Source: Brachybacterium paraconglomeratum
Lineage (GTDB): Bacteria > Actinomycetota > Actinomycetes > Actinomycetales > Dermabacteraceae
Length of the DNA stretch: 64,000 nt
NCBI RefSeq assembly: GCF_003994255.1
Contig: NZ_ML133851.1
Span: forward strand, 620,001-684,000
Reading direction: 5' to 3'
The position numbers and the translations under genes are program-made. Position 1 is the stretch's first letter, and each line of letters starts with the position of its first letter. Positions 1 to 64,000 of this stretch are shown here, piece after piece. The notes under the pieces are model-generated. The model ran no database searches, was not told the DNA's origin, and worked only from the letters and a program-made list of their open reading frames with translations.

Positions 1-217
1 GGCGCCCGATCACCTGCTCGTAGGCGACGGTGACGCCCTGCGCCCACCACTCCTCGACCTCCCACCGCTGCACCAGCATCCGTGCGATCGCGGTGTGGTC
101 GAGGTCGCGCCCGCCGGCCGCGTCGAGCCGGTCCGTCCACTCGGCCAGCGAGGTGCCGGTGCCGTTCTCGAGCCGCGCGGCGTGCGGATGGTCCTGCGGG
201 AGGATCTGGTCGCTCAT
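1..217 (-). CDS. DUF4287-like protein, N-terminal fragment (runs off window)
   Basis: The first 72 residues are visible; the gene continues beyond base 1. It starts with ATG at 217. Visible motifs are a W-T-D-R-L-D segment, a D-H-T-A-I-A-R helix and a WWAQGVTVAYEQ box. From memory, this WWAQ...YEQ box occurs in short actinobacterial proteins of the DUF4287 type, which are often followed by an SRPBCC/AHSA1 domain. The second half is outside the window, so the full architecture cannot be seen. No biochemical role can be assigned from this fragment. It is divergent from the GH3 lipoprotein gene that starts at 295. Confidence 0.6.
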   Translation of the reverse strand, partial: MSDQILPQDHPHAARLENGTGTSLAEWTDRLDAAGGRDLDHTAIARMLVQRWEVEEWWAQGVTVAYEQVIGR

Positions 218-294
218 GGAGGACACGATACGGCGAGCGCCGGGCCCGGGGACCCGGTCCGACGGGCCCGCTGCGTGCATGGAACACTGGCGGG

Positions 295-1509
295 ATGCGA
301 CGTCGTCACCTGCTCGCCCTCGCCCCCGCGGCCGCTCTCGCCGCCTGCACGGCCCCTGAGGAGGACCCCGCCTCCCCGGGCAGCGACGGCGGGGGCGCGG
401 CCCCCTCCGACGGCGGTGACGGCGGCACCGCCCCGTCCGACGGCGACCCGTCCGACGGCGAGGAGCCGACGACGACCGCCCCGCCGAGCGCCGCCGAGCA
501 GCTGCTCGAGGGGCTCTCGCCGCGCGAGATCGCCGGGCAGCTGGTCCTCGTCGGCATCGCCGCCGGCTCCGAGATCCCGCCCGCGACGTTCGAGGAGCAC
601 CACGCCGGAGGGATCTTCCTGCTGCAGGTGTGGGAGGGCGCCGAGCAGGTCGACGCCGTCGTCGACTCCGCCCTCGCGCTCGCCCGCCCCGAGCTGCCGC
701 CGCTGCTGGCCGTGGACCAGGAGGGCGGCCAGGTGCGGATGCTGCGCGGCGACGCGGCACGGGAGACGGCCTCGGCCGAGACCCTCGGCGCCGAGGGCCC
801 GCAGGCGGTGGCCGACGCGTACACGAGCATCGGCGAGGACCTCTCCGCGCGGGGGCTGCACGTGGCCCTCTCCCCCGTCGCCGACGTCGTCGACCCGGAG
901 CTCGGCGACGCGAACGAGCCCGTGGGCGGGCTGGACCGCGGCTTCGGCACCGATCCCGAGCAGGTCGCCGACTGCGTGACCGCCGCGGTCGAGGCGCTCT
1001 CCGAGCAGGGCATCGGCGCGACGCTGAAGCATTTCCCGGGCCTGGGCCGGGTGGAGCAGAACACGGACTTCTCCGCCGAGGGGATCGAGGATGCGACCAC
1101 CGGGCCCGAGGACCCGTTCCTCGAGTCCTTCCGTGCCGGGATCGACGCCGGCGCGCAGCTGGTGATGATGTCCTCCGCGATCTACCCGCGGATCGAGCCG
1201 GACGTCCCGGCGATGTTCTCCGCCGCCGCGATCCAGGACCTGCTGCGCGACGGCCTCGGCTTCGAGGGGCTCGTGGTCACCGACGACATCGGCGCCGCGC
1301 AGGCCGTCGCCGACGTCCCCGTCGCCGAGCGCGCGACCCGGCTGCTCGAGGCGGGCGGCGACGCGGTGCTCACCGCCGACCCGTCGCTGACCGGCGAGCT
1401 CGTCGACGCGATCGAGGAATGGGCCGGGCGCGGCGAGGAGCAGGAGCAGCGGGTGCGGGAGTCCGCCGGCCGGATGCTCGCGCTGAAGGAGGAGCTGGGG
1501 CTGCTGTGA
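295..1509 (+). CDS. GH3-family beta-N-acetylglucosaminidase-like lipoprotein
   Basis: A 404-residue secreted lipoprotein. The start at 295 gives a short signal peptide with arginines at 2-4 and a lipobox ending at Cys18, so it should be anchored on the outer face of the membrane. Residues 20-70 are a Gly/Ser/Asp/Thr-rich linker. The rest is a glycoside hydrolase family 3 N-terminal TIM barrel with a KHFPG motif near residue 245 and a VVTDDIGAA strand whose Asp (about 330) matches the family nucleophile. Family members of this shape (NagZ, mycobacterial LpqI) release N-acetylglucosamine from cell-wall fragments. The usual Asp-His pair after KHFPG is not obvious here (the box reads N-T-D), so the substrate is uncertain. 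It stands alone, upstream of a repeat-rich intergenic region. Confidence 0.85.
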   Translation: MRRRHLLALAPAAALAACTAPEEDPASPGSDGGGAAPSDGGDGGTAPSDGDPSDGEEPTTTAPPSAAEQLLEGLSPREIAGQLVLVGIAAGSEIPPATFEEHHAGGIFLLQVWEGAEQVDAVVDSALALARPELPPLLAVDQEGGQVRMLRGDAARETASAETLGAEGPQAVADAYTSIGEDLSARGLHVALSPVADVVDPELGDANEPVGGLDRGFGTDPEQVADCVTAAVEALSEQGIGATLKHFPGLGRVEQNTDFSAEGIEDATTGPEDPFLESFRAGIDAGAQLVMMSSAIYPRIEPDVPAMFSAAAIQDLLRDGLGFEGLVVTDDIGAAQAVADVPVAERATRLLEAGGDAVLTADPSLTGELVDAIEEWAGRGEEQEQRVRESAGRMLALKEELGLL

Positions 1510-1584
1510 CCGGGCGGCGGGTCTGGACGGGACCACCATCGGCGAGTTCCAGGAGCACGGCGCGTGCCGCCCGCTGCCGACAGG

Positions 1585-1664
1585 CATGGTCAGTTGCTGG
1601 CGTACGGCGTGCCGGTACGCCTATATAGGCGTAGTGGTACGCCGTACGCCAGCACTCGACCATG
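1585..1664. repeat. 80-bp interrupted palindrome
   Basis: A long inverted repeat centred between 1624 and 1625. Three blocks pair exactly: 1585-1591 with 1658-1664 (7 bp), 1595-1610 with 1639-1654 (16 bp) and 1616-1624 with 1625-1633 (9 bp). They are separated by small symmetric mismatched loops (1592-1594 and 1611-1615 on the left arm). In total 32 of 40 positions pair. The centre is AT-rich (CTATATAG), unlike the surroundings. It could be a cruciform or RNA hairpin, an operator, a terminator downstream of the GH3 gene, or a miniature mobile element. The sequence does not decide between these. Confidence 0.8.
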
Positions 1665-1778
1665 TCTCGACGGTGCAGGGGATGACAGCGAGCGGGAATC
1701 GGGCGCGGCCGGATGCGGCGCCGGGCCGACAGCAGCGGGCCGGGCCGCGCGCTCCGCCCGGTTCAGTCCTTCCCCCTC

Positions 1779-1937
1779 GACCGAGCTCCTACCGGCTCGT
1801 CCCTCACCAGTACGTCGCTCAGTCCTTCACCCTCGACCGAGCTCCTACCGGCTCGTCCCTCGCCAGTACGTCGCTCAGTCCCAGTCTCCTCGACCGAGCT
1901 CCTACCGGCTCGTCCCTCGCCAGTACGTCGCTCAGTC
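1779..1937 (-). repeat. Tandem array A: three 46-nt structured units, about 56-bp period
   Basis: Units lie at 1779-1824, 1835-1880 and 1892-1937. Read on the minus strand, each starts GACTGAGC and ends GCTCGGTC, which pair as an 8-bp outer stem with one G-U. An inner stem of 7 bp is TACTGGC with GCCGGTA, closing a 9-nt loop GAGGGACGA; a GACG/GGA internal loop separates the stems. The first unit contains the TGA stop codon of the ThiD-like gene. The distal end of the array repeats only GGACTGA (around 1763-1769). The one change in the copy at 1779 (C to T in the inner stem) keeps a G-U pair. A related array is at 15236-15391. Confidence 0.85.
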
Positions 1938-2807
1938 CTTGCCGAGGGTGATGAGGTGGTTCACCGGGCCGTGGCCGCCGGCGGTGCGGGAGAGGCGCCA
2001 GTCCTGCGCGTTCTCGGTCGCGCTCGCCACGAACTCGCGCGCCGAGGCGACGATCGTGGGCATGTCGTCGTCCGTGCCCGACTCGCCGATCTCCTGCAGC
2101 TCCCCCGCCCGGTCGAACTCGGCGATCCGTGCGAGCTGGGCCGTCAGCGCGGCCGACAGGGTCGTGCCCGCTCCGCGCAGCGCCCGGCCCTCGATCCGCT
2201 GCGCCCGCAGCAGATCCGTGCCGCCGGGATGGACCAGCACGTCCACGACCTCGTCGCCCGGGAGCGCGCCGCCCGTGATCAGGACGGACCGGGGCCCCTT
2301 CGCGACGAGCGCGAGCGCGTGCTCGCGCATCTCCTCGATCGAGGTCGCCACCGCCCGGCGCAGCAGCTGCGCGGACTCCCTCATGGTCAGCACCAGCACG
2401 TCCACGAGCGGGAGCAGGTCGTGCTCGATCGCCGCGGCGCCCTCCGCCGAGATCAGCGCCGTGCCGTCGGCGCTGATCATCACCGGGTCCAGCACCACGG
2501 TCCCGAAGCGCTCACGATGGGCGCGCAGCGCGGCCACGACCTCGGCGACCACGGCGGCGCTGCCCAGCGAGCCGATCTTCGTCGCGTCCAGCAGCAGCTC
2601 CTCGGAGACTGCGTCGATCTGGGAGCGCACCACCTCGGGCGGCAGCGGGTGCACCCCGCGCACGCCCTGCGGGGACGCGGAGACCACCATCGTCACGGCG
2701 CTCGCACCGTAGGAGCCCAGCGCCGTGAAGGTCTTCAGGTCCGCCTGGACGCCGGCGGCGCCGTCGGACTCCGATCCGGCGATGGACAGGACGAGGGGCG
2801 GGCGCAT
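1932..2807 (-). CDS. thiD: Hydroxymethylpyrimidine/phosphomethylpyrimidine kinase-like protein (ThiD family)
   Basis: A 291-residue ribokinase-fold protein. The start at 2807 is preceded by a GGAG Shine-Dalgarno site. The N-terminal signature AGSESDGAAGVQADLKTF matches the ThiD substrate loop, and DPVMISADGTALIS matches the core strand. ThiD phosphorylates hydroxymethylpyrimidine (phosphate) in thiamine synthesis. Two sites differ from typical ThiD: the usual TPN-x-PEA motif reads VLTMRESAQLL, and the anion-hole motif G-T-G-C-T-L-S reads GAGTTLSAA, so the catalytic Cys is replaced by Thr. The protein may be a divergent kinase with another substrate. No other thiamine gene is nearby. Its stop codon lies inside structured repeat array A. 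Confidence 0.75.
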   Translation of the reverse strand: MRPPLVLSIAGSESDGAAGVQADLKTFTALGSYGASAVTMVVSASPQGVRGVHPLPPEVVRSQIDAVSEELLLDATKIGSLGSAAVVAEVVAALRAHRERFGTVVLDPVMISADGTALISAEGAAAIEHDLLPLVDVLVLTMRESAQLLRRAVATSIEEMREHALALVAKGPRSVLITGGALPGDEVVDVLVHPGGTDLLRAQRIEGRALRGAGTTLSAALTAQLARIAEFDRAGELQEIGESGTDDDMPTIVASAREFVASATENAQDWRLSRTAGGHGPVNHLITLGKD

Positions 2808-3012
2808 GCGATCTCCATCCGACGAGTGGACCGGGTCCCGGGTGACCCGTGAGCGGAGAGTACCAACCGTCCCTGGCATCCCCCTGCCGGGACGCGGCGG
2901 CCCGGATGCCCGGCGGACGCACCCGGTCGTGGGACAATCTCCCCCGGACGGGGGTCACGGGGACCCCGTCGGGAGGCGACCGGGGACAGGGCCCGGGACA
3001 GGGGAGGTGCCG

Positions 3013-3942
3013 ATGACGCAGGAGCCGCACGGCGAGGGTGTGCCCGAGAGCGCCCCCCTGCCCGACTTCGCCTCCTCGTCCTCCCCGACGGGACTCCCCG
3101 ACTTCAGCGAGGACCACGGGCCGGCGACCCTCGGCGAGCCGAGCGAGCGCGCCCGCCACCGCACCCGGCTGACGATGATCGCCGTGATCGGCGGCTCGGT
3201 CGTCATCCTGCTCGTGCTGGCGCTGATCCTCTCCCAGACCGTATTCCGCTCCGTGCTCGAGGATCCGGACCCGTCGGCCTACTCGACCGGGCCCCGCAGC
3301 GCCGAGGGCCAGTCCGAGTACGTCCCCGATCCCGAGGACCCGGACATCGCCCCTCCCCCGCCGATCTTCACCCAGGCCCCCACCACCGAGTGCACGGTCC
3401 CGCAGAACACGACCCCGCCGCAGCCCTCCGGCGCCGGCACGGTGCGCGGCGGCGGGCTGGAGTACACCAGCCCCGAGGGCTGGGGCGACGGCTGGGCCGT
3501 CCACTCCCTGCCCTATCTCACCGAGCTCGCGGCCGACGGCCGACGGGTCGAGGGCAGCTGGTACAGCGTCGTGAACCTCGGCCGGGTCACCTTCCCCGAG
3601 GACGAGGGCGGCTATCCCGGCCTCGAGGCCGCGGCCGTCGCGATCTTCCAGTGCTACGCGACCACCTCCGGGGTCGTCTCCCACTTCGGCGAGCACCCTG
3701 AGGTGACCGACTACCGCTCCGAGGTGATGACGGTGGACGGGACCGCCGCCTGGATCGTCCAGGCCACCTACCACTTCGAGGACCCCGAGGTGCTGGACAC
3801 CTCGAGCGCCTCGATCGTCACGTCGATCGTCGTGGAGACGCCGAACGGCCCCAGCGCCCTGGCCAGCGACGTCGCCGCCGACCAGCCCGAGCATGTCCAG
3901 AACCTCGAGGACATCATCGCGAGCCTCGACGTCGTCGAGTGA
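3013..3942 (+). CDS. Single-pass membrane protein with extracytoplasmic domain (paralogue of next gene)
   Basis: A 309-residue protein of unknown function. The ATG at 3013 follows a GGGGAGG site; an in-frame GTG two codons earlier is a weaker choice. Residues 1-55 are a polar, Pro/Ser/Asp-rich cytoplasmic segment. A hydrophobic helix follows at about 56-78, then a Pro-rich linker, then an extracytoplasmic domain. That domain starts with a TVRGGGLEYTSPEGW motif and contains two cysteines. Length, single anchor and the R-G-G-G-L motif are shared with the protein encoded immediately downstream, so the two are tandem paralogues. The arrangement suggests a cell-surface or secreted-lipoprotein-like role, but I do not recognise a named family. 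Confidence 0.75.
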   Translation: MTQEPHGEGVPESAPLPDFASSSSPTGLPDFSEDHGPATLGEPSERARHRTRLTMIAVIGGSVVILLVLALILSQTVFRSVLEDPDPSAYSTGPRSAEGQSEYVPDPEDPDIAPPPPIFTQAPTTECTVPQNTTPPQPSGAGTVRGGGLEYTSPEGWGDGWAVHSLPYLTELAADGRRVEGSWYSVVNLGRVTFPEDEGGYPGLEAAAVAIFQCYATTSGVVSHFGEHPEVTDYRSEVMTVDGTAAWIVQATYHFEDPEVLDTSSASIVTSIVVETPNGPSALASDVAADQPEHVQNLEDIIASLDVVE

Positions 3943-3976
3943 CCGACCGCGTCCCGATACCCCTGCAGGAGCAGCC

Positions 3977-4774
3977 GTGCACACCGGACCGCAGTTCACC
4001 TCCACCCAGCCCTCCACCCCCGGCGGGGGCGGCGGCCGGGCGACGCCGCTGCTGATCGGCGGGATCGCCTTCGCCGCGGTGTTCCTGCTGATCGTCGGCG
4101 GCACGATCGGCTATCTCGTGCTCCGCGGGAACGGCGGCGATCCCGCCTCCGGCGGGACCACGCCCGCGACGGACCCGTCGAGCGCCTCGGCGAGCGCGTC
4201 GGCGACCCCGACGGGCGAGGTCGAGGAGGAGCGCTGCTGGCAGCCGGAGACCATGGAGCGAGCCGGCGACAACCCCTCCGGGAAGCTGCGCGGCGGGGGC
4301 CTGCAGTTCATCCCGCCCGCGGTCTACGACCAGCGGCAGACGCCCCGCGGCGTCGCCTACGTGAACGACGCCCAGGGCGCCTACGCGCAGGTCGAGGACG
4401 GCTGGTACTCGGGGATGTTCGTCGGCGCCGTCGAGTGGCAGCCCGGCATCGAGTACCCGGGCAACGAGGTCGCCTCCGAGAAGATCGTCGCGTGCTACTT
4501 CGCCGCGTCGATCTGGGGCGACACCGAGGGGCGCACGCTCGACGACCAGGTCACCGAGCCGGTGACGATCGCGGGCCTGCCCGGCTATCGCACCACCGCG
4601 ACCGTGAACTTCGCGAAGGCCCCGATGGAGAAGACCTCCGCGACGAGCCTGACGGTCATCGTGCTGGACACCCCGCAGGGTCCGAGCGTGTTCATGCTCG
4701 AGACCGCGGTCGGCGTCGCCGAGCACGAGGAGGCCGCCGCCGAGGCCCTGGAGTCCCTCACCGGCGTCGCCTGA
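3977..4774 (+). CDS. Single-pass membrane protein, tandem paralogue of upstream gene
   Basis: A 265-residue protein. The GTG at 3977 has AGGAG seven bases upstream. It has a short cytoplasmic Pro/Gly-rich N-terminus, one strong transmembrane helix at about 30-55, a low-complexity Ala/Ser/Thr linker, and an outer domain. The outer domain begins KLRGGGLQF and carries two cysteines in positions equivalent to those of the preceding protein. Both domains end in a V-x-D-T-P-x-G-P-S segment. Only 34 bases separate the two genes, so they are probably co-transcribed. Function is unknown; a role at the envelope is inferred from topology only. Confidence 0.75.
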   Translation: MHTGPQFTSTQPSTPGGGGGRATPLLIGGIAFAAVFLLIVGGTIGYLVLRGNGGDPASGGTTPATDPSSASASASATPTGEVEEERCWQPETMERAGDNPSGKLRGGGLQFIPPAVYDQRQTPRGVAYVNDAQGAYAQVEDGWYSGMFVGAVEWQPGIEYPGNEVASEKIVACYFAASIWGDTEGRTLDDQVTEPVTIAGLPGYRTTATVNFAKAPMEKTSATSLTVIVLDTPQGPSVFMLETAVGVAEHEEAAAEALESLTGVA

Positions 4775-4835
4775 GCTCCTCCCCTCGCCCGGGTCCTCCC
4801 CTGGGCCGGGCCCGCCGCTCGGCCGGGGTGCTCCC

Positions 4836-6320
4836 TCACACCACGGAGGAGGCGAGGCGGCAGAGGTTGTCGATGACCTGCATGGTGCGGGGCCGGGACT
4901 CCCACTCCTCGCGCGTCAGCTGCCGGCTGCGGGAGCGGTAGGTGTGCTCGACCTCGCGCATCTTCTCCATGAAGTCGGTGCCGCCCACCATCAGCGAGCA
5001 CTCCATCTGCAGCAGGAACGAGCGCATGTCCATGTTGGAGGAGCCGATCACGCTGACCGAGTCGTCGATCGTGACGTGCTTGGCGTGCAGGATCGTCGGG
5101 GCGCGGTAGAGCCAGATCTTCACCCCCGCGTCCAGCAGCGTCGAGTAGTAGGAGCGCTGGGCGTGGAAGACCAGGAACTGGTCGCCGATCTCGGAGACGA
5201 ACAGCTCCACCTCGACCCCGCGCCGCGCGGCGGTGATGAGGGCGGAGAGCATCGACTCGTCGGGCACGAAATAGGGCGAGACCGCGACGATGCGCCGGGT
5301 CGCCGAGTAGAACAGCTGGTTGAACAGCAGCAGGTTGTTCTCCTCGACGAAGCCGGGGCCGCTGGGCACGAGCTGGCACTCGTAGGTGCCGGAGGTGTCC
5401 GGCGAGGGCCGCACCAGCGTCTGCTCGTCGAGCATCTCGTCGGACTCGTAGTACCAGTCGGAGGCGAACAGCAGGTTCAGCTCCGAGACGATCGGGCCGC
5501 GGAAGCGGGCCATCGTCTCCTGCCAGTGCAGGCCGCGGCGGATGTTCGCGGGCTTGTCGTAGTGGGCGGCGATGAGGTTCTGGCTGCCCATCCAGCCGAT
5601 CTCGCCGTCGACGATGACCATCTTGCGGTGGTTGCGCAGGTCCGGGCGCTGGAAGGCGCCGTCGCGGAACAGACGGATCGGCATCATGGGGGCGTGCTGG
5701 ATGCCGTGGGCGTCGAGCTTCTCCCGCATCGCGCGGTATACGGCGCGGTGGCTGACCGCGCCCCAGTGGTCGTACAGCACCCGCACGGTCACGCCGGCGT
5801 CGGCCCGCTCCGCGAGCGCCTCGAAGAAGTCCTCGGTGACCTCGTCGAGGCCCATGATGTAGAAGAGCACGTGGACGCTCTCGCGCGCGGTGCGGATGTC
5901 CTCCGCCATCCGCGCGATCGAGGTCTCGTAGTCGATCTCGAGCTCGGCCGAGTTGTTGCCGGTCAGCGGGAAGGCGCCGAGCTCGCGGTTCAGCTGCACG
6001 GCGGACTGCAGCCAGCTGGGCGCGTCCTCGTCGAGCTCGCTGTCGGGGATCTCGTGGGCCCGCACCCGCAGCAGCCGGTTCACGGCCTTCTGCTTCGCGA
6101 GCCGGCGCTTCGGGAGCTGGGAGCGGCCCAGCAGCAGGAACAGCGGGAAGCCGACGATCGGCAGCACCATGATCGCCAGCAGCCAGGCGAGCGCCGAGCC
6201 GGGCCGACGGTTCCGGGGGACGACGACGAGGCTGATCAGCCGCAGGACGACATCGATGCCGACGTAGAGATAGGTCCACACCAGGGCCCAGTTGTCGAGC
6301 ACCCACTGCCACAGTCCCAT
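4836..6320 (-). CDS. cls: Cardiolipin synthase
   Basis: A 494-residue phospholipase D superfamily enzyme. Two N-terminal transmembrane helices (about 10-35 and 43-65) anchor it in the membrane, as in bacterial cardiolipin synthases. Two HxKxxxxD catalytic motifs are complete: His231, Lys233, Asp238 and His412, Lys414, Asp419, each followed by a G-S-x-N motif. The reaction joins two phosphatidylglycerols, or a CDP-diacylglycerol equivalent, to make cardiolipin. Length is typical. The ATG at 6320 has a GGAGGAG site upstream. It is convergent with the preceding paralogue pair, with only about 60 bases between them. Confidence 0.93.
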   Translation of the reverse strand: MGLWQWVLDNWALVWTYLYVGIDVVLRLISLVVVPRNRRPGSALAWLLAIMVLPIVGFPLFLLLGRSQLPKRRLAKQKAVNRLLRVRAHEIPDSELDEDAPSWLQSAVQLNRELGAFPLTGNNSAELEIDYETSIARMAEDIRTARESVHVLFYIMGLDEVTEDFFEALAERADAGVTVRVLYDHWGAVSHRAVYRAMREKLDAHGIQHAPMMPIRLFRDGAFQRPDLRNHRKMVIVDGEIGWMGSQNLIAAHYDKPANIRRGLHWQETMARFRGPIVSELNLLFASDWYYESDEMLDEQTLVRPSPDTSGTYECQLVPSGPGFVEENNLLLFNQLFYSATRRIVAVSPYFVPDESMLSALITAARRGVEVELFVSEIGDQFLVFHAQRSYYSTLLDAGVKIWLYRAPTILHAKHVTIDDSVSVIGSSNMDMRSFLLQMECSLMVGGTDFMEKMREVEHTYRSRSRQLTREEWESRPRTMQVIDNLCRLASSVV

Positions 6321-6431
6321 CGGCGGTCTCCTCCTGCGTCGTCGGGTCCCCGGAAGGCGGAACGGCGGGCCCCCGAGGGGACCCGCCGTTCAGCATACGG
6401 AGTGCGGCGCCGGCGGCGCCGCGCGGTGACG

Positions 6432-7340
6432 TCAGTCGTTGCCGCGCAGGATCATCAGGATCCGCAGCACCTCGATGTACAGCCACACCATGGTCACGGC
6501 GATGCCGAAGCCGAGGCGCCAGGCGTAGTTCCGCGACACCCCTGCCTCGACGGAGCGCTGGACGTCCTCGAAGTCCATCACCAGCGAGTAGGAGGCCATG
6601 ACGACGGCGATGCCGCCGATGACCAGGCCGAGCAGGCCGTCGCGCAGGCTCTGCCCGGAGAGCAGCAGGTAGCCGATGTTCACGAAGCCGAAGAGCAGGT
6701 ACGCGACCATCGCGACGAAGAAGATCTTGTTCAGGCGCGGGGAGGTGCGCAGGATGCCGACGCGGAAGAGGATCAGCACGGTGGCGGCCACCGCGAGGGT
6801 GCCGAGCACGGCCTGCAGGCCGATGCCGCGGTAGGCGCCGCCCGCCGCCCACTCGAGGCTGCCGGTGATGCCGCCGAGGAACATGCCTTCGAAGGCCGCG
6901 TAGGCGAGCACCGCGATCGCCGAGGGCTTCTTCTTGAAGATGTTGATCAGCGAGGCCACGAGCCCGCCGATGACGCCGACGAACGTCAGGACGCCGGTGA
7001 CCGCGAGACCGATCTGGATGCCCTGCGTGCCGGCGACGAGGCCGAGGGCGAGCGGCAGCATCGCGACGGCGAAGCCGACCACGACGATGACGCCGAGGGT
7101 GGCGCTGATGGCGTTGAGCGCATCGCGCATGGTCAAGCGGCCGGTGTCGTGGCCGGTGGCGGACGGCCGGGCGTACATCGCCTCGAGCTGGTCGCCGCCC
7201 TGCCGGTCGAAGCCGGAGGACCACTGGGTGTCGGGGGCGGGTCCGGACTGCGCGGCCTGGCCGAAGCGGGGGCCGTTGTACGCGCTGCCGCCCTGCTGCA
7301 CTGCCTGGTCACGGCCGAACACGATGTTGTGGCGTGCCAT
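6432..7340 (-). CDS. Bax inhibitor-1/YccA family membrane protein
   Basis: A 302-residue polytopic membrane protein. The start at 7340 (MARHNIVFGRD) is chosen because GAGGAG precedes it; further-upstream in-frame codons lack a ribosome site. About 80 polar residues, Gly/Gln-rich at first, are followed by seven hydrophobic segments. Near the C-terminus is a conserved acidic-rich loop with DFEDVQ, as in bacterial BI-1/YccA (YetJ-like) proteins. That family forms pH-sensitive calcium leak channels in some bacteria; the role here is not known. It is on the same strand as cls, 111 bases upstream of it. Confidence 0.88.
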   Translation of the reverse strand: MARHNIVFGRDQAVQQGGSAYNGPRFGQAAQSGPAPDTQWSSGFDRQGGDQLEAMYARPSATGHDTGRLTMRDALNAISATLGVIVVVGFAVAMLPLALGLVAGTQGIQIGLAVTGVLTFVGVIGGLVASLINIFKKKPSAIAVLAYAAFEGMFLGGITGSLEWAAGGAYRGIGLQAVLGTLAVAATVLILFRVGILRTSPRLNKIFFVAMVAYLLFGFVNIGYLLLSGQSLRDGLLGLVIGGIAVVMASYSLVMDFEDVQRSVEAGVSRNYAWRLGFGIAVTMVWLYIEVLRILMILRGND

Positions 7341-7520
7341 GTGACTCCTCACGTGGGAATGATCGGGGGTCGACGGCGGAGCCCACGGGTCTGCGGGAGG
7401 ATCCACCGGACCGACCGGTTCAGCCTATCGGCCGTTCCCGAGATATGCCTGGGCACGGCCTGCGCCGTGAGCGAAGCGTGACCCGGCCCGCGAGGAGGCT
7501 CCGAAGGCGGGCCGGGAGGA

Positions 7521-8654
7521 TCAGCCGGCGGCGGCGAGAGCCTGGTCGAGGTCCTCGAGGAGATCGGCGAGGTCCTCGATGCCGACGCTGAGGCGCAGCA
7601 TCTCGGTGCTGATGCCCGCCGCGGCCTGGCCCTCGGGGGTCATCGCCTCGTGGGTCATGGTGGCGGGGCGGCAGATCAGCGACTCGACGCCGCCGAGGCT
7701 CACCGCGTAGGCCGGGTAGCGCAGGGCGCGCAGGAAGGCGACGCGGTCCAGACCGTCCGCGAGCTCGAAGGAGAGCACGGCGCCGCGGCCGGTGGCCTGG
7801 GCGTCGTGCAGGCGCGCCTCCTCCTCGCTGTGCGAGCCGGGGTACCAGACCCGGGCGATGCGCTCGTGACCGCGAAGATGCTCCACGATCGCCTCGGCGT
7901 TCGCCTGCTGGCGCTCCAGACGCAGCGGGAGGGTCTTGATCGACTGGATCAGGCGGAAGGAGTCCTGCGGGCCGAGCACCCCGCCCTGGGCCTTCTGGGC
8001 GAGGCGGAGCGCGTCGGCGAGCCCGTCGTCGTCGGTGGTGACGGCCCCGGCGAGGAGGTCGGAGTGGCCGGCGAGGTACTTCGTGGCGGACTGCACGACG
8101 ATGTCGACGCCGAGCGCGAGCGGCTTCTGCAGCACGGGCGTCATGAAGGTGTTGTCCACGATCACGAGGGCGTCGTGGCGGTGGGCGAGCTCGACGATGC
8201 GGCGCAGGTCGGTGATGCGCAGGGTCGGGTTCGCGGGGGTCTCGACGAAGACGGCGCGCGTGGCGGGGGTGAAGTCCTCGTCGGTGAGCTCGGCGAGGTC
8301 CGCGACGAAGCGGCCGGTGATGCCCCGTCCCGGCAGCACGAGGTCGACCAGGCGATAGGTGCCGCCGTAGACGCTCGCGGGGAGGATCACCTCGTCGCCG
8401 ACCTCGAGGGTGGACAGCGAGGCGGCGGTCGCGGCCATGCCCGAGGCGAAGGCGAAGCCGTGACGGGCGCCGTCCAGCGCCGCGAGGACCTGCTCGAGCT
8501 GGGCGCGGGTGGGGTTCGCCCCGCGCTGGTAGGCGTAGGCGCCGTCCTCGGTGGCGGGGTCGAGCTCGAAGGTCGAGGCCAGGTGCACCGGCGGGACGAC
8601 CGCTCCGTGCTCGAAGTCGCGCAGGGTGTGCACGGCGGCGGTCTGGATGTGCAC
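7521..8654 (-). CDS. Cystathionine gamma-synthase/lyase-type trans-sulfuration enzyme
   Basis: A 377-residue PLP enzyme of the Cys/Met metabolism family. The PLP-binding lysine is Lys192 in QSATKYLAGHSD. Other family marks are AYQRGANPTR, SGMAATAA (phosphate binding), and VDNTF with the cofactor Asp. It should be a cytosolic tetramer acting in homocysteine/cysteine interconversion; synthase (MetB) and lyase (MccB/CTH) activities cannot be separated by eye. The start is GTG at 8654 with GAGGAG upstream. It stands alone, and a pair of 9-bp direct repeats about 90-115 bases upstream may mark a regulatory site. Confidence 0.9.
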   Translation of the reverse strand: MHIQTAAVHTLRDFEHGAVVPPVHLASTFELDPATEDGAYAYQRGANPTRAQLEQVLAALDGARHGFAFASGMAATAASLSTLEVGDEVILPASVYGGTYRLVDLVLPGRGITGRFVADLAELTDEDFTPATRAVFVETPANPTLRITDLRRIVELAHRHDALVIVDNTFMTPVLQKPLALGVDIVVQSATKYLAGHSDLLAGAVTTDDDGLADALRLAQKAQGGVLGPQDSFRLIQSIKTLPLRLERQQANAEAIVEHLRGHERIARVWYPGSHSEEEARLHDAQATGRGAVLSFELADGLDRVAFLRALRYPAYAVSLGGVESLICRPATMTHEAMTPEGQAAAGISTEMLRLSVGIEDLADLLEDLDQALAAAG

Positions 8655-8738
8655 GGCAGCTCCTCATCGGGGGACGTCGGGGATGCGGTCACACTAGGTC
8701 GCCGCGTCCGGCGCGGCCCGGTGGGATGAACGACTGTG

Positions 8739-8769
8739 ACGCCCAAGTGGAGCCGATGCTACGCCCAAG
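8739..8769. promoter_or_regulatory. Direct repeat ACGCCCAAG x2, possible regulator site
   Basis: Two exact copies of ACGCCCAAG start at 8739 and 8761, 22 bp apart, or about two helical turns. They lie upstream of the minus-strand trans-sulfuration gene. Same-face spacing fits a dimeric activator or repressor. No known operator consensus is recognised, so the assignment is tentative. Confidence 0.35.
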
Positions 8770-8917
8770 GCCGCTTTATGGGCAGGGGCGACGGTCCCGC
8801 ACCCGCCGAGCCGTCCGTCGGCCTCACGGCGGGCCACGGGGCGGGCCCGGCGACCCGGCGCACGCGGCGACCCGGCGGCCCGGCGCACGCGGCGCCCGTC
8901 GGCCCCGAGGATGCGCG

Positions 8918-8948
8918 AGGGCCCGCGACCGTGATGGTCGCGGGCCCT
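8918..8948 (-). terminator. Hairpin terminator for MFS gene
   Basis: A perfect 13-bp stem (AGGGCCCGCGACC with its complement) around a 5-nt loop, about 50 bases after the MFS stop codon. There is no clear U-run, which is usual in high-GC actinobacteria. Confidence 0.7.
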
Positions 8949-8997
8949 GGCGGCGGGGGTCCAGCGGGATCGGGCGCCGACGGGACGCCCGCCGCGC

Positions 8998-10311
8998 TCA
9001 GACGCCGGCCGGGACGACGGGGATCGAGCCGGTGATGGTCTCCTCGTGCTCGCTGAGCACCTGGAGGGTGCGGCGCGAGCGGACCTTCAGCGCGATCAGC
9101 GTGGTGACGACCATGGCGAAGCCGGTGCTCGCCAGCACGATCGCGACGACCATCGGCGCCTCGTAGCCGAAGCCCGCGGCGATCACGGCGCCGCCGAGGG
9201 TGGCGCCGAGGGCGTTGGCGACGTTGAACGCGGCCTGGTTCATCGAGGCGCCCAGCAGCTCGGAGCGGTGCGCGATCCGGATCATCCAGGTCTGCATCGC
9301 GGGGCTCAGCGAGGAGTTCACCAGGTTCGCCGCGAAGAACGCGATGATCAGCGCGGTCAGCGAGGTGTGGGCGACGGCGAAGAGCACCACGAGCGCGGTG
9401 ATGTAGAGCGGGAAGCCGATCAGCAGGGTGCCGCGCAGGGAGCGGTCGGTGGTCACGCCGCCCACGACGTTGCCGATCGTCATGCCGAGGCCCGCGGCGG
9501 CGAGCACCCACGGCACCGCGCTCTCGGGGGCGCCGGTGACCTGGGTGGTGATGTCGGCGACGTAGCTGAACACGGCGAAGGCGCCGGAGAAGCCGACCGC
9601 GGCGATGCCGATGACGATCCACAGCTGGAGGCGCTTGAGGGCCACGAGCTCGTCGACCATGCGGCGGCCGATCGCCTTCTCCTGGTGCGGGACGGTCAGG
9701 TAGAGGGCCGCGAAGGTCGCGACGAACACGCCGGCCAGCAGCAGGTAGACCACGCGCCAGCCGGCCGCCTGGCCGACGGCGGTGAGGATCGGGACGCCGA
9801 TCAGGTTCGCGACGGTCAGCCCGGACAGGGCGAGCGCGGTGCCCTTGCCCTGGCTGCCGGGGCCCATCAGCGAGGCGGCCAGCAGCGAGGCGACGCCGAA
9901 GTAGGCGCCGTGCGGGATGCCGGCGACGAAGCGGGCGAGCACGGTGAGCTCGAAGGTCGGCATCACGCCGGAGAGCAGGGTGCCGACGGCGAGCGCGATC
10001 GCGAGCAGCATGATCATCGTGGTGCGGCTCCAGCGCACCGAGAGGAGCGCCAGGGCGGGGGCGCCGACGACGACGCCGAGCGCGTAGGCGGTGATCGCGA
10101 TGCCGGCGCGGGCGATGCCGCCCTCGGGGTCGGCGGCCATCATCTCGGGCAGCAGGCCGTGGGCGATGCCGGGAAGCAGGCCCATGGAGACGAACTCGGA
10201 GCCGCCGATGCCGAAGCCGCCGAGCGCGATCGCGAGCAGGGCGAGGCGGCGGCGAGCAGGGGTGAGCTCGGTGGACGCGGGGCGGGGTGCGCGGGTGGGG
10301 GTGAGGGTCAT
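8998..10311 (-). CDS. MFS transporter (DHA1, arabinose-efflux/AraJ-like)
   Basis: A 437-residue 12-helix transporter. The start is chosen at 10311 (MTLTPTRAP), which leaves about 25 polar residues before helix 1 with GGFGIGGSEF. The loop between helices 2 and 3 has SVRWSRTTM in the place of MFS motif A. ARFVAGIPHGAYFGVA in helix 4 is typical of DHA1 drug or sugar efflux carriers of the AraJ/YdhP type. It likely exports a small molecule by proton antiport; the substrate is unknown. It is divergent from a ROK-family regulator, with a small palindrome between them, which suggests the regulator controls this exporter. Confidence 0.88.
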   Translation of the reverse strand: MTLTPTRAPRPASTELTPARRRLALLAIALGGFGIGGSEFVSMGLLPGIAHGLLPEMMAADPEGGIARAGIAITAYALGVVVGAPALALLSVRWSRTTMIMLLAIALAVGTLLSGVMPTFELTVLARFVAGIPHGAYFGVASLLAASLMGPGSQGKGTALALSGLTVANLIGVPILTAVGQAAGWRVVYLLLAGVFVATFAALYLTVPHQEKAIGRRMVDELVALKRLQLWIVIGIAAVGFSGAFAVFSYVADITTQVTGAPESAVPWVLAAAGLGMTIGNVVGGVTTDRSLRGTLLIGFPLYITALVVLFAVAHTSLTALIIAFFAANLVNSSLSPAMQTWMIRIAHRSELLGASMNQAAFNVANALGATLGGAVIAAGFGYEAPMVVAIVLASTGFAMVVTTLIALKVRSRRTLQVLSEHEETITGSIPVVPAGV

Positions 10312-10381
10312 GAGGGGACCTCGGCTGTCGGGAGCGGGCGGGCGGGGACGGGCTCCATCGACCCGACGCACAGAATAAGCA

Positions 10382-10395
10382 AACGCTGTTGCGTT
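10382..10395. promoter_or_regulatory. Palindrome AACGC-N4-GCGTT, likely operator
   Basis: An inverted repeat AACGC TGTT GCGTT lies in the divergent region between the MFS gene (71 bases upstream of its ATG) and the ROK regulator gene. It is the only clear dyad there, in an AT-richer patch. Placement suggests an operator for the ROK protein, which is an inference. Confidence 0.45.
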
Positions 10396-10500
10396 AGGTC
10401 AAGGGGGTGGCGGGGATCTGTTGGATCACACCGGGTCGCGGCACCTCGCCTCGGAGCGCTACTGCCCGGTCACAGCGTCGTGGCGTGCGAGGATGACCGG

Positions 10501-11592
10501 GTGAGACCGACCACCCCGCTCGACCGCATGGCGGGCGCGCACGACGCCGCCGTCCTCGCCGTCGCGCGCCGCGGCGACCCGGTCTCCCGCTCCGCCCTCG
10601 CCCAGGAGCTGCAGGTGACCCCGCAGGCGATCTCGAAGATCCTGGCGCGGCTGATGGAGCGCGGCCTCGTCGAGGAGGCCGGCACCGTGACCTCGGGCCC
10701 CGGCAAGCCCACGACCCTGTACGAGATCGTCTCCGGCTCGCGCCGTGCGATCGGGCTGCACCTGACCCGCTCGCGGCTCCACTCCGTCGTCGTCGACCTC
10801 ACCGGGGAGATCCTCGAGCGCCGCGAGCTCGAGATCGGCCGCCTCCAGCCGGTGCCCGAGCTGGTGGCCACGCTCGCCGACGAGGCCCGCGCGCTGCAGG
10901 ACGTCGGCCCGGGGATCCTGCTCGGCGTCGGCGTCGGGATGCCCGGCCCGGTCGACGGCGAGGAGGGCGTCTACCGCGGCACCTCCGACCCCGATCCTTG
11001 GCGGGGCGCGCCGATCCGCCGCCTGCTCGCCGAGGAGCTCGGCATGCCGGTGCTGCTGGACCACGACTCCCGTGCGGCGCTGGTGGGCGAGGCCTGGTCC
11101 CAGCCCGGGTTGCTCCGCAACGCCGCGCTGCTGCTGGTCGAGGACGGGCTCGGTGCGGCGCTGTGTCTCGACGACCAGATCGTGCGCGGCGCCCACTCCC
11201 ACGCCGGCGAGATCGGGCACACCGTGGTGCGGATGGACGGGATCCCCTGCCCCTGCGGCCGCCGCGGCTGCGCGCAGATGGAGCACCGGGCCGCGCTCGA
11301 GCGAGGGGAGGACGAGCTCGCCGCGCGCATCCTCGCCGAGGTGGTGGTGAACCTGGTGCGCCTGGTGGACGTGGACCGCGTGGTGCTCGGAGGGCGGACC
11401 GTCCACGAGCAGCACGAGGCGTCGATGGACGCGATCCGCGAGGCGCTGACCGCCGGGCTCAGCGACGAGCCGTGGGTGCACGTCGAGGTGATGCTCTCCA
11501 CCCGCGGCACGGACCTGATCGCCGTGGGCGCGGCCTGCGAGGTGCTCGAGCACGAGTACGGGCTGCCGCAGGTGCTCGTCGGCCCCGAGTGA
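10501..11592 (+). CDS. ROK-family transcriptional regulator
   Basis: A 363-residue NagC/XylR-type regulator. An N-terminal winged helix-turn-helix (about residues 25-60, with SRSALAQELQVTPQAISK) is followed by a ROK sugar-kinase-like domain. That domain has GVGVGMPGPVDGE and the zinc-binding motif CPCGRRGCAQ. The kinase Asp position reads LDHDSRAALVGE. Such proteins bind a sugar or phosphosugar and release DNA. The start is GTG at 10501 with GAGG about eight bases upstream; ATG at 10528 is an alternative. It is divergent from the MFS exporter, its probable target. Confidence 0.87.
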   Translation: MRPTTPLDRMAGAHDAAVLAVARRGDPVSRSALAQELQVTPQAISKILARLMERGLVEEAGTVTSGPGKPTTLYEIVSGSRRAIGLHLTRSRLHSVVVDLTGEILERRELEIGRLQPVPELVATLADEARALQDVGPGILLGVGVGMPGPVDGEEGVYRGTSDPDPWRGAPIRRLLAEELGMPVLLDHDSRAALVGEAWSQPGLLRNAALLLVEDGLGAALCLDDQIVRGAHSHAGEIGHTVVRMDGIPCPCGRRGCAQMEHRAALERGEDELAARILAEVVVNLVRLVDVDRVVLGGRTVHEQHEASMDAIREALTAGLSDEPWVHVEVMLSTRGTDLIAVGAACEVLEHEYGLPQVLVGPE

Positions 11593-11607
11593 CGAGACCG
11601 GGGCTGG

Positions 11608-12339
11608 TCAGTCCCGGGGGCCGAAGAGCGCCGAGCCGACGCGCACGATGGTCGCGCCCTCCTCGACGGCGATCTCGAGGTCGCCGCTCATCCCCATCGA
11701 CAGCTCGGTGAGCTCGGGGATCTCGAGCCGCTCGCGCACGGCGTCCCGCAGCTCGCGCAGGGAGCGCAGCGAGGCGCGCACCGCGGTCTCGTCGCTCGTG
11801 TTCGCCCCGATGGTCATGAGGCCGACGGGGCGCAGGTGCTCGCTGCCGCGCAGGCGCTCCACGATCGGTGAGAGCGCCTCGAGGGTCGGGCCGAAGCCGC
11901 CCTTGGACTCCTCGCCCGAGGTGTTGACCTGCACCAGCACGTCGCGACGGACGTCCGCGAGCTCGGCCCGGCGCTCGAGGGCGTCGGCGATGTCGTCCCG
12001 GTCCACGCTGTGCACGAGCTCGGCGAAGGCGATCACGTCGCGGGCCTTGTTCGTCTGGAGCCGGCCGATGAAGTGCCGGGGCACGCCGTTGCCCGCGAGC
12101 AGCGGGTCCTCGTGCTTGGCGATCTCCTGGGCGCGGTTCTCCCCCACCGCGATCCGTCGGCCGCGCTCGCGCAGCAGCTCGATCATCTCCGCGATCTGCG
12201 CGGGGGTGCGGGTCTTGGTGGCCAGCAGCAGCGTGATCTCCGCGCCGTCGCGCCCGGCACGGGCCGCGGCGGCGTCGATCCGCCCGAGCACCTCGTCGAG
12301 GCGGGCGATGAGCTGGGGGTCGGCGGAGGAGGCGGTCAT
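11608..12339 (-). CDS. yggS: YggS/PLPBP family pyridoxal phosphate homeostasis protein
   Basis: A 243-residue single-domain PLP protein (alanine racemase-like barrel without the C-terminal domain). The PLP lysine lies in LLLATKTRTP. Other family marks are VGENRAQEIAKHE, RHFIGRLQTNK, NTSGEESKGGF and ELSMGMSGDLEIA. The family buffers PLP supply and affects amino-acid and keto-acid pools; it is not an enzyme of known reaction. The start is ATG at 12339 or ATG at 12348: the first has GGAGG only two bases upstream, and the second would be near-leaderless. A tRNA gene lies 49 bases upstream on the same strand and may share its transcript. Confidence 0.93.
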   Translation of the reverse strand: MTASSADPQLIARLDEVLGRIDAAAARAGRDGAEITLLLATKTRTPAQIAEMIELLRERGRRIAVGENRAQEIAKHEDPLLAGNGVPRHFIGRLQTNKARDVIAFAELVHSVDRDDIADALERRAELADVRRDVLVQVNTSGEESKGGFGPTLEALSPIVERLRGSEHLRPVGLMTIGANTSDETAVRASLRSLRELRDAVRERLEIPELTELSMGMSGDLEIAVEEGATIVRVGSALFGPRD

Positions 12340-12388
12340 GGCCTCCATTGTGGCCGATCCCGGGCGTGCCCGGCACGTGGGCATGCGG

Positions 12389-12462
12389 TGCCCCCAGCGG
12401 GACTCGAACCCGCACTGTGCCGCTTTTAAGGCGGCCGCCTCTGCCGATTGGGCTATGGGGGC
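12389..12462 (-). tRNA. tRNA with anticodon UAA, annotated here as tRNA-Leu
   Basis: A 74-nt cloverleaf. The acceptor stem is GCCCCCA with TGGGGGC, followed by A73. The T arm is GCGGG TTCGAGT CCCGC. The anticodon stem is GCCGC with GCGGC around the loop CTTAAAA, giving anticodon TAA (reads UUA, leucine). The D stem has three clear pairs, as in leucine tRNAs. The variable loop is only 5 nt, unlike the long arm of classical class II tRNA-Leu. The 3' CCA is not encoded (ACCG follows). The amino-acid assignment rests on the anticodon. Confidence 0.85.
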
Positions 12463-12510
12463 GTGCACGTGCCGGCGGTCGCGGTGGTGCGACCGGCGGC
12501 GGCGTCACCC

Positions 12511-12516
12511 TATGCT
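12511..12516 (+). promoter_or_regulatory. -10 box TATGCT before helicase-associated gene
   Basis: TATGCT lies 11 bases before the ATG at 12527. Transcription starting 6-8 bases downstream would give a nearly leaderless mRNA, consistent with the lack of a Shine-Dalgarno site. Confidence 0.5.
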
Positions 12517-12526
12517 GGAATGCATC

Positions 12527-14686
12527 ATGACCGCTGTGATCCGGTCCCTCGCGGACTCCCTGCGACGGTTCGGCGACGACCGCCTCGAGGCCCTGCTCGT
12601 CGCCCGACCGGATCTCGCCTCGCCCCTGCCCAGGGGGATCGGCCCCCTGGCCGCGCGCGCCGGGGGCAGCACCTCCGCCCGACGCGCGCTGGACTCGCTC
12701 ACCCTGCCCGAGCTGCATCTCGTCGAGGCGCTCGCCGTGCTCGAGGACGGCGCCTCCCCCGCCTCGCTCGCCGCCGCGGTCTCCTCCGACCCGGCGACGA
12801 TCGCCCCGTCCCTCGAGCGGCTGATCACCCTCGCGATCGTGTGGGGCGAGGACGAGCTGCACCTGCTGCGGCCGCTGCGCGACGGCCTGCGCGCCCCGGC
12901 CGGGCTCGCCGCCGCGACCGCCGCCGATCCCGACGCCGAGGAGGCCGCGCGCCGCGTCGAGGCGGCCCGCGACGGACTCGGCCCGGCGCTCGACGCGCTC
13001 TCCTGGGGGCCCAGCGCCGTCACCGGCAGCGGGAAGCTCGCCGCCGCGCTGCGTCGGGCCGGGATCGTCGAGCCCGACGGGGAGAGCCTGCACATCCCCC
13101 GCTCCGTGCACCTCGCCCTGCGCGACGGGAGGGTGCGTCGCAGCCACACCGCTCAGCGCCCCATGCCCGAGGGTCCGGAGGTCACCGAGCGGATCTCCGG
13201 CTCCCGCACCGCGCAGGCCGTCGAGCGGGCCTTCGAGGCGCTGCGCCTGCTGGGCACCGTGCGCGGCTTCGACGAGGACCCGCCCGGGGTGCTCAAGCGC
13301 GGCGGGCTCCCCCAGCGGGACCTGCGCCGCCTCGCCGAGCGCGCCGGCGCCCCGCTGCTGGACCACGCGACCGTGCTGCAGAGCGCCTGGCAGGCCGGGC
13401 TCATCGGGCACGACGGCCAGGAGTGGCATCCCACCCGCGACTGGGACGTGCACCGGATGCTGCCCCCGTCCCAGCGCTGGGCCGAGCTCGTGCTCGCCTG
13501 GGCGCGCGGGCACCACCTCGCCGCCGTGGTCGGCACCCCCGACTCCTCGGGGACGGGCCGCTCGCTGCTGTCGGACCTCACCCGACGCGACGGCGTGCGC
13601 ACCCGGCGCGGCAGCCTGCTGCGCCTGCTGCGCACGAGCCCGGGCGTGGACGCGACAGAGGACTCGCTCGTCGCGGCGCTCGCCTGGGCGTTCCCGCTGG
13701 TGCCCTCCGAGGTGCTGCGGGAGGAGACCTCGGCGCTGCTGGTCGAGGGCCGGGCACTCGGCGTTCTCGACGGCGGCAGCCTCACGGTGCTCGGCCAGGC
13801 CCTGGTCCCGGCCCTCGACGAGGACATCACCACCGCCGATGCCCGCCTCGCCGCGGCGCTGGAGGAGGTCGCTCCCGCCCCGGTCGAGGAGGTGCTGCTG
13901 GACGCGGACCTCACCGCCGTGATCCCGGGCCGCCCCGCCGAGCGCCTGCTGCCGCTGCTGGACTGGACCGAGGTGGTCTCCCGCGGCGGCGCGCTCACGC
14001 TCCGCTTCAGCGCCGCCACGGTGCGGCGGGCCCTCGGCGACGGCCGCGATGCCGAGGCGCTGCTCGCCCTGCTCGAGGACGTCTCCCGCTCCCCCGTCCC
14101 GCAGGCCCTGACCTACCTCCTGCGCGACGAGCAGCGACGGCACGGCCGGGTGCAGGTCTCCCGCGCCTCGACCGTCCTCACCGCCGAGCCCGAGGTGCTG
14201 GACCTGCTGCAAGCCGCGTCCGAGGCGGTGCCGCTGGGGCTGCACCGTCTCGCGCCGACCGTCGCCGTGACCCTCTCCGATCCGGGCTTCGCCCTGCAGA
14301 TCGCCCGCCAGGCAGGGCTGTCGCCGCAGGCCGTCGGCCCCGACGGGAAGCCCGTGTTCGAGGAGCTGTCGCACTCGCTGCGCCCCGGACCGGTCGATCC
14401 CGATCTCGTGACCGTCGAGGGCCCGGAGCTGCGGATCCCCGCCGCGGAGGCGGTCGCGCGGATCCGCGACGCCGAGGAGGGCGGCACCGACCTCAGCGTC
14501 ACCGACCGGCTGCTGGACGCGATCGCCCGGTCCACCGCGATCCCGCTCGGCATCGTCGACGGGCAGGGCGGCGTGGTCGTCAAGCAGGCCCTCCCGCTCT
14601 CCCTCGAGGGCGGCCGGCTGCGGGCCCGCGAGTCCGGCAGCCAGGAGGAGTTCACCGTGCTCGTGCACCGGGTGACGCTCGGCTGA
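12527..14686 (+). CDS. Helicase-associated domain protein (partner of XPB-like helicase)
   Basis: A 719-residue actinobacterial protein of the helicase C-terminal/XPB_N-like type (mycobacterial Rv0862c group). It has no Walker A motif, so it is not itself an ATPase. The body is made of winged-helix-like repeats rich in leucine, and the segment around LSDPGFALQIARQAGLSPQA is typical of the conserved C-terminal domain. In mycobacteria this gene neighbours the XPB helicase gene; here the XPB gene is 4.3 kb downstream on the same strand, which supports a shared role in DNA repair or helicase regulation. ATG at 12527 is preferred over ATG at 12512, which lies inside the -10 box. Confidence 0.8.
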   Translation: MTAVIRSLADSLRRFGDDRLEALLVARPDLASPLPRGIGPLAARAGGSTSARRALDSLTLPELHLVEALAVLEDGASPASLAAAVSSDPATIAPSLERLITLAIVWGEDELHLLRPLRDGLRAPAGLAAATAADPDAEEAARRVEAARDGLGPALDALSWGPSAVTGSGKLAAALRRAGIVEPDGESLHIPRSVHLALRDGRVRRSHTAQRPMPEGPEVTERISGSRTAQAVERAFEALRLLGTVRGFDEDPPGVLKRGGLPQRDLRRLAERAGAPLLDHATVLQSAWQAGLIGHDGQEWHPTRDWDVHRMLPPSQRWAELVLAWARGHHLAAVVGTPDSSGTGRSLLSDLTRRDGVRTRRGSLLRLLRTSPGVDATEDSLVAALAWAFPLVPSEVLREETSALLVEGRALGVLDGGSLTVLGQALVPALDEDITTADARLAAALEEVAPAPVEEVLLDADLTAVIPGRPAERLLPLLDWTEVVSRGGALTLRFSAATVRRALGDGRDAEALLALLEDVSRSPVPQALTYLLRDEQRRHGRVQVSRASTVLTAEPEVLDLLQAASEAVPLGLHRLAPTVAVTLSDPGFALQIARQAGLSPQAVGPDGKPVFEELSHSLRPGPVDPDLVTVEGPELRIPAAEAVARIRDAEEGGTDLSVTDRLLDAIARSTAIPLGIVDGQGGVVVKQALPLSLEGGRLRARESGSQEEFTVLVHRVTLG

Positions 14687-14721
14687 GCACGCCCCTGCGG
14701 CAGTGCAGGTCACGGATCGGT

Positions 14722-14743
14722 CCATGGGGAGCACTCCCCATGG
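14722..14743 (+). terminator. 22-bp perfect inverted repeat after helicase-associated gene
   Basis: The arms are CCATGGGGAG and CTCCCCATGG, separated by CA, 36 bases after the stop codon. It may be a terminator or, given the tiny loop, an operator for the promoter just downstream. Confidence 0.5.
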
Positions 14744-14765
14744 CGGAGCACCTCCGGCTCCGGGG

Positions 14766-14771
14766 TACTAT
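14766..14771 (+). promoter_or_regulatory. -10 box TACTAT for the small membrane protein gene
   Basis: TACTAT is a strong -10 match in an otherwise GC-rich stretch. It would give an approximately 85-nt leader before the ATG at 14864. No good -35 is visible. Confidence 0.45.
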
Positions 14772-14863
14772 TCCGCTCGCCAGGCACGGGGCGACCTCAG
14801 CGCCTCCCTGGGGCCCGGGCGCATCCGTCTCGGGGCATGATCATCAGGAAAGAGGGGATTCCC

Positions 14864-15139
14864 ATGACCAACCAGCCCTACGCCGCAAGCACCGGCGCTC
14901 CGGTCTCCAAGACGAAGTGGATCGTGCAGCTCGTCGTCTCGGTGCTCTGCTTCTTCAACATCATCACCATCGTGCTCGCGATCCTCGGCCTGACCAAGGC
15001 CGACACCGATCTCGCGACCGCGAACAAGTACTACAAGTGGGGCTGGATCGCCTACATCATCTGGGCTGTGCTGGTCATCGGCATCAACCTGCTGCTCCTG
15101 CTCACGGGCGCCTTCACGGCCTCGTTCGAGACCTACTGA
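14864..15139 (+). CDS. Small two-helix membrane protein (possibly dispanin/CD225-like)
   Basis: A 91-residue protein with ATG at 14864 after AGAGGGG. There is a polar N-terminus of about 22 residues, helix one (about 26-46), then a short polar loop (TKADTDLATANKYYKW) and helix two (about 62-85). Two helices joined by a polar loop with small and lysine residues resemble the CD225/dispanin arrangement, but the match is loose. Function is unknown. It is a monocistronic unit closed by a strong hairpin. Confidence 0.7.
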   Translation: MTNQPYAASTGAPVSKTKWIVQLVVSVLCFFNIITIVLAILGLTKADTDLATANKYYKWGWIAYIIWAVLVIGINLLLLLTGAFTASFETY

Positions 15140-15156
15140 GTCGACCGGCTCCAGCA

Positions 15157-15190
15157 CGAAGGCCCCGGACCGTTCGGTCCGGGGCCTTCG
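15157..15190 (+). terminator. Hairpin terminator (15-bp stem)
   Basis: A perfect stem CGAAGGCCCCGGACC with its complement around a GTTC loop, 17 bases after the stop codon of the small membrane protein. It also faces the gnd gene from the other side and could act in both directions. Confidence 0.8.
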
Positions 15191-15235
15191 TGGATCAGCG
15201 GCGAGGTCGCCGAGTGATCAGTCCTGCATCAGTCC

Positions 15236-15391
15236 GACTGATCTCCTACCGCTCGTACCTCGCAGTACGTCGATCAGTCCTGCGTCAGATCGACTGATCT
15301 CCTACCGCTCGTACCTCGCAGTACGTCGATCAGTCCTGCGTCAGATCGACTGATCTCCTACCGCTCGTACCTCGCAGTACGTCGATCAGTC
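15236..15391 (-). repeat. Tandem array B: three 44-nt structured units, 56-bp period
   Basis: Units lie at 15236-15279, 15292-15335 and 15348-15391, exactly 56 bp apart, with 12-nt spacers (ctgcgtcagatc on the plus strand). On the minus strand each unit has an outer stem GACTGATC/GATCAGTC (8 bp), an internal loop GACG/GGA, an inner stem TACTGC/GCGGTA (6 bp with one G-U) and a 9-nt loop GAGGTACGA. The unit at 15348 contains the gnd stop codon. The distal end repeats CAGGACTGATC (15216-15226 on the complement) without the rest of a unit. It is the same structure as array A at 1779-1937, with paired sequence changes. Confidence 0.9.
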
Positions 15392-16846
15392 CTGCTTGGT
15401 CTCGCGACGGTCCTGGGTCCACTCGACGTGGAAGGTGCCCTCGGTGTCCACGCGCTGGTAGGTGTGGGCGCCGAAGTAGTCGCGCTGGGCCTGGACCAGG
15501 GCGGCCGGGAGACGCTCGGCGCGCACCGCGTCGTAGTAGGACAGGGTCGAGGAGAAGACCGGGACCGGGTAGCCGGAGGCCGCCGCGAAGGCGACGATGC
15601 GGCGCCAGGCCGGGATGCACTTGGCGATCTCCTCGGTGAAGTACGCATCGGCCAGGAGCAGCGGCAGGTTCGCGTCGCGCTCGTAGGCCTCGGTGATGCG
15701 GTTGAGGAAGCGGGCGCGGATGATGCAGCCGCCGCGCCAGATCCGCGCCATCGCGCCGAGGTCGATGTCCCAGCCGTACTCCTTCGCGCCGGCCGCGATC
15801 TCGTCGAAGCCCTGCGAGTAGGAGACGAGCTTCGCCGCGTACAGCGCCTTCTGGAGGTCGTCGATGAACTGCGCCTTGTCGGCGATCTCGAGGGTCTGCG
15901 CCTCGCCCTTCAGCACGCCGCGGGCGGCCTCGCGCTGCGGGGTCGAGCCGGAGGTGGAGCGGGCGAAGGTCGCCTCGGCGATGCCGGTGACCGGGACGCC
16001 GAGGTCCAGCGCGGTCTGCACGGTCCAGGCGCCGGTGCCCTTCTGGGCGGCGCGGTCGAGGATGACGTCGACGAAGGGCTTGCCCGAGGTCTGGTCGGTG
16101 TGGTGGAGCACCTCGGCGGTGATCTCGATGAGGAAGGACTCCAGATCGCCCTTGTTCCACTCGGCGAAGACGTCACCGATCTCGGAGGCACCCATGCCGA
16201 GCGCCTTCGACATCATGTCGTAGGCCTCGGAGATGACCTGCATGTCCGCGTACTCGATGCCGTTGTGGACCATCTTCACGAAGTGGCCCGCGCCGTCGGC
16301 GCCGACGTGGGTGCAGCAGGGGACGCCGTCCACGTGCGCGGAGATCTTCTCGAACATCGGGCCGAGGCGGTCGTAGGACTCCTTGGTGCCGCCGGGCATG
16401 ATCGAGGGGCCGTTCAGGGCGCCCTCCTCACCGCCGGAGACGCCGGAGCCGACGAAGTGCAGGCCCTTCTCGCGCAGCGCGGCCTCACGACGACGGGTGT
16501 CGCCGAACAGGGCGTTGCCCGCGTCGACGATGATGTCGCCCTCCTCCATGAGGGAGGCGAGCTCGTCGATCACGGCGTCGGTGGGCTTGCCGGCCTTGAC
16601 CATGATGATCGCCACGCGCGGCTTCTGCAGGGAGGCGACGAAGTCAGCCATGGACTCCGACGGGTAGAACTCGCCCTCGGAGGCGTAGTTGTCCATGACC
16701 GTCTCGGTCTTGCCGACGGAGCGGTTGTGGATCGCGACCTTGAAGCCGTTGCGGGCGAAGTTGCGGGCGAGGTTCGAGCCCATCACCGCCATACCGGTGA
16801 CGCCGATGTCCGCGACATCGGCAGGGGACGGGGCAAAGCTGGCCAT
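15386..16846 (-). CDS. gnd: 6-phosphogluconate dehydrogenase, NADP-dependent, decarboxylating
   Basis: A 486-residue enzyme converting 6-phosphogluconate to ribulose 5-phosphate with CO2 and NADPH in the oxidative pentose phosphate pathway. The N-terminal Rossmann motif GVTGMAVMGSNLARN, the signature VSGGEEGALNGPSIMPGG, the catalytic Lys/Asn segment FVKMVHNGIEY, and IWRGGCIIRA are all intact. Length is typical of the long form. ATG at 16846 follows GAGGAG. On the minus strand TAGGAT at 16939-16944 could be its -10 box. Its stop codon lies inside structured repeat array B. Confidence 0.96.
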   Translation of the reverse strand: MASFAPSPADVADIGVTGMAVMGSNLARNFARNGFKVAIHNRSVGKTETVMDNYASEGEFYPSESMADFVASLQKPRVAIIMVKAGKPTDAVIDELASLMEEGDIIVDAGNALFGDTRRREAALREKGLHFVGSGVSGGEEGALNGPSIMPGGTKESYDRLGPMFEKISAHVDGVPCCTHVGADGAGHFVKMVHNGIEYADMQVISEAYDMMSKALGMGASEIGDVFAEWNKGDLESFLIEITAEVLHHTDQTSGKPFVDVILDRAAQKGTGAWTVQTALDLGVPVTGIAEATFARSTSGSTPQREAARGVLKGEAQTLEIADKAQFIDDLQKALYAAKLVSYSQGFDEIAAGAKEYGWDIDLGAMARIWRGGCIIRARFLNRITEAYERDANLPLLLADAYFTEEIAKCIPAWRRIVAFAAASGYPVPVFSSTLSYYDAVRAERLPAALVQAQRDYFGAHTYQRVDTEGTFHVEWTQDRRETKQD

Positions 16847-17083
16847 GGGATCTCCTCAGGTCGAGTGACTGTCGAGCCGGGCCGAACCGCGGCGCCGAAG
16901 GCGTCGGCGGGCATCGCGGGCCCGACCCATCGCGGTCCATCCTAGGGAATTCCGCCACGGAGCGTCCCCGTGTGCCAGCGCTTGCCGCGCGAGGGTGGCC
17001 GCGGACACGGTACCGTCGCCCCGGGGAAAGCGGGAGGATGCTCTCCCCGCACGCCCGGACACACCTCGAGAGCGAGCCACCCG

Positions 17084-17944
17084 ATGACTCAATCCCCGTA
17101 CGATCCGCAGCCGACTCCCGGCGCCCCGCGCGCCCACGACCCGTACGGGCAGGACCCCTTCGCCCACGGCGCACAGCCGCAGGGCGCTCCGGCCCACGGC
17201 TCCCCCGGTGCCGCACCGCAGGGCTCCGCCGGCGCTCCCGGCCCGGCCCCGGGCACCGACCTCGGCGCCGACCTCGGGGCGGGCCTGCGCTTCGCGCGCG
17301 ATGCGATGCTGCGCAACCCGGTCGCGTTCATCGTGCCCGGCGTGATCTACGGCGTCCTCGCCTTCGTCCTGATCATCGGCGCGACGATCCTCGGGTTCGT
17401 CCTGGCAGCTCCCCAGATCGAGGCGGCCGCGTACTCGGAGGACCCGCCCCTGGGGGTGTTCCTGACCATCTACGGGCTGATCGCGCTCGGCGGGCTCGCG
17501 TCGATGCCGCTGATGTGGTTCTGGCAGAGCGGGGCCGTCCGCGCCGGGGCCGAGGTCATCGCCGGGCGACGCCCGTCCTTCGGGCAGGCGATGATCGGCA
17601 CCGGTCGGATCCTGCTCACCATGCTGCTGGTGACCGTGATCGTGTGGGTGGGCCTCGTGCTGTTCTACATCCCGGGGCTCATCGCCTCCGTGCTGCTCGC
17701 CTACGCCCTGCCGGCATCCGCTCGCGGCGCACGCCCCGTCGAGGCGATCAAGGAGAGCTTCTCCCTGGTGAAGAACAACCTGGTCACCGTCATCGTGGCC
17801 GCACTGGTCATCGCGGCGATCGGCACCGTCGCCGGCTTCCTCGTCATCACGCTGGTGGTGATCATCCCCTTCACGGTGCTCTTCCAGCAGGGGATCTACG
17901 AGCGCCTCTCCGGGCGCGAGCTCGCCGAGCCCGTGCGCGCCTGA
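17084..17944 (+). CDS. Multi-pass membrane protein, Pro/Gly-rich N-terminus (paralogue 1)
   Basis: A 286-residue protein with ATG at 17084. The first 65 residues are a Pro/Gly/Ala/His-rich cytoplasmic tail with a DPYGQDPFAHG repeat style. About six hydrophobic helices follow. A FYIPGLIASVLLAYALPA helix and a downstream AIKESFSLVKNNL segment resemble actinobacterial DUF7847/DUF975-like glycerophosphodiester-phosphodiesterase membrane domains. Function is unknown. The next gene encodes a paralogue 32 bases downstream. Their tails share about 135 nt of almost identical DNA. Confidence 0.75.
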   Translation: MTQSPYDPQPTPGAPRAHDPYGQDPFAHGAQPQGAPAHGSPGAAPQGSAGAPGPAPGTDLGADLGAGLRFARDAMLRNPVAFIVPGVIYGVLAFVLIIGATILGFVLAAPQIEAAAYSEDPPLGVFLTIYGLIALGGLASMPLMWFWQSGAVRAGAEVIAGRRPSFGQAMIGTGRILLTMLLVTVIVWVGLVLFYIPGLIASVLLAYALPASARGARPVEAIKESFSLVKNNLVTVIVAALVIAAIGTVAGFLVITLVVIIPFTVLFQQGIYERLSGRELAEPVRA

Positions 17945-17976
17945 CCCCGGCCTCGAGAGAAGGAGACTCCCACGTC

Positions 17977-18831
17977 ATGACCGTCCCTCCCCCGCCCGGC
18001 CCCTCCGCCCACGACCCGTACGGGCGGGATCCCTATGCACAGGGCGCACCGGCCCACGGCGCACAGCCGCAGGGCGCTCCGGCATACGGATCCCCCGGTG
18101 CCGCACCGCAGGGCTCCGCCGGCGCGACCGGCCCGGCCCCGGGCACCGACCTCGGCGCCGACCTCGGGGCGGGTCTGCGCTTCGCGGGCACCGGCCTGCT
18201 GCGCGGCGCGGCCGCGCTGCTGGGCGGCGGCGCGCTCTACGCCGTGGCCATGGTCGTGGTGCTCGGCATCGGATTCGCCCTCACGCTCTTCCTCTCGATC
18301 GCGATGGTCGAGACGTCCTCGTCGGCCGGCGGCGACCCCTCCTTCGGCCAGATGATCATGATCTTCGCACTGTGCTTCGTGCTGGTGCTGGTCACCGGAG
18401 TGGTCGGAGCGCTGTGGCAGGCCGGTGCCGCGCAGGCCGGCGGGATCCTCGCCGGCGGCGAGCGGCCGAGCTTCCGGCAGGGCCTGACCGGCCCCGGCCG
18501 GGTGGTCACCACCGCCGTGCTCGTGCTCGTGATCGTGATGATCGGCTCGGTGCTGCTCTACCTCCCCGGCATCATCGCCGCCGTGCTGCTGTTCTACGCG
18601 ATCCCCGCGGCGCTGCGCGGGGCGTCCCCCGGCCAGGCGCTGCGGGAGTCCCTCTCGACGGCCACGTCGAACCTCGGCGTCACGATCGTCGGCTTCCTGA
18701 TCACGATGGTGGCCTCCTCGGTCGGCGGGACGCTGGTCGTCGGCTTCATCGCGGTCATCCCCTTCACCGTGCTGCTCCAGATCGGGCTCTACGAGAGGGT
18801 CAACGGGCGCACGCCGTCCCTGCCCGCCTGA
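17977..18831 (+). CDS. Multi-pass membrane protein, Pro/Gly-rich N-terminus (paralogue 2)
   Basis: A 284-residue tandem paralogue of the preceding gene with the same layout: a Pro/Gly-rich tail of about 65 residues and about six transmembrane helices. The LLYLPGIIAAVLLFYAIPAA helix and the ALRESLSTATSNL segment match the paralogue. ATG at 17977 has AGGAG about 12 bases upstream. DNA at 18053-18187 nearly repeats 17163-17297, whereas the helices have diverged. A shared envelope role is inferred only from co-transcription and topology. Confidence 0.75.
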   Translation: MTVPPPPGPSAHDPYGRDPYAQGAPAHGAQPQGAPAYGSPGAAPQGSAGATGPAPGTDLGADLGAGLRFAGTGLLRGAAALLGGGALYAVAMVVVLGIGFALTLFLSIAMVETSSSAGGDPSFGQMIMIFALCFVLVLVTGVVGALWQAGAAQAGGILAGGERPSFRQGLTGPGRVVTTAVLVLVIVMIGSVLLYLPGIIAAVLLFYAIPAALRGASPGQALRESLSTATSNLGVTIVGFLITMVASSVGGTLVVGFIAVIPFTVLLQIGLYERVNGRTPSLPA

Positions 18832-18857
18832 TCCCGGCCCCGCCGCACCCCGCATCC

Positions 18858-18889
18858 GAGCCCGCGCCCCGTCCTGGGAGCGCGGGCTC
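18858..18889 (+). terminator. Hairpin terminator after membrane paralogue pair
   Basis: A perfect 10-bp stem (GAGCCCGCGC with its complement) and a 12-nt loop, 27 bases after the stop codon. Confidence 0.65.
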
Positions 18890-18962
18890 GTGCACGTGCC
18901 GGCCCGGGGAGGCGCCCCTCACGTCGCCCCTCCCCGGCCCGGCCGGGACGTAGCCTGATCCG

Positions 18963-20618
18963 ATGACCGACGGCCCCCTCATCGTCCAGAGCGACAAGTC
19001 CCTCCTGCTCGAGGTCGACCATCCCTCGGCGCAGGCCGCCCGGATCGCGATCGCGGCCTTCGCCGAGCTCGAGCGGGCGCCCGAGCACGTGCACACCTAC
19101 CGCATCACCGACCTCGGGCTGTGGAACGCGCGCGCCGCCGGCTACGACGCGGAGACCGTCGTCGCGGCGCTCGTGGACCACTCCCGCTACCCGGTCCCCC
19201 ACTCGCTGCTGATCGACGTGGCGGACACGATGGACCGCTACGGGCGCCTGCAGCTGCTCTCCGACCCGCAGCACGGGCTCGTGCTGCACGGCCTGGACCG
19301 CGCGGTGCTCGAGGAGGTCACCCGCGCCAAGCGGGTCCAGGGCATGCTCGGCGAGCGCGTCGACGACACCACGGTCAGGGTCCATCCCTCCGAGCGGGGC
19401 GCGCTCAAGCAGGCGCTGCTGAAGCTCGGCTGGCCCGCCGAGGACCTCGCCGGCTACGTCGACGGGGAGGCGCACCCGATCGCGCTGGCGGAGGACGGCT
19501 GGCAGCTGCGTCCGTACCAGACCGAGGCGGTGGACGGCTTCCGCCACGGCGGCTCGGGGGTCGTGGTCCTCCCCTGCGGCGCGGGCAAGACCCTCGTCGG
19601 CGCCGGGGCGATGGCCGCGATGCAGCGCACCACGCTGATCCTGGTGACCAACACCGTCTCCGCCCGCCAGTGGCGGGACGAGCTTCTGGCCCGCACCACC
19701 CTCACCGAGGACGAGATCGGCGAGTACTCCGGCACGACGAAGGAGATCCGTCCGGTCACGATCGCCACGTACCAGGTCCTCACCATGAAGCGGAAGGGCA
19801 TCCACCCGCACCTGGAGCTGATGAGCGCGCGCGACTGGGGTCTGATCCTCTATGACGAGGTGCACCTGCTGCCTGCGCCCGTGTTCCGGATGACCGCGGA
19901 CCTGCAGGCCCGGCGCCGCCTGGGTCTGACCGCGACGCTCGTGCGCGAGGACGGCCGCGAGGGCGAGGTCTTCTCGCTGATCGGGCCGAAGCGCTACGAC
20001 GCGCCGTGGAAGGACATCGAGGCGCAGGGCTACATCGCCCCGGCCGTGTGCACCGAGGTGCGGGTGACCCTGCCCGCCTCGGACCGCATGGCCTACGCGA
20101 TGGCGGAGGCCTCCGACCGGCCCCGCCTCGGCGCCGCGCACGGCGCGAAGGTACCGGTGGTCGAGCGGATCGCCCGCGCCCATCCCGGGGAGCCGCTGCT
20201 GGTGATCGGCCAGTACCTCGACCAGCTCGAGGAGATCGCCGAGCACCTCGGCGCGGAGCTGCTGACCGGGCAGACCCCGGTCAAGCGCCGCCAGCAGCTG
20301 TTCGCCGACTTCCGCGAGGGCCGGATCGACCGCCTGGTCGTCTCGAAGGTCGCGAACTTCTCGGTCGACCTGCCCGAGGCCTCGGTCGCGGTCCAGGTCA
20401 GCGGTGCCTTCGGCTCCCGCCAGGAGGAGGCCCAGCGCCTCGGCCGACTGCTGCGCCCCAAGGCCGACGGGCGCTCCGCGCACTTCTACACCGTCGTCAT
20501 GCGCGACACCCAGGACCAGGACTTCGCCGCGCACCGTCAGCGGTTCCTCGCCGAGCAGGGCTACGCCTACTCGATCGTGGACGCGGAGCAGCTCGACGGG
20601 GCGCTCGACGCGGGCTGA
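18963..20618 (+). CDS. XPB/Ssl2-like DNA repair helicase
   Basis: A 551-residue superfamily 2 helicase of the XPB type. An N-terminal domain of about 175 residues (damage-recognition-like) precedes the motor. Walker A is GAGKT at 206-210, the DEVH box is at 298-301, motif III is LTATL, and it is followed by the XPB-specific RED motif at 328-330. The C-terminal motor has QEEAQRLGRLLRP as motif VI. Family members unwind DNA 3' to 5' in nucleotide-excision-type repair. The start ATG at 18963 has TAGCCT ending seven bases upstream and no Shine-Dalgarno site, suggesting a leaderless mRNA. Its usual partner gene is at 12527. Confidence 0.92.
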   Translation: MTDGPLIVQSDKSLLLEVDHPSAQAARIAIAAFAELERAPEHVHTYRITDLGLWNARAAGYDAETVVAALVDHSRYPVPHSLLIDVADTMDRYGRLQLLSDPQHGLVLHGLDRAVLEEVTRAKRVQGMLGERVDDTTVRVHPSERGALKQALLKLGWPAEDLAGYVDGEAHPIALAEDGWQLRPYQTEAVDGFRHGGSGVVVLPCGAGKTLVGAGAMAAMQRTTLILVTNTVSARQWRDELLARTTLTEDEIGEYSGTTKEIRPVTIATYQVLTMKRKGIHPHLELMSARDWGLILYDEVHLLPAPVFRMTADLQARRRLGLTATLVREDGREGEVFSLIGPKRYDAPWKDIEAQGYIAPAVCTEVRVTLPASDRMAYAMAEASDRPRLGAAHGAKVPVVERIARAHPGEPLLVIGQYLDQLEEIAEHLGAELLTGQTPVKRRQQLFADFREGRIDRLVVSKVANFSVDLPEASVAVQVSGAFGSRQEEAQRLGRLLRPKADGRSAHFYTVVMRDTQDQDFAAHRQRFLAEQGYAYSIVDAEQLDGALDAG

Positions 20619-20756
20619 GCGGTCCCGGGCCGCATGTCCGTCGGCCCGGCTCCACAGCGAGGGGACGCGACGTCGTTACAGTGGGCACGCACGACATCCC
20701 CGCCGGCTCTGCCGGCGCTTCCCCGCCGCCCCGTCGGCCGTCCCCAGGAGATCGAC

Positions 20757-21212
20757 ATGACCGCACCCGACGATCCCACCCGCACCCCCGGCCCCGACGG
20801 CGCCGCGCGCCCCGCGGACGACCCGACGCCCGCCCCCGAGGCGACCCGTCCCGCGGACACCGCACCGACCGACCGACGCGCCGCCGAGCGCCCCGCCGCC
20901 CAGGACCCCGCCCCGCAGAAGGACGAGGTCCCCTCCTCCGGCGGCAAGACCGCGACGACCTGGATCGCGCTGATCCTCGGCGCGATCGTGCTGGTGCTGC
21001 TGCTGATCTTCGTGATCCAGAACAACGTCTCGGCCCGCTTCCAGTACTTCGGGGCGGAGTTCGACCTCCCCCTCGGCGTCGCGATGCTGCTCGCCGCGAT
21101 CGCAGGTGCGCTGGTCATGGCCCTGGTCGGCTCGGTGCGCATGATCCAGATGGGCTGGACGATCCGCAAGCTGCGCAAGCAGCAGGAGAAGGTCCAGCGC
21201 ACCCTGCGCTGA
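20757..21212 (+). CDS. LapA-domain (DUF1049) membrane protein
   Basis: A 151-residue protein with ATG at 20757 after AGGAG. The first 65 residues are Pro/Ala/Asp-rich. Two transmembrane helices follow (about 71-92 and 102-125), separated by VIQNNVSARFQYFGAEFDLP, which is the LapA/DUF1049 signature. A basic C-terminus follows (RKLRKQQEKVQR). In Gram-negatives LapA helps link lipopolysaccharide and phospholipid synthesis; in actinobacteria the role is not known. It lies 54 bases upstream of a two-component system and may be co-transcribed. Confidence 0.85.
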   Translation: MTAPDDPTRTPGPDGAARPADDPTPAPEATRPADTAPTDRRAAERPAAQDPAPQKDEVPSSGGKTATTWIALILGAIVLVLLLIFVIQNNVSARFQYFGAEFDLPLGVAMLLAAIAGALVMALVGSVRMIQMGWTIRKLRKQQEKVQRTLR

Positions 21213-21266
21213 GGCCGCCCAGGAGACGTCCAGCCATCTCCCAAGCAGAGGGAGGACGGTAGAGCC

Positions 21267-21989
21267 ATGACTGCTGCGAGCGAGGAGAACGACTACGAGG
21301 CACGCCTCCTGGTCGTCGACGACGAGCCCAACATCCGCGACCTCCTGGCCACCTCCCTGCGCTTCGCAGGCTTCGAGGTGTTCACCGCCTCCACCGGCAA
21401 CGAGGCGATCCGGGAGGCGACCGAGCACCAGCCGGACCTCGTGGTCCTGGACGTGATGCTCCCGGACATGGACGGCTTCACCGTCACGCGCCGCCTGCGC
21501 GACCGCGGCGAGCAGTACCCGATCCTCTTCCTCACCGCGAAGGACGAGACGCAGGACAAGGTCGCCGGCCTCACCGTCGGCGGCGACGACTACGTCACCA
21601 AGCCCTTCAGCCTCGAGGAGGTCGTCGCCCGGATCCGGGCCGTGCTGCGCCGCACCCACGGCGGCTCGGAGACGGCCGTGGACAGCGCCCTCGTCGTCGG
21701 CGACCTGCGCCTGGACGAGGACTCCCACGAGGTCCACCGCGGGGACGTGAACATCGAGCTGTCCCCCACCGAGTTCAAGCTCCTGCGCTATCTCATGCTG
21801 AACGCGGGCCGCGTGGTCTCCAAGACCCAGATCCTCGACCACGTCTGGGACTACGACTGGTCCGGCGAGGTGGGCATCGTCGAGTCCTACATCTCCTACC
21901 TGCGTCGCAAGATCGACGTGGTGGGCGAGCCGATGATCCACACCAAGCGCGGCATCGGCTACGTGCTGCGCGCCGCCGAGGGCGCCTGA
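21267..21989 (+). CDS. OmpR-family response regulator, PhoP-like
   Basis: A 240-residue regulator. The receiver domain has the phospho-acceptor Asp62 (VVLDVMLPDMDG), switch Thr in LFLTAKDE and Lys in DDYVTKPFSLEEVVAR. A winged-helix DNA-binding domain follows with LSPTEFKLLRYLMLNAGRVV and RRKIDVVGEPMIHTKRG. The sequence resembles mycobacterial PhoP in both domains. A histidine kinase gene follows 31 bases later. A PHO-box-like direct repeat stands before phoX just downstream, consistent with control of phosphate-starvation genes, though that target is inferred. Confidence 0.92.
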   Translation: MTAASEENDYEARLLVVDDEPNIRDLLATSLRFAGFEVFTASTGNEAIREATEHQPDLVVLDVMLPDMDGFTVTRRLRDRGEQYPILFLTAKDETQDKVAGLTVGGDDYVTKPFSLEEVVARIRAVLRRTHGGSETAVDSALVVGDLRLDEDSHEVHRGDVNIELSPTEFKLLRYLMLNAGRVVSKTQILDHVWDYDWSGEVGIVESYISYLRRKIDVVGEPMIHTKRGIGYVLRAAEGA

Positions 21990-22020
21990 CCCCGACGCCC
22001 GACCCGAGGAGCACCGCCCC

Positions 22021-23607
22021 GTGGCCCTGCCGAGCCTGCGCACCGAGCGTCCGATGTCCCTGTGGACCCGGATCGTCGCGCTGATCTCGCTGCTGCTGGT
22101 GCTCGGCGTGGTCGTGACCGGGAGCCTGTCGCTGTTCCTGCTGAACCGCACCCTGATCCAGTCGGTCGACAACAACCTGCAGTCCTCGATCAGCGAGATG
22201 CTCTCCCTGGCGCAGCACGAGCTCGCCGGGGACGACGACGCCGTCACCTCGAGCACGTACATCCCCGTGGAGTACGCGGTCGAGATCCGCGACGAGCAGG
22301 GACGGCCGATCGAGCAGGAGGTCTTCCACTACGGGCCCGGGAAGGTCTCGGTGCAGTTCCCGGACCTCACCGACGAGCAGATCCTGCAGCGCGGCGGGCG
22401 CCCCTTCACGGTGCTGGACTCCGCCGAGAACCGCTGGCGGGTCATCGCGATGGTGAACTCCGGGCCGGACAAGGGCAGCGTGTACTTGGCCCTGCCGCTG
22501 ACCTCGGTGGACCGCACCATGCACGAGATGGCGCTGATCATCGTGCTGGTGGGCACCCTCGTGGTGCTGGTCGGGATGGGCGCGGGAGGCTATGTCACCC
22601 ATCGGGCGCTCGAGCCGCTGCGGGACGTGGAGGCCACCGCCTCCCAGATCGCCGGGGGCGACCTCTCCCAGCGCGTGCCCGTGACGGACACGAGTCTCGA
22701 GGTGCACGACCTCGCGCTGTCGCTGAACGAGATGCTGGTGCGGATCGAGCAGGCCTTCGCCGCGCAGTCCGCCTCGGAGGAGAAGGCCACCGCCTCGGAG
22801 GCGAGGATGCGCCGCTTCGTGGGCGACGCCTCCCATGAGCTGCGCACGCCGCTGGCCGCGATCCGCGGCTTCGGGGAGCTGTACCGGATGGGGGCCCTGC
22901 GCACCGACGAGGACACCGCCTCCGCGATGCGTCGCATCGAGGACGAGGCGAGGCGCATGGGCTCCCTCGTGGAGAACCTGCTGCGTCTGGCACGGCTCGA
23001 CGAGCGCCCCGACCTCGACCTCGAGCCGCTCGACCTCACCGACGCCCTCTTCGACGCCGCCCAGGACCTGCGCGCCCTGGACCCCGACCGGCAGGTCATG
23101 GTCGTCTCCCTGCAGGGGACGCCGCTGTCGGTGCAGCCGCACGTCCCGTTCGGGGTGCTGGGCGACGAGGCCTCGCTGCGCCAGGTGATCCTGAACCTGG
23201 TGGGCAACGCGAACCGTCACACCCCAAAGGGATCGCCGGTCGAGTTCGCGGTGGGCCGCCTCGAGGACGGCCGGGTCCGGATCGAGGTGCGCGACCACGG
23301 CGAGGGCATCGACGACGACCAGCGGGAGAAGGTGTTCGAGCGGTTCTACCGCACCGACTCCTCCCGGGTCCGCTCGGCGAGCCAGGGCGGCGGCGCGGGC
23401 CTGGGCCTGTCGATCGCGGCGACCATCGTCCAGCAGCATCGCGGCGCGATCGGCGTGCAGCCGACGTCCGGGGGCGGTGCGACCTTCTGGATCGAGCTCC
23501 AGGGCACGGACCTCGATCCCGAGCAGCAGGTGGAGCCGGACCAGCTGCGGGCGCTGACGAGCTCCTCCTCCCCCGCGAGCCCGTCCGTCCCGCCCGCGCA
23601 GGACTGA
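22021..23607 (+). CDS. Sensor histidine kinase, PhoR-like
   Basis: A 528-residue membrane kinase. Helix one is at about 15-42, then an extracytoplasmic sensor of about 120 residues, then helix two at about 165-190. HAMP follows, then a HisKA domain with the phospho-His272 in DASHELRTPLAAIRGF. The HATPase domain contains LNLVGNANRHTPKGSPV, DHGEGIDD, FERFYRTD and GGAGLGLSI. The C-terminal 30 residues are a Ser/Pro-rich tail. The start is GTG at 22021; ATG at 22054 is possible. It pairs with the response regulator just upstream. Confidence 0.92.
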   Translation: MALPSLRTERPMSLWTRIVALISLLLVLGVVVTGSLSLFLLNRTLIQSVDNNLQSSISEMLSLAQHELAGDDDAVTSSTYIPVEYAVEIRDEQGRPIEQEVFHYGPGKVSVQFPDLTDEQILQRGGRPFTVLDSAENRWRVIAMVNSGPDKGSVYLALPLTSVDRTMHEMALIIVLVGTLVVLVGMGAGGYVTHRALEPLRDVEATASQIAGGDLSQRVPVTDTSLEVHDLALSLNEMLVRIEQAFAAQSASEEKATASEARMRRFVGDASHELRTPLAAIRGFGELYRMGALRTDEDTASAMRRIEDEARRMGSLVENLLRLARLDERPDLDLEPLDLTDALFDAAQDLRALDPDRQVMVVSLQGTPLSVQPHVPFGVLGDEASLRQVILNLVGNANRHTPKGSPVEFAVGRLEDGRVRIEVRDHGEGIDDDQREKVFERFYRTDSSRVRSASQGGGAGLGLSIAATIVQQHRGAIGVQPTSGGGATFWIELQGTDLDPEQQVEPDQLRALTSSSSPASPSVPPAQD

Positions 23608-23705
23608 TCCGCGCATTCCCCCGCCGCTCCCTGCGGCGATGCTCTGACATGCGCATTTACGCAACATCTCCATGTCGCAAATCGGACATTTGTCGCCCAT
23701 CGACT

Positions 23706-23723
23706 GTTCATCGCGGCTTCACC
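23706..23723 (+). promoter_or_regulatory. PHO-box-like direct repeat upstream of phoX
   Basis: GTTCATC at 23706 and CTTCACC at 23717 form an 11-bp-period direct repeat, the arrangement of actinobacterial PhoP boxes (consensus GTTCACC units 11 bp apart). It stands about 95 bases before phoX in an AT-richer promoter region. A separate small dyad, CAAAT-N5-ATTTG, is at 23678-23692. Binding by the PhoP-like regulator encoded upstream is an inference. Confidence 0.6.
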
Positions 23724-23818
23724 GGGACCCCATGTCGTGCTCCACCTCACCGTCCATGGTGGAGGGGTCGCGAGCTCCACCCACTCGCGGACACCCGCTC
23801 ACGACCTGAGGAGCCCCC

Positions 23819-26107
23819 ATGCTCAAGCGTCATCTCCCCATGCTCGGCCACACCCGTGGCAACCGCCTCGCCATCACCTGCGAGCTCAAGTGCGGCAGCG
23901 CCTGCTCGCACCCGGTCCCCAACACCTCGGACAACTCGCACTTCCGCGACATCGCCGACGCCGCGATCTCGCGCCGCGCCGCGCTCGGCGCGGGCGGCGG
24001 CCTGGCCGCCGCGGTGGTCGTCGGCGCGACCGTCGCCGGCGCCCCGGCGGCGCGGGCCGACCACGGCGCCCGCCCCCAGGGCGACGGGACCCTCACCTTC
24101 CAGGCCATCGACCCGGTGCCCCGCGTCGTCGACGACATGACGGTGCCCCGCGGCTACGACTGGACCCCGATCATCCGCTGGGGCGACCCGCTGTTCGAGG
24201 ACTCCCCCGAGTTCGACCTCGAGAACCAGACCCGCGAGTCGCAGGAGAAGCAGTTCGGCTACAACTCCGACTACCTCAACGTCATCGTCGACGACGAGGA
24301 GGGCACCACCGGCTATCTCGTGAACAACCACGAGTACACCAACGAGAACATCATGTTCTCCCCGGAGTACATCGCCTCGAACCCCGAGGACGTCGTGGGC
24401 ACCGCGATCGCCGCCCACGGCCTGTCGATCGTGGACCTCGAGCGCACCGGCGCGGGCGAGCCCTGGTCCTACGTCGTCGGCGGCCGCCGCAACCGGCGCA
24501 TCACCGGCTTCACCCCCTTCGCCGTGGACGGCCCCGCCGCGGGCTCGGACCTGCTGAAGACCGTCGAGGACCCCGAGGGCATGACCGTGCTCGGCACCCT
24601 GAACAACTGCGCCGGCGGCACCACCCCGTGGGGCACCGTCCTCTCGGGCGAGGAGAACTTCGACCAGTACTTCGTGGGCACCGCGGGCGTCGAGGAGCAG
24701 GAGCGCGTGGGCATCTCCCCCGGCCCCACCTCGCGCCGCTGGGACCTCGTCCACCCCCGCTTCAATCTCAACAACGAGGACTACGAGAACGAGGCCAACC
24801 GCTTCGGCTGGATCGTCGAGATCGACCCCGACGATCCGACCTCGACCCCGGTCAAGCACACGGCGCTGGGCCGTTTCAAGCACGAGGCCGGCACCGTGCA
24901 CATCGCCCGCACCGGCCACGCCGTCGTCTACTCCGGCGACGACCAGACCGACGAATACATCTACAAGTTCGTCTCCCGTCGCGTGTACCGCGAGGGCGAC
25001 AAGGCGAACAACATGAAGCTGCTCAGCGAGGGCACGCTCTACGTCGCGCGCTTCGAGGGCAACTCCCCCGCCGGCGAGATCGACGGCTCCGGCGACGTGC
25101 CGTCCGACGGCGCCTTCGACGGCGCGGGCACCTGGGTCCCGCTGGTGCGCAACAACCGCTCCCTGGTCCCCGGCTTCACCGTCGAGGAGGTCCTGGTCAA
25201 CACCCGTCTCGCGGCCGACACCGTCGGGGCGACCAAGATGGACCGCCCCGAGGACGTCGAGCCCAGCCCCACCAGCGGCAAGATCTACGTGGCGCTGACC
25301 AACAACTCCAAGCGCTCCCCCGACTACGTCGACGAGGCCAACCCCGTCGCCGTGCCCGACGGCGGCAACCGCGACGGCCACGTCATCGAGATCACCGAGC
25401 AGCGCGACGACCACACCTCGACCCGCTTCAACTGGTCGATCCTGCTGCTGGCCGGCGATCCATCCACCTCGGAGACCGCCTACTTCTCGGGCTTCCCGAA
25501 GGACCAGGTCTCCCCGATCTCCTGCCCGGACAACCTGGCCTTCGACTCGAAGGGCACCCTGTGGATCTCCACCGACGGCCAGCCGGGCAAGATCGGCTAC
25601 TCCGACGCTCTCCACAAGGTCACCCTCGAGGGCGAGGACCGCGGCAGGGTCGAGCAGTTCCTGGCCGTCCCCGCCGACGCCGAGACCAGCGGCCCGGTCA
25701 TCCACGACCTCGACGACTCGGTCTTCGTCGCGGTCCAGCACCCGGGCGAGGGCGGCGAGTGGGGCGCCCACACCTCCTACTTCCCGGACTTCGCTCCCGG
25801 CGGCGGGCTGAAGGGCGACCTGGTCGCCGTGCCGCGTCCCGCCGTGGTCCAGGTCTACCTCGACGTCCTCGGCGACTCGGACGACGAGGAGCAGGGCTCG
25901 GACGGCGGCGCCGGCAACGGGAACGGCAAGGGCCGGGGCCAGGCCAACCGCGGCAAGGGCAGCGACAACGGCAAGGGCAAGGGTCGCGGCAACGGCCGCG
26001 GCAAGGGCCGCCGCGACGAGGAGAACCGTCGCAAGGGCCGCTTCGCCGAGGACGGCCGGCGCAGCCGGGACTGGAACAACGGCAAGGGCCACGGCGTCGA
26101 GGGCTGA
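23819..26107 (+). CDS. phoX: PhoX-family alkaline phosphatase, Tat-exported
   Basis: A 762-residue secreted phosphatase of the PhoX (DUF839) family, a calcium/iron enzyme that releases phosphate from organic esters. The N-terminus has an unusually long pre-sequence with a cysteine-containing CELKCGSAC motif. A twin-arginine signal follows (Arg52-Arg53 and a hydrophobic core), with likely cleavage after ARA near residue 80. Family motifs are visible: VNNHEYTNENIM, NNCAGGTTPWGT with SGEENF, and DRPEDVEPSPTSGKIYVALTNN. The last 70 residues are a Gly/Lys/Arg/Asn-rich low-complexity tail not needed for the fold, perhaps wall binding. It follows the two-component system and carries a PHO-box-like repeat. 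Confidence 0.93.
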   Translation: MLKRHLPMLGHTRGNRLAITCELKCGSACSHPVPNTSDNSHFRDIADAAISRRAALGAGGGLAAAVVVGATVAGAPAARADHGARPQGDGTLTFQAIDPVPRVVDDMTVPRGYDWTPIIRWGDPLFEDSPEFDLENQTRESQEKQFGYNSDYLNVIVDDEEGTTGYLVNNHEYTNENIMFSPEYIASNPEDVVGTAIAAHGLSIVDLERTGAGEPWSYVVGGRRNRRITGFTPFAVDGPAAGSDLLKTVEDPEGMTVLGTLNNCAGGTTPWGTVLSGEENFDQYFVGTAGVEEQERVGISPGPTSRRWDLVHPRFNLNNEDYENEANRFGWIVEIDPDDPTSTPVKHTALGRFKHEAGTVHIARTGHAVVYSGDDQTDEYIYKFVSRRVYREGDKANNMKLLSEGTLYVARFEGNSPAGEIDGSGDVPSDGAFDGAGTWVPLVRNNRSLVPGFTVEEVLVNTRLAADTVGATKMDRPEDVEPSPTSGKIYVALTNNSKRSPDYVDEANPVAVPDGGNRDGHVIEITEQRDDHTSTRFNWSILLLAGDPSTSETAYFSGFPKDQVSPISCPDNLAFDSKGTLWISTDGQPGKIGYSDALHKVTLEGEDRGRVEQFLAVPADAETSGPVIHDLDDSVFVAVQHPGEGGEWGAHTSYFPDFAPGGGLKGDLVAVPRPAVVQVYLDVLGDSDDEEQGSDGGAGNGNGKGRGQANRGKGSDNGKGKGRGNGRGKGRRDEENRRKGRFAEDGRRSRDWNNGKGHGVEG

Positions 26108-26132
26108 CCTCGTCCTGCGCGCCGCCTGATGC

Positions 26133-26166
26133 GGACGGGCTCCTCGCTGCGGTGAGGGGCCCGTCC
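26133..26166 (+). terminator. Hairpin terminator after phoX
   Basis: The arms GGACGGGCTCCTC and GAGGGGCCCGTCC form a 13-bp stem with one G-U around an 8-nt loop, 25 bases after the phoX stop codon. Confidence 0.75.
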
Positions 26167-26205
26167 CGTCGTCCGGGGCGCATCGCGGGCGGGGAACGGT
26201 GTCGA

Positions 26206-26309
26206 CGGGCCCGGCCGGTTCATCCTGTCGGCGGGCCCGGCCGGTTCGTCCTGTCGGCGGGCCCGGCCGGTTCATCCTGTCGGCGGCCCGACCGGTTCGT
26301 CCCGTGGTC
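26206..26309. repeat. Four 26-bp tandem repeats
   Basis: Units start at 26206, 26232, 26258 and 26284 on the pattern CGGGCCCGGCCGGTTC-R-TCCTGTCGG; the fourth is degenerate. They fill the gap between the convergent phoX and DUF4031 genes. The core GGCCGG makes each unit self-complementary over a few bases. There is no coding content. Confidence 0.8.
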
Positions 26310-26323
26310 GGACCCGTCGTCGC

Positions 26324-26875
26324 TCAGCCCGTCGGCGCGCCGTCCATCGCCTGGCCGACGAAGCCGGGCTCCCCGGCCTCGCGGGCGAGCGCGTCGAGCC
26401 GTGCCAGCAGCGCCTCGGCGCGGCGTCGGCCCTGCGCGTCGTGCGCCTCGACCCGTGCGTCCCCGTGCGGCTGGTCGCGGGTGAGGCGGAAGGAGCCGGG
26501 CTCCGCGGGCAGCGGGTCCGCGTGGCCGACGAGTCCGACGATCAGGTCGCGCGGCACGGGGTCGAGGCCCAGCTCCGCGGCGTGGGCGGCGCTGCGTCGG
26601 GCACGGGCGGCGGGGCGCTCGGAGAGCTTCACCCGCAGCCCCGAGCGCAGCAGGATCCGGGTCAGCTCGCGGTCGCCGACGAAGCTCACCCCGGCGGCCT
26701 CGAGGTCCTCGCGGGCGGAGGCGGGCCAGTCGTAGTGGTCGAGGTCGAAGGCGCGCGGGGGCAGTCCGGCACGGGCGGCGGCCTCGTGCAGCTCCTCGAG
26801 GGAGCGGTCCGAGACGAGATGGCCCCACACGGTGCCGTGGCGGGGCCAGCGCGGGGTGTCGGCGAAGACGGTCAT
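26324..26875 (-). CDS. DUF4031 domain protein
   Basis: A 183-residue cytosolic protein. The first 85 residues carry the DUF4031 signature: FADTPRWPRHGTVWGHL with DRSLEELH, FDLDHYD and GVSFVGDRELTRILLRSGLR. The rest is a helical, Arg/Ala-rich segment that includes a short HD-like LVGHADP motif. Function is unknown. ATG at 26875 follows GGAGGAA, and its first base is shared with the stop codon of the DUF418 gene (TGATG), so translation is coupled. It is third gene of an RNase HI - DUF418 - DUF4031 unit. Confidence 0.82.
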   Translation of the reverse strand: MTVFADTPRWPRHGTVWGHLVSDRSLEELHEAAARAGLPPRAFDLDHYDWPASAREDLEAAGVSFVGDRELTRILLRSGLRVKLSERPAARARRSAAHAAELGLDPVPRDLIVGLVGHADPLPAEPGSFRLTRDQPHGDARVEAHDAQGRRRAEALLARLDALAREAGEPGFVGQAMDGAPTG

Positions 26876-28242
26876 CAGGTTCCTCCGCGGGCTCGGTGGG
26901 CGTCGGCGGTGCGGGGTATGCGCGGGGTGCGGGGTGTGCGCGGGGTGCGGGGCGTGCTCGATCCTGCCAGAGCGCGCAGCACGTGCTCCATCGGACCGCG
27001 TCGTCCGCTCCGGCGCAGCAGCACGGCGGGCGGGAGCATGAGGAGCCAGCCGGCGAGCACGAGCGCCGCGGCGCCCGCGCTGCCGAGCTGCGCGCCGAGG
27101 TCGAGGGTGTACGGCGGGAACAGGAGCAGGCTCAGGACCGACTGGGCGAGATACGCGCTGAGCGAGACCGCGCCGAGCGCCTCGACGGCGCGCACCGCCG
27201 CACCGAGGGGGCCGCGGGCTCCGACCGGAGGCGGGTCCGTGGCGGAGGCCGCGGCGGTGGCCGTGGCCGCGGCGGTGGCCACGGCCGCAGACGCGGCCGC
27301 GAGGCCGCGGTCCGCGCCCGGTGCGCGCGTCACGGGGCGCGGGTCCCACCGCGCGGCCAGCAGCGCGGTCCCGGCGGCGAGGCCGACGGCCCCGGCGAGG
27401 CCGCTGACCTGGTGGAGCACGCCGAGGATGCCCAGCACGACCTCGACGTCGAGCCGGGCATGGGCGGGGTCCAGGACCAGCACGGCGGTGAGCGGCACCG
27501 CGCCGACCAGGCCGATCGCGAGGCCCCACCGGGCGAGCCGGCCGAGCCGTCGGCGATGCGCGGGGACGTCCTCGAGCAGGGCGCCGCGGGCCATGAGCGC
27601 ACCGAGCGCCATCGGGGAGAGCAGGCCGATCTCCTCGATCGGGGCGAGCATCAGTCCGTGCAGGGCGTCAGGCGCTCGGATCCCGACGCCGGCCAGGTAG
27701 TCCGGTGCGGAGGCGGCCGCATAGCCGGTGCCGCCGCCGAGCCCGACCGTGCCGTCCACCCATCCCCACACGCCGAGCGCCGGCAGCGTCACGATCGCCG
27801 CGGCGGCGAGCACCACCCGGCCCCGGGTCATCAGCAGCGCGCAGAGCATCCCGATCACCGCGTACCCGACCAGGATGTCCCCGCTGAACAGCAGGATCGC
27901 GTGGGTGAGGCCGATCGCCAGCAGCACGGCGAAACGGCGCAGCATGCGCCGCAGGAACCGTCCCGTACGCTCCCCGCGCTCGAGGGAGCGGCGGCGGAGG
28001 ATCCCGATCCCGTACCCGAACAGCAGCGCGAACAGCGGGAAGCCGCGGTTGTCGACGAGCAGGGCGAGCAGCACGTTCACGACGCGGTCCGCGGCGCTCG
28101 CGTCCTGCTGCTTCAGCAGCACCGTCCAGGCGGAGCCGTGCAGCCAGCCCACCAGGTTCGCCAGCGCGATGCCGAGCAGGGCGATCCCGCGCGCGAGGTC
28201 GGGACCGCCCGCACGGGCGTCGAGCGGGACGGAGACGGTCAC
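26875..28242 (-). CDS. DUF418-family membrane protein
   Basis: A 455-residue polytopic protein with about ten helices. RGIALLGIALANLVGW at the N-terminus, DNRGFPLFALLFGYGIGI and GDILVGYAVIGML are the hallmark segments of DUF418/YeiB proteins, relatives of the acyltransferase-3 superfamily. An Ala/Thr-rich stretch lies before the C-terminal DUF418 domain. The extreme C-terminus has four T-P-R repeats encoded by 9-bp DNA repeats. The start is GTG at 28242, overlapping the upstream stop codon by four bases. Substrate and reaction are unknown; transport or acylation of an envelope component is a guess from the fold. Confidence 0.85.
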   Translation of the reverse strand: MTVSVPLDARAGGPDLARGIALLGIALANLVGWLHGSAWTVLLKQQDASAADRVVNVLLALLVDNRGFPLFALLFGYGIGILRRRSLERGERTGRFLRRMLRRFAVLLAIGLTHAILLFSGDILVGYAVIGMLCALLMTRGRVVLAAAAIVTLPALGVWGWVDGTVGLGGGTGYAAASAPDYLAGVGIRAPDALHGLMLAPIEEIGLLSPMALGALMARGALLEDVPAHRRRLGRLARWGLAIGLVGAVPLTAVLVLDPAHARLDVEVVLGILGVLHQVSGLAGAVGLAAGTALLAARWDPRPVTRAPGADRGLAAASAAVATAAATATAAASATDPPPVGARGPLGAAVRAVEALGAVSLSAYLAQSVLSLLLFPPYTLDLGAQLGSAGAAALVLAGWLLMLPPAVLLRRSGRRGPMEHVLRALAGSSTPRTPRTPRTPRIPRTADAHRARGGT

Positions 28243-29261
28243 CGTCCTCCGGCGCCCTCCGGGGTGCCCTGGTGGTGGCGCAGCAGCCAACGGCCCCGCT
28301 CCTTCACCCACACCGAGCTGCGGCGGACGGTGCCGTCCGGGCCGGTGGTGACATAGCGCAGGAGGATCGCGCCTGGCGCGATCTCGTCGGCGAGGAACTC
28401 CTCGGCCTGCACGTCCTCGAGCGGGGCGAGGGCGGAGAGGATCTCGTCGCGGTCGTAGCTGCGCCCGCTCGCGCCGATCTCGGTGAAGGCGGGGTGCAGC
28501 AGCTCGGCCGCGCTCGGGGCGTCGGCGCGCAGCGCGTCGGTGAGCAGCGCCTGCTCACGGGTGATGACCTGCTCGAAGTCGCTGGTGCCGGGGGCGTCGG
28601 CGACGAGCACCGTGTCCTCGACCGCGGTGGAGCAGGAGGCCGCGGGGGCGGGATCGGCGGTGTCGAAGAGGCTGAAGAGGTCGCCCGGATCGCCGGCCGC
28701 GCCGGTCTGCGAGGAGGACGGCGCGGCCGACGGGGAGCCCGTCGACGAGGAGCCGGCCGACGGCGCGGGAGAGGTGCCGCCCTGCGCGGTGCCGCTCCCC
28801 CGGTATCCAGGCCCGACCTGCGGGTCCTGCTTCTTGGAGAACGCGGTCGCGGCGGCGTTGGCGCGCTTGTCGGCCGCCTCGTTCATGGCGTGGCCGGCGT
28901 GGCCCTTGACCCACTCGAACTCGACGCTGCGGCCGGCGAGCGCCCGGTCGATGTCCTTGAGCAGCTCGACGTTCATGACGGGCTTGCCGTCCTTCTTCCG
29001 CCAGCCCTTGCGCTTCCATCCCGGCATCCACTTGGTGATGGAATTGATGACGTACTGGCTGTCGCACAGGATGTGCAGGTGCTGGTCGGCGTCGACGGCC
29101 GTCGCCTCGAGGAGGTCCAGGACGGCCTTGAGCTCGCCCATGTTGTTGGTGCCGTGGGGCCAGCCGCCCGCACGCCAGGTGTCCTCGTCGATGTACCAGG
29201 CCCAGCCGGCGGGTCCGGGATTGCCGAGGGCGGAGCCGTCGGCCGCAGCGGTGATCGTCAT
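28239..29261 (-). CDS. Ribonuclease HI fused to a DUF4440/SnoaL-like domain
   Basis: A 340-residue two-domain protein. Residues 1-150 are RNase HI with all catalytic carboxylates: Asp8 (AADGSALGNPGPAGW), Glu43 (NNMGELKAV), Asp67 (LCDSQYVINS), Asp131 (NEAADKRAN) and the His loop KGHAGHAMNE. It cleaves RNA in RNA:DNA hybrids. A Ser/Pro/Gly-rich linker (about 150-230) leads to a C-terminal NTF2-fold DUF4440-like domain (EQALLTDALRADAPSAAELL to the end) with WLLRHHQGTPEG. The C-terminal domain has no known role here. ATG at 29261 has no strong ribosome site. It is first gene of a translationally coupled trio. Confidence 0.9.
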   Translation of the reverse strand: MTITAAADGSALGNPGPAGWAWYIDEDTWRAGGWPHGTNNMGELKAVLDLLEATAVDADQHLHILCDSQYVINSITKWMPGWKRKGWRKKDGKPVMNVELLKDIDRALAGRSVEFEWVKGHAGHAMNEAADKRANAAATAFSKKQDPQVGPGYRGSGTAQGGTSPAPSAGSSSTGSPSAAPSSSQTGAAGDPGDLFSLFDTADPAPAASCSTAVEDTVLVADAPGTSDFEQVITREQALLTDALRADAPSAAELLHPAFTEIGASGRSYDRDEILSALAPLEDVQAEEFLADEIAPGAILLRYVTTGPDGTVRRSSVWVKERGRWLLRHHQGTPEGAGGR

Positions 29262-29383
29262 GGACGCAATCGTTCCACAGCCCGGCGACGTTCCCCGCTT
29301 CGGCCAACGATCGCTCGCGGTCCGCTGCGCGATCCGCTGTCCGCTCCCCGTGCGTCGCGGAGCACGGCCCCGCGGACTCCAGC

Positions 29384-30400
29384 TCAGCCCACCGGCTTCT
29401 CGTAGGTCGCGTAGACGTGGGCGCGATGGAAGCCGACGGCCTCGTAGAGCCGGGTCGCGCCGGTGAGGGACTCGGCATCGACCTCGAGGACGGCGGCGGT
29501 GAAGCCGGCCTCCGCCCCGGAGGCGAGGGTGCGGGCGAGCACCGCGCGGGCGAGGCCCCGGCCGCGCGCCTCGGGGCGGGTGCCGACGAGCGCCACGTGC
29601 AGCACGCCGGGGCGGTCCTCGGAGGTGACGGCATAGGCGAGCACGGTGCCGTCCGGGGCGAGGGCGATCGTGGAGTGCTCGGGGCGAGAGGTGTGGGAGG
29701 TGGTCCACAGCTGCCAGGTCTCCGCATCGATCGGGGCGGAGCCCCAGTGATCGGCGAAGGCGGCGACGTGGGCGAGCCGCACGGCCTCGCTCCGCTCCGG
29801 GGCGGGGGCGAGGATCCGGGCCCCTTCCGGGGCGGGGAGCTCCAGCGCCGGCCCGGGCAGCTCGCGCTCCATCTCGAGCCAGGAGCGGACCCGTCGGTAC
29901 CCGCGCCGCTCGAGCACGGGGCGGATGTCGGCCCCGCCCGGGCCGGCGTCCGGCTCGGGATCGCGACCGCCGCTCGTGCGCAGCACCGCGGGCAGTCCGG
30001 GGTGCCGCTGCGCGGCGAGCGAGCTGCCTCGCGCCTCGAGCAGCTCCAGGATCGAGGTGCCGATCCCCTGACGCCGGTGCTCGGGGTGCACGGCGCCGCT
30101 GAGCTGGACGCGGGCGCGGCCGTCGCGGTCGGGATGCGCGGAGACGGTGACCAGTCCGAAGCCGACGATCTGCTCGCCGTCGCGCAGGGCGACCGTGTCC
30201 TCGGCGAGGTCCAGGCGCGGCGTCTGCAGCCATTCGCGGATGCTCGGCTCCTCGACGGGCTCTCCGAGCTCGTCGTGGCCGTCGACCGTGTTCAGCAGCG
30301 CGGTGAGCGCGGGGACGTCCTCGAGGGTCAGCGAGTCGCGGCGGAGGGCCGTGGGCGAGTCCGCGGGACGGATCGACGAGTCGGGAGCGGGTCGGGTCAC
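29384..30400 (-). CDS. Tandem GNAT acetyltransferase
   Basis: A 338-residue protein with two GNAT domains. Acetyl-CoA-binding motif A is visible in both: VHPEHRRQGIGTSILELL in the N-terminal half and TRPEARGRGLARAVLART in the C-terminal half. The end, ATRLYEAVGFHRAHVYATYEKP, is typical motif B. Layout and length recall mycothiol synthase (MshD), but key MshD motifs are not convincing, so it is left as a general acetyltransferase. The start is GTG at 30400 after GGAGGAA, overlapping the methyltransferase stop codon by four bases. Confidence 0.82.
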   Translation of the reverse strand: MTRPAPDSSIRPADSPTALRRDSLTLEDVPALTALLNTVDGHDELGEPVEEPSIREWLQTPRLDLAEDTVALRDGEQIVGFGLVTVSAHPDRDGRARVQLSGAVHPEHRRQGIGTSILELLEARGSSLAAQRHPGLPAVLRTSGGRDPEPDAGPGGADIRPVLERRGYRRVRSWLEMERELPGPALELPAPEGARILAPAPERSEAVRLAHVAAFADHWGSAPIDAETWQLWTTSHTSRPEHSTIALAPDGTVLAYAVTSEDRPGVLHVALVGTRPEARGRGLARAVLARTLASGAEAGFTAAVLEVDAESLTGATRLYEAVGFHRAHVYATYEKPVG

Positions 30401-31158
30401 GGGGTTCCTCCGGGGAGTCGGTAGACGGTGACGTGGCTGCGGGAGTCGGCGGTGAACTCGCTGCGGTCCCAGTCCGCCCAGCGGGACTCCCTGGTGAATC
30501 CTGCCAGCTGCGCCATGAGGTCGAGCTCGGCGGGCCAGACGTAGCGCTGCGGGGTGCGGCCCAGGCGCGCCCCGCGCGCCCCGTCGACCGCGGGGTCGAA
30601 GCGCACATGATGGGAGACGAGCTGCTGCGAGACAGGGTCGTAGGTGTCCACGAGCAGGTAGCCGGGCTCGGAGACCTCGACGGTGCCGCCGTGGCCGGGG
30701 GCGAGGGAGCGCAGCTGCGGCACCCCGAGCTCGACGACGAAGCACCCGCCGGGCGCGAGGTGCCGGGCGGCATTGCGGAAGCAGGCCACCTGCTCCTCCT
30801 GCGCGAGGAGGTTCCCGATCGTGTTGAACACGAGGTAGACGAGGGAGAACCCCTCCCCCGCGGAGGTGGACGTCATGTCGCCGGCGACGACGGGCAGCGC
30901 CGACTCGTCGGCCTTCTCCCGCAGCCGGGCGATCATCGGCTCCGACAGCTCGATGCCGGTGACGGGCACCCCCGCCTCCCGCAGCGGGATCGCGACGCGG
31001 CCGGTGCCGACCGCGAGCTCGAGCGCCGGACCGCCCGCGGCGAGGTCGGCCAGCACCTCGACCGTCGGCCCCAGCACCTCGGGCGCGAACATGCCCTGAC
31101 CGGGGGTGTCGTACTCGGCGGCGGCCTGCGCGTCCCAGAGGCGGCTCTGATCGATCAT
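30397..31158 (-). CDS. Class I SAM-dependent methyltransferase
   Basis: A 253-residue Rossmann-type methyltransferase. Motif I is ALELAVGTGRVAIPL, followed by GIELSEPMIARLREKA (acidic residue for SAM ribose) and VYLVFNTIGNLLAQEEQ as motif IV. Such proteins methylate small molecules; the substrate is unknown. ATG at 31158 is chosen (MIDQSRLWD), a conserved start for this group, although the ribosome site is weak. It is coupled by a 4-base overlap to the tandem acetyltransferase, so the two may modify the same compound. Confidence 0.82.
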   Translation of the reverse strand: MIDQSRLWDAQAAAEYDTPGQGMFAPEVLGPTVEVLADLAAGGPALELAVGTGRVAIPLREAGVPVTGIELSEPMIARLREKADESALPVVAGDMTSTSAGEGFSLVYLVFNTIGNLLAQEEQVACFRNAARHLAPGGCFVVELGVPQLRSLAPGHGGTVEVSEPGYLLVDTYDPVSQQLVSHHVRFDPAVDGARGARLGRTPQRYVWPAELDLMAQLAGFTRESRWADWDRSEFTADSRSHVTVYRLPGGTP

Positions 31159-31242
31159 GCGCCCATGGTCACGCCCCGCCGCCGTCGGCGCCACGGATTT
31201 CTCCGGCACCGACGCCGACGGGGCGCGAGAGCGCCCGGAGGC

Positions 31243-33198
31243 TCAGCCCTCGGTCTCGTACGCCGCGGGCTGCTCCTGGACCGCGCGGAGCCGGGCGAGG
31301 TCGAGCTTGCGGCCGCGGGCGAAGTCGACCACGCCGTTCTTCTCCTGGAACACGTCGGTCATCTGCGTGTAGCAGTAGCCGAACATCAGCGGGTCCTCGA
31401 GCAGCACCCGGGTGAGCCCCTCGAAGCGCGCATACAGCTCCTCCTCGCTGGTGATCCGCTGGCCGTAGCCCCAGGACTCGGCGGCGTTGTTCCCGGCGCG
31501 CGCCGCCTCGGCGGCCTCCTTCGCCTCCTGCGCGTTCCACCAGATGCCGCCGTACTCCGAGACGAAGTAGGGCTGGCCGGCGAAGGGCAGGGAGAACTCG
31601 CCGTCGGCGAAGGGGTACTCGTCCGGGGCCAGGTCGCGGCGGTTGGCGAAGGGTCGGCCCTCGGCGAGCCCGGCCTGCTCGGCGCGGAACCGCTCGGGGT
31701 CCTGCTCGTAGGAGTGGGAGTCGTAGACGTCGGCGCCGCGCACCCGGTGGGAGTAGCCGGAGGCGTCGAGCACGGGGCGGGAGGGGTCGGCGAGCTTGGT
31801 CGCGTCGTACATCGCCTGGGTGACGACGTCGAGCTGCGTGAAGCGGTCGTGGAGGATCTGATGGGTCTCGTTCAGCGGGCACCAGCCGATGATCGAGGGG
31901 TGGTTGATGTCGCGGGCGACCGCCTCGATCCACTGCCCGATGAAGGAGGCGGTGGGCTGCTGGTTGTCGCCGAGCGGGCCGAGGCCCGAGACGCCCCAGT
32001 CCCCGAACTCGCCCCAGGTGAGATAGCCGTGCAGGTCCGCCCAGAAGAGCATGCGCTGGTCGAAGACCTTCTGGTGGAGACGGGCGCCGTTGAAGCCGGC
32101 CTCCATCGCGAGGCGGATGTCGGTGGTGAAGGCATCGTCCGACGGGGCGGTCATGAACGAGTCCTCCCAGTAGCCCTGGTCCAGGACCAGGCGCTGGAAG
32201 ATCTTCTCGCCGTTCAGGCGGTACTCGTGGGCGTTCAGGGAGGTCGAGCGCAGGCCCGCGTAGGAGCGGACCTCGTCGAGCACGGCGCCGTCGGCATCCA
32301 GCAGCCGCACCTGCAGGGCGTAGAGCTCGGGCGCGCCGGCGCCCCACACGCGCACGTGCTCCTCGGGAATCGTCAGCGCCAGGTGCGGGGCGAGGTCGAG
32401 GTCGGCGCGGACGCTCGTGCGCGCGACCGCCTCCCCACCGGGCACGGCGGCGATGACCTCGAGGGACGTGCCGGGGGTGCTGCGCGAGAGCGGCACGTCG
32501 ATCGCGAAGGAGGCGGAGGCGAGCGAGGGGATGATCCGCAGGGAGCGGATCTCGTCGGCCGGCACGCCCTCGAGCCAGACGCTCTGCCAGATGCCGGTGG
32601 TGCGGTGGTAGTTGGCGTGGGTGGGGCGGAACCACGTGGACTGCTTGCCGCGGGCCTGGGGCGCGTCGTGCGGGTCGCGGGCGCGGACCACGATGCTCAC
32701 CTCGTCGCCGGCGCCGAGGCCGGGGACCTGGGAGAGGTCGGCGGCGAAGGGGGTGAAGCCGCCGCGGTGACGGGCGACCTCGACGCCGTTCGCCCAGACG
32801 GTCGCGTCCTGGTCCACCGCCTCGAAGCGGAGGACCGGGCGCAGGCCCTCCCAGTCCGCGGGGATGGTGAGGGTGCGGCGGTACCAGACGGCCTCGAGGA
32901 AGTCGCGGTCGCCGATCCCGGAGGCCGCGGTCTCGGGCGCGAAGGGCACCGTGATCTCGTCCTCGAGCGCGCGGTCCAGCAGGCCGCGCTCCCGGCCCGT
33001 GTCGCCGCGGTCGATCTCGAACTCCCAGGTCCCGTTGAGGTTCAGCCAGGTGGGGCGCTGCAGCTGGGGGCGCGGGTGCTCGGGGCGGGGCACGTCGGAT
33101 GCGGCGGAGAGCGGGGCGTCCAGCTGGGCCGCGAGCTCGTCGGCTCGCGTGAACAGCGCGGCGAGCGCCTCGGGCAGCACGGGGGTCGGAGGGGTCAT
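31243..33198 (-). CDS. Glycoside hydrolase family 2 (beta-galactosidase/beta-glucuronidase-like)
   Basis: A 651-residue enzyme. The jelly-roll sugar-binding domain (LNLNGTWEFEIDRGD near residue 60), an immunoglobulin-like middle domain and a TIM barrel follow in the usual order. The acid/base is Glu444 in WCPLNETHQ and the nucleophile is Glu548 in FVSEYGG. No signal peptide is seen, so it is cytosolic. The length is shorter than LacZ and fits the GH2 group with varied beta-glycoside specificity. ATG at 33198 follows AGGAG. A LacI-type palindrome lies about 70 bases upstream, and no sugar transporter is adjacent. Confidence 0.9.
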   Translation of the reverse strand: MTPPTPVLPEALAALFTRADELAAQLDAPLSAASDVPRPEHPRPQLQRPTWLNLNGTWEFEIDRGDTGRERGLLDRALEDEITVPFAPETAASGIGDRDFLEAVWYRRTLTIPADWEGLRPVLRFEAVDQDATVWANGVEVARHRGGFTPFAADLSQVPGLGAGDEVSIVVRARDPHDAPQARGKQSTWFRPTHANYHRTTGIWQSVWLEGVPADEIRSLRIIPSLASASFAIDVPLSRSTPGTSLEVIAAVPGGEAVARTSVRADLDLAPHLALTIPEEHVRVWGAGAPELYALQVRLLDADGAVLDEVRSYAGLRSTSLNAHEYRLNGEKIFQRLVLDQGYWEDSFMTAPSDDAFTTDIRLAMEAGFNGARLHQKVFDQRMLFWADLHGYLTWGEFGDWGVSGLGPLGDNQQPTASFIGQWIEAVARDINHPSIIGWCPLNETHQILHDRFTQLDVVTQAMYDATKLADPSRPVLDASGYSHRVRGADVYDSHSYEQDPERFRAEQAGLAEGRPFANRRDLAPDEYPFADGEFSLPFAGQPYFVSEYGGIWWNAQEAKEAAEAARAGNNAAESWGYGQRITSEEELYARFEGLTRVLLEDPLMFGYCYTQMTDVFQEKNGVVDFARGRKLDLARLRAVQEQPAAYETEG

Positions 33199-33265
33199 CA
33201 CAGGGGCTCCTGGCGCGTGATCGGCGGTGATCTGTCGGGAGCCAGTCAACCCCATCGCCCCAGAA

Positions 33266-33281
33266 TATGCAACGTTGGAAA
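33266..33281. promoter_or_regulatory. LacI/GalR-type operator-like palindrome
   Basis: A CAACGTTG core at 33270-33277 with partly symmetric flanks and a central CG, the usual form of LacI-family operators. It lies 72 bases upstream of the GH2 start codon. It would suit sugar-controlled repression of the glycosidase by a regulator encoded elsewhere. Confidence 0.5.
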
Positions 33282-33381
33282 TCCAGGGCGGGCGGCCGAC
33301 GGGGAGACAGGCCGCGGCAGGATGACACGGTGGTATCTCACATGCGGGGCATCGCCCGTCGCCTGCGAGGTGACCGCCGCG

Positions 33382-33582
33382 TAAGGTGGGCGGGAGTGCC
33401 GTCCTCCCGCCGCGGCACAGGTCCCGTCCGGGCAGCCCCGCACCCCTCGACGCACGGCGTCGGGCACGAGGAGCGGCAGGCCCCGCCGACGGCGACAGCG
33501 TCGGCCGGAGAGGACCGCCCCCGGCGGTCCCGACGTGACGACGACGTGCGGGGTGCAACGCACAGAGAACGGATCACCCTTC
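33382..33582 (+). promoter_or_regulatory. Promoter and long structured leader of DEAD-box helicase gene
   Basis: TAAGGT at 33382-33387 is the best -10 candidate, giving an untranslated leader of about 190 bases. The leader contains perfect hairpins at 33389-33411 (8-bp stem GGCGGGAG) and 33512-33530 (8-bp stem GGACCGCC), with a 7-bp GCCGACG dyad between them. The rest of the 33199-33582 gap holds only the LacI-like site. Long structured leaders are known from cold-shock RNA-helicase genes, so autoregulation is possible but not shown. Confidence 0.45.
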
Positions 33583-35193
33583 GTGACCACCCCTGACTTC
33601 GCACGCCTCGGCGTGCCCGCCTCCCTCACCGCCGCCCTCGCGCCGCTGGGGATCACCGACCCCACCCCCATCCAGGCCGCGACCCTGCCGGACTCCCTGG
33701 CCGGGCGCGACGTGCTCGGCCGGGGCCGCACCGGCTCGGGCAAGACCTACGCCTTCCTGCTGCCGCTGGTGGCGCGCCTGCTGGAGACCCCGAAGCGTCG
33801 CACCGCCCGTCGGCCGCGCTCGCTCGTGCTCGCCCCCACCCGCGAGCTCGCCTCGCAGATCGCCGACTCGCTGAAGCCGCTGGAGAAGGCCGCCGGCCTG
33901 CGCAGCGCCGTCGTCTTCGGCGGCGTCGGCCAGAACCCGCAGGTGAACGCCCTCGCGGGCGGCGTCGACGTGCTCATCGCCTGCCCCGGACGGCTCCTGG
34001 ACCTGATGGGCCAGGGCCACGCCGATCTCGGCGCCATCGAGATCACCGTGATCGACGAGGCCGACCACATGGCCGACATGGGCTTCCTGCCCATGGTGCG
34101 CCGCATCCTCGAGGCGACCCCGCGCCGCGGCCAGCGCATGCTGTTCTCCGCGACCCTCGACTCCGGCGTGAACAAGCTGGTCAAGGAGTTCCTCCACGAC
34201 CCGGTCACGCACTCCGCGGACCCCGCGACGAGCCCCGTGGGCACGATGGAGCACCACGTGCTCGAGGTCGACAAGGAGACGCGCTTCGACGTGCTGCGCG
34301 ACCTCGCGGCCGCCCCCGGCCGCACCATCATGTTCACCCGCACCAAGTACGGCGCGAAGAACCTCGCCCGCAAGCTCTCCGCCCGCGGCGTGGACGCGGT
34401 GGACCTGCACGGCAACCTCTCGCAGAACGCCCGCACCCGGAACCTCGAGGCCTTCGGCTCGGGCACCGCGACGACGATGGTCTGCACCGACATCGCCGCG
34501 CGCGGCATCCACGTGGACGAGGTCGCGCTCGTGGTCCACGCCGACCCGCCCGTCGAGCACAAGGCCTACCTGCACCGCTCGGGCCGCACCGCGCGCGCCG
34601 GCGAGTCCGGCACGGTCATCACCGTGCAGACCCCGGACCAGAAGCGCGACGTGAACGACCTGATGCGCAAGGCCGGGATCACCCCCACCTACCACCAGCA
34701 GGTCGTCTCGACCAGCCCCGTCCTCACCGAGCTCGCCCCCGGCGAGCGCGTGGCGACCCATGAGCCGCGCCAGCCGGAGGAGCCGCTGGACGAGCGCCGC
34801 ATGGCGGGCGAGCGCCGCGGCGGCGGCCAGGGCGGTCGCGGTCGCGGCGGTCAGGGCGGCGGACGCGGTCAGGGCGGCCGCGGCCAGGCCGGACGCGACG
34901 GCCAGGGCGGCGGCCGCGGGCGCGGCGAGGGCCAGCAGGCCGGTCGCGGCCAGGGCGGCCGCGGCGGCGAGGGCGGCTCTGGCCGCTCCGGCGGCCAGGG
35001 TCGCTCGAACGGCCAGGGTCGCAGCGGCGGCCAGGGCGGCGGGCGCCGCGGCGGTCAGGGTCAGGGCTCCGGCGGCGGGCGCCGTCAGGGCCGTCCGGCC
35101 CCCACCACCTACTCGACCAGCTCCGAGGGCTCCGGCAGCGGGAACACCGTCGGCGGCGGCCTCGCGGCCTTCTCCTCCGGGCGGCGCCGATGA
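33583..35193 (+). CDS. DEAD-box ATP-dependent RNA helicase with RGG-type tail
   Basis: A 536-residue helicase. The Q motif PTPIQAATLP, motif I GRTGSGKT (Lys54), PTRELASQ, DEAD box at 158-161, SATLD and HRSGRTARAG are all present. The helicase core ends near residue 385. The tail (about 400-515) is a long Gly/Arg/Gln repeat rich in G-G-R-G and G-Q-G-G, typical of RNA binding and condensate formation in cold-shock or ribosome-assembly helicases. The start is GTG at 33583; GTG at 33535 is in frame but less likely. The rhodanese gene overlaps its stop codon. Confidence 0.92.
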   Translation: MTTPDFARLGVPASLTAALAPLGITDPTPIQAATLPDSLAGRDVLGRGRTGSGKTYAFLLPLVARLLETPKRRTARRPRSLVLAPTRELASQIADSLKPLEKAAGLRSAVVFGGVGQNPQVNALAGGVDVLIACPGRLLDLMGQGHADLGAIEITVIDEADHMADMGFLPMVRRILEATPRRGQRMLFSATLDSGVNKLVKEFLHDPVTHSADPATSPVGTMEHHVLEVDKETRFDVLRDLAAAPGRTIMFTRTKYGAKNLARKLSARGVDAVDLHGNLSQNARTRNLEAFGSGTATTMVCTDIAARGIHVDEVALVVHADPPVEHKAYLHRSGRTARAGESGTVITVQTPDQKRDVNDLMRKAGITPTYHQQVVSTSPVLTELAPGERVATHEPRQPEEPLDERRMAGERRGGGQGGRGRGGQGGGRGQGGRGQAGRDGQGGGRGRGEGQQAGRGQGGRGGEGGSGRSGGQGRSNGQGRSGGQGGGRRGGQGQGSGGGRRQGRPAPTTYSTSSEGSGSGNTVGGGLAAFSSGRRR

Positions 35194-35639
35194 CGGAGCC
35201 GTCGGCCGTCCACGGCCGTCGGCGCGCCGAGGCGCCCGCAGGCCACGGGATCGACGAGGTCCTCGCCGCCGCGCGTCGGGGCGTGGACCGCGTCGAGCCC
35301 GCCGACCTCGCCGCCGCGCAGGCGGCCGGGGCGCACCTGATCGACATCCGCTCGGCCGTGACGCGCGAGCCCGAGGGGCACGTCCCCGGGGCGACCGTGG
35401 TCGAGCGCCTCGTGCTCGAGTGGCGGCTGGACCCCTCCTCAGCGCACCGCATGGACTGCGGGCCGGGCCACGACGACCCCGTGATCGTGCTGTGCAACGA
35501 GGGGTACTACTCCTCGCTCGCCGCCCGCGACCTGCGCGACCTCGGCTTCCACCGGGCCACCGACCTGGTCGGCGGGTTCCGCGCCTATGCGCAGGCCGGC
35601 CTCCCGGTCGACGAGGAGCCCACCCGCTACGTGGACTGA
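35190..35639 (+). CDS. Rhodanese-like domain protein
   Basis: A 149-residue single rhodanese domain. LIDIRSAVTREPEGHVPGA is the CH2A region, and the active-site loop VLCNEGYYSSLAARDLR has the catalytic Cys. Rhodaneses transfer sulfur through a Cys persulfide; the acceptor is not known. ATG at 35190 overlaps the helicase TGA (ATGA), so translation is coupled. The link of a sulfurtransferase to an RNA helicase might relate to tRNA or rRNA thiolation, which is speculative. Confidence 0.88.
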   Translation: MTEPSAVHGRRRAEAPAGHGIDEVLAAARRGVDRVEPADLAAAQAAGAHLIDIRSAVTREPEGHVPGATVVERLVLEWRLDPSSAHRMDCGPGHDDPVIVLCNEGYYSSLAARDLRDLGFHRATDLVGGFRAYAQAGLPVDEEPTRYVD

Positions 35640-35659
35640 GGCAGTCCGCTGCACGACCC

Positions 35660-35705
35660 GAGCCCGCCCGCGGCGACCGTGACACCGGTCCCCGCGGGCG
35701 GGCTC
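35660..35705 (+). terminator. Hairpin terminator between convergent genes
   Basis: A perfect 14-bp stem (GAGCCCGCCCGCGG with its complement) around an 18-nt loop, between the convergent rhodanese and acyl-CoA synthetase genes. A short 15-bp tandem repeat (GACGCCGCCCGATCC) follows at about 35720-35755. Confidence 0.7.
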
Positions 35706-35763
35706 GTGTTCGCCGGGTGCGACGCCGCCCGATCCGACGCCGCCCGATCCGGCGCCGGAAGCG

Positions 35764-37317
35764 TCAGCGCAGCTCGCGCTTGAGGATCTTCCCGGTGGAG
35801 GTCATCGGCAGGGACTCGGCGAGGACGATCTCGCGCGGGTACTTGTAGTCCGCCATCTGCTCCTTCGCCCAGGCCTTCAGCTCCTCGGCGGTGGCGGTCG
35901 CGCCGTCGACGAGGATGAGGTGCGCGACCACCTCCTCCCCCAGCCGCTCGTGCGGGACGCCCACCACGGCGGCGAGGGAGATCTGCTCGTGGGTCAGCAG
36001 CACCTCCTCCACCTCCCGCGGGTACACGTTGTAGCCGCCGCGCACGATCATGTCCTTGGAACGGTCGACGACCCAGTAGAAGCCGTCCGCATCGCGGCGT
36101 CCCAGGTCGCCGGTGCGGAACCAGCCGTCCCGCAGCACCGCGGCGGTCTCCTCGGGGCGGCCCAGGTAGCCGGTCATGACGTTGTGGCCGCGCACGATGA
36201 TCTCCCCGATCTCGTCGACCCCGCCCACACGGGCCCAGTCGGGATCGGCGGGGTCGATCAGGTCCATCTCCACACCCCACACTGGCAGGCCGATCGATCC
36301 GGGGCGCGGGCTCTCGCGGCGGGAGAACGAGGCGACCGGCGAGGTCTCGGAGAGCCCGTAGCCCTCCATGATCGAGATCCCGAGGTGCTCCTTCACGCCA
36401 CGCAGGATCTCGACCGGCAGCGGGGCGCCGCCGGACACGCCCAGGCGCAGGTGCTCGGCGAGCCCCTCGGCCGCCGCGCCGCCGGTGAGCAGGCGCAGCA
36501 GCGCCCACCACATGGTGGGCACGCCCGCGAAGACGCTCACGCGGTGGCGAAGCAGCAGCTCGAGGGCCTGCTCCGGCTCGAAGCGGGGAAGCATCACCAG
36601 CGTCGCCCCCATCGAGAAGCCGGCGTTCATGTTCACCGTCGCCCCGAAGGTGTGGAACAGCGGCAGGACGACCAGGTGGGTGTCCTCACCCGGCCGCGAG
36701 TCGAACAGCCGGTTGCAGGTCAGGGCGTTCATCAGCTGGTTGGAGTGGCTGAGCTCGGCGCCCTTGGGCCGCCCGGTGGTGCCCGAGGTGTAGAGGACCA
36801 CGGCGGTGTCGGTCTCGGCACGCTGCATGGTGGGGAAGGTCCCGGGCCGCTCGGCGACGGCGCCGGCGAGGGTGGGCACCCCCTCGTAGGGGCTCTCGGC
36901 CGACGGGTCGGCGGTGATCAGCACGATCTGCGGCGGACGCGCCGCGGCAGCGGCGCCCTCGACCACGTGGCGGCCGATGGGCAGCTCCTCGGTGCCCTCG
37001 AAGCAGAAGGCGACCGCGGCGTCGGTGTCGTCGAGGTAGTAGGTGATCTCGCGGGGCTTGTTCAGCACGTTCAGCGGGACGACCACCGCACCGGCCTTGA
37101 GGATCCCGAAGTAGACGATCGGGAACTGCGGCAGGTTGGGACAGCTCAGCGCCACCCGGCCCCCCGGCTCGACCCCGAGCTCGACCAGGAGATGCGCGAC
37201 GCGGCAGGCGGCGGCGTCGACCTCGGCGTAGGTCAGGGAGGTCTCGCCCAGCACCAGGGCGGGACGGTCGGGGGCGGTGCGGGCGCTGTCCTCGAGCACC
37301 ACGGAGAGGTTGTACAT
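35764..37317 (-). CDS. AMP-forming acyl-CoA synthetase (long-chain fatty-acid-CoA ligase type)
   Basis: A 517-residue ANL-superfamily enzyme. The P-loop YTSGTTGRPKGAELSH, GYGLSETSPV, WFRTGDLGRRDADGFYWVVDR and the C-terminal catalytic lysine in PMTSTGKILKRELR are all present. It activates a carboxylic acid as acyl-AMP and then acyl-CoA. Chain length cannot be set by eye, though the sequence is close to FadD-like ligases. ATG at 37317 follows AAGGAG. It is divergent from the arsR-CDF operon and is a single gene. Confidence 0.92.
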   Translation of the reverse strand: MYNLSVVLEDSARTAPDRPALVLGETSLTYAEVDAAACRVAHLLVELGVEPGGRVALSCPNLPQFPIVYFGILKAGAVVVPLNVLNKPREITYYLDDTDAAVAFCFEGTEELPIGRHVVEGAAAAARPPQIVLITADPSAESPYEGVPTLAGAVAERPGTFPTMQRAETDTAVVLYTSGTTGRPKGAELSHSNQLMNALTCNRLFDSRPGEDTHLVVLPLFHTFGATVNMNAGFSMGATLVMLPRFEPEQALELLLRHRVSVFAGVPTMWWALLRLLTGGAAAEGLAEHLRLGVSGGAPLPVEILRGVKEHLGISIMEGYGLSETSPVASFSRRESPRPGSIGLPVWGVEMDLIDPADPDWARVGGVDEIGEIIVRGHNVMTGYLGRPEETAAVLRDGWFRTGDLGRRDADGFYWVVDRSKDMIVRGGYNVYPREVEEVLLTHEQISLAAVVGVPHERLGEEVVAHLILVDGATATAEELKAWAKEQMADYKYPREIVLAESLPMTSTGKILKRELR

Positions 37318-37418
37318 GCGGAGACTCCTTCGTCGACGTCGCTGTGACGGGGGCCTCACAGTACGACGCGCCGCCGCCGCTCAGGGCGCACTTCCCGTCG
37401 GGCGCGCCACATCGTCCA

Positions 37419-37444
37419 TTTCGTCAGTTGCGCGAATGACGAAA
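37419..37444. promoter_or_regulatory. Inverted repeat TTTCGTCA-N10-TGACGAAA, likely ArsR operator
   Basis: A perfect 8-bp dyad lies 20 bases before the ArsR start codon and just upstream of its Shine-Dalgarno site. Its position would block the arsR-CDF promoter, so autoregulation released by metal is likely. Confidence 0.65.
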
Positions 37445-37464
37445 CGTTAGGGAGGATGGCGGGC

Positions 37465-37815
37465 ATGACGACGCCCCCGGAGGACCGCGCGCCCACCGAG
37501 CCGCAGCTCGCCGCGGCCGCGGACACCTTCTCGATGCTGGCCAGCCCCGCCCGCCTCCATCTCGTGCAGCTGATGAGCACGGGCCGCTACGACGTGGGCG
37601 AGCTCGCGGAGCGGGTGGGCCTGAGCCTGCCCACCACCAGCCAGCACCTGCGCAAGCTGCGCCTGACCGGCATCGTCTCGGCGACCCGCGAGGGCCGCCA
37701 CAGCTACTACACCGTCGAGGACCCGCACGTGGTCCAGCTCGTCGAGCAGATCTTCGAGCACATCGCCCCCGACGGCTCCCTCGCCCCCGACCCTCCCCGC
37801 AAGGACCATCCGTGA
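37465..37815 (+). CDS. ArsR/SmtB-family metal-sensing repressor
   Basis: A 116-residue winged-helix repressor. FSMLASPARLHLVQLM, VGELAERVGLSLPTTSQHLRKLRLTGIV and REGRHSYYTV are classic ArsR segments. The last helix reads DPHVVQLVEQIFEH: the D-x-H and the His 11 residues later match three of the four alpha-5 zinc/cobalt ligands of CzrA-type sensors; the fourth His is not seen. No alpha-3 Cys site is present. ATG at 37465 is chosen because GGAGG is nine bases upstream, whereas ATG at 37456 abuts it. Its stop codon overlaps the CDF transporter start. Confidence 0.9.
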   Translation: MTTPPEDRAPTEPQLAAAADTFSMLASPARLHLVQLMSTGRYDVGELAERVGLSLPTTSQHLRKLRLTGIVSATREGRHSYYTVEDPHVVQLVEQIFEHIAPDGSLAPDPPRKDHP

Positions 37816-38810
37816 GCAGCACCGAGACCTCCTCCCGTCCCGTCCGCCAGAAGGTGGACCTGACGAAGTTCGCCTGGCTCTCGATCGCCGCGGCGATCGT
37901 CACGATCACCCTCAAGGCCGGCGCCTGGGTGATGACCGGCTCCGTCGGCCTGCTCTCCGACGCGGCGGAGTCGGTGGTCAACCTCGTCGCCGCGGTCGTC
38001 GCGCTGATCGCGCTGCGCGTCGCGTTCCGCCCGGCCACCGAGCGCTTCCTCTACGGCCGCGCGAGGGCGGAGTACTTCTCCGCCGCGGTCGAGGGCGTGA
38101 TGATCTTCGCCGCCGCCGGCGTCATCCTGGTCACCGCGGTCGAGCGCTTCCTGAACCCGCGGCCCCTCGAGAACGTCGGCTGGGGCCTCGCGATCTCCGT
38201 GATCGCCTCGCTGGTCAACGGCGGCGTGGCGCTCGTGCTGCTGCGCGCCGGGAAGCAGCACGACTCGATCACCCTTCGCGCCGACGGCAAGCACCTGATG
38301 ACCGACGTGGTCACGAGCGCGGGCGTGCTGGTGGGCGTGGCGCTGGTGGTGCTGACCGGCTGGGAGCGACTGGATGCGCTCGTCGCCTTCGCGGTCGGCG
38401 TGAACATCATCGTCACCGGCATCGGCCTGATCACCGAGTCCGTCTCCGGCCTGCTGGACAAGGCGCTGCCGGACGAGGAGCACGAGGTGATCACCGAGAT
38501 CCTGCGCCGCCGCACCGACGGGACCGTCACCTTCCACGGCCTGCAGACCCGCGAGGCGGGGCAGGAGAAGTACATGAACGTGCACGTGCTCGTGCCCGAC
38601 GACTGGACGGTCAAGCGCGGCCACGACTACATCGAGGGACTCGAGCACGAGCTGATGGGCGTCATGCCGACCCTGCACGTGCTCACCCATCTCGAGCCGA
38701 TCTCCGATCCTGCGAGCTACGAGGACATCCCCGAGGCGCACGTCCCGATCCACGGCGAGGACGAGGCCGCGCTGCGCCCGCCCCGGGACGACGCGGACGC
38801 GCAGGGCTGA
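37812..38810 (+). CDS. Cation diffusion facilitator (CDF) metal exporter
   Basis: A 332-residue transporter with six helices and a cytoplasmic C-terminal domain. GSVGLLSDAAESVVN holds the first membrane metal-site acid, and GKHLMTDVVTS gives the second HxxxD half. The C-terminal domain is ferredoxin-like with a His-containing LHVLTHLEPI strand. Members export Zn, Co, Fe or Mn by proton antiport. The GTG start overlaps the ArsR stop codon by four bases, so the pair forms a metal-induced efflux operon. The metal is most likely zinc or cobalt, from the sensor's ligands. Confidence 0.92.
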   Translation: MSSTETSSRPVRQKVDLTKFAWLSIAAAIVTITLKAGAWVMTGSVGLLSDAAESVVNLVAAVVALIALRVAFRPATERFLYGRARAEYFSAAVEGVMIFAAAGVILVTAVERFLNPRPLENVGWGLAISVIASLVNGGVALVLLRAGKQHDSITLRADGKHLMTDVVTSAGVLVGVALVVLTGWERLDALVAFAVGVNIIVTGIGLITESVSGLLDKALPDEEHEVITEILRRRTDGTVTFHGLQTREAGQEKYMNVHVLVPDDWTVKRGHDYIEGLEHELMGVMPTLHVLTHLEPISDPASYEDIPEAHVPIHGEDEAALRPPRDDADAQG

Positions 38811-38891
38811 CCCCGTCCACATCCTCGTCGGCCCCGGACAGGTGTCCGATCCCGCCCGTACGATGAGCGGAGTCGACCGAGGGGGACTCCG

Positions 38892-39428
38892 ATGACACAT
38901 CCGGGGCACGACGGGCACGGGCCCGTGATCGAGGGGACGACGGTGCCGCCGCGCGGCCTCGCACCGCAGGGACGGGAGTACGACCCGTTCGCGACCGGCG
39001 CGCCAGGGGGCGCGCACGGCGGGCCGACGGACAGGGCCGTCCCGCACGGCGCGGTGCAGCCGTGGGTCCCGGCGCAGGGTGCCTACGGACCGCCGCCGGT
39101 GGTCGTGATGCCCGCCGAGAAGAGCGTGGGGGTCGCCTTCGTGCTGACCTTCTTCTTCGGGGTGCTCGGTATGTTCTACGCGACCGTGCCGGGGGCGCTG
39201 ATCCTGCTCGGCATCACGCTCGGCGCGATCCTGCTGGCCTCGATCCTGATCGGCGTGCTCTCGGTGCTCACCCTCGGGTTCGGGGCGGTCCTGTTCACCC
39301 TGGTGCCGCTGATCGGGATCGCCGCGTGGATCACGAGCATCGTCTGGGGGTGCCTGGCCGCCTCCCGCCACAACGAGCGCCTGCGCGCACAGTACGCACA
39401 GGCCGGGTTCCGCCCGCCCGGGCACTGA
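38892..39428 (+). CDS. Small membrane protein with Pro/Gly-rich N-terminus
   Basis: A 178-residue protein. Residues 1-75 are polar, His/Gly/Pro-rich, and end in a PPPVVVMPAEKSVGVAF junction. Two or three hydrophobic helices follow (about 80-105, 108-130 and 132-150), then a basic SRHNERLRAQYAQAGF tail. The layout resembles actinobacterial proteins with a proline-rich tail and a TM2-like core, but no named domain is certain. TACGAT at about 38859 could be the -10 box; the ribosome site is GGGGGA. It ends at a strong terminator. Confidence 0.7.
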   Translation: MTHPGHDGHGPVIEGTTVPPRGLAPQGREYDPFATGAPGGAHGGPTDRAVPHGAVQPWVPAQGAYGPPPVVVMPAEKSVGVAFVLTFFFGVLGMFYATVPGALILLGITLGAILLASILIGVLSVLTLGFGAVLFTLVPLIGIAAWITSIVWGCLAASRHNERLRAQYAQAGFRPPGH

Positions 39429-39451
39429 CCAGGACCTCGAGAGGTCCTGTC

Positions 39452-39490
39452 GACGAGGCCCCGCCGCTCTGTGACCGGCGGGGCCTCGTC
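39452..39490 (+). terminator. Hairpin terminator (15-bp stem)
   Basis: A perfect stem GACGAGGCCCCGCCG with its complement around a 9-nt loop, 23 bases after the stop codon. Confidence 0.8.
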
Positions 39491-39713
39491 ACGTCCGGAC
39501 GCGGGAGGCCGGACCTGGAGGGGCGGATGCGGAGGGCACGGACACGGAGAGGGCCGGCGCAGAGCAGGTCGACGCGGAGAGGGCGGACACACCCCTCGGG
39601 ATGCCGCAGATCACCCACCGTGACGACTTATGACGGTCAGCACTTGCGCTTATGGAGGGCGAGGGCGCACCCTGGGCCACGACCACAGCCCGGCCCACCT
39701 GGAGTCCCGCCCC
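39491..39713. other. Promoter region of the seven-gene ABC/oxidase operon
   Basis: No gene is seen. The first part has imperfect ACGCGGAGAGGGC direct repeats. Near 39620-39660 the DNA becomes AT-richer, with CTTATGA and CTTATGG spaced about 22 bp apart and a partial TGAC...GTCA dyad around the first. This is the likely promoter/operator zone for the operon starting at 39714; exact elements are uncertain. Confidence 0.4.
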
Positions 39714-41126
39714 GTGACCAGCCTCGCCAGCCCCTTCACCGACGCCCGCCCCGCCGAGCGCCTCGCCGAGCTCGCCGCGCACCTGCGCCCCCTGCTCGGG
39801 GACGAGGCGGTGATCGAGGACCCCGCGCCGCGCTACGCCGGCGACACGGCGGTGCAGGCTCCGGACGGCACCGCCTTCCTCCTGGTCCTGCCGGCGGACA
39901 CCGCCGGGGTGCAGGAGGTGCTGCGCCTGGCCCACGAGACCCGCACCCCCGTCGTGCCGCGCGGCTCCGGCTCCGGACTCTCCGGCGGCGCCGCCCCGAG
40001 CACCGGCGCGATCGTGCTGGGCCTGGAGCGGCTCACCCGGATCCGCGAGATCGACCTGCTCGACGAGGTCGCGGTGGTCGAGGCCGGGGTGATCACCGCC
40101 GACCTCTCCGCCGCCCTCGCCCCGCACGGCGTCTTCTACGCCCCCGATCCCGCGAGCGCGCGGCTGTCCACGATCGGCGGGAACGTCGCGACCAACGCGG
40201 GCGGGCTGCACTGCGCGAAGTACGGGGTCACGCGCGAGTCCGTGCTCGGCCTCGAGGCGGTCCTCGCCGACGGCACGCTGCTGCGCACCGGGCACCGCAC
40301 GATCAAGGGCGTCACCGGCCTCGACCTCACCCAGCTGCTGATCGGCTCCGAGGGCACCCTCGCCGTCATCACGGCCGCGACCGTGCGGATCCGTCCGCTG
40401 CCCGTCGCACGACGCACCGTCCTGGCGCGCTTCGACTCGGCGGGCGCCGCGGCCGAGGGCGTGAACGCGATCTCCCGCACCCCCGTCCGGCCCGCCGCGA
40501 CCGAGCTGATGGACGGCCCCACCCTCACCGACATCGATGCGCACACCGGCTCCGAGCTCGCCCGCGGTGAGAGCACGATCCTGCTGATCGAGCTCGACGG
40601 CTACGGCATCGACGAGCAGCTCGCGGACCTCGCCGCCGCGCTCACCGCGGCCGGCGGCACCGTGCGCGAGATCGAGGAGGAGGCCGAGGCGGAGCACCTG
40701 TGGGAGCTGCGCCGCTCCGGCCGCGGCTCCGGCGCGGGCGGGCACCGCCTCGGCGAGGACGTCGCGGTGCCGAAGTCCCGCCTCGGCGAGATGTTCGAGG
40801 CGCTGCCCGGCATCGGACGGCGCCACGGTGTGGAGACCTCCGCGATCGCCCATGCCGGCGACGGGAACCTCCACCCCTCCCTCGCCCTCCCCCGCTCCGA
40901 GGACCACGCGCCCGACCAGCTGCCCGCCCCGCTGCTGGCGGCGGCCGACGAGCTGGTCCGCACCGCGCTCGCGCTCGGCGGCACCGTCAGCGGGGAGCAC
41001 GGCATCGGCACCGCGAAGCGCGGCTGGCTCGACCTCGAGCTCTCCCCCGCCTCCCGCGACCTCCAGCACCGCCTGAAGACCGCCTTCGACCCCCATCAGC
41101 TCCTCAACCCCGGGAAGGCCCTGTGA
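39714..41126 (+). CDS. FAD-linked 2-hydroxyacid oxidase/dehydrogenase (GlcD/D-lactate type)
   Basis: A 470-residue flavoprotein of the VAO/PCMH family. The FAD-binding half has PVVPRGSGSGLSGGA and STIGGNVATNAGGLHCAKYG; the cap has HAGDGNLHPSLALP and GTVSGEHGIGTAKRGW, the substrate/FAD signature of GlcD and D-lactate dehydrogenases. It oxidises a 2-hydroxyacid to the keto acid. The start is GTG at 39714 with GGAG about ten bases upstream. It is the first gene of a seven-gene overlapping operon in which the next enzyme is an aminotransferase, so its keto-acid product could be aminated. Confidence 0.9.
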   Translation: MTSLASPFTDARPAERLAELAAHLRPLLGDEAVIEDPAPRYAGDTAVQAPDGTAFLLVLPADTAGVQEVLRLAHETRTPVVPRGSGSGLSGGAAPSTGAIVLGLERLTRIREIDLLDEVAVVEAGVITADLSAALAPHGVFYAPDPASARLSTIGGNVATNAGGLHCAKYGVTRESVLGLEAVLADGTLLRTGHRTIKGVTGLDLTQLLIGSEGTLAVITAATVRIRPLPVARRTVLARFDSAGAAAEGVNAISRTPVRPAATELMDGPTLTDIDAHTGSELARGESTILLIELDGYGIDEQLADLAAALTAAGGTVREIEEEAEAEHLWELRRSGRGSGAGGHRLGEDVAVPKSRLGEMFEALPGIGRRHGVETSAIAHAGDGNLHPSLALPRSEDHAPDQLPAPLLAAADELVRTALALGGTVSGEHGIGTAKRGWLDLELSPASRDLQHRLKTAFDPHQLLNPGKAL

Positions 41127-42382
41127 TGAGCACGACCGCCCTCGACCCCGCCGCCCTGACCCCGGAGAGCCTCTCCGCGGGGTTGCTCTCCCGACTCGGC
41201 GCACGCGAGGACCTCGCCCGCGGCTTCGGCCCCGCCGCCTCTCCCCTGCCCGGCGCCGTCTCCCTCCTCGGCGGCGCGCCGAGTGCCGGGGACCTCCCGC
41301 TGGAGGCGCTGCACCGCGCGGCCGAGGACCTCACCTCCGATCCCGCCGCGCTCGTCGGCGCGCTGCAGTACAGCACCCCGGCGGGCATCGCGCCGCTGCG
41401 GGAGTGGATCGCGCGCCGCGAGGGCGTGGACGCCTCCCGGGTGCTGCTCACCAACGGCGCCTTCCACGGCCTCTCCCTGCTGTTCGACGCGCTGCTGGAC
41501 CGCGGCGACCGGATCGTGGTGGAGGACCCGACCTATCCGCTGATCTTCCGCGACCTCCAGCACCACGAGGTCGAGGTGCTGCCCCTGCCGCTCACCGCGG
41601 AGGGGCTGGACCTGGACGCCCTCGAGGACCGGCTCGAGGCCGGGGCGCGGCCGAAGCTGCTCTACACGGTGCCCGACTTCCACAACCCGACCGGCCTGAT
41701 CACCCCGGCTCTGCAGCGCGAGCGGCTGACCGCCCTCGCCGAGCACTACGGCTTCGTGATCGTCTCCGACAACGCCTACGCGGGCCTCGCCTTCCCCGGC
41801 GTCCAGGTGCCCGAGGACTATCCGACCGACTCGGAGCTCGTGGTGCGCGTGCGCACCTTCTCGAAGATCCTCGGGCCCGGGCTGCGCCTGGGCTATCTGG
41901 TGCTGCCGAGCTGGCTCGTCGGCCCCGTGACCCGCCTGCGCGCCAACCAGGACCAGCACTCCTCCGTGCTGGTGCAGTCGGTGGTCGAGCGGGTCGTCGG
42001 CGCCGGGGGACGCGAGGGGCTCGACGGAGGCCTCGAGGCGATCGCGGACCGCGCCCGCACCCGCTACGCCCTCCGCGCCGACCTCCTCGCGCACCTGCTC
42101 GAGACCGGTGTGCCCGGCGGCGTGCGCATCGAGCAGCGCACCGGCGGGATCTTCCTGTGGGCGCGGGTGCTGGACGACGGGATCGACCTCGCCGCGGCGC
42201 AGCGCCTGGCCCGGGAGCGCTTCGGCACCGACATGGCGCTGGGGCGGTACTTCTTCCTCACCGGGGACGACGAGGACCACGGCCGCCTGCGCGTGGGCAT
42301 CAGCCACCTCGACGAGGCCGCGCTGACCGACGGCGCCGAGCGCCTGATCGCCGCCCTGACCGCCCCCGAGGCCCGACGATGA
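41126..42382 (+). CDS. PLP-dependent aminotransferase, class I (LysN/MocR-core type)
   Basis: A 418-residue aminotransferase without the GntR domain of MocR regulators. LLTNGAFHGLSLLFDALLDRG (phosphate side), PDFHNPTGLI (Asn contacting PLP), SDNAYAGLAF, and TFSKILGPGLRLGY with the Schiff-base Lys are all present. Relatives are 2-aminoadipate, aromatic or valine-pyruvate aminotransferases; specificity is open. ATG at 41126 shares its A with the upstream TGA (TGATG). Its coupling to an oxidase and an importer suggests catabolism of an imported amino- or hydroxy-acid compound. Confidence 0.9.
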   Translation: MSTTALDPAALTPESLSAGLLSRLGAREDLARGFGPAASPLPGAVSLLGGAPSAGDLPLEALHRAAEDLTSDPAALVGALQYSTPAGIAPLREWIARREGVDASRVLLTNGAFHGLSLLFDALLDRGDRIVVEDPTYPLIFRDLQHHEVEVLPLPLTAEGLDLDALEDRLEAGARPKLLYTVPDFHNPTGLITPALQRERLTALAEHYGFVIVSDNAYAGLAFPGVQVPEDYPTDSELVVRVRTFSKILGPGLRLGYLVLPSWLVGPVTRLRANQDQHSSVLVQSVVERVVGAGGREGLDGGLEAIADRARTRYALRADLLAHLLETGVPGGVRIEQRTGGIFLWARVLDDGIDLAAAQRLARERFGTDMALGRYFFLTGDDEDHGRLRVGISHLDEAALTDGAERLIAALTAPEARR

Positions 42383-44118
42383 GCGCCCGCCGCCCCGCGC
42401 CGGGACCCGTCGGACCGCCGGAGGACGGGGCCGCGATCGACGGGCGCGCGATCACCGCACGCCCCGACGGGACGAGCCGCCGCCGTCTGCTCCAGGGCCT
42501 CGGCGCCGGTGCGCTCGGCCTCGCCGCGCTGCCCCTGGCCGGCTGCGCCCTGGACGGCGCCCTCGCCGACGGGGGCGGCAGCGGCGGCGCGGGAGACGAC
42601 CTCGAGCTCTCCTTCCTCATCTCGAACCTCGACGGCGGCTGGGTCCCCTCCAAGAGCGCGATCTCCAGCTACGAGGCGAACGTGTGGCAGCAGCTGACCG
42701 ACAAGCTCGTCCACACCGATCCCGAGGGAGCCGTCACCCCCTGGATCGCGACGCACTGGGAGCAGAACGAGGAGGCGACCGAGTACGTGCTGCACCTGCG
42801 CGAGGGCGTCACCTTCTCCGACGGCACCCCGCTGGACGCCGAGGCGGTGCTCGCGAACCTCGAGGCCTGGGCCGTCGGCCGCCCCGACGAGGGCCTGGCG
42901 CGGGTGGGCCTGTTCCCCGGCGGCACCTACGAGGGCGCCGAGGCGCTGGATCCGCTGACCGTGCGGGTCACCTTCACCGCGCCGACGCTGTCCTTCCTGC
43001 CCACCCTCGGCTATCACGGCTGCCAGCTGATGGCCCCCTCCTCTCTCGCCCTCTCCCTCGAGGAGCAGGCCGACCTGGCCAGCCAGATCGGCTCGGGACC
43101 CTTCGTGCTGGAGAGCTGGGAGCCGCGGCAGCGCGTGCGCCTGGTGCGGCGCGAGGACTACGACTGGGCTCCGGAGGCGCTCGGTGCGAGCGGGCCGGCG
43201 CAGCTCGCCGCGATCACCTTCACGGTCCTGCCCGACGACACCCTGCGCGCCTCCGCCGCGCGGGCCGGCCAGACCGATCTCTCCTACAACGTGAACCCGC
43301 AGGTGCTGGATGCCTTCACCGAGGCCGGCTTCGTGATCGAGGTGCCCCGCTATCTCGGCTTCGTGCACGGCTACAGCCTGCGCACGCAGGTCGCGCCCTT
43401 CGACGACGTGCGCGTGCGGCAGGCCGTCACCCGCGGCATCGACCGCGCCGAGATCCTCCGCACCGTGTTCACCGACGCCTGGCAGCCGGCGACCAGCTGG
43501 CTGCAGGCCGGGGTGCCGGAGACCACCGACCTCACCGAGCTGTTCTCCTACGATCCCGAGCTCGCCGCGACCCTGCTCGACGAGGCGGGCTGGACCGGCC
43601 GGAACGAGGACGGCTTCCGGGAGAAGGACGGGGTCGAGCTGGGCTTCACCATCTACCCCACCCCCTACCTCACCGGCTCGGTGCCCGAGGCGGAGCTGAT
43701 CTCCCAGCACCTGGGCCGCCTCGGGATCCGGGTGCGCACCCAGAAGCTCGACATCCCCACCTGGACCGAGCGGGTCACCAACGACCCCGAGCAGGGCGTG
43801 GGCGAGGTGACGCGCAGCTTCGTGGACGTCGGCACGGTCGCCGGGGTGATCACCGACGAGGGCGAGGACTGGTTCCAGACCGGCTCCTCCGATGCGGAGC
43901 TGGTGCGGCTGCGGGACGAGGTCGCCGGCGCCGCGACCCGCGAGGAGCGCGCCCCGCTGGTCGAGGAGCTCTCCCGGCACGTGCTCGAGCAGGCGTACTT
44001 CATCCCGCTCGAGCAGAACGTGCAGCGCATCTACGTCCAGTCCCCCGAGCTGACCGGTATCACCTTCAACGCGGTCGCGATCCCCTCCTACCACGCCGCC
44101 CGCAAGGAGCCCTCATGA
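42379..44118 (+). CDS. Peptide/opine-type ABC transporter substrate-binding lipoprotein
   Basis: A 579-residue family 5 solute-binding protein. A long polar N-terminus leads to a twin-arginine motif (SRRRLLQGLGAGALGLAAL) and lipobox LAGC, so it may be a Tat-exported lipoprotein. The binding fold has VLHLREGVTFSDGTPLDAEAV, the classic SBP_bac_5 motif, and VRQAVTRGIDRAEILRTVF. It binds dipeptides, opines, nickel or similar ligands; the ligand is not readable from sequence. ATG at 42379 overlaps the aminotransferase stop codon by four bases. Confidence 0.92.
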   Translation: MSARRPAPGPVGPPEDGAAIDGRAITARPDGTSRRRLLQGLGAGALGLAALPLAGCALDGALADGGGSGGAGDDLELSFLISNLDGGWVPSKSAISSYEANVWQQLTDKLVHTDPEGAVTPWIATHWEQNEEATEYVLHLREGVTFSDGTPLDAEAVLANLEAWAVGRPDEGLARVGLFPGGTYEGAEALDPLTVRVTFTAPTLSFLPTLGYHGCQLMAPSSLALSLEEQADLASQIGSGPFVLESWEPRQRVRLVRREDYDWAPEALGASGPAQLAAITFTVLPDDTLRASAARAGQTDLSYNVNPQVLDAFTEAGFVIEVPRYLGFVHGYSLRTQVAPFDDVRVRQAVTRGIDRAEILRTVFTDAWQPATSWLQAGVPETTDLTELFSYDPELAATLLDEAGWTGRNEDGFREKDGVELGFTIYPTPYLTGSVPEAELISQHLGRLGIRVRTQKLDIPTWTERVTNDPEQGVGEVTRSFVDVGTVAGVITDEGEDWFQTGSSDAELVRLRDEVAGAATREERAPLVEELSRHVLEQAYFIPLEQNVQRIYVQSPELTGITFNAVAIPSYHAARKEPS

Positions 44119-45140
44119 GCGTCCTGACCCCCACCGCCCCGGGCGGGCCGACGGGGACCCTCGCGGCCTCGTCGGCCGCCGCGCGCACCGCCCGCCGCTA
44201 CGCGTCCTTCGCGCTGCGTCGCACAGGGCAGGCGCTGATCGTGGTGGTGCTCGCCTACGTGCTCGTGTTCGCGGTCCTCGCCGCGATCCCGGGCGATCCG
44301 ATCTCCGCGCAGCTGGACGACCCCCAGGCCGGGTACAGCGAGGCGGAGAAGGCGCAGATCCGCGCCTTCCACGGCCTGGACCGGCCCGTGCTGGTCCAGC
44401 TCCTCGTCTCGCTGGGCCATGCGCTGACGGGCGACCTGGGCACCTCGCTGTCGACCGCGCAGCCGGTCACCGCGATGCTCGGCGCCGCGATCCCCTCGAC
44501 CCTGGCGCTGGCCGCGACCGCGCTCGTCCTCGCCGTGCTGATCGCGGCGGTGCTGGCCCTGGCCTCCCGGCTGCTGCCCGAGGGCCCCGCGAACACCCTG
44601 GTCCGTGCCCTGCCCGCGGTGTTCCTCTCGACCCCGAACTTCCTGATCGGCCTGGTGCTGATCCAGGTGCTCGCGGTGACGCTGGGGCTGTTCAGCCTCG
44701 TCGAGCCGCACAGCCCCGGCTCCACCCTCGCCGCCGCCCTGACCCTCGCGATCCCGGTCTCCGCGCAGATCGCGCAGGTGTTCATCACGGCGCTGGACGA
44801 GGCGGCCGGTCAGGACTACGCCGAGGTCGCCCTCGCGCGCGGCCTGCGCCCGGGACAGGTCGTGGTGCGGCATCTGCTGCGCCCCTCCCTGCTGCCGACG
44901 GTGACGATCATCGGGCTCGTGCTCGGCGAGGTCCTCGGCGGCTCCCTGATCACCGAGGCGATCTTCGGCCGCTCCGGCGTGGGCACGCTGGTGCAGAAGG
45001 CGGTCGCCGCGCAGGACGTGCCGGTGCTGCTCGCGGCCGTGGTGCTCTCCGCGCTGGTGTTCGTGGTGGTGAACCTCGTGATCGACCTGCTCTACCCGCT
45101 GCTGGACCCGCGCCTGCGCGGGAAGGAGGATCTGCGATGA
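44115..45140 (+). CDS. ABC transporter permease, DppB type
   Basis: A 341-residue inner-membrane permease with about six helices. The N-terminal helix with VFAVLAAIPGDPI and the LSTPNFLIGLVLIQV segment match DppB/OppB. The EAA-like cytoplasmic loop is QDYAEVALARGLRPGQVVVRHLLRPSLLP, which contacts the ATPase. It starts with ATG overlapping the binding-protein stop codon and ends overlapping the DppC-type gene, so all subunits are translationally coupled. Confidence 0.92.
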   Translation: MSVLTPTAPGGPTGTLAASSAAARTARRYASFALRRTGQALIVVVLAYVLVFAVLAAIPGDPISAQLDDPQAGYSEAEKAQIRAFHGLDRPVLVQLLVSLGHALTGDLGTSLSTAQPVTAMLGAAIPSTLALAATALVLAVLIAAVLALASRLLPEGPANTLVRALPAVFLSTPNFLIGLVLIQVLAVTLGLFSLVEPHSPGSTLAAALTLAIPVSAQIAQVFITALDEAAGQDYAEVALARGLRPGQVVVRHLLRPSLLPTVTIIGLVLGEVLGGSLITEAIFGRSGVGTLVQKAVAAQDVPVLLAAVVLSALVFVVVNLVIDLLYPLLDPRLRGKEDLR

Positions 45141-46018
45141 GCGTCCTGGATGCCGCCCCCGGCCCGGTCGCCGGCGGTCCCGTCGCCGCCGCGACGGCCC
45201 CGGCCCGTGCCCTCTCCCGTCGCCTCCCGCCCGCGAGCGTGCTGGCGAGCCTCGCCGTGCTCGCCGTCGTGCTCCTGTGGTCGCTGGCCCCGGGCCTGGT
45301 CACGGGGCACGATCCCGCCGTCGGCGTGCCGGACGACAAGTTCACCGCGCCCGGCGCCGGGTACTGGCTGGGCACCGACCACCTGGGCCGGGACCTGCTC
45401 ACCCGCATCGTCCACGGCTCCGCCTCCTCGATGACCAGCGCCCTGATCGCGGTCGCGATCGGCGTGCTCGCCGGCGGGCTGCTGGGCCTGCTGGGCGGGT
45501 ACCTGGGCGGCTGGGTCGACGCGGTGATCGGCCGCGTGGTCGAGGTGCTCCTGGCGATCCCGGGCTTCCTGCTCGCGGTGGTGATCGTGACCGCGCTCGG
45601 CTACGACACCCGCAATGCGGCGATCGCGACCGGCGTCTCGGCGGTGGCGGTGTTCGCGCGGCTGATGCGCTCGGAGGTGCTGCGGGTGCGCACCAGCGTG
45701 TTCATCGAGGCGGCCCGCCTCAGCGGCGCCTCGGCCGGATACGTCCTGCTGCGCCATGTGCTCCCGAACGCGGTGCGCCCCGTGCTCTCGCTCGCGGTGC
45801 TCCAGTTCGGCATCGCGATCCTGGTGATCGCCGGGCTCGCCTTCCTCGGCTACGGCGATCCCCCACCCGCCTCCGACTGGGGCCTGCTCGTCTCCGACGG
45901 CCGCGAGCACCTCCTGCACGCCCCGTGGCTCGTGATCGCCCCGGGCCTCGTCATCGCCGTCGTCGTGCTGTCCGTGAGCCGCCTGTCCAGCTGGCTCGAC
46001 CTCGGGAGGAACCGATGA
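45137..46018 (+). CDS. ABC transporter permease, DppC type
   Basis: A 293-residue permease partner of the DppB-type protein. YWLGTDHLGRDLLTRIVHGS is the hallmark of DppC/OppC, and the EAA loop is EAARLSGASAGYVLLRHVLPN. About six helices are visible. It forms the heterodimeric channel with the upstream permease. ATG at 45137 follows AAGGAGG and overlaps the previous stop codon. Confidence 0.93.
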   Translation: MSVLDAAPGPVAGGPVAAATAPARALSRRLPPASVLASLAVLAVVLLWSLAPGLVTGHDPAVGVPDDKFTAPGAGYWLGTDHLGRDLLTRIVHGSASSMTSALIAVAIGVLAGGLLGLLGGYLGGWVDAVIGRVVEVLLAIPGFLLAVVIVTALGYDTRNAAIATGVSAVAVFARLMRSEVLRVRTSVFIEAARLSGASAGYVLLRHVLPNAVRPVLSLAVLQFGIAILVIAGLAFLGYGDPPPASDWGLLVSDGREHLLHAPWLVIAPGLVIAVVVLSVSRLSSWLDLGRNR

Positions 46019-47715
46019 ACTCCACTGCCGCATCCACCGCCGACGCCTCCGCCGCCGAGGCCTCCGCCGCCACCGCGGCGGCCGCCGACACCGCCGTCCC
46101 TGCCCCGCCGCTGCTGCAGGTCGAGGACCTGCGCGTCGCCTACGGCCCCGCCGAGGTGGTCCACGGGGTCTCCTTCGCCGTCGGCGCGGGCCGTGCCCTC
46201 GCCCTGATCGGCGAGTCCGGCTCGGGCAAGTCCACGATCGCGCGGGCCGTGCTGCGCCTGCTCGGCACCCGCCGTGCCCGCGTGGACGGGTCGATCCGGA
46301 TCGAGGGCCGCGAGGTGACGGGCCTGCGCGAGCGGGAGTTCCTGCCGCTGCGCGGGAGGGTGCTGGGCTTCGTGCCGCAGGACCCGGGCTCCTCCCTGAA
46401 CCCGGTGCGCACGATCCGGGCCCAGGCCCTCGAGGCGGCGGCGCTCGTGCCCGGCGCCCGTCGCAGCGAGGAGCGCGAGGCGCTCGTGCACGCGGCGCTC
46501 GAGCGGGTGGGCCTGCCCGAGCCGGGACGGATCCTCGACTCCTTCCCCCATCAGCTCTCCGGCGGGCAGCTGCAGCGGGTGCTGATCGCGCTCGCGATCC
46601 TGCCCGGCCCGCGGCTCCTGATCGCCGACGAGCCCACCAGCGCCCTCGACGTCACCGTCCAGAAGCAGATCCTCGACCTGCTCGACGAGCTGCGGGCCGA
46701 GCTCGGGATCGGGATCCTGCTGATCACCCACGACCTCGCCCTCGCCGCCTCCCGCGCCGACGAGGTGGTGGTGCTGCAGCAGGGCGAGGTGCAGGAGGCC
46801 GGCCCCACCGCGACCGTGTTCACGACGCCGCGCGCCGAGTACACCCGCACGCTGCAGGCCGACGTGCCGGGGCTGAACCCGGACCGCTTCGCGCCGCTGC
46901 GCGCCGAGCGGGACGGGCGCCACCCGGCCGGCGTCGCGCACGTCGAGGCAGGCCGCATCTCCCGCACCTTCCGCACCCGCGACCGGGAGGTGCGCGCCCT
47001 CGCGGACGTCTCCTTCGCGATCCCCCGCGGCCGCACCCACGCCCTGGTCGGCGAGTCCGGCTCGGGGAAGTCCACCGCGGCCCGGGCGCTGCTGGGGCTC
47101 GAGACGCTGGATGCCGGCGCCCTCTCCGTCGGCGGCCGTCCCGTCGACCCCGCCGATCCCGTCGGGCTGCGTGCGCTGCGGCGCGACCTGCAGCTCGTCC
47201 ACCAGAACCCCTTCACCTCGCTGGACCCGCGCTTCACCGTCGAGCGGATCGTGCGCGAGCCGCTCGAGCACTACAAGGTCGGCGACCGCGCCGACCGGGC
47301 GGAGCGGACGGCATGGGCGCTCGAGGCGGTGCGCCTGCCCGAGGCGCTGCGCAGCCGGCGTCCGGGGGCGCTCTCGGGCGGGCAGCGGCAGCGGGTCGCA
47401 ATCGCCCGCGCCCTCGCGCTGCGTCCCGAGGTGCTCGTGCTCGACGAGCCGACCAGCGCCCTGGACGTGACGGTGCAGGCCTCGATCCTCGAGGTGCTCG
47501 CCACGCTGCAGCGGGACCTGGGCCTGACCTACCTGTTCATCTCGCACGACCTCGGCGTGGTGCGGCAGTTCGCCGACACCCTCACCGTGCTCCGCCGCGG
47601 CGAGGTGGTCGAGTCCGGGATCGTCGAAGAGGTCTTCGCCGCCCCGCGCGAGGAGTACACGCGCCGGCTCATCGCCTCGATCCCCGCCCGCCAGGACGTG
47701 GGGGCCAGCGCATGA
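46015..47715 (+). CDS. ABC transporter fused dual ATPase (DppD-DppF type)
   Basis: A 566-residue protein joining two ATPase domains that in other bacteria are separate DppD and DppF subunits. Domain one (about 30-270) has Walker A GESGSGKST, signature LSGGQLQRV and Walker B LLIADEPTSALD. Domain two (about 315-560) has GESGSGKST, LSGGQRQRVAIARAL and VLVLDEPTSALD. An Ala/Ser/Thr-rich stretch of 30 residues precedes domain one. It powers uptake through the two permeases. The start overlaps the DppC-type stop codon. Confidence 0.94.
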   Translation: MNSTAASTADASAAEASAATAAAADTAVPAPPLLQVEDLRVAYGPAEVVHGVSFAVGAGRALALIGESGSGKSTIARAVLRLLGTRRARVDGSIRIEGREVTGLREREFLPLRGRVLGFVPQDPGSSLNPVRTIRAQALEAAALVPGARRSEEREALVHAALERVGLPEPGRILDSFPHQLSGGQLQRVLIALAILPGPRLLIADEPTSALDVTVQKQILDLLDELRAELGIGILLITHDLALAASRADEVVVLQQGEVQEAGPTATVFTTPRAEYTRTLQADVPGLNPDRFAPLRAERDGRHPAGVAHVEAGRISRTFRTRDREVRALADVSFAIPRGRTHALVGESGSGKSTAARALLGLETLDAGALSVGGRPVDPADPVGLRALRRDLQLVHQNPFTSLDPRFTVERIVREPLEHYKVGDRADRAERTAWALEAVRLPEALRSRRPGALSGGQRQRVAIARALALRPEVLVLDEPTSALDVTVQASILEVLATLQRDLGLTYLFISHDLGVVRQFADTLTVLRRGEVVESGIVEEVFAAPREEYTRRLIASIPARQDVGASA

Positions 47716-48224
47716 CCACCACCGCCTCCTCCCTCGCCGTCCTGCCGGGCGGTCGGATCCTGACCTGGGCCGACACCGACTGGGACGACCCGCGCGGCGC
47801 AGCGCTGCGGGAGTCGATGGACGTCGAGCTCTCGCCCCGCTACGCGGCCCTGCGCCAGGGCTCCCCTCGCCCGGCCCCTCCGAGCGCCGAGGACGTGGCC
47901 GTGGTGGTGCTCGCGCTCGTGGACGGGAAGCCCGCCGCGACCGGGACGCTGCGCCGCCTGCCGGACCGCTGGGAGGTCAAGCGCCTGGTCGTCGACGCGG
48001 ACCATCGGAGGCTGGGCCTCGCGAGCCGGATCCTGGCCCGGCTCGAGGACGCGGCCCGGGACCGCGGCGCGGGCGAGCTGTTCCTCCAGACCGGCAACCG
48101 GCAGCCCGAGGCGATCGCGCTCTACGAGCGCGAGGGCTGGGAGCGGATCGAGGTGTTCGCGCCCTACGACCCGGCCGACGGGATCAGCGTGTGCTTCCGG
48201 AAGGTGCTGCGGGCGGAACCCTGA
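47712..48224 (+). CDS. GNAT-family N-acetyltransferase
   Basis: A 170-residue single GNAT domain. Motif A is VKRLVVDADHRRLGLASRILARLE, followed by LQTGNRQPEAIALYEREGWERI as motif B. It is the last gene of the operon and overlaps the ATPase gene by four bases. N-acetylation of an amino-group product or of the imported compound is a reasonable guess, but the substrate is unknown. Confidence 0.88.
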   Translation: MTTTASSLAVLPGGRILTWADTDWDDPRGAALRESMDVELSPRYAALRQGSPRPAPPSAEDVAVVVLALVDGKPAATGTLRRLPDRWEVKRLVVDADHRRLGLASRILARLEDAARDRGAGELFLQTGNRQPEAIALYEREGWERIEVFAPYDPADGISVCFRKVLRAEP

Positions 48225-48236
48225 GCTCCTTACGGC

Positions 48237-48647
48237 TCAGCGAGTCCACGGGTCGAAGAGCGCCACCGGAACCCTGGTGAAGTCCTTGATATTCCGGGTG
48301 ACCAGCGTGAGGCCATGGACCAGCGCGGTCCCGGCGATGAGCGCATCCATCTCCGGCATGGGGTCCGGGACGTGCAGGGCTGCTGCCGCGACCGCGACGT
48401 CATCGTCGACCGGGAGCACTCGCCGTGCGAAGGTCGCGCGAACGTCCTCCTCGAGCCATCGTCGCAGCGGGCCGGCGCCGACGGGATCCGTGCGCTCCTT
48501 CCGACGGACTCCACGCTCGAGCTCCAGCAATGTGATGGCGCTGAGGCGGAGATCGACCATCGGCTGCTCCTCGAGCCAGGCCATCAGCTCGGGCGACCTC
48601 TTCGCTCGGGCATCGCTGAGGACGTTCGTGTCCAGCAGATATCTCAC
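48237..48647 (-). CDS. PIN-domain toxin, VapC-like
   Basis: A 136-residue PIN ribonuclease. The acidic site is built from Asp6 (YLLDTNVLSD), Glu in LLELERGV, MDALIAGTALVHG with Asp, and VTRNIKDF with Asp. Such toxins cleave tRNA or rRNA when freed from the antitoxin. The GTG start at 48647 overlaps the antitoxin stop codon by four bases. It is convergent with the ABC operon. Confidence 0.93.
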   Translation of the reverse strand: MRYLLDTNVLSDARAKRSPELMAWLEEQPMVDLRLSAITLLELERGVRRKERTDPVGAGPLRRWLEEDVRATFARRVLPVDDDVAVAAAALHVPDPMPEMDALIAGTALVHGLTLVTRNIKDFTRVPVALFDPWTR

Positions 48648-48895
48648 AGGTCGTCCTCGCGAGGAGCTTCGATCCGTCTCGGCGGCAGCTCGAGGTCGAT
48701 CTCCTCCGTCCCCCGAGCCCAGAGCCGATCCCCCAGATGCTCGCGCGCCCCGCTGAGCCGGTCGAACTCCTCGGCTGTCAGGAGCACGTGCGAGCGCCGG
48801 CCGTGATCGGTGATGGTCACCGGCCCGTCCTCCGCGGCACGCTTCGCCGCCGAGACGTCGCGATTGAACTCCCTGCTCGTGATCGTGGTCCCCAC
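48644..48895 (-). CDS. Phd/YefM-family antitoxin
   Basis: An 83-residue antitoxin. TSREFNRDVSAAKRAAEDGPV and ITDHGRRSHVLLTAEEFDRL are the Phd/YefM DNA-binding and dimer segments; the acidic C-terminus (TEEIDLELPPRR) is the toxin-binding tail. The GTG at 48895 has GGAGG six bases upstream. It precedes and overlaps the PIN toxin. A TACCT/AGGTA dyad over the promoter fits autoregulation. Confidence 0.93.
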   Translation of the reverse strand: MGTTITSREFNRDVSAAKRAAEDGPVTITDHGRRSHVLLTAEEFDRLSGAREHLGDRLWARGTEEIDLELPPRRIEAPREDDL

Positions 48896-48915
48896 GCCGC
48901 CCTCCTCCCGAGGTG

Positions 48916-48935
48916 TACCTTCAGTAGGTATTTTA
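48916..48935 (-). promoter_or_regulatory. Toxin-antitoxin promoter and operator
   Basis: The dyad TACCT-N5-AGGTA (48916-48930) abuts a minus-strand -10 box TAAAAT (complement of 48930-48935). The dyad would cover the transcription start, about 20-25 bases before the antitoxin start codon. This is a typical site for antitoxin/toxin repression. Confidence 0.65.
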
Positions 48936-48961
48936 CGAGGGGTCGAGGCAGGGCGCCAGAG

Positions 48962-48979
48962 CCATGACAGCTGTCATGG
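48962..48979. promoter_or_regulatory. Perfect 18-bp palindrome CCATGACAGCTGTCATGG
   Basis: A fully symmetric 9+9 dyad between the toxin-antitoxin promoter and the M50-like protease gene, about 50 bases upstream of the protease start. The TGACAGCTGTCA core looks like an operator for a homodimeric regulator. The bound protein is not known. Confidence 0.6.
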
Positions 48980-49028
48980 AATCGGGCGAATCACCCCCGC
49001 GCAGCTCTCGGGGTGCCACTATCTGAGC

Positions 49029-49850
49029 ATGGCTCTCGACGACAGAGATTCCATGCCCCTCCCCTCCTCCCGCACCCTCCTCCTGAACAGCCTCGTCGCC
49101 GCGCTGATCGCGAGCGCGCTGATGATCTTCCTGCACGAGATCGCCCATCTCGTCGCGGGACTCCTCCTCGGCCACGGCGGGACGCTCTATCCCTTCGGCG
49201 TCCTCCACCACGGCGATCTCGCCGTCTCCGCGGAGGTCGTGGCCCTGCTCGCCGGACCGGCGTTCAGCCTCGTCACGGGTGTCCTGCTGCAGCGGTGGAC
49301 CCCGCTGCGGGGCCGCGGGGACCTCGCCCACCTGGTCTGGGTCTGGTTCGCCTTCGTCTCCGTGCAGGAGGCCGTGACCTACCTGTGCCTGACGCCGTTC
49401 GGCGCCGGGGACACGGGAATGGCGGCGCAGCTGCTGGGCCTGCCGATCGTGGCCCAGTTCGCCCTGCTGGGCGTGGGCGTCGGCGGGATGTTCGCCAACG
49501 CCTGGGCCTTCGCCCCGCACATGGCGCGCTTCGCGGGTGAGGACCCCGTGCGGCGCAACGCCGTGACCCTGTTCCCCTGGCTGTGGGGGATGATCGCCTC
49601 GGTGCTGCTTGCCCTGCTGTATCTCGTGCTCAGCGGGGCGGAGATGGGAGCGGGCGAGCAGATCGCGATCCTCGCGGCGGGCACGGCCACCTTCGTCTTC
49701 GCGCCGATGGCGAACATCTTCGCCGGCCGTGTCCGCGAGGTGCGACCCGAGCCGCTGCGGCTGAGGGCCGTGCCGGTGCTCGGCCTGGTCGTGCTCGCGG
49801 CGATGATCGCCGGGAACATGGCGCTCAGCGCCGGGCTCGACATCGGCTGA
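49029..49850 (+). CDS. M50-like integral membrane zinc metalloprotease
   Basis: A 273-residue polytopic protein with about seven helices. A zinc motif HEIAH (His36-Glu37, His40) sits in helix two, as in site-2 protease relatives; a later AMIA-type helix does not show a clear N/D-PG motif, so activity is unproven. It may be one of the M50-like putative zinc peptidases. The start is ATG at 49029 without a clear ribosome site; ATG at 49053 is an alternative. The 18-bp palindrome upstream may regulate it. Confidence 0.75.
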   Translation: MALDDRDSMPLPSSRTLLLNSLVAALIASALMIFLHEIAHLVAGLLLGHGGTLYPFGVLHHGDLAVSAEVVALLAGPAFSLVTGVLLQRWTPLRGRGDLAHLVWVWFAFVSVQEAVTYLCLTPFGAGDTGMAAQLLGLPIVAQFALLGVGVGGMFANAWAFAPHMARFAGEDPVRRNAVTLFPWLWGMIASVLLALLYLVLSGAEMGAGEQIAILAAGTATFVFAPMANIFAGRVREVRPEPLRLRAVPVLGLVVLAAMIAGNMALSAGLDIG

Positions 49851-49929
49851 GCGGCGGACGGGGGTCGGCAGGCAGGCGGAGCCGGCTGGCAGATAGGTCG
49901 GGGCGGCACACAGACCGGGCCGACGCCGC

Positions 49930-50898
49930 TCAGCCCAGCAGCTGCATGACCCGTGCGTCGGTGTCGGCGAGCGCGGCGCGGTCGAAGGTCGCACCCGCGG
50001 CGAGGAGCTCGTCGGCCCCGGTCGCCTCGAGCACCCGCTCCACGCGCGGCCGCAGGCTCGCGGGGCTGCCCGCCCACGCGCTTTCGAGGCCCTTCTCCAC
50101 CCGGTCGCGCTCGCGCGAGGAGAGCTCCTGTGCCCGGATGCGGGCCGGGTCCTCCAGCGGCGGGAAGGCACCGGTCTCCCGGGAGCGGACCATCGCCCAC
50201 ACCTCGGGGAGCGCGAGCTCGCGGGCCTCGGCGTCGGTGTCGGCCACCAGCAGGTCCATCGAGACCATCACGTGCGGGGCGCTGCCGCGGTGCGGGCGGA
50301 ACTCGCGACGATAGGCGGCGATGCGCTCGCCCACGTCGTCGGCATGCAGGACGGGCCCGCCGAGCACCACACCGAGCCCGAGCCGGGCGGCGATGCCGAG
50401 CCCGGCGCCGGTGGCGAGCAGGTGCATCGGCGGGGGCTCGGCCGTGACGGGGCGGGCGGTCAGCGGCGCGGTGCCCTCGAGCAGGTCGCGCACCTGCCCC
50501 ACCTCGGCCGCGAAGTCCTCCGTGCTGGCCTCGGTGCGGCCCAGCGCCTCGCGGACCGGGGCGGTGAAGCCGAGGGAGCGGCCGAGCCCGAGGTCGATGC
50601 GTCCCGGGGTGAGCGCCTCGAGCATCAGGAACTGCTCGGCGACGACGAGGGGGCGGTGGTTCGGGAGCATCACCCCGCCGGAGCCGAGCCGGATCCGCTC
50701 GGTGCGCTGCCCGATCGCGGCGAGCAGCACGGCCGGGGCGCCGCTGGCGATGCCCGGCACGGTGTGGTGCTCGGCGACCCAGAAGCGGTGATGTCCGAGT
50801 TGCTCGGCGGTGACGGCCCGCTCGATGCTGTCGGCGAGGGCTGCCTGCTCCGAGCGGCCGGCACGGGTGCGTGAGCGGTCGAGCAGGGAGATCCTCAT
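49930..50898 (-). CDS. Luciferase-like monooxygenase (LLM) family oxidoreductase
   Basis: A 322-residue TIM-barrel flavin oxidoreductase of the group I LLM (MsnO8-like) type. RFWVAEHHTVPGIASGAP, RIRLGSGGVMLPNHRPL and RIDLGLGRSLGF are conserved. These enzymes use FMNH2 or F420 to oxidise small molecules; the substrate is unknown. It is divergent from a related LLM gene with 106 bases between them. No clear ribosome site is present before ATG at 50898. Confidence 0.88.
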   Translation of the reverse strand: MRISLLDRSRTRAGRSEQAALADSIERAVTAEQLGHHRFWVAEHHTVPGIASGAPAVLLAAIGQRTERIRLGSGGVMLPNHRPLVVAEQFLMLEALTPGRIDLGLGRSLGFTAPVREALGRTEASTEDFAAEVGQVRDLLEGTAPLTARPVTAEPPPMHLLATGAGLGIAARLGLGVVLGGPVLHADDVGERIAAYRREFRPHRGSAPHVMVSMDLLVADTDAEARELALPEVWAMVRSRETGAFPPLEDPARIRAQELSSRERDRVEKGLESAWAGSPASLRPRVERVLEATGADELLAAGATFDRAALADTDARVMQLLG

Positions 50899-50991
50899 GC
50901 CGCCGGGAACGCACAGGCCCTCGCGGATCTTCCCGTCCGAGGGGTCGAGATCCTCTCACCGCGGTCCCGCCCCGGAGCGATCCCGCGTCGA

Positions 50992-50997
50992 TAGCCT
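50992..50997 (+). promoter_or_regulatory. -10 box TAGCCT, leaderless LLM gene
   Basis: TAGCCT ends seven bases before ATG 51005 with no Shine-Dalgarno site, as at the XPB and DUF3263 genes. It suggests leaderless transcription. Confidence 0.5.
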
Positions 50998-51004
50998 GAG
51001 CAGT

Positions 51005-52018
51005 ATGAACGCTCCTCACGTGCCCCTGTCGATCCTCGATCTCGTCTCCATCTCCGACGGCCAGAGCACCCGCGACGCCATCGCCGCCTCGATGGAGGGC
51101 GCGCAGGCCGCGGACCGGCTCGGCTACGAGCGGTACTGGTTCGCCGAGCACCACAACACGGACTCCCTCGCCTCCTCGGCGACCTCGCTGCTGATCGACC
51201 GCGCCGCCTCGATGACGAAGCGGATCCGCGTCGGCTCCGGCGGGATCATGCTCCCGAACCACTCGCCGCTCGCGGTGATCGAGCAGTTCGGCACCCTCGT
51301 GCAGTTCCACGGCGACCGGATCGATCTCGGGCTCGGCCGCGCGCCCGGCACCGATCAGCTCACCGCGCAGCTGCTGGCCCGCACCTCCGCCGAGCCCGGC
51401 GCCTTCGTCGCCGCGGTCGAGCAGATGCGGGACTGGTCCCGTGAGGTGCCCGCCTCCGGCGGGCTGCCGATCACCGCGGAGGTCGCCCGCGGCACCGAGG
51501 TGCCGATGTGGATCCTCGGCTCGACGGCGAACGGTGCGCGCCTGGCGGCGCAGCTGGGCATGCCCTTCTCGGTCGCCTCGCACTTCGCGCCCTTCCAGTA
51601 CCTGCACGCGCTGGAGACCTACCGCGCCCACTTCGACCCCGACGCCGCCTCCGCGCAGATCGAGCGGCCCCACACGATGGTGGGCGTGAACCTCGTGGTC
51701 GCCGAGACCGACGAGGAGGCGCAGCGCCAGTTCACGACCCTGCAGCAGATGTTCCTCGGCGTCGTCACCGGGCAGCGGCAGAAGATCCAGCCCCCGCGGG
51801 ACATCACCGAGGTCGCCCCGGAGCACCTCTTGCAGAAGGTGGACCAGACCCTGTCGATCAAGGCCGTCGGCTCCCCCGCCACCGTCGTCTCCCAGCTCGA
51901 GGAGATCGTCGCGGCGACGCAGGCCGACGAGCTGATCCTCACCGCCTACCACTACGACCCCGCGGACCGGCTGAGGAGCCTCCAGCTGCTCGCCGAGGCC
52001 TGGGGGCTGGGGCTCTGA
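51005..52018 (+). CDS. Luciferase-like monooxygenase (LLM) family oxidoreductase
   Basis: A 337-residue group I LLM. RYWFAEHHNTDSLASSAT, RIRVGSGGIMLPNHSPL and RIDLGLGRAPGTDQ are conserved, with a longer C-terminal half than the divergent paralogue (TEVPMWILGSTANGARLA). The family holds alkanal monooxygenase-like and F420-dependent enzymes. Substrate unknown. The ATG at 51005 appears leaderless. The stop codon overlaps the candidate CTG start of the following lipoprotein. Confidence 0.9.
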   Translation: MNAPHVPLSILDLVSISDGQSTRDAIAASMEGAQAADRLGYERYWFAEHHNTDSLASSATSLLIDRAASMTKRIRVGSGGIMLPNHSPLAVIEQFGTLVQFHGDRIDLGLGRAPGTDQLTAQLLARTSAEPGAFVAAVEQMRDWSREVPASGGLPITAEVARGTEVPMWILGSTANGARLAAQLGMPFSVASHFAPFQYLHALETYRAHFDPDAASAQIERPHTMVGVNLVVAETDEEAQRQFTTLQQMFLGVVTGQRQKIQPPRDITEVAPEHLLQKVDQTLSIKAVGSPATVVSQLEEIVAATQADELILTAYHYDPADRLRSLQLLAEAWGLGL

Positions 52019-52608
52019 CCCCCGCGCCCCGTCTCCGCACCTGCCTCACCGGCGCGCTCGTCACCGCGGCGCTGCTCGGCGGCTGCGGCCCGCTGGGTGG
52101 CGGCACCGACCGGGACGAGCCCGACTGGGTGCGGGACGAGGCCTCCGAGCGGTACTTCCGGCCGGATCTCGTCGGGCACTCCCCCGAGCTCGTCGAGGAG
52201 CACTTCCCCGTGCTCGAGGGCGTGGGAGCGGTGACCGTCGCCGACGGCCGTTTCACCGACCCCTACGAGAGGGTGCCGATCCCGGCCCAGGACGACTACT
52301 GGTGGCAGTCGGCGATCGAGCTGGAGCCCGCACAGGTCGACGAGCTCGTCTCCGCCACGGCGGCGGCCGGCGCCTCCGACCACGGCGGGGCGGGCGCGCC
52401 GGAGCCGGTCTCCGAGGACGAGGTGCTCGACGCGCTCGTCCCCACCCTCGAGGGCGAGGTCCAGGACTGCCCGGGCGGCTGGGTCGACGTGTCGCCCGCG
52501 CTCGCCCAGGAGAAGGGACCGGACGTCTCCGACGCGGGCGACCTGCTCGAGCTGACCGCCGTGTGCGAGGGCGGGTCGCAGCTGCTCACCTCGGCCCGCG
52601 ACATGTGA
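52015..52608 (+). CDS. Small lipoprotein, candidate CTG start
   Basis: A 197-residue exported lipoprotein of unknown function. The signal peptide LTGALVTAALLGGC ends in a lipobox, followed by a Gly-rich spacer and an acidic domain with two more cysteines (DCPGGWVDV, TAVCEGGS). No ATG, GTG or TTG is in frame between the upstream stop codon and the lipobox. The best start is CTG at 52015, which overlaps the LLM stop codon as CTGA. This mirrors the ATGA/GTGA coupling seen elsewhere in the window. A sequencing error at the start is the alternative. Confidence 0.6.
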   Translation: MTPAPRLRTCLTGALVTAALLGGCGPLGGGTDRDEPDWVRDEASERYFRPDLVGHSPELVEEHFPVLEGVGAVTVADGRFTDPYERVPIPAQDDYWWQSAIELEPAQVDELVSATAAAGASDHGGAGAPEPVSEDEVLDALVPTLEGEVQDCPGGWVDVSPALAQEKGPDVSDAGDLLELTAVCEGGSQLLTSARDM

Positions 52609-52626
52609 GGCGCGCCGGGCGGCGCG

Positions 52627-53445
52627 TCAGCGCCCCGTCGGCCGCACCCGCGCGGTGACCGTCGCGTGGTCGCTCGCCGCGCGGCCCTCGTGCAAGGGCA
52701 CCCGGGCCGTGTACTCCTCGACGACGAGATCGCGGACGAGGATCCAGTCGATCCGGATCCCGCCCGTCTCCGGCGTGCCGTAGTCGGGGAAGGTGCCGAT
52801 GTCCTCCCCCACCTGCGCGGCGGCGACGTCGTGGGCGTCCTCGAAGCCGGCGTCGCGCAGCACCCGCCACGGGATGCTGTCGCCGCCTGCGGCGTTGAAG
52901 TCGCCCAGCAGCACCACGGGCGCCCCGTCGGCCGCCTCGCGCAGGTGCTGGGCGAGCAGTCCCGCGCCCTTCGCCCTCGCCTCGTGCCCCTCGTGGTCCA
53001 GGTGCGTCACCGCGGCCACCAGCTCGCCCCCGCTCTCCCGGTCCCGCACCCGGGCCCACACCGCGATCCGCGGGCACATCCCGTCCCAGCCCGTCGACCC
53101 GATCCTGTCGGGCTCCTCGGAGAGCCACAGCTGGTCCCAGTCCAGCACCTCGAACCGGTCCCGGCGCAGCAGCAGGAGGTTGTGCTCCCCGCGTCCGCCG
53201 CCCTCGCGGCCGATGCCGAGGCGCAGGTGGGTGGCGGCGAGCGTCTCGTCGATCACGGGGATCTGCGAGGCGAGCACCTCCTGCAGGCCCACGACGTCCG
53301 CGCCGGCCTCGTCGAGGAGCCGGGCGAGCACCGGTGCCCGCTCGGGCCAGTGGTCGGCCTGACCGGGGAGGGTGCTCTCGTCGTGGTACCGGATGTTCTG
53401 GGTGAGGAGCGAGAGGGCGGGCGGCTGCGCGTCGGTGGGTGCCAT
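52627..53445 (-). CDS. Endonuclease/exonuclease/phosphatase (EEP) family protein
   Basis: A 272-residue cytosolic EEP-fold hydrolase. TQNIRY (metal Asn), VVGLQEV (Glu), THLDHEGHEAR, LLGDFNA (Asp-Asn) and SDHATV (Asp-His) are all intact. Members cleave phosphodiesters or phosphomonoesters of nucleic acids, lipids or sugars; the class resembles bacterial secreted-type nucleases, but no signal peptide is seen. ATG at 53445 has AGGAUGGAG just upstream. Convergent with the lipoprotein gene. Confidence 0.88.
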   Translation of the reverse strand: MAPTDAQPPALSLLTQNIRYHDESTLPGQADHWPERAPVLARLLDEAGADVVGLQEVLASQIPVIDETLAATHLRLGIGREGGGRGEHNLLLLRRDRFEVLDWDQLWLSEEPDRIGSTGWDGMCPRIAVWARVRDRESGGELVAAVTHLDHEGHEARAKGAGLLAQHLREAADGAPVVLLGDFNAAGGDSIPWRVLRDAGFEDAHDVAAAQVGEDIGTFPDYGTPETGGIRIDWILVRDLVVEEYTARVPLHEGRAASDHATVTARVRPTGR

Positions 53446-53528
53446 CGCTCCATCCTCGCGCACGACGGGCGCGTCCCGACGCGGCAGGGCGTGTCCCGTC
53501 GCGGTGCCGCTCCTGCCATGCTGAGGAC

Positions 53529-53591
53529 ATGACGACGCCGTCGGCCGCCGCCCCCGCGGACCCCGCGGAGCCCTCCCCCGCCTCGCGCTGA
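53529..53591 (+). CDS. Possible 20-codon leader ORF before CPBP-like gene
   Basis: ATG at 53529 opens 20 codons rich in Ala/Pro/Ser ending in TGA, whose last A is the first base of the next gene's ATG (TGATG). A CATGCT box lies a few bases upstream, so translation may begin here and re-initiate at 53591. It could instead be the broken N-terminus of the next protein, joined by a frameshift. Confidence 0.35.
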   Translation: MTTPSAAAPADPAEPSPASR

Positions 53592-54358
53592 TGCCGGCGG
53601 TCGGGGTCTCCGCCTCCGCGTTCCTGCTGTTCGCCCTGCAGCTGGCCGGCTGGGGCCACCTGCTGCTGGCCCTCAGCCTGCTCGGCGCGGTGCTCGTCTC
53701 CCGGGAGCTCGCGAAGGACCTCGCCCTGATCGGGGTCGGGATCACGATCGTCTCGACCACCTCGGTCGTCGCCTCGGTGGACTGGGACCGCTTCCTCACC
53801 ATCGGCGCCGTGCTGCTGCTGGCGGTGCTGGTGCCCGTGGCGGTGGACCGCCTGCTGCTGCGCCGGCGCGCGATCCGGTTCCCGCTGCGCACGGGCGAGC
53901 CGTGGACCCGACTCGAGAAGGGCTACATCGTGGCCGTGCCCTTCCTGGGCTGGCTGATCCTGCCGTTCTACTTCATCACCTCGGGCGTCTACCGCAACTG
54001 GCCCCCTCTGGCCGACGGCGGGGAGGTGGCTCGCTTCTTCGCGGGCGTGAACTTCGTGGGCACCTGGGACGAGCTGTTCTTCATCTGCACCTGCTTCGCG
54101 CTGCTGCGCCGGCACTTCGGGGTGTGGACCGCGAACCTGCTGCAGGCGACGATCTTCGTGTCGTTCCTGTGGGAGCTCGGCTACCAGGCCTGGGGGCCGC
54201 TGCTCACCGCGCCCTTCGCGCTGCTGCAGGGCTGGCTGTTCGCCCGCACCGGCTCGCTGCTGTACGTGCTGATCGTGCACCTGCTGTTCGACGTGGTCGT
54301 CTTCCTCGCGATCGTGCACGCCCGTCATCCGGGGGCGATCCCGATCTTCCTCGTCTGA
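53591..54358 (+). CDS. CPBP-like intramembrane protease homologue, degenerate site
   Basis: A 255-residue protein with about seven helices. The C-terminal half has CPBP (Abi) features: WDELFFICTCFALLRRHF around Asp160-Glu161 in place of EExxxR, FVSFLWELGYQ as second motif, and VHLLFDVVVF with His230 and Asp234. The first Glu is Asp and the Arg is missing at the usual place, so proteolytic activity is doubtful. The start overlaps a 20-codon leader ORF; no Shine-Dalgarno site is needed if translation is coupled. Confidence 0.7.
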   Translation: MPAVGVSASAFLLFALQLAGWGHLLLALSLLGAVLVSRELAKDLALIGVGITIVSTTSVVASVDWDRFLTIGAVLLLAVLVPVAVDRLLLRRRAIRFPLRTGEPWTRLEKGYIVAVPFLGWLILPFYFITSGVYRNWPPLADGGEVARFFAGVNFVGTWDELFFICTCFALLRRHFGVWTANLLQATIFVSFLWELGYQAWGPLLTAPFALLQGWLFARTGSLLYVLIVHLLFDVVVFLAIVHARHPGAIPIFLV

Positions 54359-54377
54359 GCGGTCGCGGGCCGGACGG

Positions 54378-54430
54378 CGCGGACCCCGCCGCCCGACCCT
54401 CCTTGCGAGGATCGGACGACGGGGTCCGCG
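54378..54430. terminator. Bidirectional hairpin between convergent genes
   Basis: An 11-bp stem (CGCGGACCCCG at 54378 with its complement at 54420) enclosing a second small TCCTTGCGAGGA hairpin, between the CPBP-like gene and the TRAP operon, which end toward each other. Confidence 0.7.
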
Positions 54431-54445
54431 ACGGGACGGCGGGGA

Positions 54446-55765
54446 CTACTCGGCCGCGCTGCTCATGCCCAGCAGGTCCGGCAGCAGCATCGTGATCTGC
54501 GGGACGAACACCACCAGCAGCAGTCCGATCAGCAGCGCCGCGAAGAAGGGCAGCATCTGCCGGATCACCGGCTCGACCCTCACGCCGCCGACCTTCGCGG
54601 CGATGAACAGGATGTTCCCCACCGGCGGGGTGATCGTGCCCAGCGAGAGGTTGAAGGTGATCATGAGGCCGAAGTGGATCGGGTCCACCCCGAGCTCCAT
54701 CGCGATCGGCAGGAAGATCGGCGTGAAGATCAGGATCGCCGGCGTGGGGTCCATGAAGGCGCCCACGATCAGCAGGATCAGCATCATCAGCAGCAGGATC
54801 ACCGTCTTGGAGTCCGCCAGGCCCAGCAGCGCCGAGGAGATCGACTGCGGGATCATCGCGTAGGACAGCACCCAGCTCAGCGCCGAGGACACCGCCACCA
54901 GCAGCATCACGACCGCCGTGGTGCGGGCGGCGCCCGCGATCACGGTGGGGAGGTTCTTCAGGGTGAGCTGTCGGTAGATGAGCCCGAGGATGAACGAGTA
55001 GGCCACGGCGATCACCGCGGACTCGGTCGCGGTGAAGAAGCCGGCCAGCAGGCCGCCGATCACGATCACGATCATCAGGATCGCGGGCACGGCCTTCAGC
55101 AGCGTGGTGATCGCGAGGCCGAAGGGGACCTTCTCGCCGCGGGCGCTCATGCCCGGACGGGTGCGGGAGAGGATCGCGACGACCACGAGGCAGGCGAGCA
55201 CCCACACGATGCCCGGGCCGTAGCCCGCGACGAACAGCGTGGCCACGGAGGTCGAGGAGACAAGCGAGTACACGATCAGGGTGTTCGACGGCGGGATCAT
55301 CATGCCGGCCGGGGCGGAGGCCGCGTTCACGGCCGCGGAGACCGAGGGGTCATAGCCCTCGCGCTTCATGCGCGGCCCGAGGGTCGAGCCCATCGCCGCG
55401 GCCGACGCGACGGCCGCGCCGGAGACGGAGCCGAACAGCGCATTGGCGACGACGTTGGTCTGGGCGAGGGAGCCGGGCATCCGGCCCACCAGCACCTTGG
55501 CGGCGTCGATGAGCCGTTCGGCGATGCCGCCGGTGTTCATCAGCGATCCGGCGAGCACGAAGAACGGGATCGCCAGCAGGGTGAACGAGCTGGCGCCGGT
55601 GAACATGCGCTGGGAGGCGACGAACACGGCCTGCTCGGTGCCGACCACGGCGGCGAGCGCCACGATCGAGGGGAGGCCGATCGCGATCGCGATCGGGGCG
55701 CCGACACCGATGAGCACGACGACTCCGGCGATGAGGATGACTCCGGCGAGAGTTGCGGGATCCAC
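54446..55765 (-). CDS. dctM: TRAP transporter large permease (DctM)
   Basis: A 439-residue permease with about 12 helices. VGAPIAIAIGLPSIVALA, IPFFVLAGSLMNTGGIA, SGAAVASAAAMGSTLGP, GMMIPPSNTLIVY and ITPPVGNILFIAA are standard TRAP-M segments. It uses the sodium gradient to import a carboxylate delivered by DctP. The GTG at 55765 follows GAAGGAGG; three bases separate it from the DctQ stop codon. Confidence 0.93.
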   Translation of the reverse strand: MDPATLAGVILIAGVVVLIGVGAPIAIAIGLPSIVALAAVVGTEQAVFVASQRMFTGASSFTLLAIPFFVLAGSLMNTGGIAERLIDAAKVLVGRMPGSLAQTNVVANALFGSVSGAAVASAAAMGSTLGPRMKREGYDPSVSAAVNAASAPAGMMIPPSNTLIVYSLVSSTSVATLFVAGYGPGIVWVLACLVVVAILSRTRPGMSARGEKVPFGLAITTLLKAVPAILMIVIVIGGLLAGFFTATESAVIAVAYSFILGLIYRQLTLKNLPTVIAGAARTTAVVMLLVAVSSALSWVLSYAMIPQSISSALLGLADSKTVILLLMMLILLIVGAFMDPTPAILIFTPIFLPIAMELGVDPIHFGLMITFNLSLGTITPPVGNILFIAAKVGGVRVEPVIRQMLPFFAALLIGLLLVVFVPQITMLLPDLLGMSSAAE

Positions 55766-55768
55766 GGC

Positions 55769-56383
55769 TCAGGCCTCCTTCTGCTCGGTCGGGCTGGTCG
55801 GAGAGGCCGGGGTCGGCCCGTCGGCCGACGGGCGCCCGTCCTCGGGCGCGCCGTCCGCGTCGGCGCCGGCCGACTGGAGAGCGGCCTCGGTCTGGGCGTC
55901 GTCGCCGGCGAGCATGTCGTCGCCGCGCGCGGCGCGCACGAGGTCCTCGAGGGCGAACAGGGCGATGAGGACGCCCGCGATCGGCAGGGCCAGGTACATC
56001 TGCCCCACGGTCACCGGCAGGCCCGGGATCGCCTGGTCGAAGGAGATCGACATGCCGCGGATCCCGCCCCAGACCAGGCCCAGCAGCGCGAAGGCGAGGA
56101 CGGAGAGCTCGACGAGCACGGACGTGACGCGCTGCGCGGGACGGGGCATCAGGCGGGCGAAGAAGTCCACCGCGACATGGCCCCGCTCCCCGAACACCAT
56201 CGCGACGGAGAACAGCACCAGCCAGATGAACAGGTACTGCGAGACGGTGGTGGTCCAGCCGCTGGGCGACTGCAGCACCTGGCGGGTGAACACCTGCCAG
56301 ATCACCACGAGCACCAGCACCACGAACAGCGCGATGCTGATCCAGGTCAGGCCCTGGACGAGCCTCCTGCGCGGCGCGCTCAT
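55769..56383 (-). CDS. dctQ: TRAP transporter small permease (DctQ)
   Basis: A 204-residue four-helix subunit. WQVFTRQVLQSPSGWTTTVSQYLFIWLVLFSVA is the core motif region. The last 50 residues are an acidic Ala/Asp/Pro-rich tail longer than usual. It pairs with DctM. ATG at 56383 overlaps the DctP stop codon by four bases. Confidence 0.92.
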   Translation of the reverse strand: MSAPRRRLVQGLTWISIALFVVLVLVVIWQVFTRQVLQSPSGWTTTVSQYLFIWLVLFSVAMVFGERGHVAVDFFARLMPRPAQRVTSVLVELSVLAFALLGLVWGGIRGMSISFDQAIPGLPVTVGQMYLALPIAGVLIALFALEDLVRAARGDDMLAGDDAQTEAALQSAGADADGAPEDGRPSADGPTPASPTSPTEQKEA

Positions 56384-57453
56384 CGCTCCACCCCCATCTC
56401 GTCGGCGAGCGCGCGGACGCGCTCGTACAGGTCCTCGTCCTCGGGGCTGTCGAGGAAGGAGCGCCCCACCTCCTCGATCGCCGGGGTGAAGGCCTCGGGA
56501 TCGGGCTCGGTGATCTCGACGCCGGCCTCCTCCATCGCCTGGATGCTGGACTCGGTCTCCTGCGCCCACAGCGTCACGAACTCCTCCTGCGCGGCGGCGA
56601 AGGACTCGGTGAACGCGGCCTGATCGGCCTCGTCCATCTCCTCGATCCGGTCCACGTTGGCCATGACGTAGTCCAGGCCGACGAGGTGGTTGGTGAGGGT
56701 GAAGTGCGGGGCGATCTCGTAGTGGCGCTGGGTCACGTAGCTGACCTCGTTGTTCTCGGCGCCGTTGAGCACCCCGGCCTGCAGGGCGGTGTACACCTCG
56801 CCGTAGGCCATCGGGGTGGGCGAGGCGCCGAGCGCACGGGTCAGCGCCATGAACACGTCGGACTCCTGGACGCGGATCTTGAGCCCGGCGAGGTCGTCGG
56901 GGCCCTCGATGGGGCCGCGGTCGGTGTAGACGTGGCGGGAGCCCTGGGTGAATCCGCCGAGCACGCGCAGGCGGCGCTCGTACTCGAGGGAGGAGAACAG
57001 CTCGCCGACGATCGAGTCGTCCTTCAGCACGGCGGTCTGGTGCTCGATGTCCACGAAGGCGCCGGGCAGGTTCAGGGGCCGGAACGCCATGGAGAGGTTC
57101 TCGACCTGCGGCGCGGAGATCACGGCCATGTCGACGCTGCCGTCGGAGACGAGCTGGACCACCTCCTGCTGCGCGCCGAGCGCCTCGTTGGCGTAGACGC
57201 GGGCTCCCCAGCGGCCCTCGGTCGCCTCGGCGAGCTTCTCGCCGAAGGCCGTCAGCGCGAGATAGCTGGGGTGCGTCTCGGTCTGGTTCAGGGAGATCGT
57301 CAGGATGTTCTCGACGTCGGTGGCGGCGCCGGCGTCGTCCGGGGCGCAGCCGCCGAGTGCGAGCGCTCCGGCGCCCAGCAGCGGGATCCCTGTCAGCAGT
57401 GTGCGCCGCGCCGGCCGTGGCGTCGGCGGTCTCGGGGTCGTCCTCGACCTCAT
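56380..57453 (-). CDS. dctP: TRAP transporter solute-binding lipoprotein (DctP)
   Basis: A 357-residue extracytoplasmic binding lipoprotein. The N-terminal region has RR before a hydrophobic core and a lipobox ending in LALGGC. The fold has DLAGLKIRVQESDVFMALTRALGASPTPMAYGEVYTALQAGVLNGAENN, where the Arg contacts a ligand carboxylate and the Asn is conserved. It likely binds a C4-dicarboxylate or sugar acid. ATG at 57453 follows GAGGAGGAA. P-Q-M order matches a full TRAP operon without adjacent catabolic genes. Confidence 0.93.
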   Translation of the reverse strand: MRSRTTPRPPTPRPARRTLLTGIPLLGAGALALGGCAPDDAGAATDVENILTISLNQTETHPSYLALTAFGEKLAEATEGRWGARVYANEALGAQQEVVQLVSDGSVDMAVISAPQVENLSMAFRPLNLPGAFVDIEHQTAVLKDDSIVGELFSSLEYERRLRVLGGFTQGSRHVYTDRGPIEGPDDLAGLKIRVQESDVFMALTRALGASPTPMAYGEVYTALQAGVLNGAENNEVSYVTQRHYEIAPHFTLTNHLVGLDYVMANVDRIEEMDEADQAAFTESFAAAQEEFVTLWAQETESSIQAMEEAGVEITEPDPEAFTPAIEEVGRSFLDSPEDEDLYERVRALADEMGVER

Positions 57454-57571
57454 GCGTTCCTCCTCCTCAAGGCGTCGAGGAGTCGCTTCACGGCGTCCTC
57501 GACGGGGTACGCCGCCCATCCTGTCCGCGAACGCGGCGGGCCGCCGGTCCTTGCCGGAGGTTTCCCGGAGG

Positions 57572-58033
57572 TCAGCGGGCGGTGAGCACCGCGCGGATCG
57601 CGGCGAGGGTGGCGGGGATGCCCTCCCGTGCCGCCGCATGGCGGATCGCGTTCTCCTCCTCCGCCCGCTCGCCGTAGCGCTCGACGAACACCTTCTCCAG
57701 GTGCTCGGTGGTGCGGGTGTACTCCGTCAGCTCGGTCCCGCCGCCGTCCGCCGGCCGCATCCGGTAGCCCCATTCGGCCCGCCCCGGGCCGACGGACCAG
57801 GCGAAGTGCTCCCCGGGCACGTCCGCGATCACCTCGGAGACGGTCTGCCACTCCCTCTCCAGGGTGCGGTTGTGGCCGATGAACCGGGCGCCGACGCCGC
57901 GCCGCTCGTCCTCCCACTCGCAGCGGTGGCACTGCCGGCTCCACTCCCCCGTCCGGGTGACGTCGCTGAGCAGCGCGTGCACCTCCTCCGGGGCGGCGTC
58001 GACGTGGATCGAGTCCTGCAGCTCATAGGTCAT
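57572..58033 (-). CDS. SRPBCC (START-like) superfamily protein
   Basis: A 153-residue single START-like domain. IHVDAAPEEVHALLSDVTRTGEWSRQCHRCEWEDE is the typical N-terminal cyclase/dehydrase-like segment, followed by strands ending in TEYTRTTEHLEKVFVERYGER and a long C-terminal helix. Such proteins bind small hydrophobic ligands. No partner gene is evident. ATG at 58033. Confidence 0.85.
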   Translation of the reverse strand: MTYELQDSIHVDAAPEEVHALLSDVTRTGEWSRQCHRCEWEDERRGVGARFIGHNRTLEREWQTVSEVIADVPGEHFAWSVGPGRAEWGYRMRPADGGGTELTEYTRTTEHLEKVFVERYGERAEEENAIRHAAAREGIPATLAAIRAVLTAR

Positions 58034-58075
58034 GGCGTCATTGTGCCGTGCACGACGCCCCCGGGCCCGGACAGC

Positions 58076-58113
58076 GACGAGCCCCGACCCTCGTCAGAGG
58101 ATCGGGGCTCGTC
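58076..58113 (-). terminator. Hairpin terminator after groL
   Basis: A stem GACGAGCCCCGA with its complement at 58102-58113, with a small inner CCTC/GAGG stem, 35 bases after the groL stop codon. Confidence 0.75.
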
Positions 58114-58147
58114 GAGCGCTCGGGTGGAGCGGCAGGTGATCAGGAGA

Positions 58148-59854
<1,707 letters not shown>

Positions 59855-59950
59855 TCATGTCCCACGGCGCCGACGCCCTCACGGGGCCGGAATGTTCAGG
59901 TCCCGGTGCGCGGGGGCTGTCACTCCCGTGCACCGAGTGCCAGATCATCA

Positions 59951-59977
59951 TAAGCACTCTGCCCCTGAGAGTGCTAA
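59951..59977 (-). promoter_or_regulatory. CIRCE element (HrcA operator) for groL
   Basis: TAAGCACTC-N9-GAGTGCTAA, one base off the consensus TTAGCACTC-N9-GAGTGCTAA, 169 bases before the groL start codon. The remaining 59783-60179 intergenic sequence holds no gene: the groL leader on one side and GC-rich repeats of the type CGCCGACGGGC at about 60045-60080 on the other. Confidence 0.9.
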
Positions 59978-60114
59978 CTCTCCGCGAGGAGCGGACACGG
60001 CCCCGTCGGCCGGGCCGGACGTCGCCCGGGGGCCGTCTCGCCGAACGGCGCCGACGGGCTCGCCGGACGGCGCCGACGGGCACGCCCTGTCCCGCCCCAC
60101 GGCCCGCACACGCG

Positions 60115-60150
60115 GACGCGCCGCCCCTCCCGGAGGAGGAGCGGCGCGTC
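60115..60150 (-). terminator. Hairpin terminator after LytR_C gene
   Basis: A 10-bp stem (GACGCGCCGC at 60115 with its complement at 60141) with near-pairing bases inside, 30 bases after the stop codon. Confidence 0.65.
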
Positions 60151-60179
60151 GCGGGGCCGCAGGGGCGTGCGAGGAGGGA

Positions 60180-60803
60180 TCAGCCCTCGCCCTCGCCGCC
60201 CTCGCCGCCCTGATCACCCTGGTCGCCGTCGCCGCCCTCGCCGCCGCCGTCACCGGGCTCGGTGACCGCGATGAAGGTCAGGGGCGAGTCGTACTCGTCG
60301 CTCTGGCGGGCCTCGCCGGCGCCGACCTGCTCGGCGAGCGCCTGGGCGGTGTCCGCGTCGGCCTCGTCGCGGTAGAACACGACGGGCTCCTGCTGGGGGC
60401 TGTCGGCGGTGGCGACGCTGACGTCCTCCCAACCCTCGCCCTGGAGCTCCTCCTGCCAGGTGCCGGCGAGGCCGTTGATGCTGCCGGCGTTGATCACCTG
60501 GACGGGCACGGAGAGGTCGGGCTCCGGGGCGGGCTCCTCCGAGGGGCTCTCCTCGGGGGCGGCCTCGCTCGAGGCGCTCTCCGACGCGGAGGCCGGGCCC
60601 TCGGCGCCGTCGTCGCCGCCGCCCATGCCGCCGATCACGAAGAGCAGCACCACCAGCAGCACCACGGCCGCGCCGATGATGATGATGTACAGCAGGTTCT
60701 CCCGCCAGAAGGGGAGCTCGGCGCGGTGGGCGCCGTGGAAGGTGACGGCGTCCGCCTCGTCGTCGAATCGGTCCGGCGGGTAGGGATACTGGGAATCAGC
60801 CAC
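60180..60803 (-). CDS. LytR_C-domain membrane protein
   Basis: A 207-residue protein with one transmembrane helix (about 40-62), a Ser/Glu/Pro-rich linker, and an outer LytR_C domain ([20 protein letters not shown]). The C-terminus is a Gly/Asp/Glu repeat. LytR_C domains bind or sense wall components in actinobacteria. The start is GTG at 60803; ATG at 60818 is the alternative and would use a TTA codon at position two. It is followed by a terminator and is on the same strand as groL. Confidence 0.85.
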
Positions 60804-60865
60804 GGACCCATTTAACATGGTCGACCCGGATCGGGGGTGGAGCACACGCCCCGGAGACGGATGGC

Positions 60866-61249
60866 TCAGGCCACGCGATGGTCGCCGCCGAGGGAGGCGC
60901 CGCCGTCCTCGGAGGTGCGCCGGGCGCGGAGCCGGTTGACGACGGCGGGGGCCGCGCGCAGCGCCGCCGGCTCGTCGAGCAGGGCGTTCAGCCGCACGTA
61001 GTAGGCGACCTTCGACAGGCCGATCTCCTCGCGGATCGCCCGCTCCTTCGCGCCGACGTAGCGGAAGGTGCGCCCCTCGAGCGCGAGGATCCGGCGGTCC
61101 CGCTCGGTGAGCGCCCCCTGCGGCCCCGGCAGCGCGACCTCGGACGGCACGCGCTCGGACGCCGAGCTCTCCGACGACATGCGCTCCGACGAGGGGGCGT
61201 CGGTGGCGCGCACGTCGGCGCGGGCGGGCTCGTCGGAGGCGGAGGGCAT
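60866..61249 (-). CDS. DUF3263 protein
   Basis: A 127-residue actinobacterial protein. An acidic/Ser-rich N-terminus of about 45 residues precedes the DUF3263 helix bundle: [48 protein letters not shown]. The helix-turn-helix-like shape suggests DNA or sigma-factor-like binding, but no role is established. ATG at 61249 has TAGCCT ending six bases upstream, so the mRNA is probably leaderless. Confidence 0.88.
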
Positions 61250-61255
61250 GGACCG

Positions 61256-61261
61256 AGGCTA
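61256..61261 (-). promoter_or_regulatory. -10 box TAGCCT for DUF3263 gene
   Basis: TAGCCT on the minus strand ends six bases before the ATG; there is no Shine-Dalgarno site, indicating a leaderless transcript. Confidence 0.55.
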
Positions 61262-61381
61262 CGCACCTGCGCCCGCTCCCCCGCGTTGCCACGCCGCCGC
61301 CCTGCGCAGGTCGTGAGGGATGCCTCGCCGGGAGGGCCGATGCGCCCCGACGGCGCCGTCCGCGGATGGTTGACTGCCTCC

Positions 61382-62059
61382 ATGCCTGCTCCCCTGACCG
61401 AGATCATCGCCCCCGACTGGGCCGAGGCCCTCCGCCCCGTCGAGAACCGCCTCCACGAGATCGGCGGCTTCCTGCGTGAGGAGGTCCGCGCGGGCCGCGG
61501 CTACCTGCCCGCCGGCGAGGCGGTGCTGCGCGCCTTCACCCGGCCGATGTCCGAGGTGCGGGTGCTGATCGTCGGCCAGGACCCGTATCCCACGCCGGGT
61601 CACCCGATCGGTCTGTCCTTCGCGGTGGAGCGGCACGTGCGCCCGCTCCCCCGCTCCCTGACCAACATCTACAAGGAGCTCGAGAGCGATCTCGGCATCG
61701 TCCCCGCCGCGCACGGCGACCTCTCCTCCTGGCAGGCCCAGGGGGTGCTGCTGCTGAACCGGGTCCTCACCGTCGCGCCCGGCGCCCCGGCCTCCCACCG
61801 ACGTCGCGGCTGGGAGGAGGTCACCGAGCACGCGATCCGCGCCCTGGTGGCACGCGGCGGGCCGCTCGCGGCGATCCTCTGGGGCCGCGACGCGCAGTCG
61901 CTGATCCCGCTGCTGGGCGAGGTGCCGCATGTGGCGAGCCCGCACCCGAGCCCGCTGTCGGCCTCCCGTGGCTTCTTCGGCTCCCGTCCCTTCTCGCAGG
62001 TGAACGCGCTGCTCGAGGCGCAGGGAGCCGGACCCGTGGACTGGCGGATCCGGGACTGA
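61382..62059 (+). CDS. ung: Uracil-DNA glycosylase
   Basis: A 225-residue family 1 UDG that removes uracil from DNA. The water-activating Asp67 lies in [20 protein letters not shown], the uracil-binding region has LLLNRVLTV, and the minor-groove loop is [14 protein letters not shown] with the catalytic His. Length is typical. ATG at 61382 has no strong ribosome site. It is divergent from the DUF3263 gene. Confidence 0.95.
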
Positions 62060-62247
62060 GGCCGGGTTGGGACCGGGCCCGGTCCGAGAGCGCGCCGGTC
62101 CCGCCGCGGGGGCGGGCCCCCGGCCTCGCGCCCGACGGGGCGGGAGGAGACCGCCCGGTCCGTCGGCCTCCCAGGGCCTCGCACGACCGCGCCGGACACT
62201 ACTGTGGGGGCATCGCGTCCGCCGTCCCAGCCGCCGTGGAGGTCCCG

Positions 62248-64000
62248 ATGCCCCTGAACCCCGCCCAGTTCTCCCCGCAGGGCCCAGGGGTCGACTACGA
62301 CCCGCACTGGTACCGCAAGGCCGTGTTCTACGAGGTGCTGGTGCGCGCCTTCGCCGACGGCAACGGCGACGGGACCGGGGACTTCACCGGGCTCATCGAG
62401 CGCCTGGACTACCTGCAGTGGCTCGGCATCGACTGCCTGTGGCTGCCGCCCTTCTTCGCCTCCCCGCTGCGGGACGGCGGCTACGACATCTCCGACTACG
62501 AGCAGGTGCTGCCGGAGTTCGGCTCGATCACCGACTTCGAGCGGCTGGTCTCCGAAGCGCACCGGCGCGGGATCCGCGTGATCATCGACCTGCCGATGAA
62601 CCACACCTCCGACAAGCACCCCTGGTTCCTCGAGTCCCGCTCCGACCCCGAGGGCCCGTACGGGGACTTCTACGTCTGGTCCGACACGGACGAGAAGTAC
62701 CAGGACGCGCGCATCATCTTCGTGGACACCGAGGAGAGCAACTGGTCCTTCGACCCGGTGCGCCGGCAGTTCTTCTGGCACCGCTTCTTCTCCCACCAGC
62801 CGGACCTGAACTTCGAGAACCCCGCGGTGCGCGAGGCGATGTTCGAGGTGGTGCGGTTCTGGCTGGACAAGGGCATCGACGGTTTCCGCGCCGACGCGAT
62901 CCCGTACCTCTTCGAGGAGGAGGGCACCGACGGGGAGAACCTGCCGGCCACCCACGAGTTCCTCGCCGAGCTGCGAGAGTTCGTGGACGAGAGCTGGCCG
63001 GGCCGCGTGATCATCGCCGAGGCGAACCAGTGGCCGGCCGACGTGGTGGAGTACTTCGGCACCCCTGAGCGGCCCGAGTGCCACATGTGCTTCCACTTCC
63101 CGGTGATGCCGCGGCTGTTCTACGCGCTGCGCGAGGGCAGCGCCCGCCACATCATCGACATCCTCGAGGACACCCCCGAGATCCCCGCCGGCGCCCAGTG
63201 GGGCACCTTCCTGCGCAACCACGACGAGCTGACCCTCGAGATGGTCTCCGGCGAGGACCGCTCGGCGATGCTCGGCTGGTACGCGCCCGATACGCGGATG
63301 CGCGCGAACGTCGGCATCCGTCGGCGACTGGCACCGCTGCTGGACAACTCCCGCTCCGAGCTCGAGCTGATCCACGCCCTGCTGCTGTCCCTGCCCGGCT
63401 CCCCGTTCCTCTACTACGGGGACGAGATCGCGATGGGCGACAACATCTGGCTCGAGGACCGCGACGCGGTGCGCACCCCGATGCAGTGGACCCCGGACCG
63501 CAACGCCGGATTCAGCGAGATCACCGACCCGGGCAAGCTCTACCTGCCGGTGATCCAGTCGCTCGTCTACCACTACTCGACCACCAACGTCGAGGCGCAC
63601 ATGGCGCACTCCGGCTCCCTGCTGCACTTCGTGCGGTGGATGCTCGCGGTGCGCAAGGAGCACGACGCCTTCGGGCTCGGCGCGTACCGGAACATCCCTG
63701 CGGACTCCGAGCGGGTGCTCGCCTTCACCCGCACCTACGACGGCGCCGAGCACGGCGAGGACGCGGAGGCGCACGCCGAGACGCTGCTGTGCGTGTTCAA
63801 CCTGTCCTCCCAGCCGGTCACCGCGAGGCTCGAGATGACCGGGATGGACCGACGCACCGTCCGGGACCTCTTCGGCGGGCACGAGTTCCCGGCGGTGGAC
63901 GAGGCCGGCACCCTCACCCTCACCCTCGGCGGGCACGGGTTCTACTGGCTGAAGGTGCGCCCGCTGGACGCCCACGGCGAGCCGATGACGACCACCACCG
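62248..64000 (+). CDS. treS: Trehalose synthase, 3' end outside window
   Basis: 584 residues are visible and the gene runs off the window, probably close to its end. It is a GH13 enzyme interconverting maltose and trehalose. WYRKAVFYEVLVRAFADGNGDG starts the barrel; catalytic residues are Asp216 (GFRADAIPYL), Glu258 (IIAEANQW) and Asp326 (LRNHDELTLE). The C-terminal beta domain ends near HGFYWLKVRPLD. ATG at 62248 follows GGAGG. In actinobacteria treS is often next to a maltokinase gene, which would lie beyond the window. Confidence 0.94.
   Translation, partial: MPLNPAQFSPQGPGVDYDPHWYRKAVFYEVLVRAFADGNGDGTGDFTGLIERLDYLQWLGIDCLWLPPFFASPLRDGGYDISDYEQVLPEFGSITDFERLVSEAHRRGIRVIIDLPMNHTSDKHPWFLESRSDPEGPYGDFYVWSDTDEKYQDARIIFVDTEESNWSFDPVRRQFFWHRFFSHQPDLNFENPAVREAMFEVVRFWLDKGIDGFRADAIPYLFEEEGTDGENLPATHEFLAELREFVDESWPGRVIIAEANQWPADVVEYFGTPERPECHMCFHFPVMPRLFYALREGSARHIIDILEDTPEIPAGAQWGTFLRNHDELTLEMVSGEDRSAMLGWYAPDTRMRANVGIRRRLAPLLDNSRSELELIHALLLSLPGSPFLYYGDEIAMGDNIWLEDRDAVRTPMQWTPDRNAGFSEITDPGKLYLPVIQSLVYHYSTTNVEAHMAHSGSLLHFVRWMLAVRKEHDAFGLGAYRNIPADSERVLAFTRTYDGAEHGEDAEAHAETLLCVFNLSSQPVTARLEMTGMDRRTVRDLFGGHEFPAVDEAGTLTLTLGGHGFYWLKVRPLDAHGEPMTTTT

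Follow-up and report, generated by a model that had tools for sequence, protein, structure and literature searches.

A genus-level family of 80-bp palindromes in Brachybacterium, probably dispersed elements read as duplex DNA by a putative protein

In the window (the whole 64-kb stretch of DNA that was analysed), a long palindrome lies between two convergent genes, and the question that it raises is whether it ends transcripts, binds a regulator or belongs to a family of dispersed elements. The initial annotation described a near-perfect palindrome of 80 bp, 75 bp past a GH3 gene, with an AT-rich centre in a GC-rich background and with arms that pair over 7, 16 and 9 bp around two symmetric loops; it proposed a mobile palindromic element, a cruciform site or a double operator. 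This description is essentially right, as Watson-Crick matches occur at 34 of the 40 arm positions, in runs of 7, 16, 2 and 9, the GH3 gene ends at 1509, and CTATATAG occupies the centre in a window of 72.9% G+C. The distance to the neighbouring array A, given as about 115 bp, is actually 98 bp. The features of the locus are the following:

1585–1664, no strand: 80-bp palindromic element, with a conserved core at 1587–1662 (TGGTC...GACCA)
1585–1624, plus strand: left arm, 40 nt
1625–1664, minus strand: right arm, 40 nt, inverted
1621–1628, no strand: axis, CTATATAG, with a dyad ATAT conserved to 90% or more across the 39 copies of alignment A2
1589–1591, plus strand: block 1 (GTC) of the left arm, mirrored at 1658–1660, from per-column information
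1599–1602, plus strand: block 2 (GGCG) of the left arm, mirrored at 1647–1650, from per-column information
1608–1610, plus strand: block 3 of the left arm, with a sequence that depends on the species group, mirrored at 1639–1641, from per-column information and consensuses
1619–1621, plus strand: block 4 (GCC, the middle base less conserved) of the left arm, mirrored at 1628–1630, from per-column information
295–1509, plus strand: neighbouring GH3 gene (glycoside hydrolase family 3, PF00933)
1932–2807, minus strand: neighbouring thiD-like kinase gene (PF08543), convergent with the GH3 gene
1763–1931, no strand: array A, three 56-bp tandem repeats in the same GH3–thiD spacer, outside the palindrome

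The dyad axis falls between 1624 and 1625, and a gapless inverted repeat reaches 1582–1667 at 84%. No dyad of this length in the 64 kb scores higher: it has 32 of 38 pairs, the runner-up place has 26, and the best places in 20 simulated 64-kb sequences (first-order Markov) have 23–27. As RNA, positions 1576–1675 fold at −80.5 kcal/mol (z −12.9). Rfam matched only miRNA hairpin models, none of which reached its gathering score (the best has 43.1 bits against 88, E 4.7e-8), and these matches say only that the palindrome is a long hairpin. Repeats that look by eye like those of array A occur in the same GH3–thiD spacer of two other genomes (G020 and G033), so that the genus may have a second repeat family in array A.

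The palindrome is not a single-copy sequence. An 86-bp query matched further places in its own 3.78-Mb genome (G000), and two covariance models were built, R1 from 24 copies (alignment A1) and the broader R2 from 39 copies (alignment A2). R1 found matches at E ≤ 1e-3 in 19 of 38 genomes of the genus, including weak ones such as that in G034 (locus L074), which looks like chance by eye. R2 gave 34, 62 and 68 strand-hits in G000, in the sister species G027 and in G058, which correspond to 17, about 31 and about 34 loci, and at E ≤ 1e-5 it gave 32 loci in G058, 14 in G004 and 17 in G013, the last three being other Brachybacterium. The check for a single copy called for by the initial annotation has therefore returned a multi-copy family, with 17 loci in its own genome, dispersed copies in congeners, and 14 to about 34 copies in each of the five genomes closely studied. 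R2 also matched G017 and G030, both without an R1 match, which means that zero matches in a genome do not prove absence.

Beyond the genus, a sample of 198 genomes of the order, searched with stricter filters, yielded eight with matches: seven Brachybacterium and one genome of another family (G154), whose match is weak and truncated (57 bases). Barring this match, the family was found in that sample only in Brachybacterium; exact-pattern matches include Brachybacterium sp. EE-P12. Plasmids gave no palindrome match and viral contigs no exact-pattern match; a Cupriavidus hit and 22-base matches in G039 and G057 look like chance. A phage origin, raised by three records named 'Bacteriophage sp.' (MT836139.1, MT835741.1, MT836486.1), was rejected, as these are unannotated faecal contigs of 73% G+C. 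Parts of such contigs align to the own chromosome at 98.4% (L054, 4.0 kb), 94.6% (L056, 2.0 kb) and 93% (L055), which identifies them as Brachybacterium-like chromosome in the parts compared.

Along the chromosome, all 14 copies of G004 fall within 0.17–1.98 Mb of 3.80 Mb (largest-gap p 0.0018), and clustering is not significant in G013 or G058; GC skew was too noisy for placing the origin. Pairs of palindromes some 166–224 bp apart were seen at six loci (L107, L113, L116, L123, L124 and L187), those of L124 and those of L187 being identical 80-mers, and local duplications that encompass whole copies were observed as well.

The anatomy of the family is that of a symmetric site of near-constant length. 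The 39 copies of A2, cut as 80-mers round the axis, align without gaps over 80 columns, and model hits mostly span 80 bases (75, 77, 81 or 86 on at least one strand at four listed loci). When both arms are pooled within genomes, information peaks at arm columns 5–7, 15–18, 24–26 and 35–37 (36 lower), with minima at columns 1–2 (the outermost), 9, 19–21, 30 and 38. The conserved blocks are therefore spaced by about 10 bp, with peaks near columns 6, 16, 25 and 35. The best period of the profile is 9.25–10 in all five genomes, a value to be read in the light of the poor resolution of periods over 40 columns. Block shuffling gave p 0.0025 in G027, 0.0005 in G058 and 0.0005 in G004; the periodicity is marginal in G013 (column shuffle 0.045, block shuffle 0.07) and not significant in G000 alone (0.06 and 0.16). 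Over the mirrored 80 columns, power is 4.43 at a period of 10.0, 1.49 at 10.5 and 0.00 at 11.0. Few as the columns are, the spacing of about 10 bp is closer to what contacts along one side of B-form DNA would give than to the 11-bp repeat of an A-form RNA helix. A symmetric consensus with contact-like blocks at helical spacing, as in a protein site on duplex DNA, is what was found (block shuffle significant in three of five genomes).

The outer blocks TGGTC and GGCG are shared, while the inner part is variable and reads GGCGTaCC in G000, GGCGTCCC in G027, gGCGA.Gag in G058 and gGCGtGCGc in G013. A C-type subfamily is present in G000, G027 and G058. The copies compared here and below are 107 copies read: 17 from G000, 27 of about 31 from G027 (at least four hits being left unread), 32 from G058, 14 from G004 and 17 from G013; the half element of L056 was left out of alignments. 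For 88 of the 107, the nearest neighbour lies in the same genome, against a mean of 22.7 and a maximum of 39 in shuffles. G000 copies are as like G027 copies as each other (53.1 against 52.8 of 80 positions), and the nearest neighbour of 9 of the 14 G004 copies is a G058 copy; these overlaps indicate that the signatures follow species groups rather than being one per species. Co-evolution with a protein would give such signatures, and so would bursts from a small number of progenitors.

According to these data, the palindrome of the window is probably one copy of a genus-level, REPIN/MITE-like dispersed element that is read as duplex DNA by a putative protein. The copies are dispersed, near-constant in length and nearly excluded from genes and divergent spacers; they are present or absent at orthologous places, are retained at a few of them, and carry signatures that differ by species group. 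In the proposed mechanism, two 40-bp arms set head to head would be recognised as double-stranded DNA by an oligomeric protein encoded elsewhere, which would contact a single side of the double helix at four blocks in each arm, spaced by about 10 bp; identical subunits reading both arms would account for the single symmetric consensus. Copies would be spread or renewed by some activity, survive mainly downstream of genes, where they would be least harmful, and be lost by slippage between flanking direct repeats, and the neighbouring genes would terminate their transcription independently of the palindrome. A protein-binding site would fit the 10-bp periodicity, the protein and the movement being postulated from sequence.

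Several observations go against this reading: the lack of a REP transposase and of 3–9 bp target duplications (both described below), the weak periodicity in G000 and G013, signatures that are not cleanly one per species, the few hits that depart from 80 bases, and a covariation between the arms of the same copy, which duplex binding does not require. Genus-wide, 235 double-changed cells were counted against 109.7 in shuffles, with subfamilies pooled; the case for RNA-level selection drawn from this excess was rejected, as it largely vanished without C-type copies and with permutation within genomes. The within-genome test, from which 14 C-type copies (picked by eye), ORF-internal copies and exact duplicates were removed, compares the fit of an arm to its own partner with its fit to the arms of other copies. 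The own partner is slightly better in G000 (28.5 against 26.2 of 38, p 0.0003) and in G027 (29.6 against 28.5, p 0.006); the difference is not significant in G013 (p 0.08) or in G004 (p 0.21), and in G058 the own partner fits less well (24.8 against 26.2, p 0.999). Selection for RNA pairing is thus weakly supported, being clear in two of five genomes: the symmetric consensus is kept, but compensation per copy is weak. At six G000/G027 sites that are orthologous by their matching flanking genes, 26 position pairs are double-changed against 15.3 expected under independent change, and in 13 of these 26 the two positions pair in each of the two species. Two cloverleaf-type foldings within each arm were also tried and rejected, their covariation not rising above shuffles.

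The turnover of copies was followed at orthologous places. The region after thiD has a match in 31 of 38 genomes, of which 30 were read; the palindrome is present at this gene pair in two (G000 and G027), absent in 23 and unjudgeable in five. Eighteen of the palindrome-free genomes have a convergent spacer of 4–36 bp after thiD; five others (G020, G033, G017, G021 and G010) have longer spacers, still without the palindrome. The thiD spacer of G010 (L154) holds a long hairpin of another kind, with a T-run at either foot, which resembles a bidirectional terminator. Among eight orthologous sites tested (six G000/G027 and two G027/G058, the G000/G058 site C8:66423 being left out), two keep clearly alignable sequence next to the palindrome, C1:259179 on both sides and C2:197703 on one, from which it follows that some copies are old. 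In five of the six G000/G027 pairs the similarity exceeds the non-orthologous average, and in only two of the six does it exceed that to the best non-orthologous copy. A few sites thus show copies retained amid fast turnover; elsewhere, independent arrival in the same spacer may explain co-occurrence.

Two related contigs add alleles to this picture. L055 carries a copy that is absent from the own genome, a filled against an empty allele, together with imperfect direct repeats of about 30 bp, and from its sequence the empty allele looks like a product of slippage between them. In L056, an IS30-family transposase gene (about 1–313, NF033563, 116.1 bits) stops just short of a junction. The junction lies at the axis of a copy that is intact here at C1:885158, and may be an assembly join, the other end of the IS lying outside the contig.

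The suggestion in the initial annotation that the palindrome is a mobile element holds for its dispersion and for its presence or absence between species and related contigs, and is not borne out by the marks of known transposition. These same data bear on a reading as a non-autonomous transposable element (MITE or REPIN) without a host role, whose 40-bp ends would be read by a transposase and whose signatures would reflect recent bursts from few progenitors. Dispersed copies, subfamilies, lineage-specific copies, presence/absence alleles and nearest neighbours mostly in the same genome are all as it predicts. Nevertheless, no target-site duplication of 3–9 bp was found over 105 copies and 64 boundary choices, the largest excess (13 observed against 8.4) being located inside the conserved end, and the outermost columns are the least conserved of the arm. 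A REP transposase (Y1/HUH, RAYT; PF01797) was found in none of the 38 Brachybacterium genomes and in 5 of 14 control genomes, and RAYT-driven REPINs are thereby excluded as far as PF01797 detects them. A half-arm pattern, searched in G000 only, gave 23 hits that cover 23 of the 34 arms, all inside the 17 palindromes; with no hit outside them, no IS end of half-arm sequence was seen in that genome. Moreover, the alignable flanks at two of the eight sites show some copies to be old rather than recent. This account is considered rather unlikely.

Gene context was read from genes called with an own codon-usage caller trained on the window. The 107 copies comprise 56 between convergent genes, 42 between tandem genes, 7 between divergent genes and 2 in weakly called ORFs; 105 are thus extragenic, and the family consists of dispersed, extragenic, hairpin-forming inverted pairs, as REPs and REPINs do. 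As background, 800 kb of G058 and G004 contain 104 convergent and 103 divergent gene pairs, which makes the convergent excess strong (p 1.4e-10). This location, 7 divergent against 56 convergent, also disfavours the double operator that had been suggested, even if some tandem copies lie close upstream of a gene. Pfam scans of 32 of the 34 proteins that flank own-genome copies revealed no shared function and no transposase.

A bidirectional terminator, or an mRNA 3' end structure of the RNase III type, would be an RNA hairpin readable from either side. The nearest upstream stop codon is at a median of 67.5 nt (at most 100 nt for 64 of 98), the excess between convergent genes is as such a structure would have it, the hairpins are stable (mean −50.5 kcal/mol), and in 32 tandem copies of G000, G027 and G058, GU mispairs on the sense strand exceed AC mispairs by 87:63. 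In these same copies, GG exceeds CC by 59:41 and AG exceeds CT by 40:29, and the GU excess may therefore be plain purine bias; the arm covariation is reversed in G058 and not significant in G004 and G013, as given above. A T-tract (at least 6 T in 12 nt) is present at none of 140 gene-side feet. No terminator-like site was found in window positions 1–5000. Hairpins between the stop codon and the palindrome average −25.5 against −23.1 in shuffled sequence, and 77 of 127 reach −22 or below against 80 of 127, a slight difference that does not decide the matter. An ordinary terminator is unlikely given the missing T-tract, the near-constant length of 80 bp, the base-specific blocks and the lack of a palindrome between the same two convergent genes in 23 of the 30 genomes read, and the wider RNA reading, 3' end structures included, is taken as improbable.

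Least credible, and very improbable, is a mutational product of template-switch correction of quasi-palindromes and tandem duplication without selection: template switching can create and maintain stems, as described in the available part of one article (PMC8794818), tandem repeats (TRF score at least 40) occur in 62 of the 105 spacers with a palindrome as compared with 27 of 171 controls, the convergent controls giving 7 of 21 (spacer lengths unmatched), and there are local duplications including whole copies, but one length, the same blocks genus-wide and dispersed copies are not predicted by it.

The reading as a dispersed duplex-DNA site can be extended, tentatively, to 80-bp symmetric sites with eight contact blocks on one face, bound by a putative chromosome-organising or domesticated-transposase protein whose specificity would have shifted by species group with most sites following, a REPIN-like concerted evolution without RAYT; this extension is a doubtful one. 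By titles and the openings of abstracts on palindromic repeats with Brachybacterium or actinobacteria, in a literature that took in few subscription journals, no paper describing the family was found, and in the available parts of two Brachybacterium papers 'palindromic' occurs only within the CRISPR name (PMC10581053, PMC4172268). What is presented here is an Actinomycetota genus with a long palindrome family of near-constant length, yet with no RAYT-type gene, in which the inner sequence shifts between species groups across many loci and conservation recurs at the spacing of the DNA helix. Should a binding protein exist, the diverged sets of sites would form a natural series with which to look for it. 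For annotation, hairpins of this kind between convergent genes should not automatically be taken as terminators.

Dispersed bacterial palindromes are usually ascribed to REP sequences and their RAYT transposase. In high-G+C Gram-positives, intrinsic terminators without a U-tract (I-shaped) form a stable hairpin downstream of stop codons, in many cases where two genes converge; unlike them, the Brachybacterium palindrome is base-specific and near-constant in length, and most of the relatives read lack it at the same gene pair. With MITEs it shares its small size, inverted repeats, non-coding nature and dispersion, but it has no 3–9 bp target duplication, and its own genome is without a parent IS of the same ends. 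REPINs, in the available part of their description, are short, dispersed, extragenic and hairpin-capable, with two inverted halves (PMC3116915), and to that extent the Brachybacterium palindrome is like REPINs and BIMEs. It differs from them in having copies only in the tens per genome, contiguous arms of 40 bp with no variable spacer, no RAYT-type gene and no GTAG/CGTC tags: none of these tags stands at the feet, and 15 outside columns lack a conserved base in G000, G027, G058 and G013 (commonest at most 0.65). CGTC-tagged palindromic repeats, as far as the available part of their report goes, have stems of 8–9 bp and a CGTC end and are without a dedicated transposase (PMC3733652); the Brachybacterium palindrome is like them in being palindromic without such a transposase, and unlike them in having no CGTC end and arms of 38–40 bp in a TGGTC/GACCA frame. 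Finally, in what is available of their article, Tobes and Pareja described insertion sequences inserted at the axis of palindromy of REPs (PMC1525189), and the IS30-family gene at the palindrome axis in L056 resembles these REP-targeting elements.
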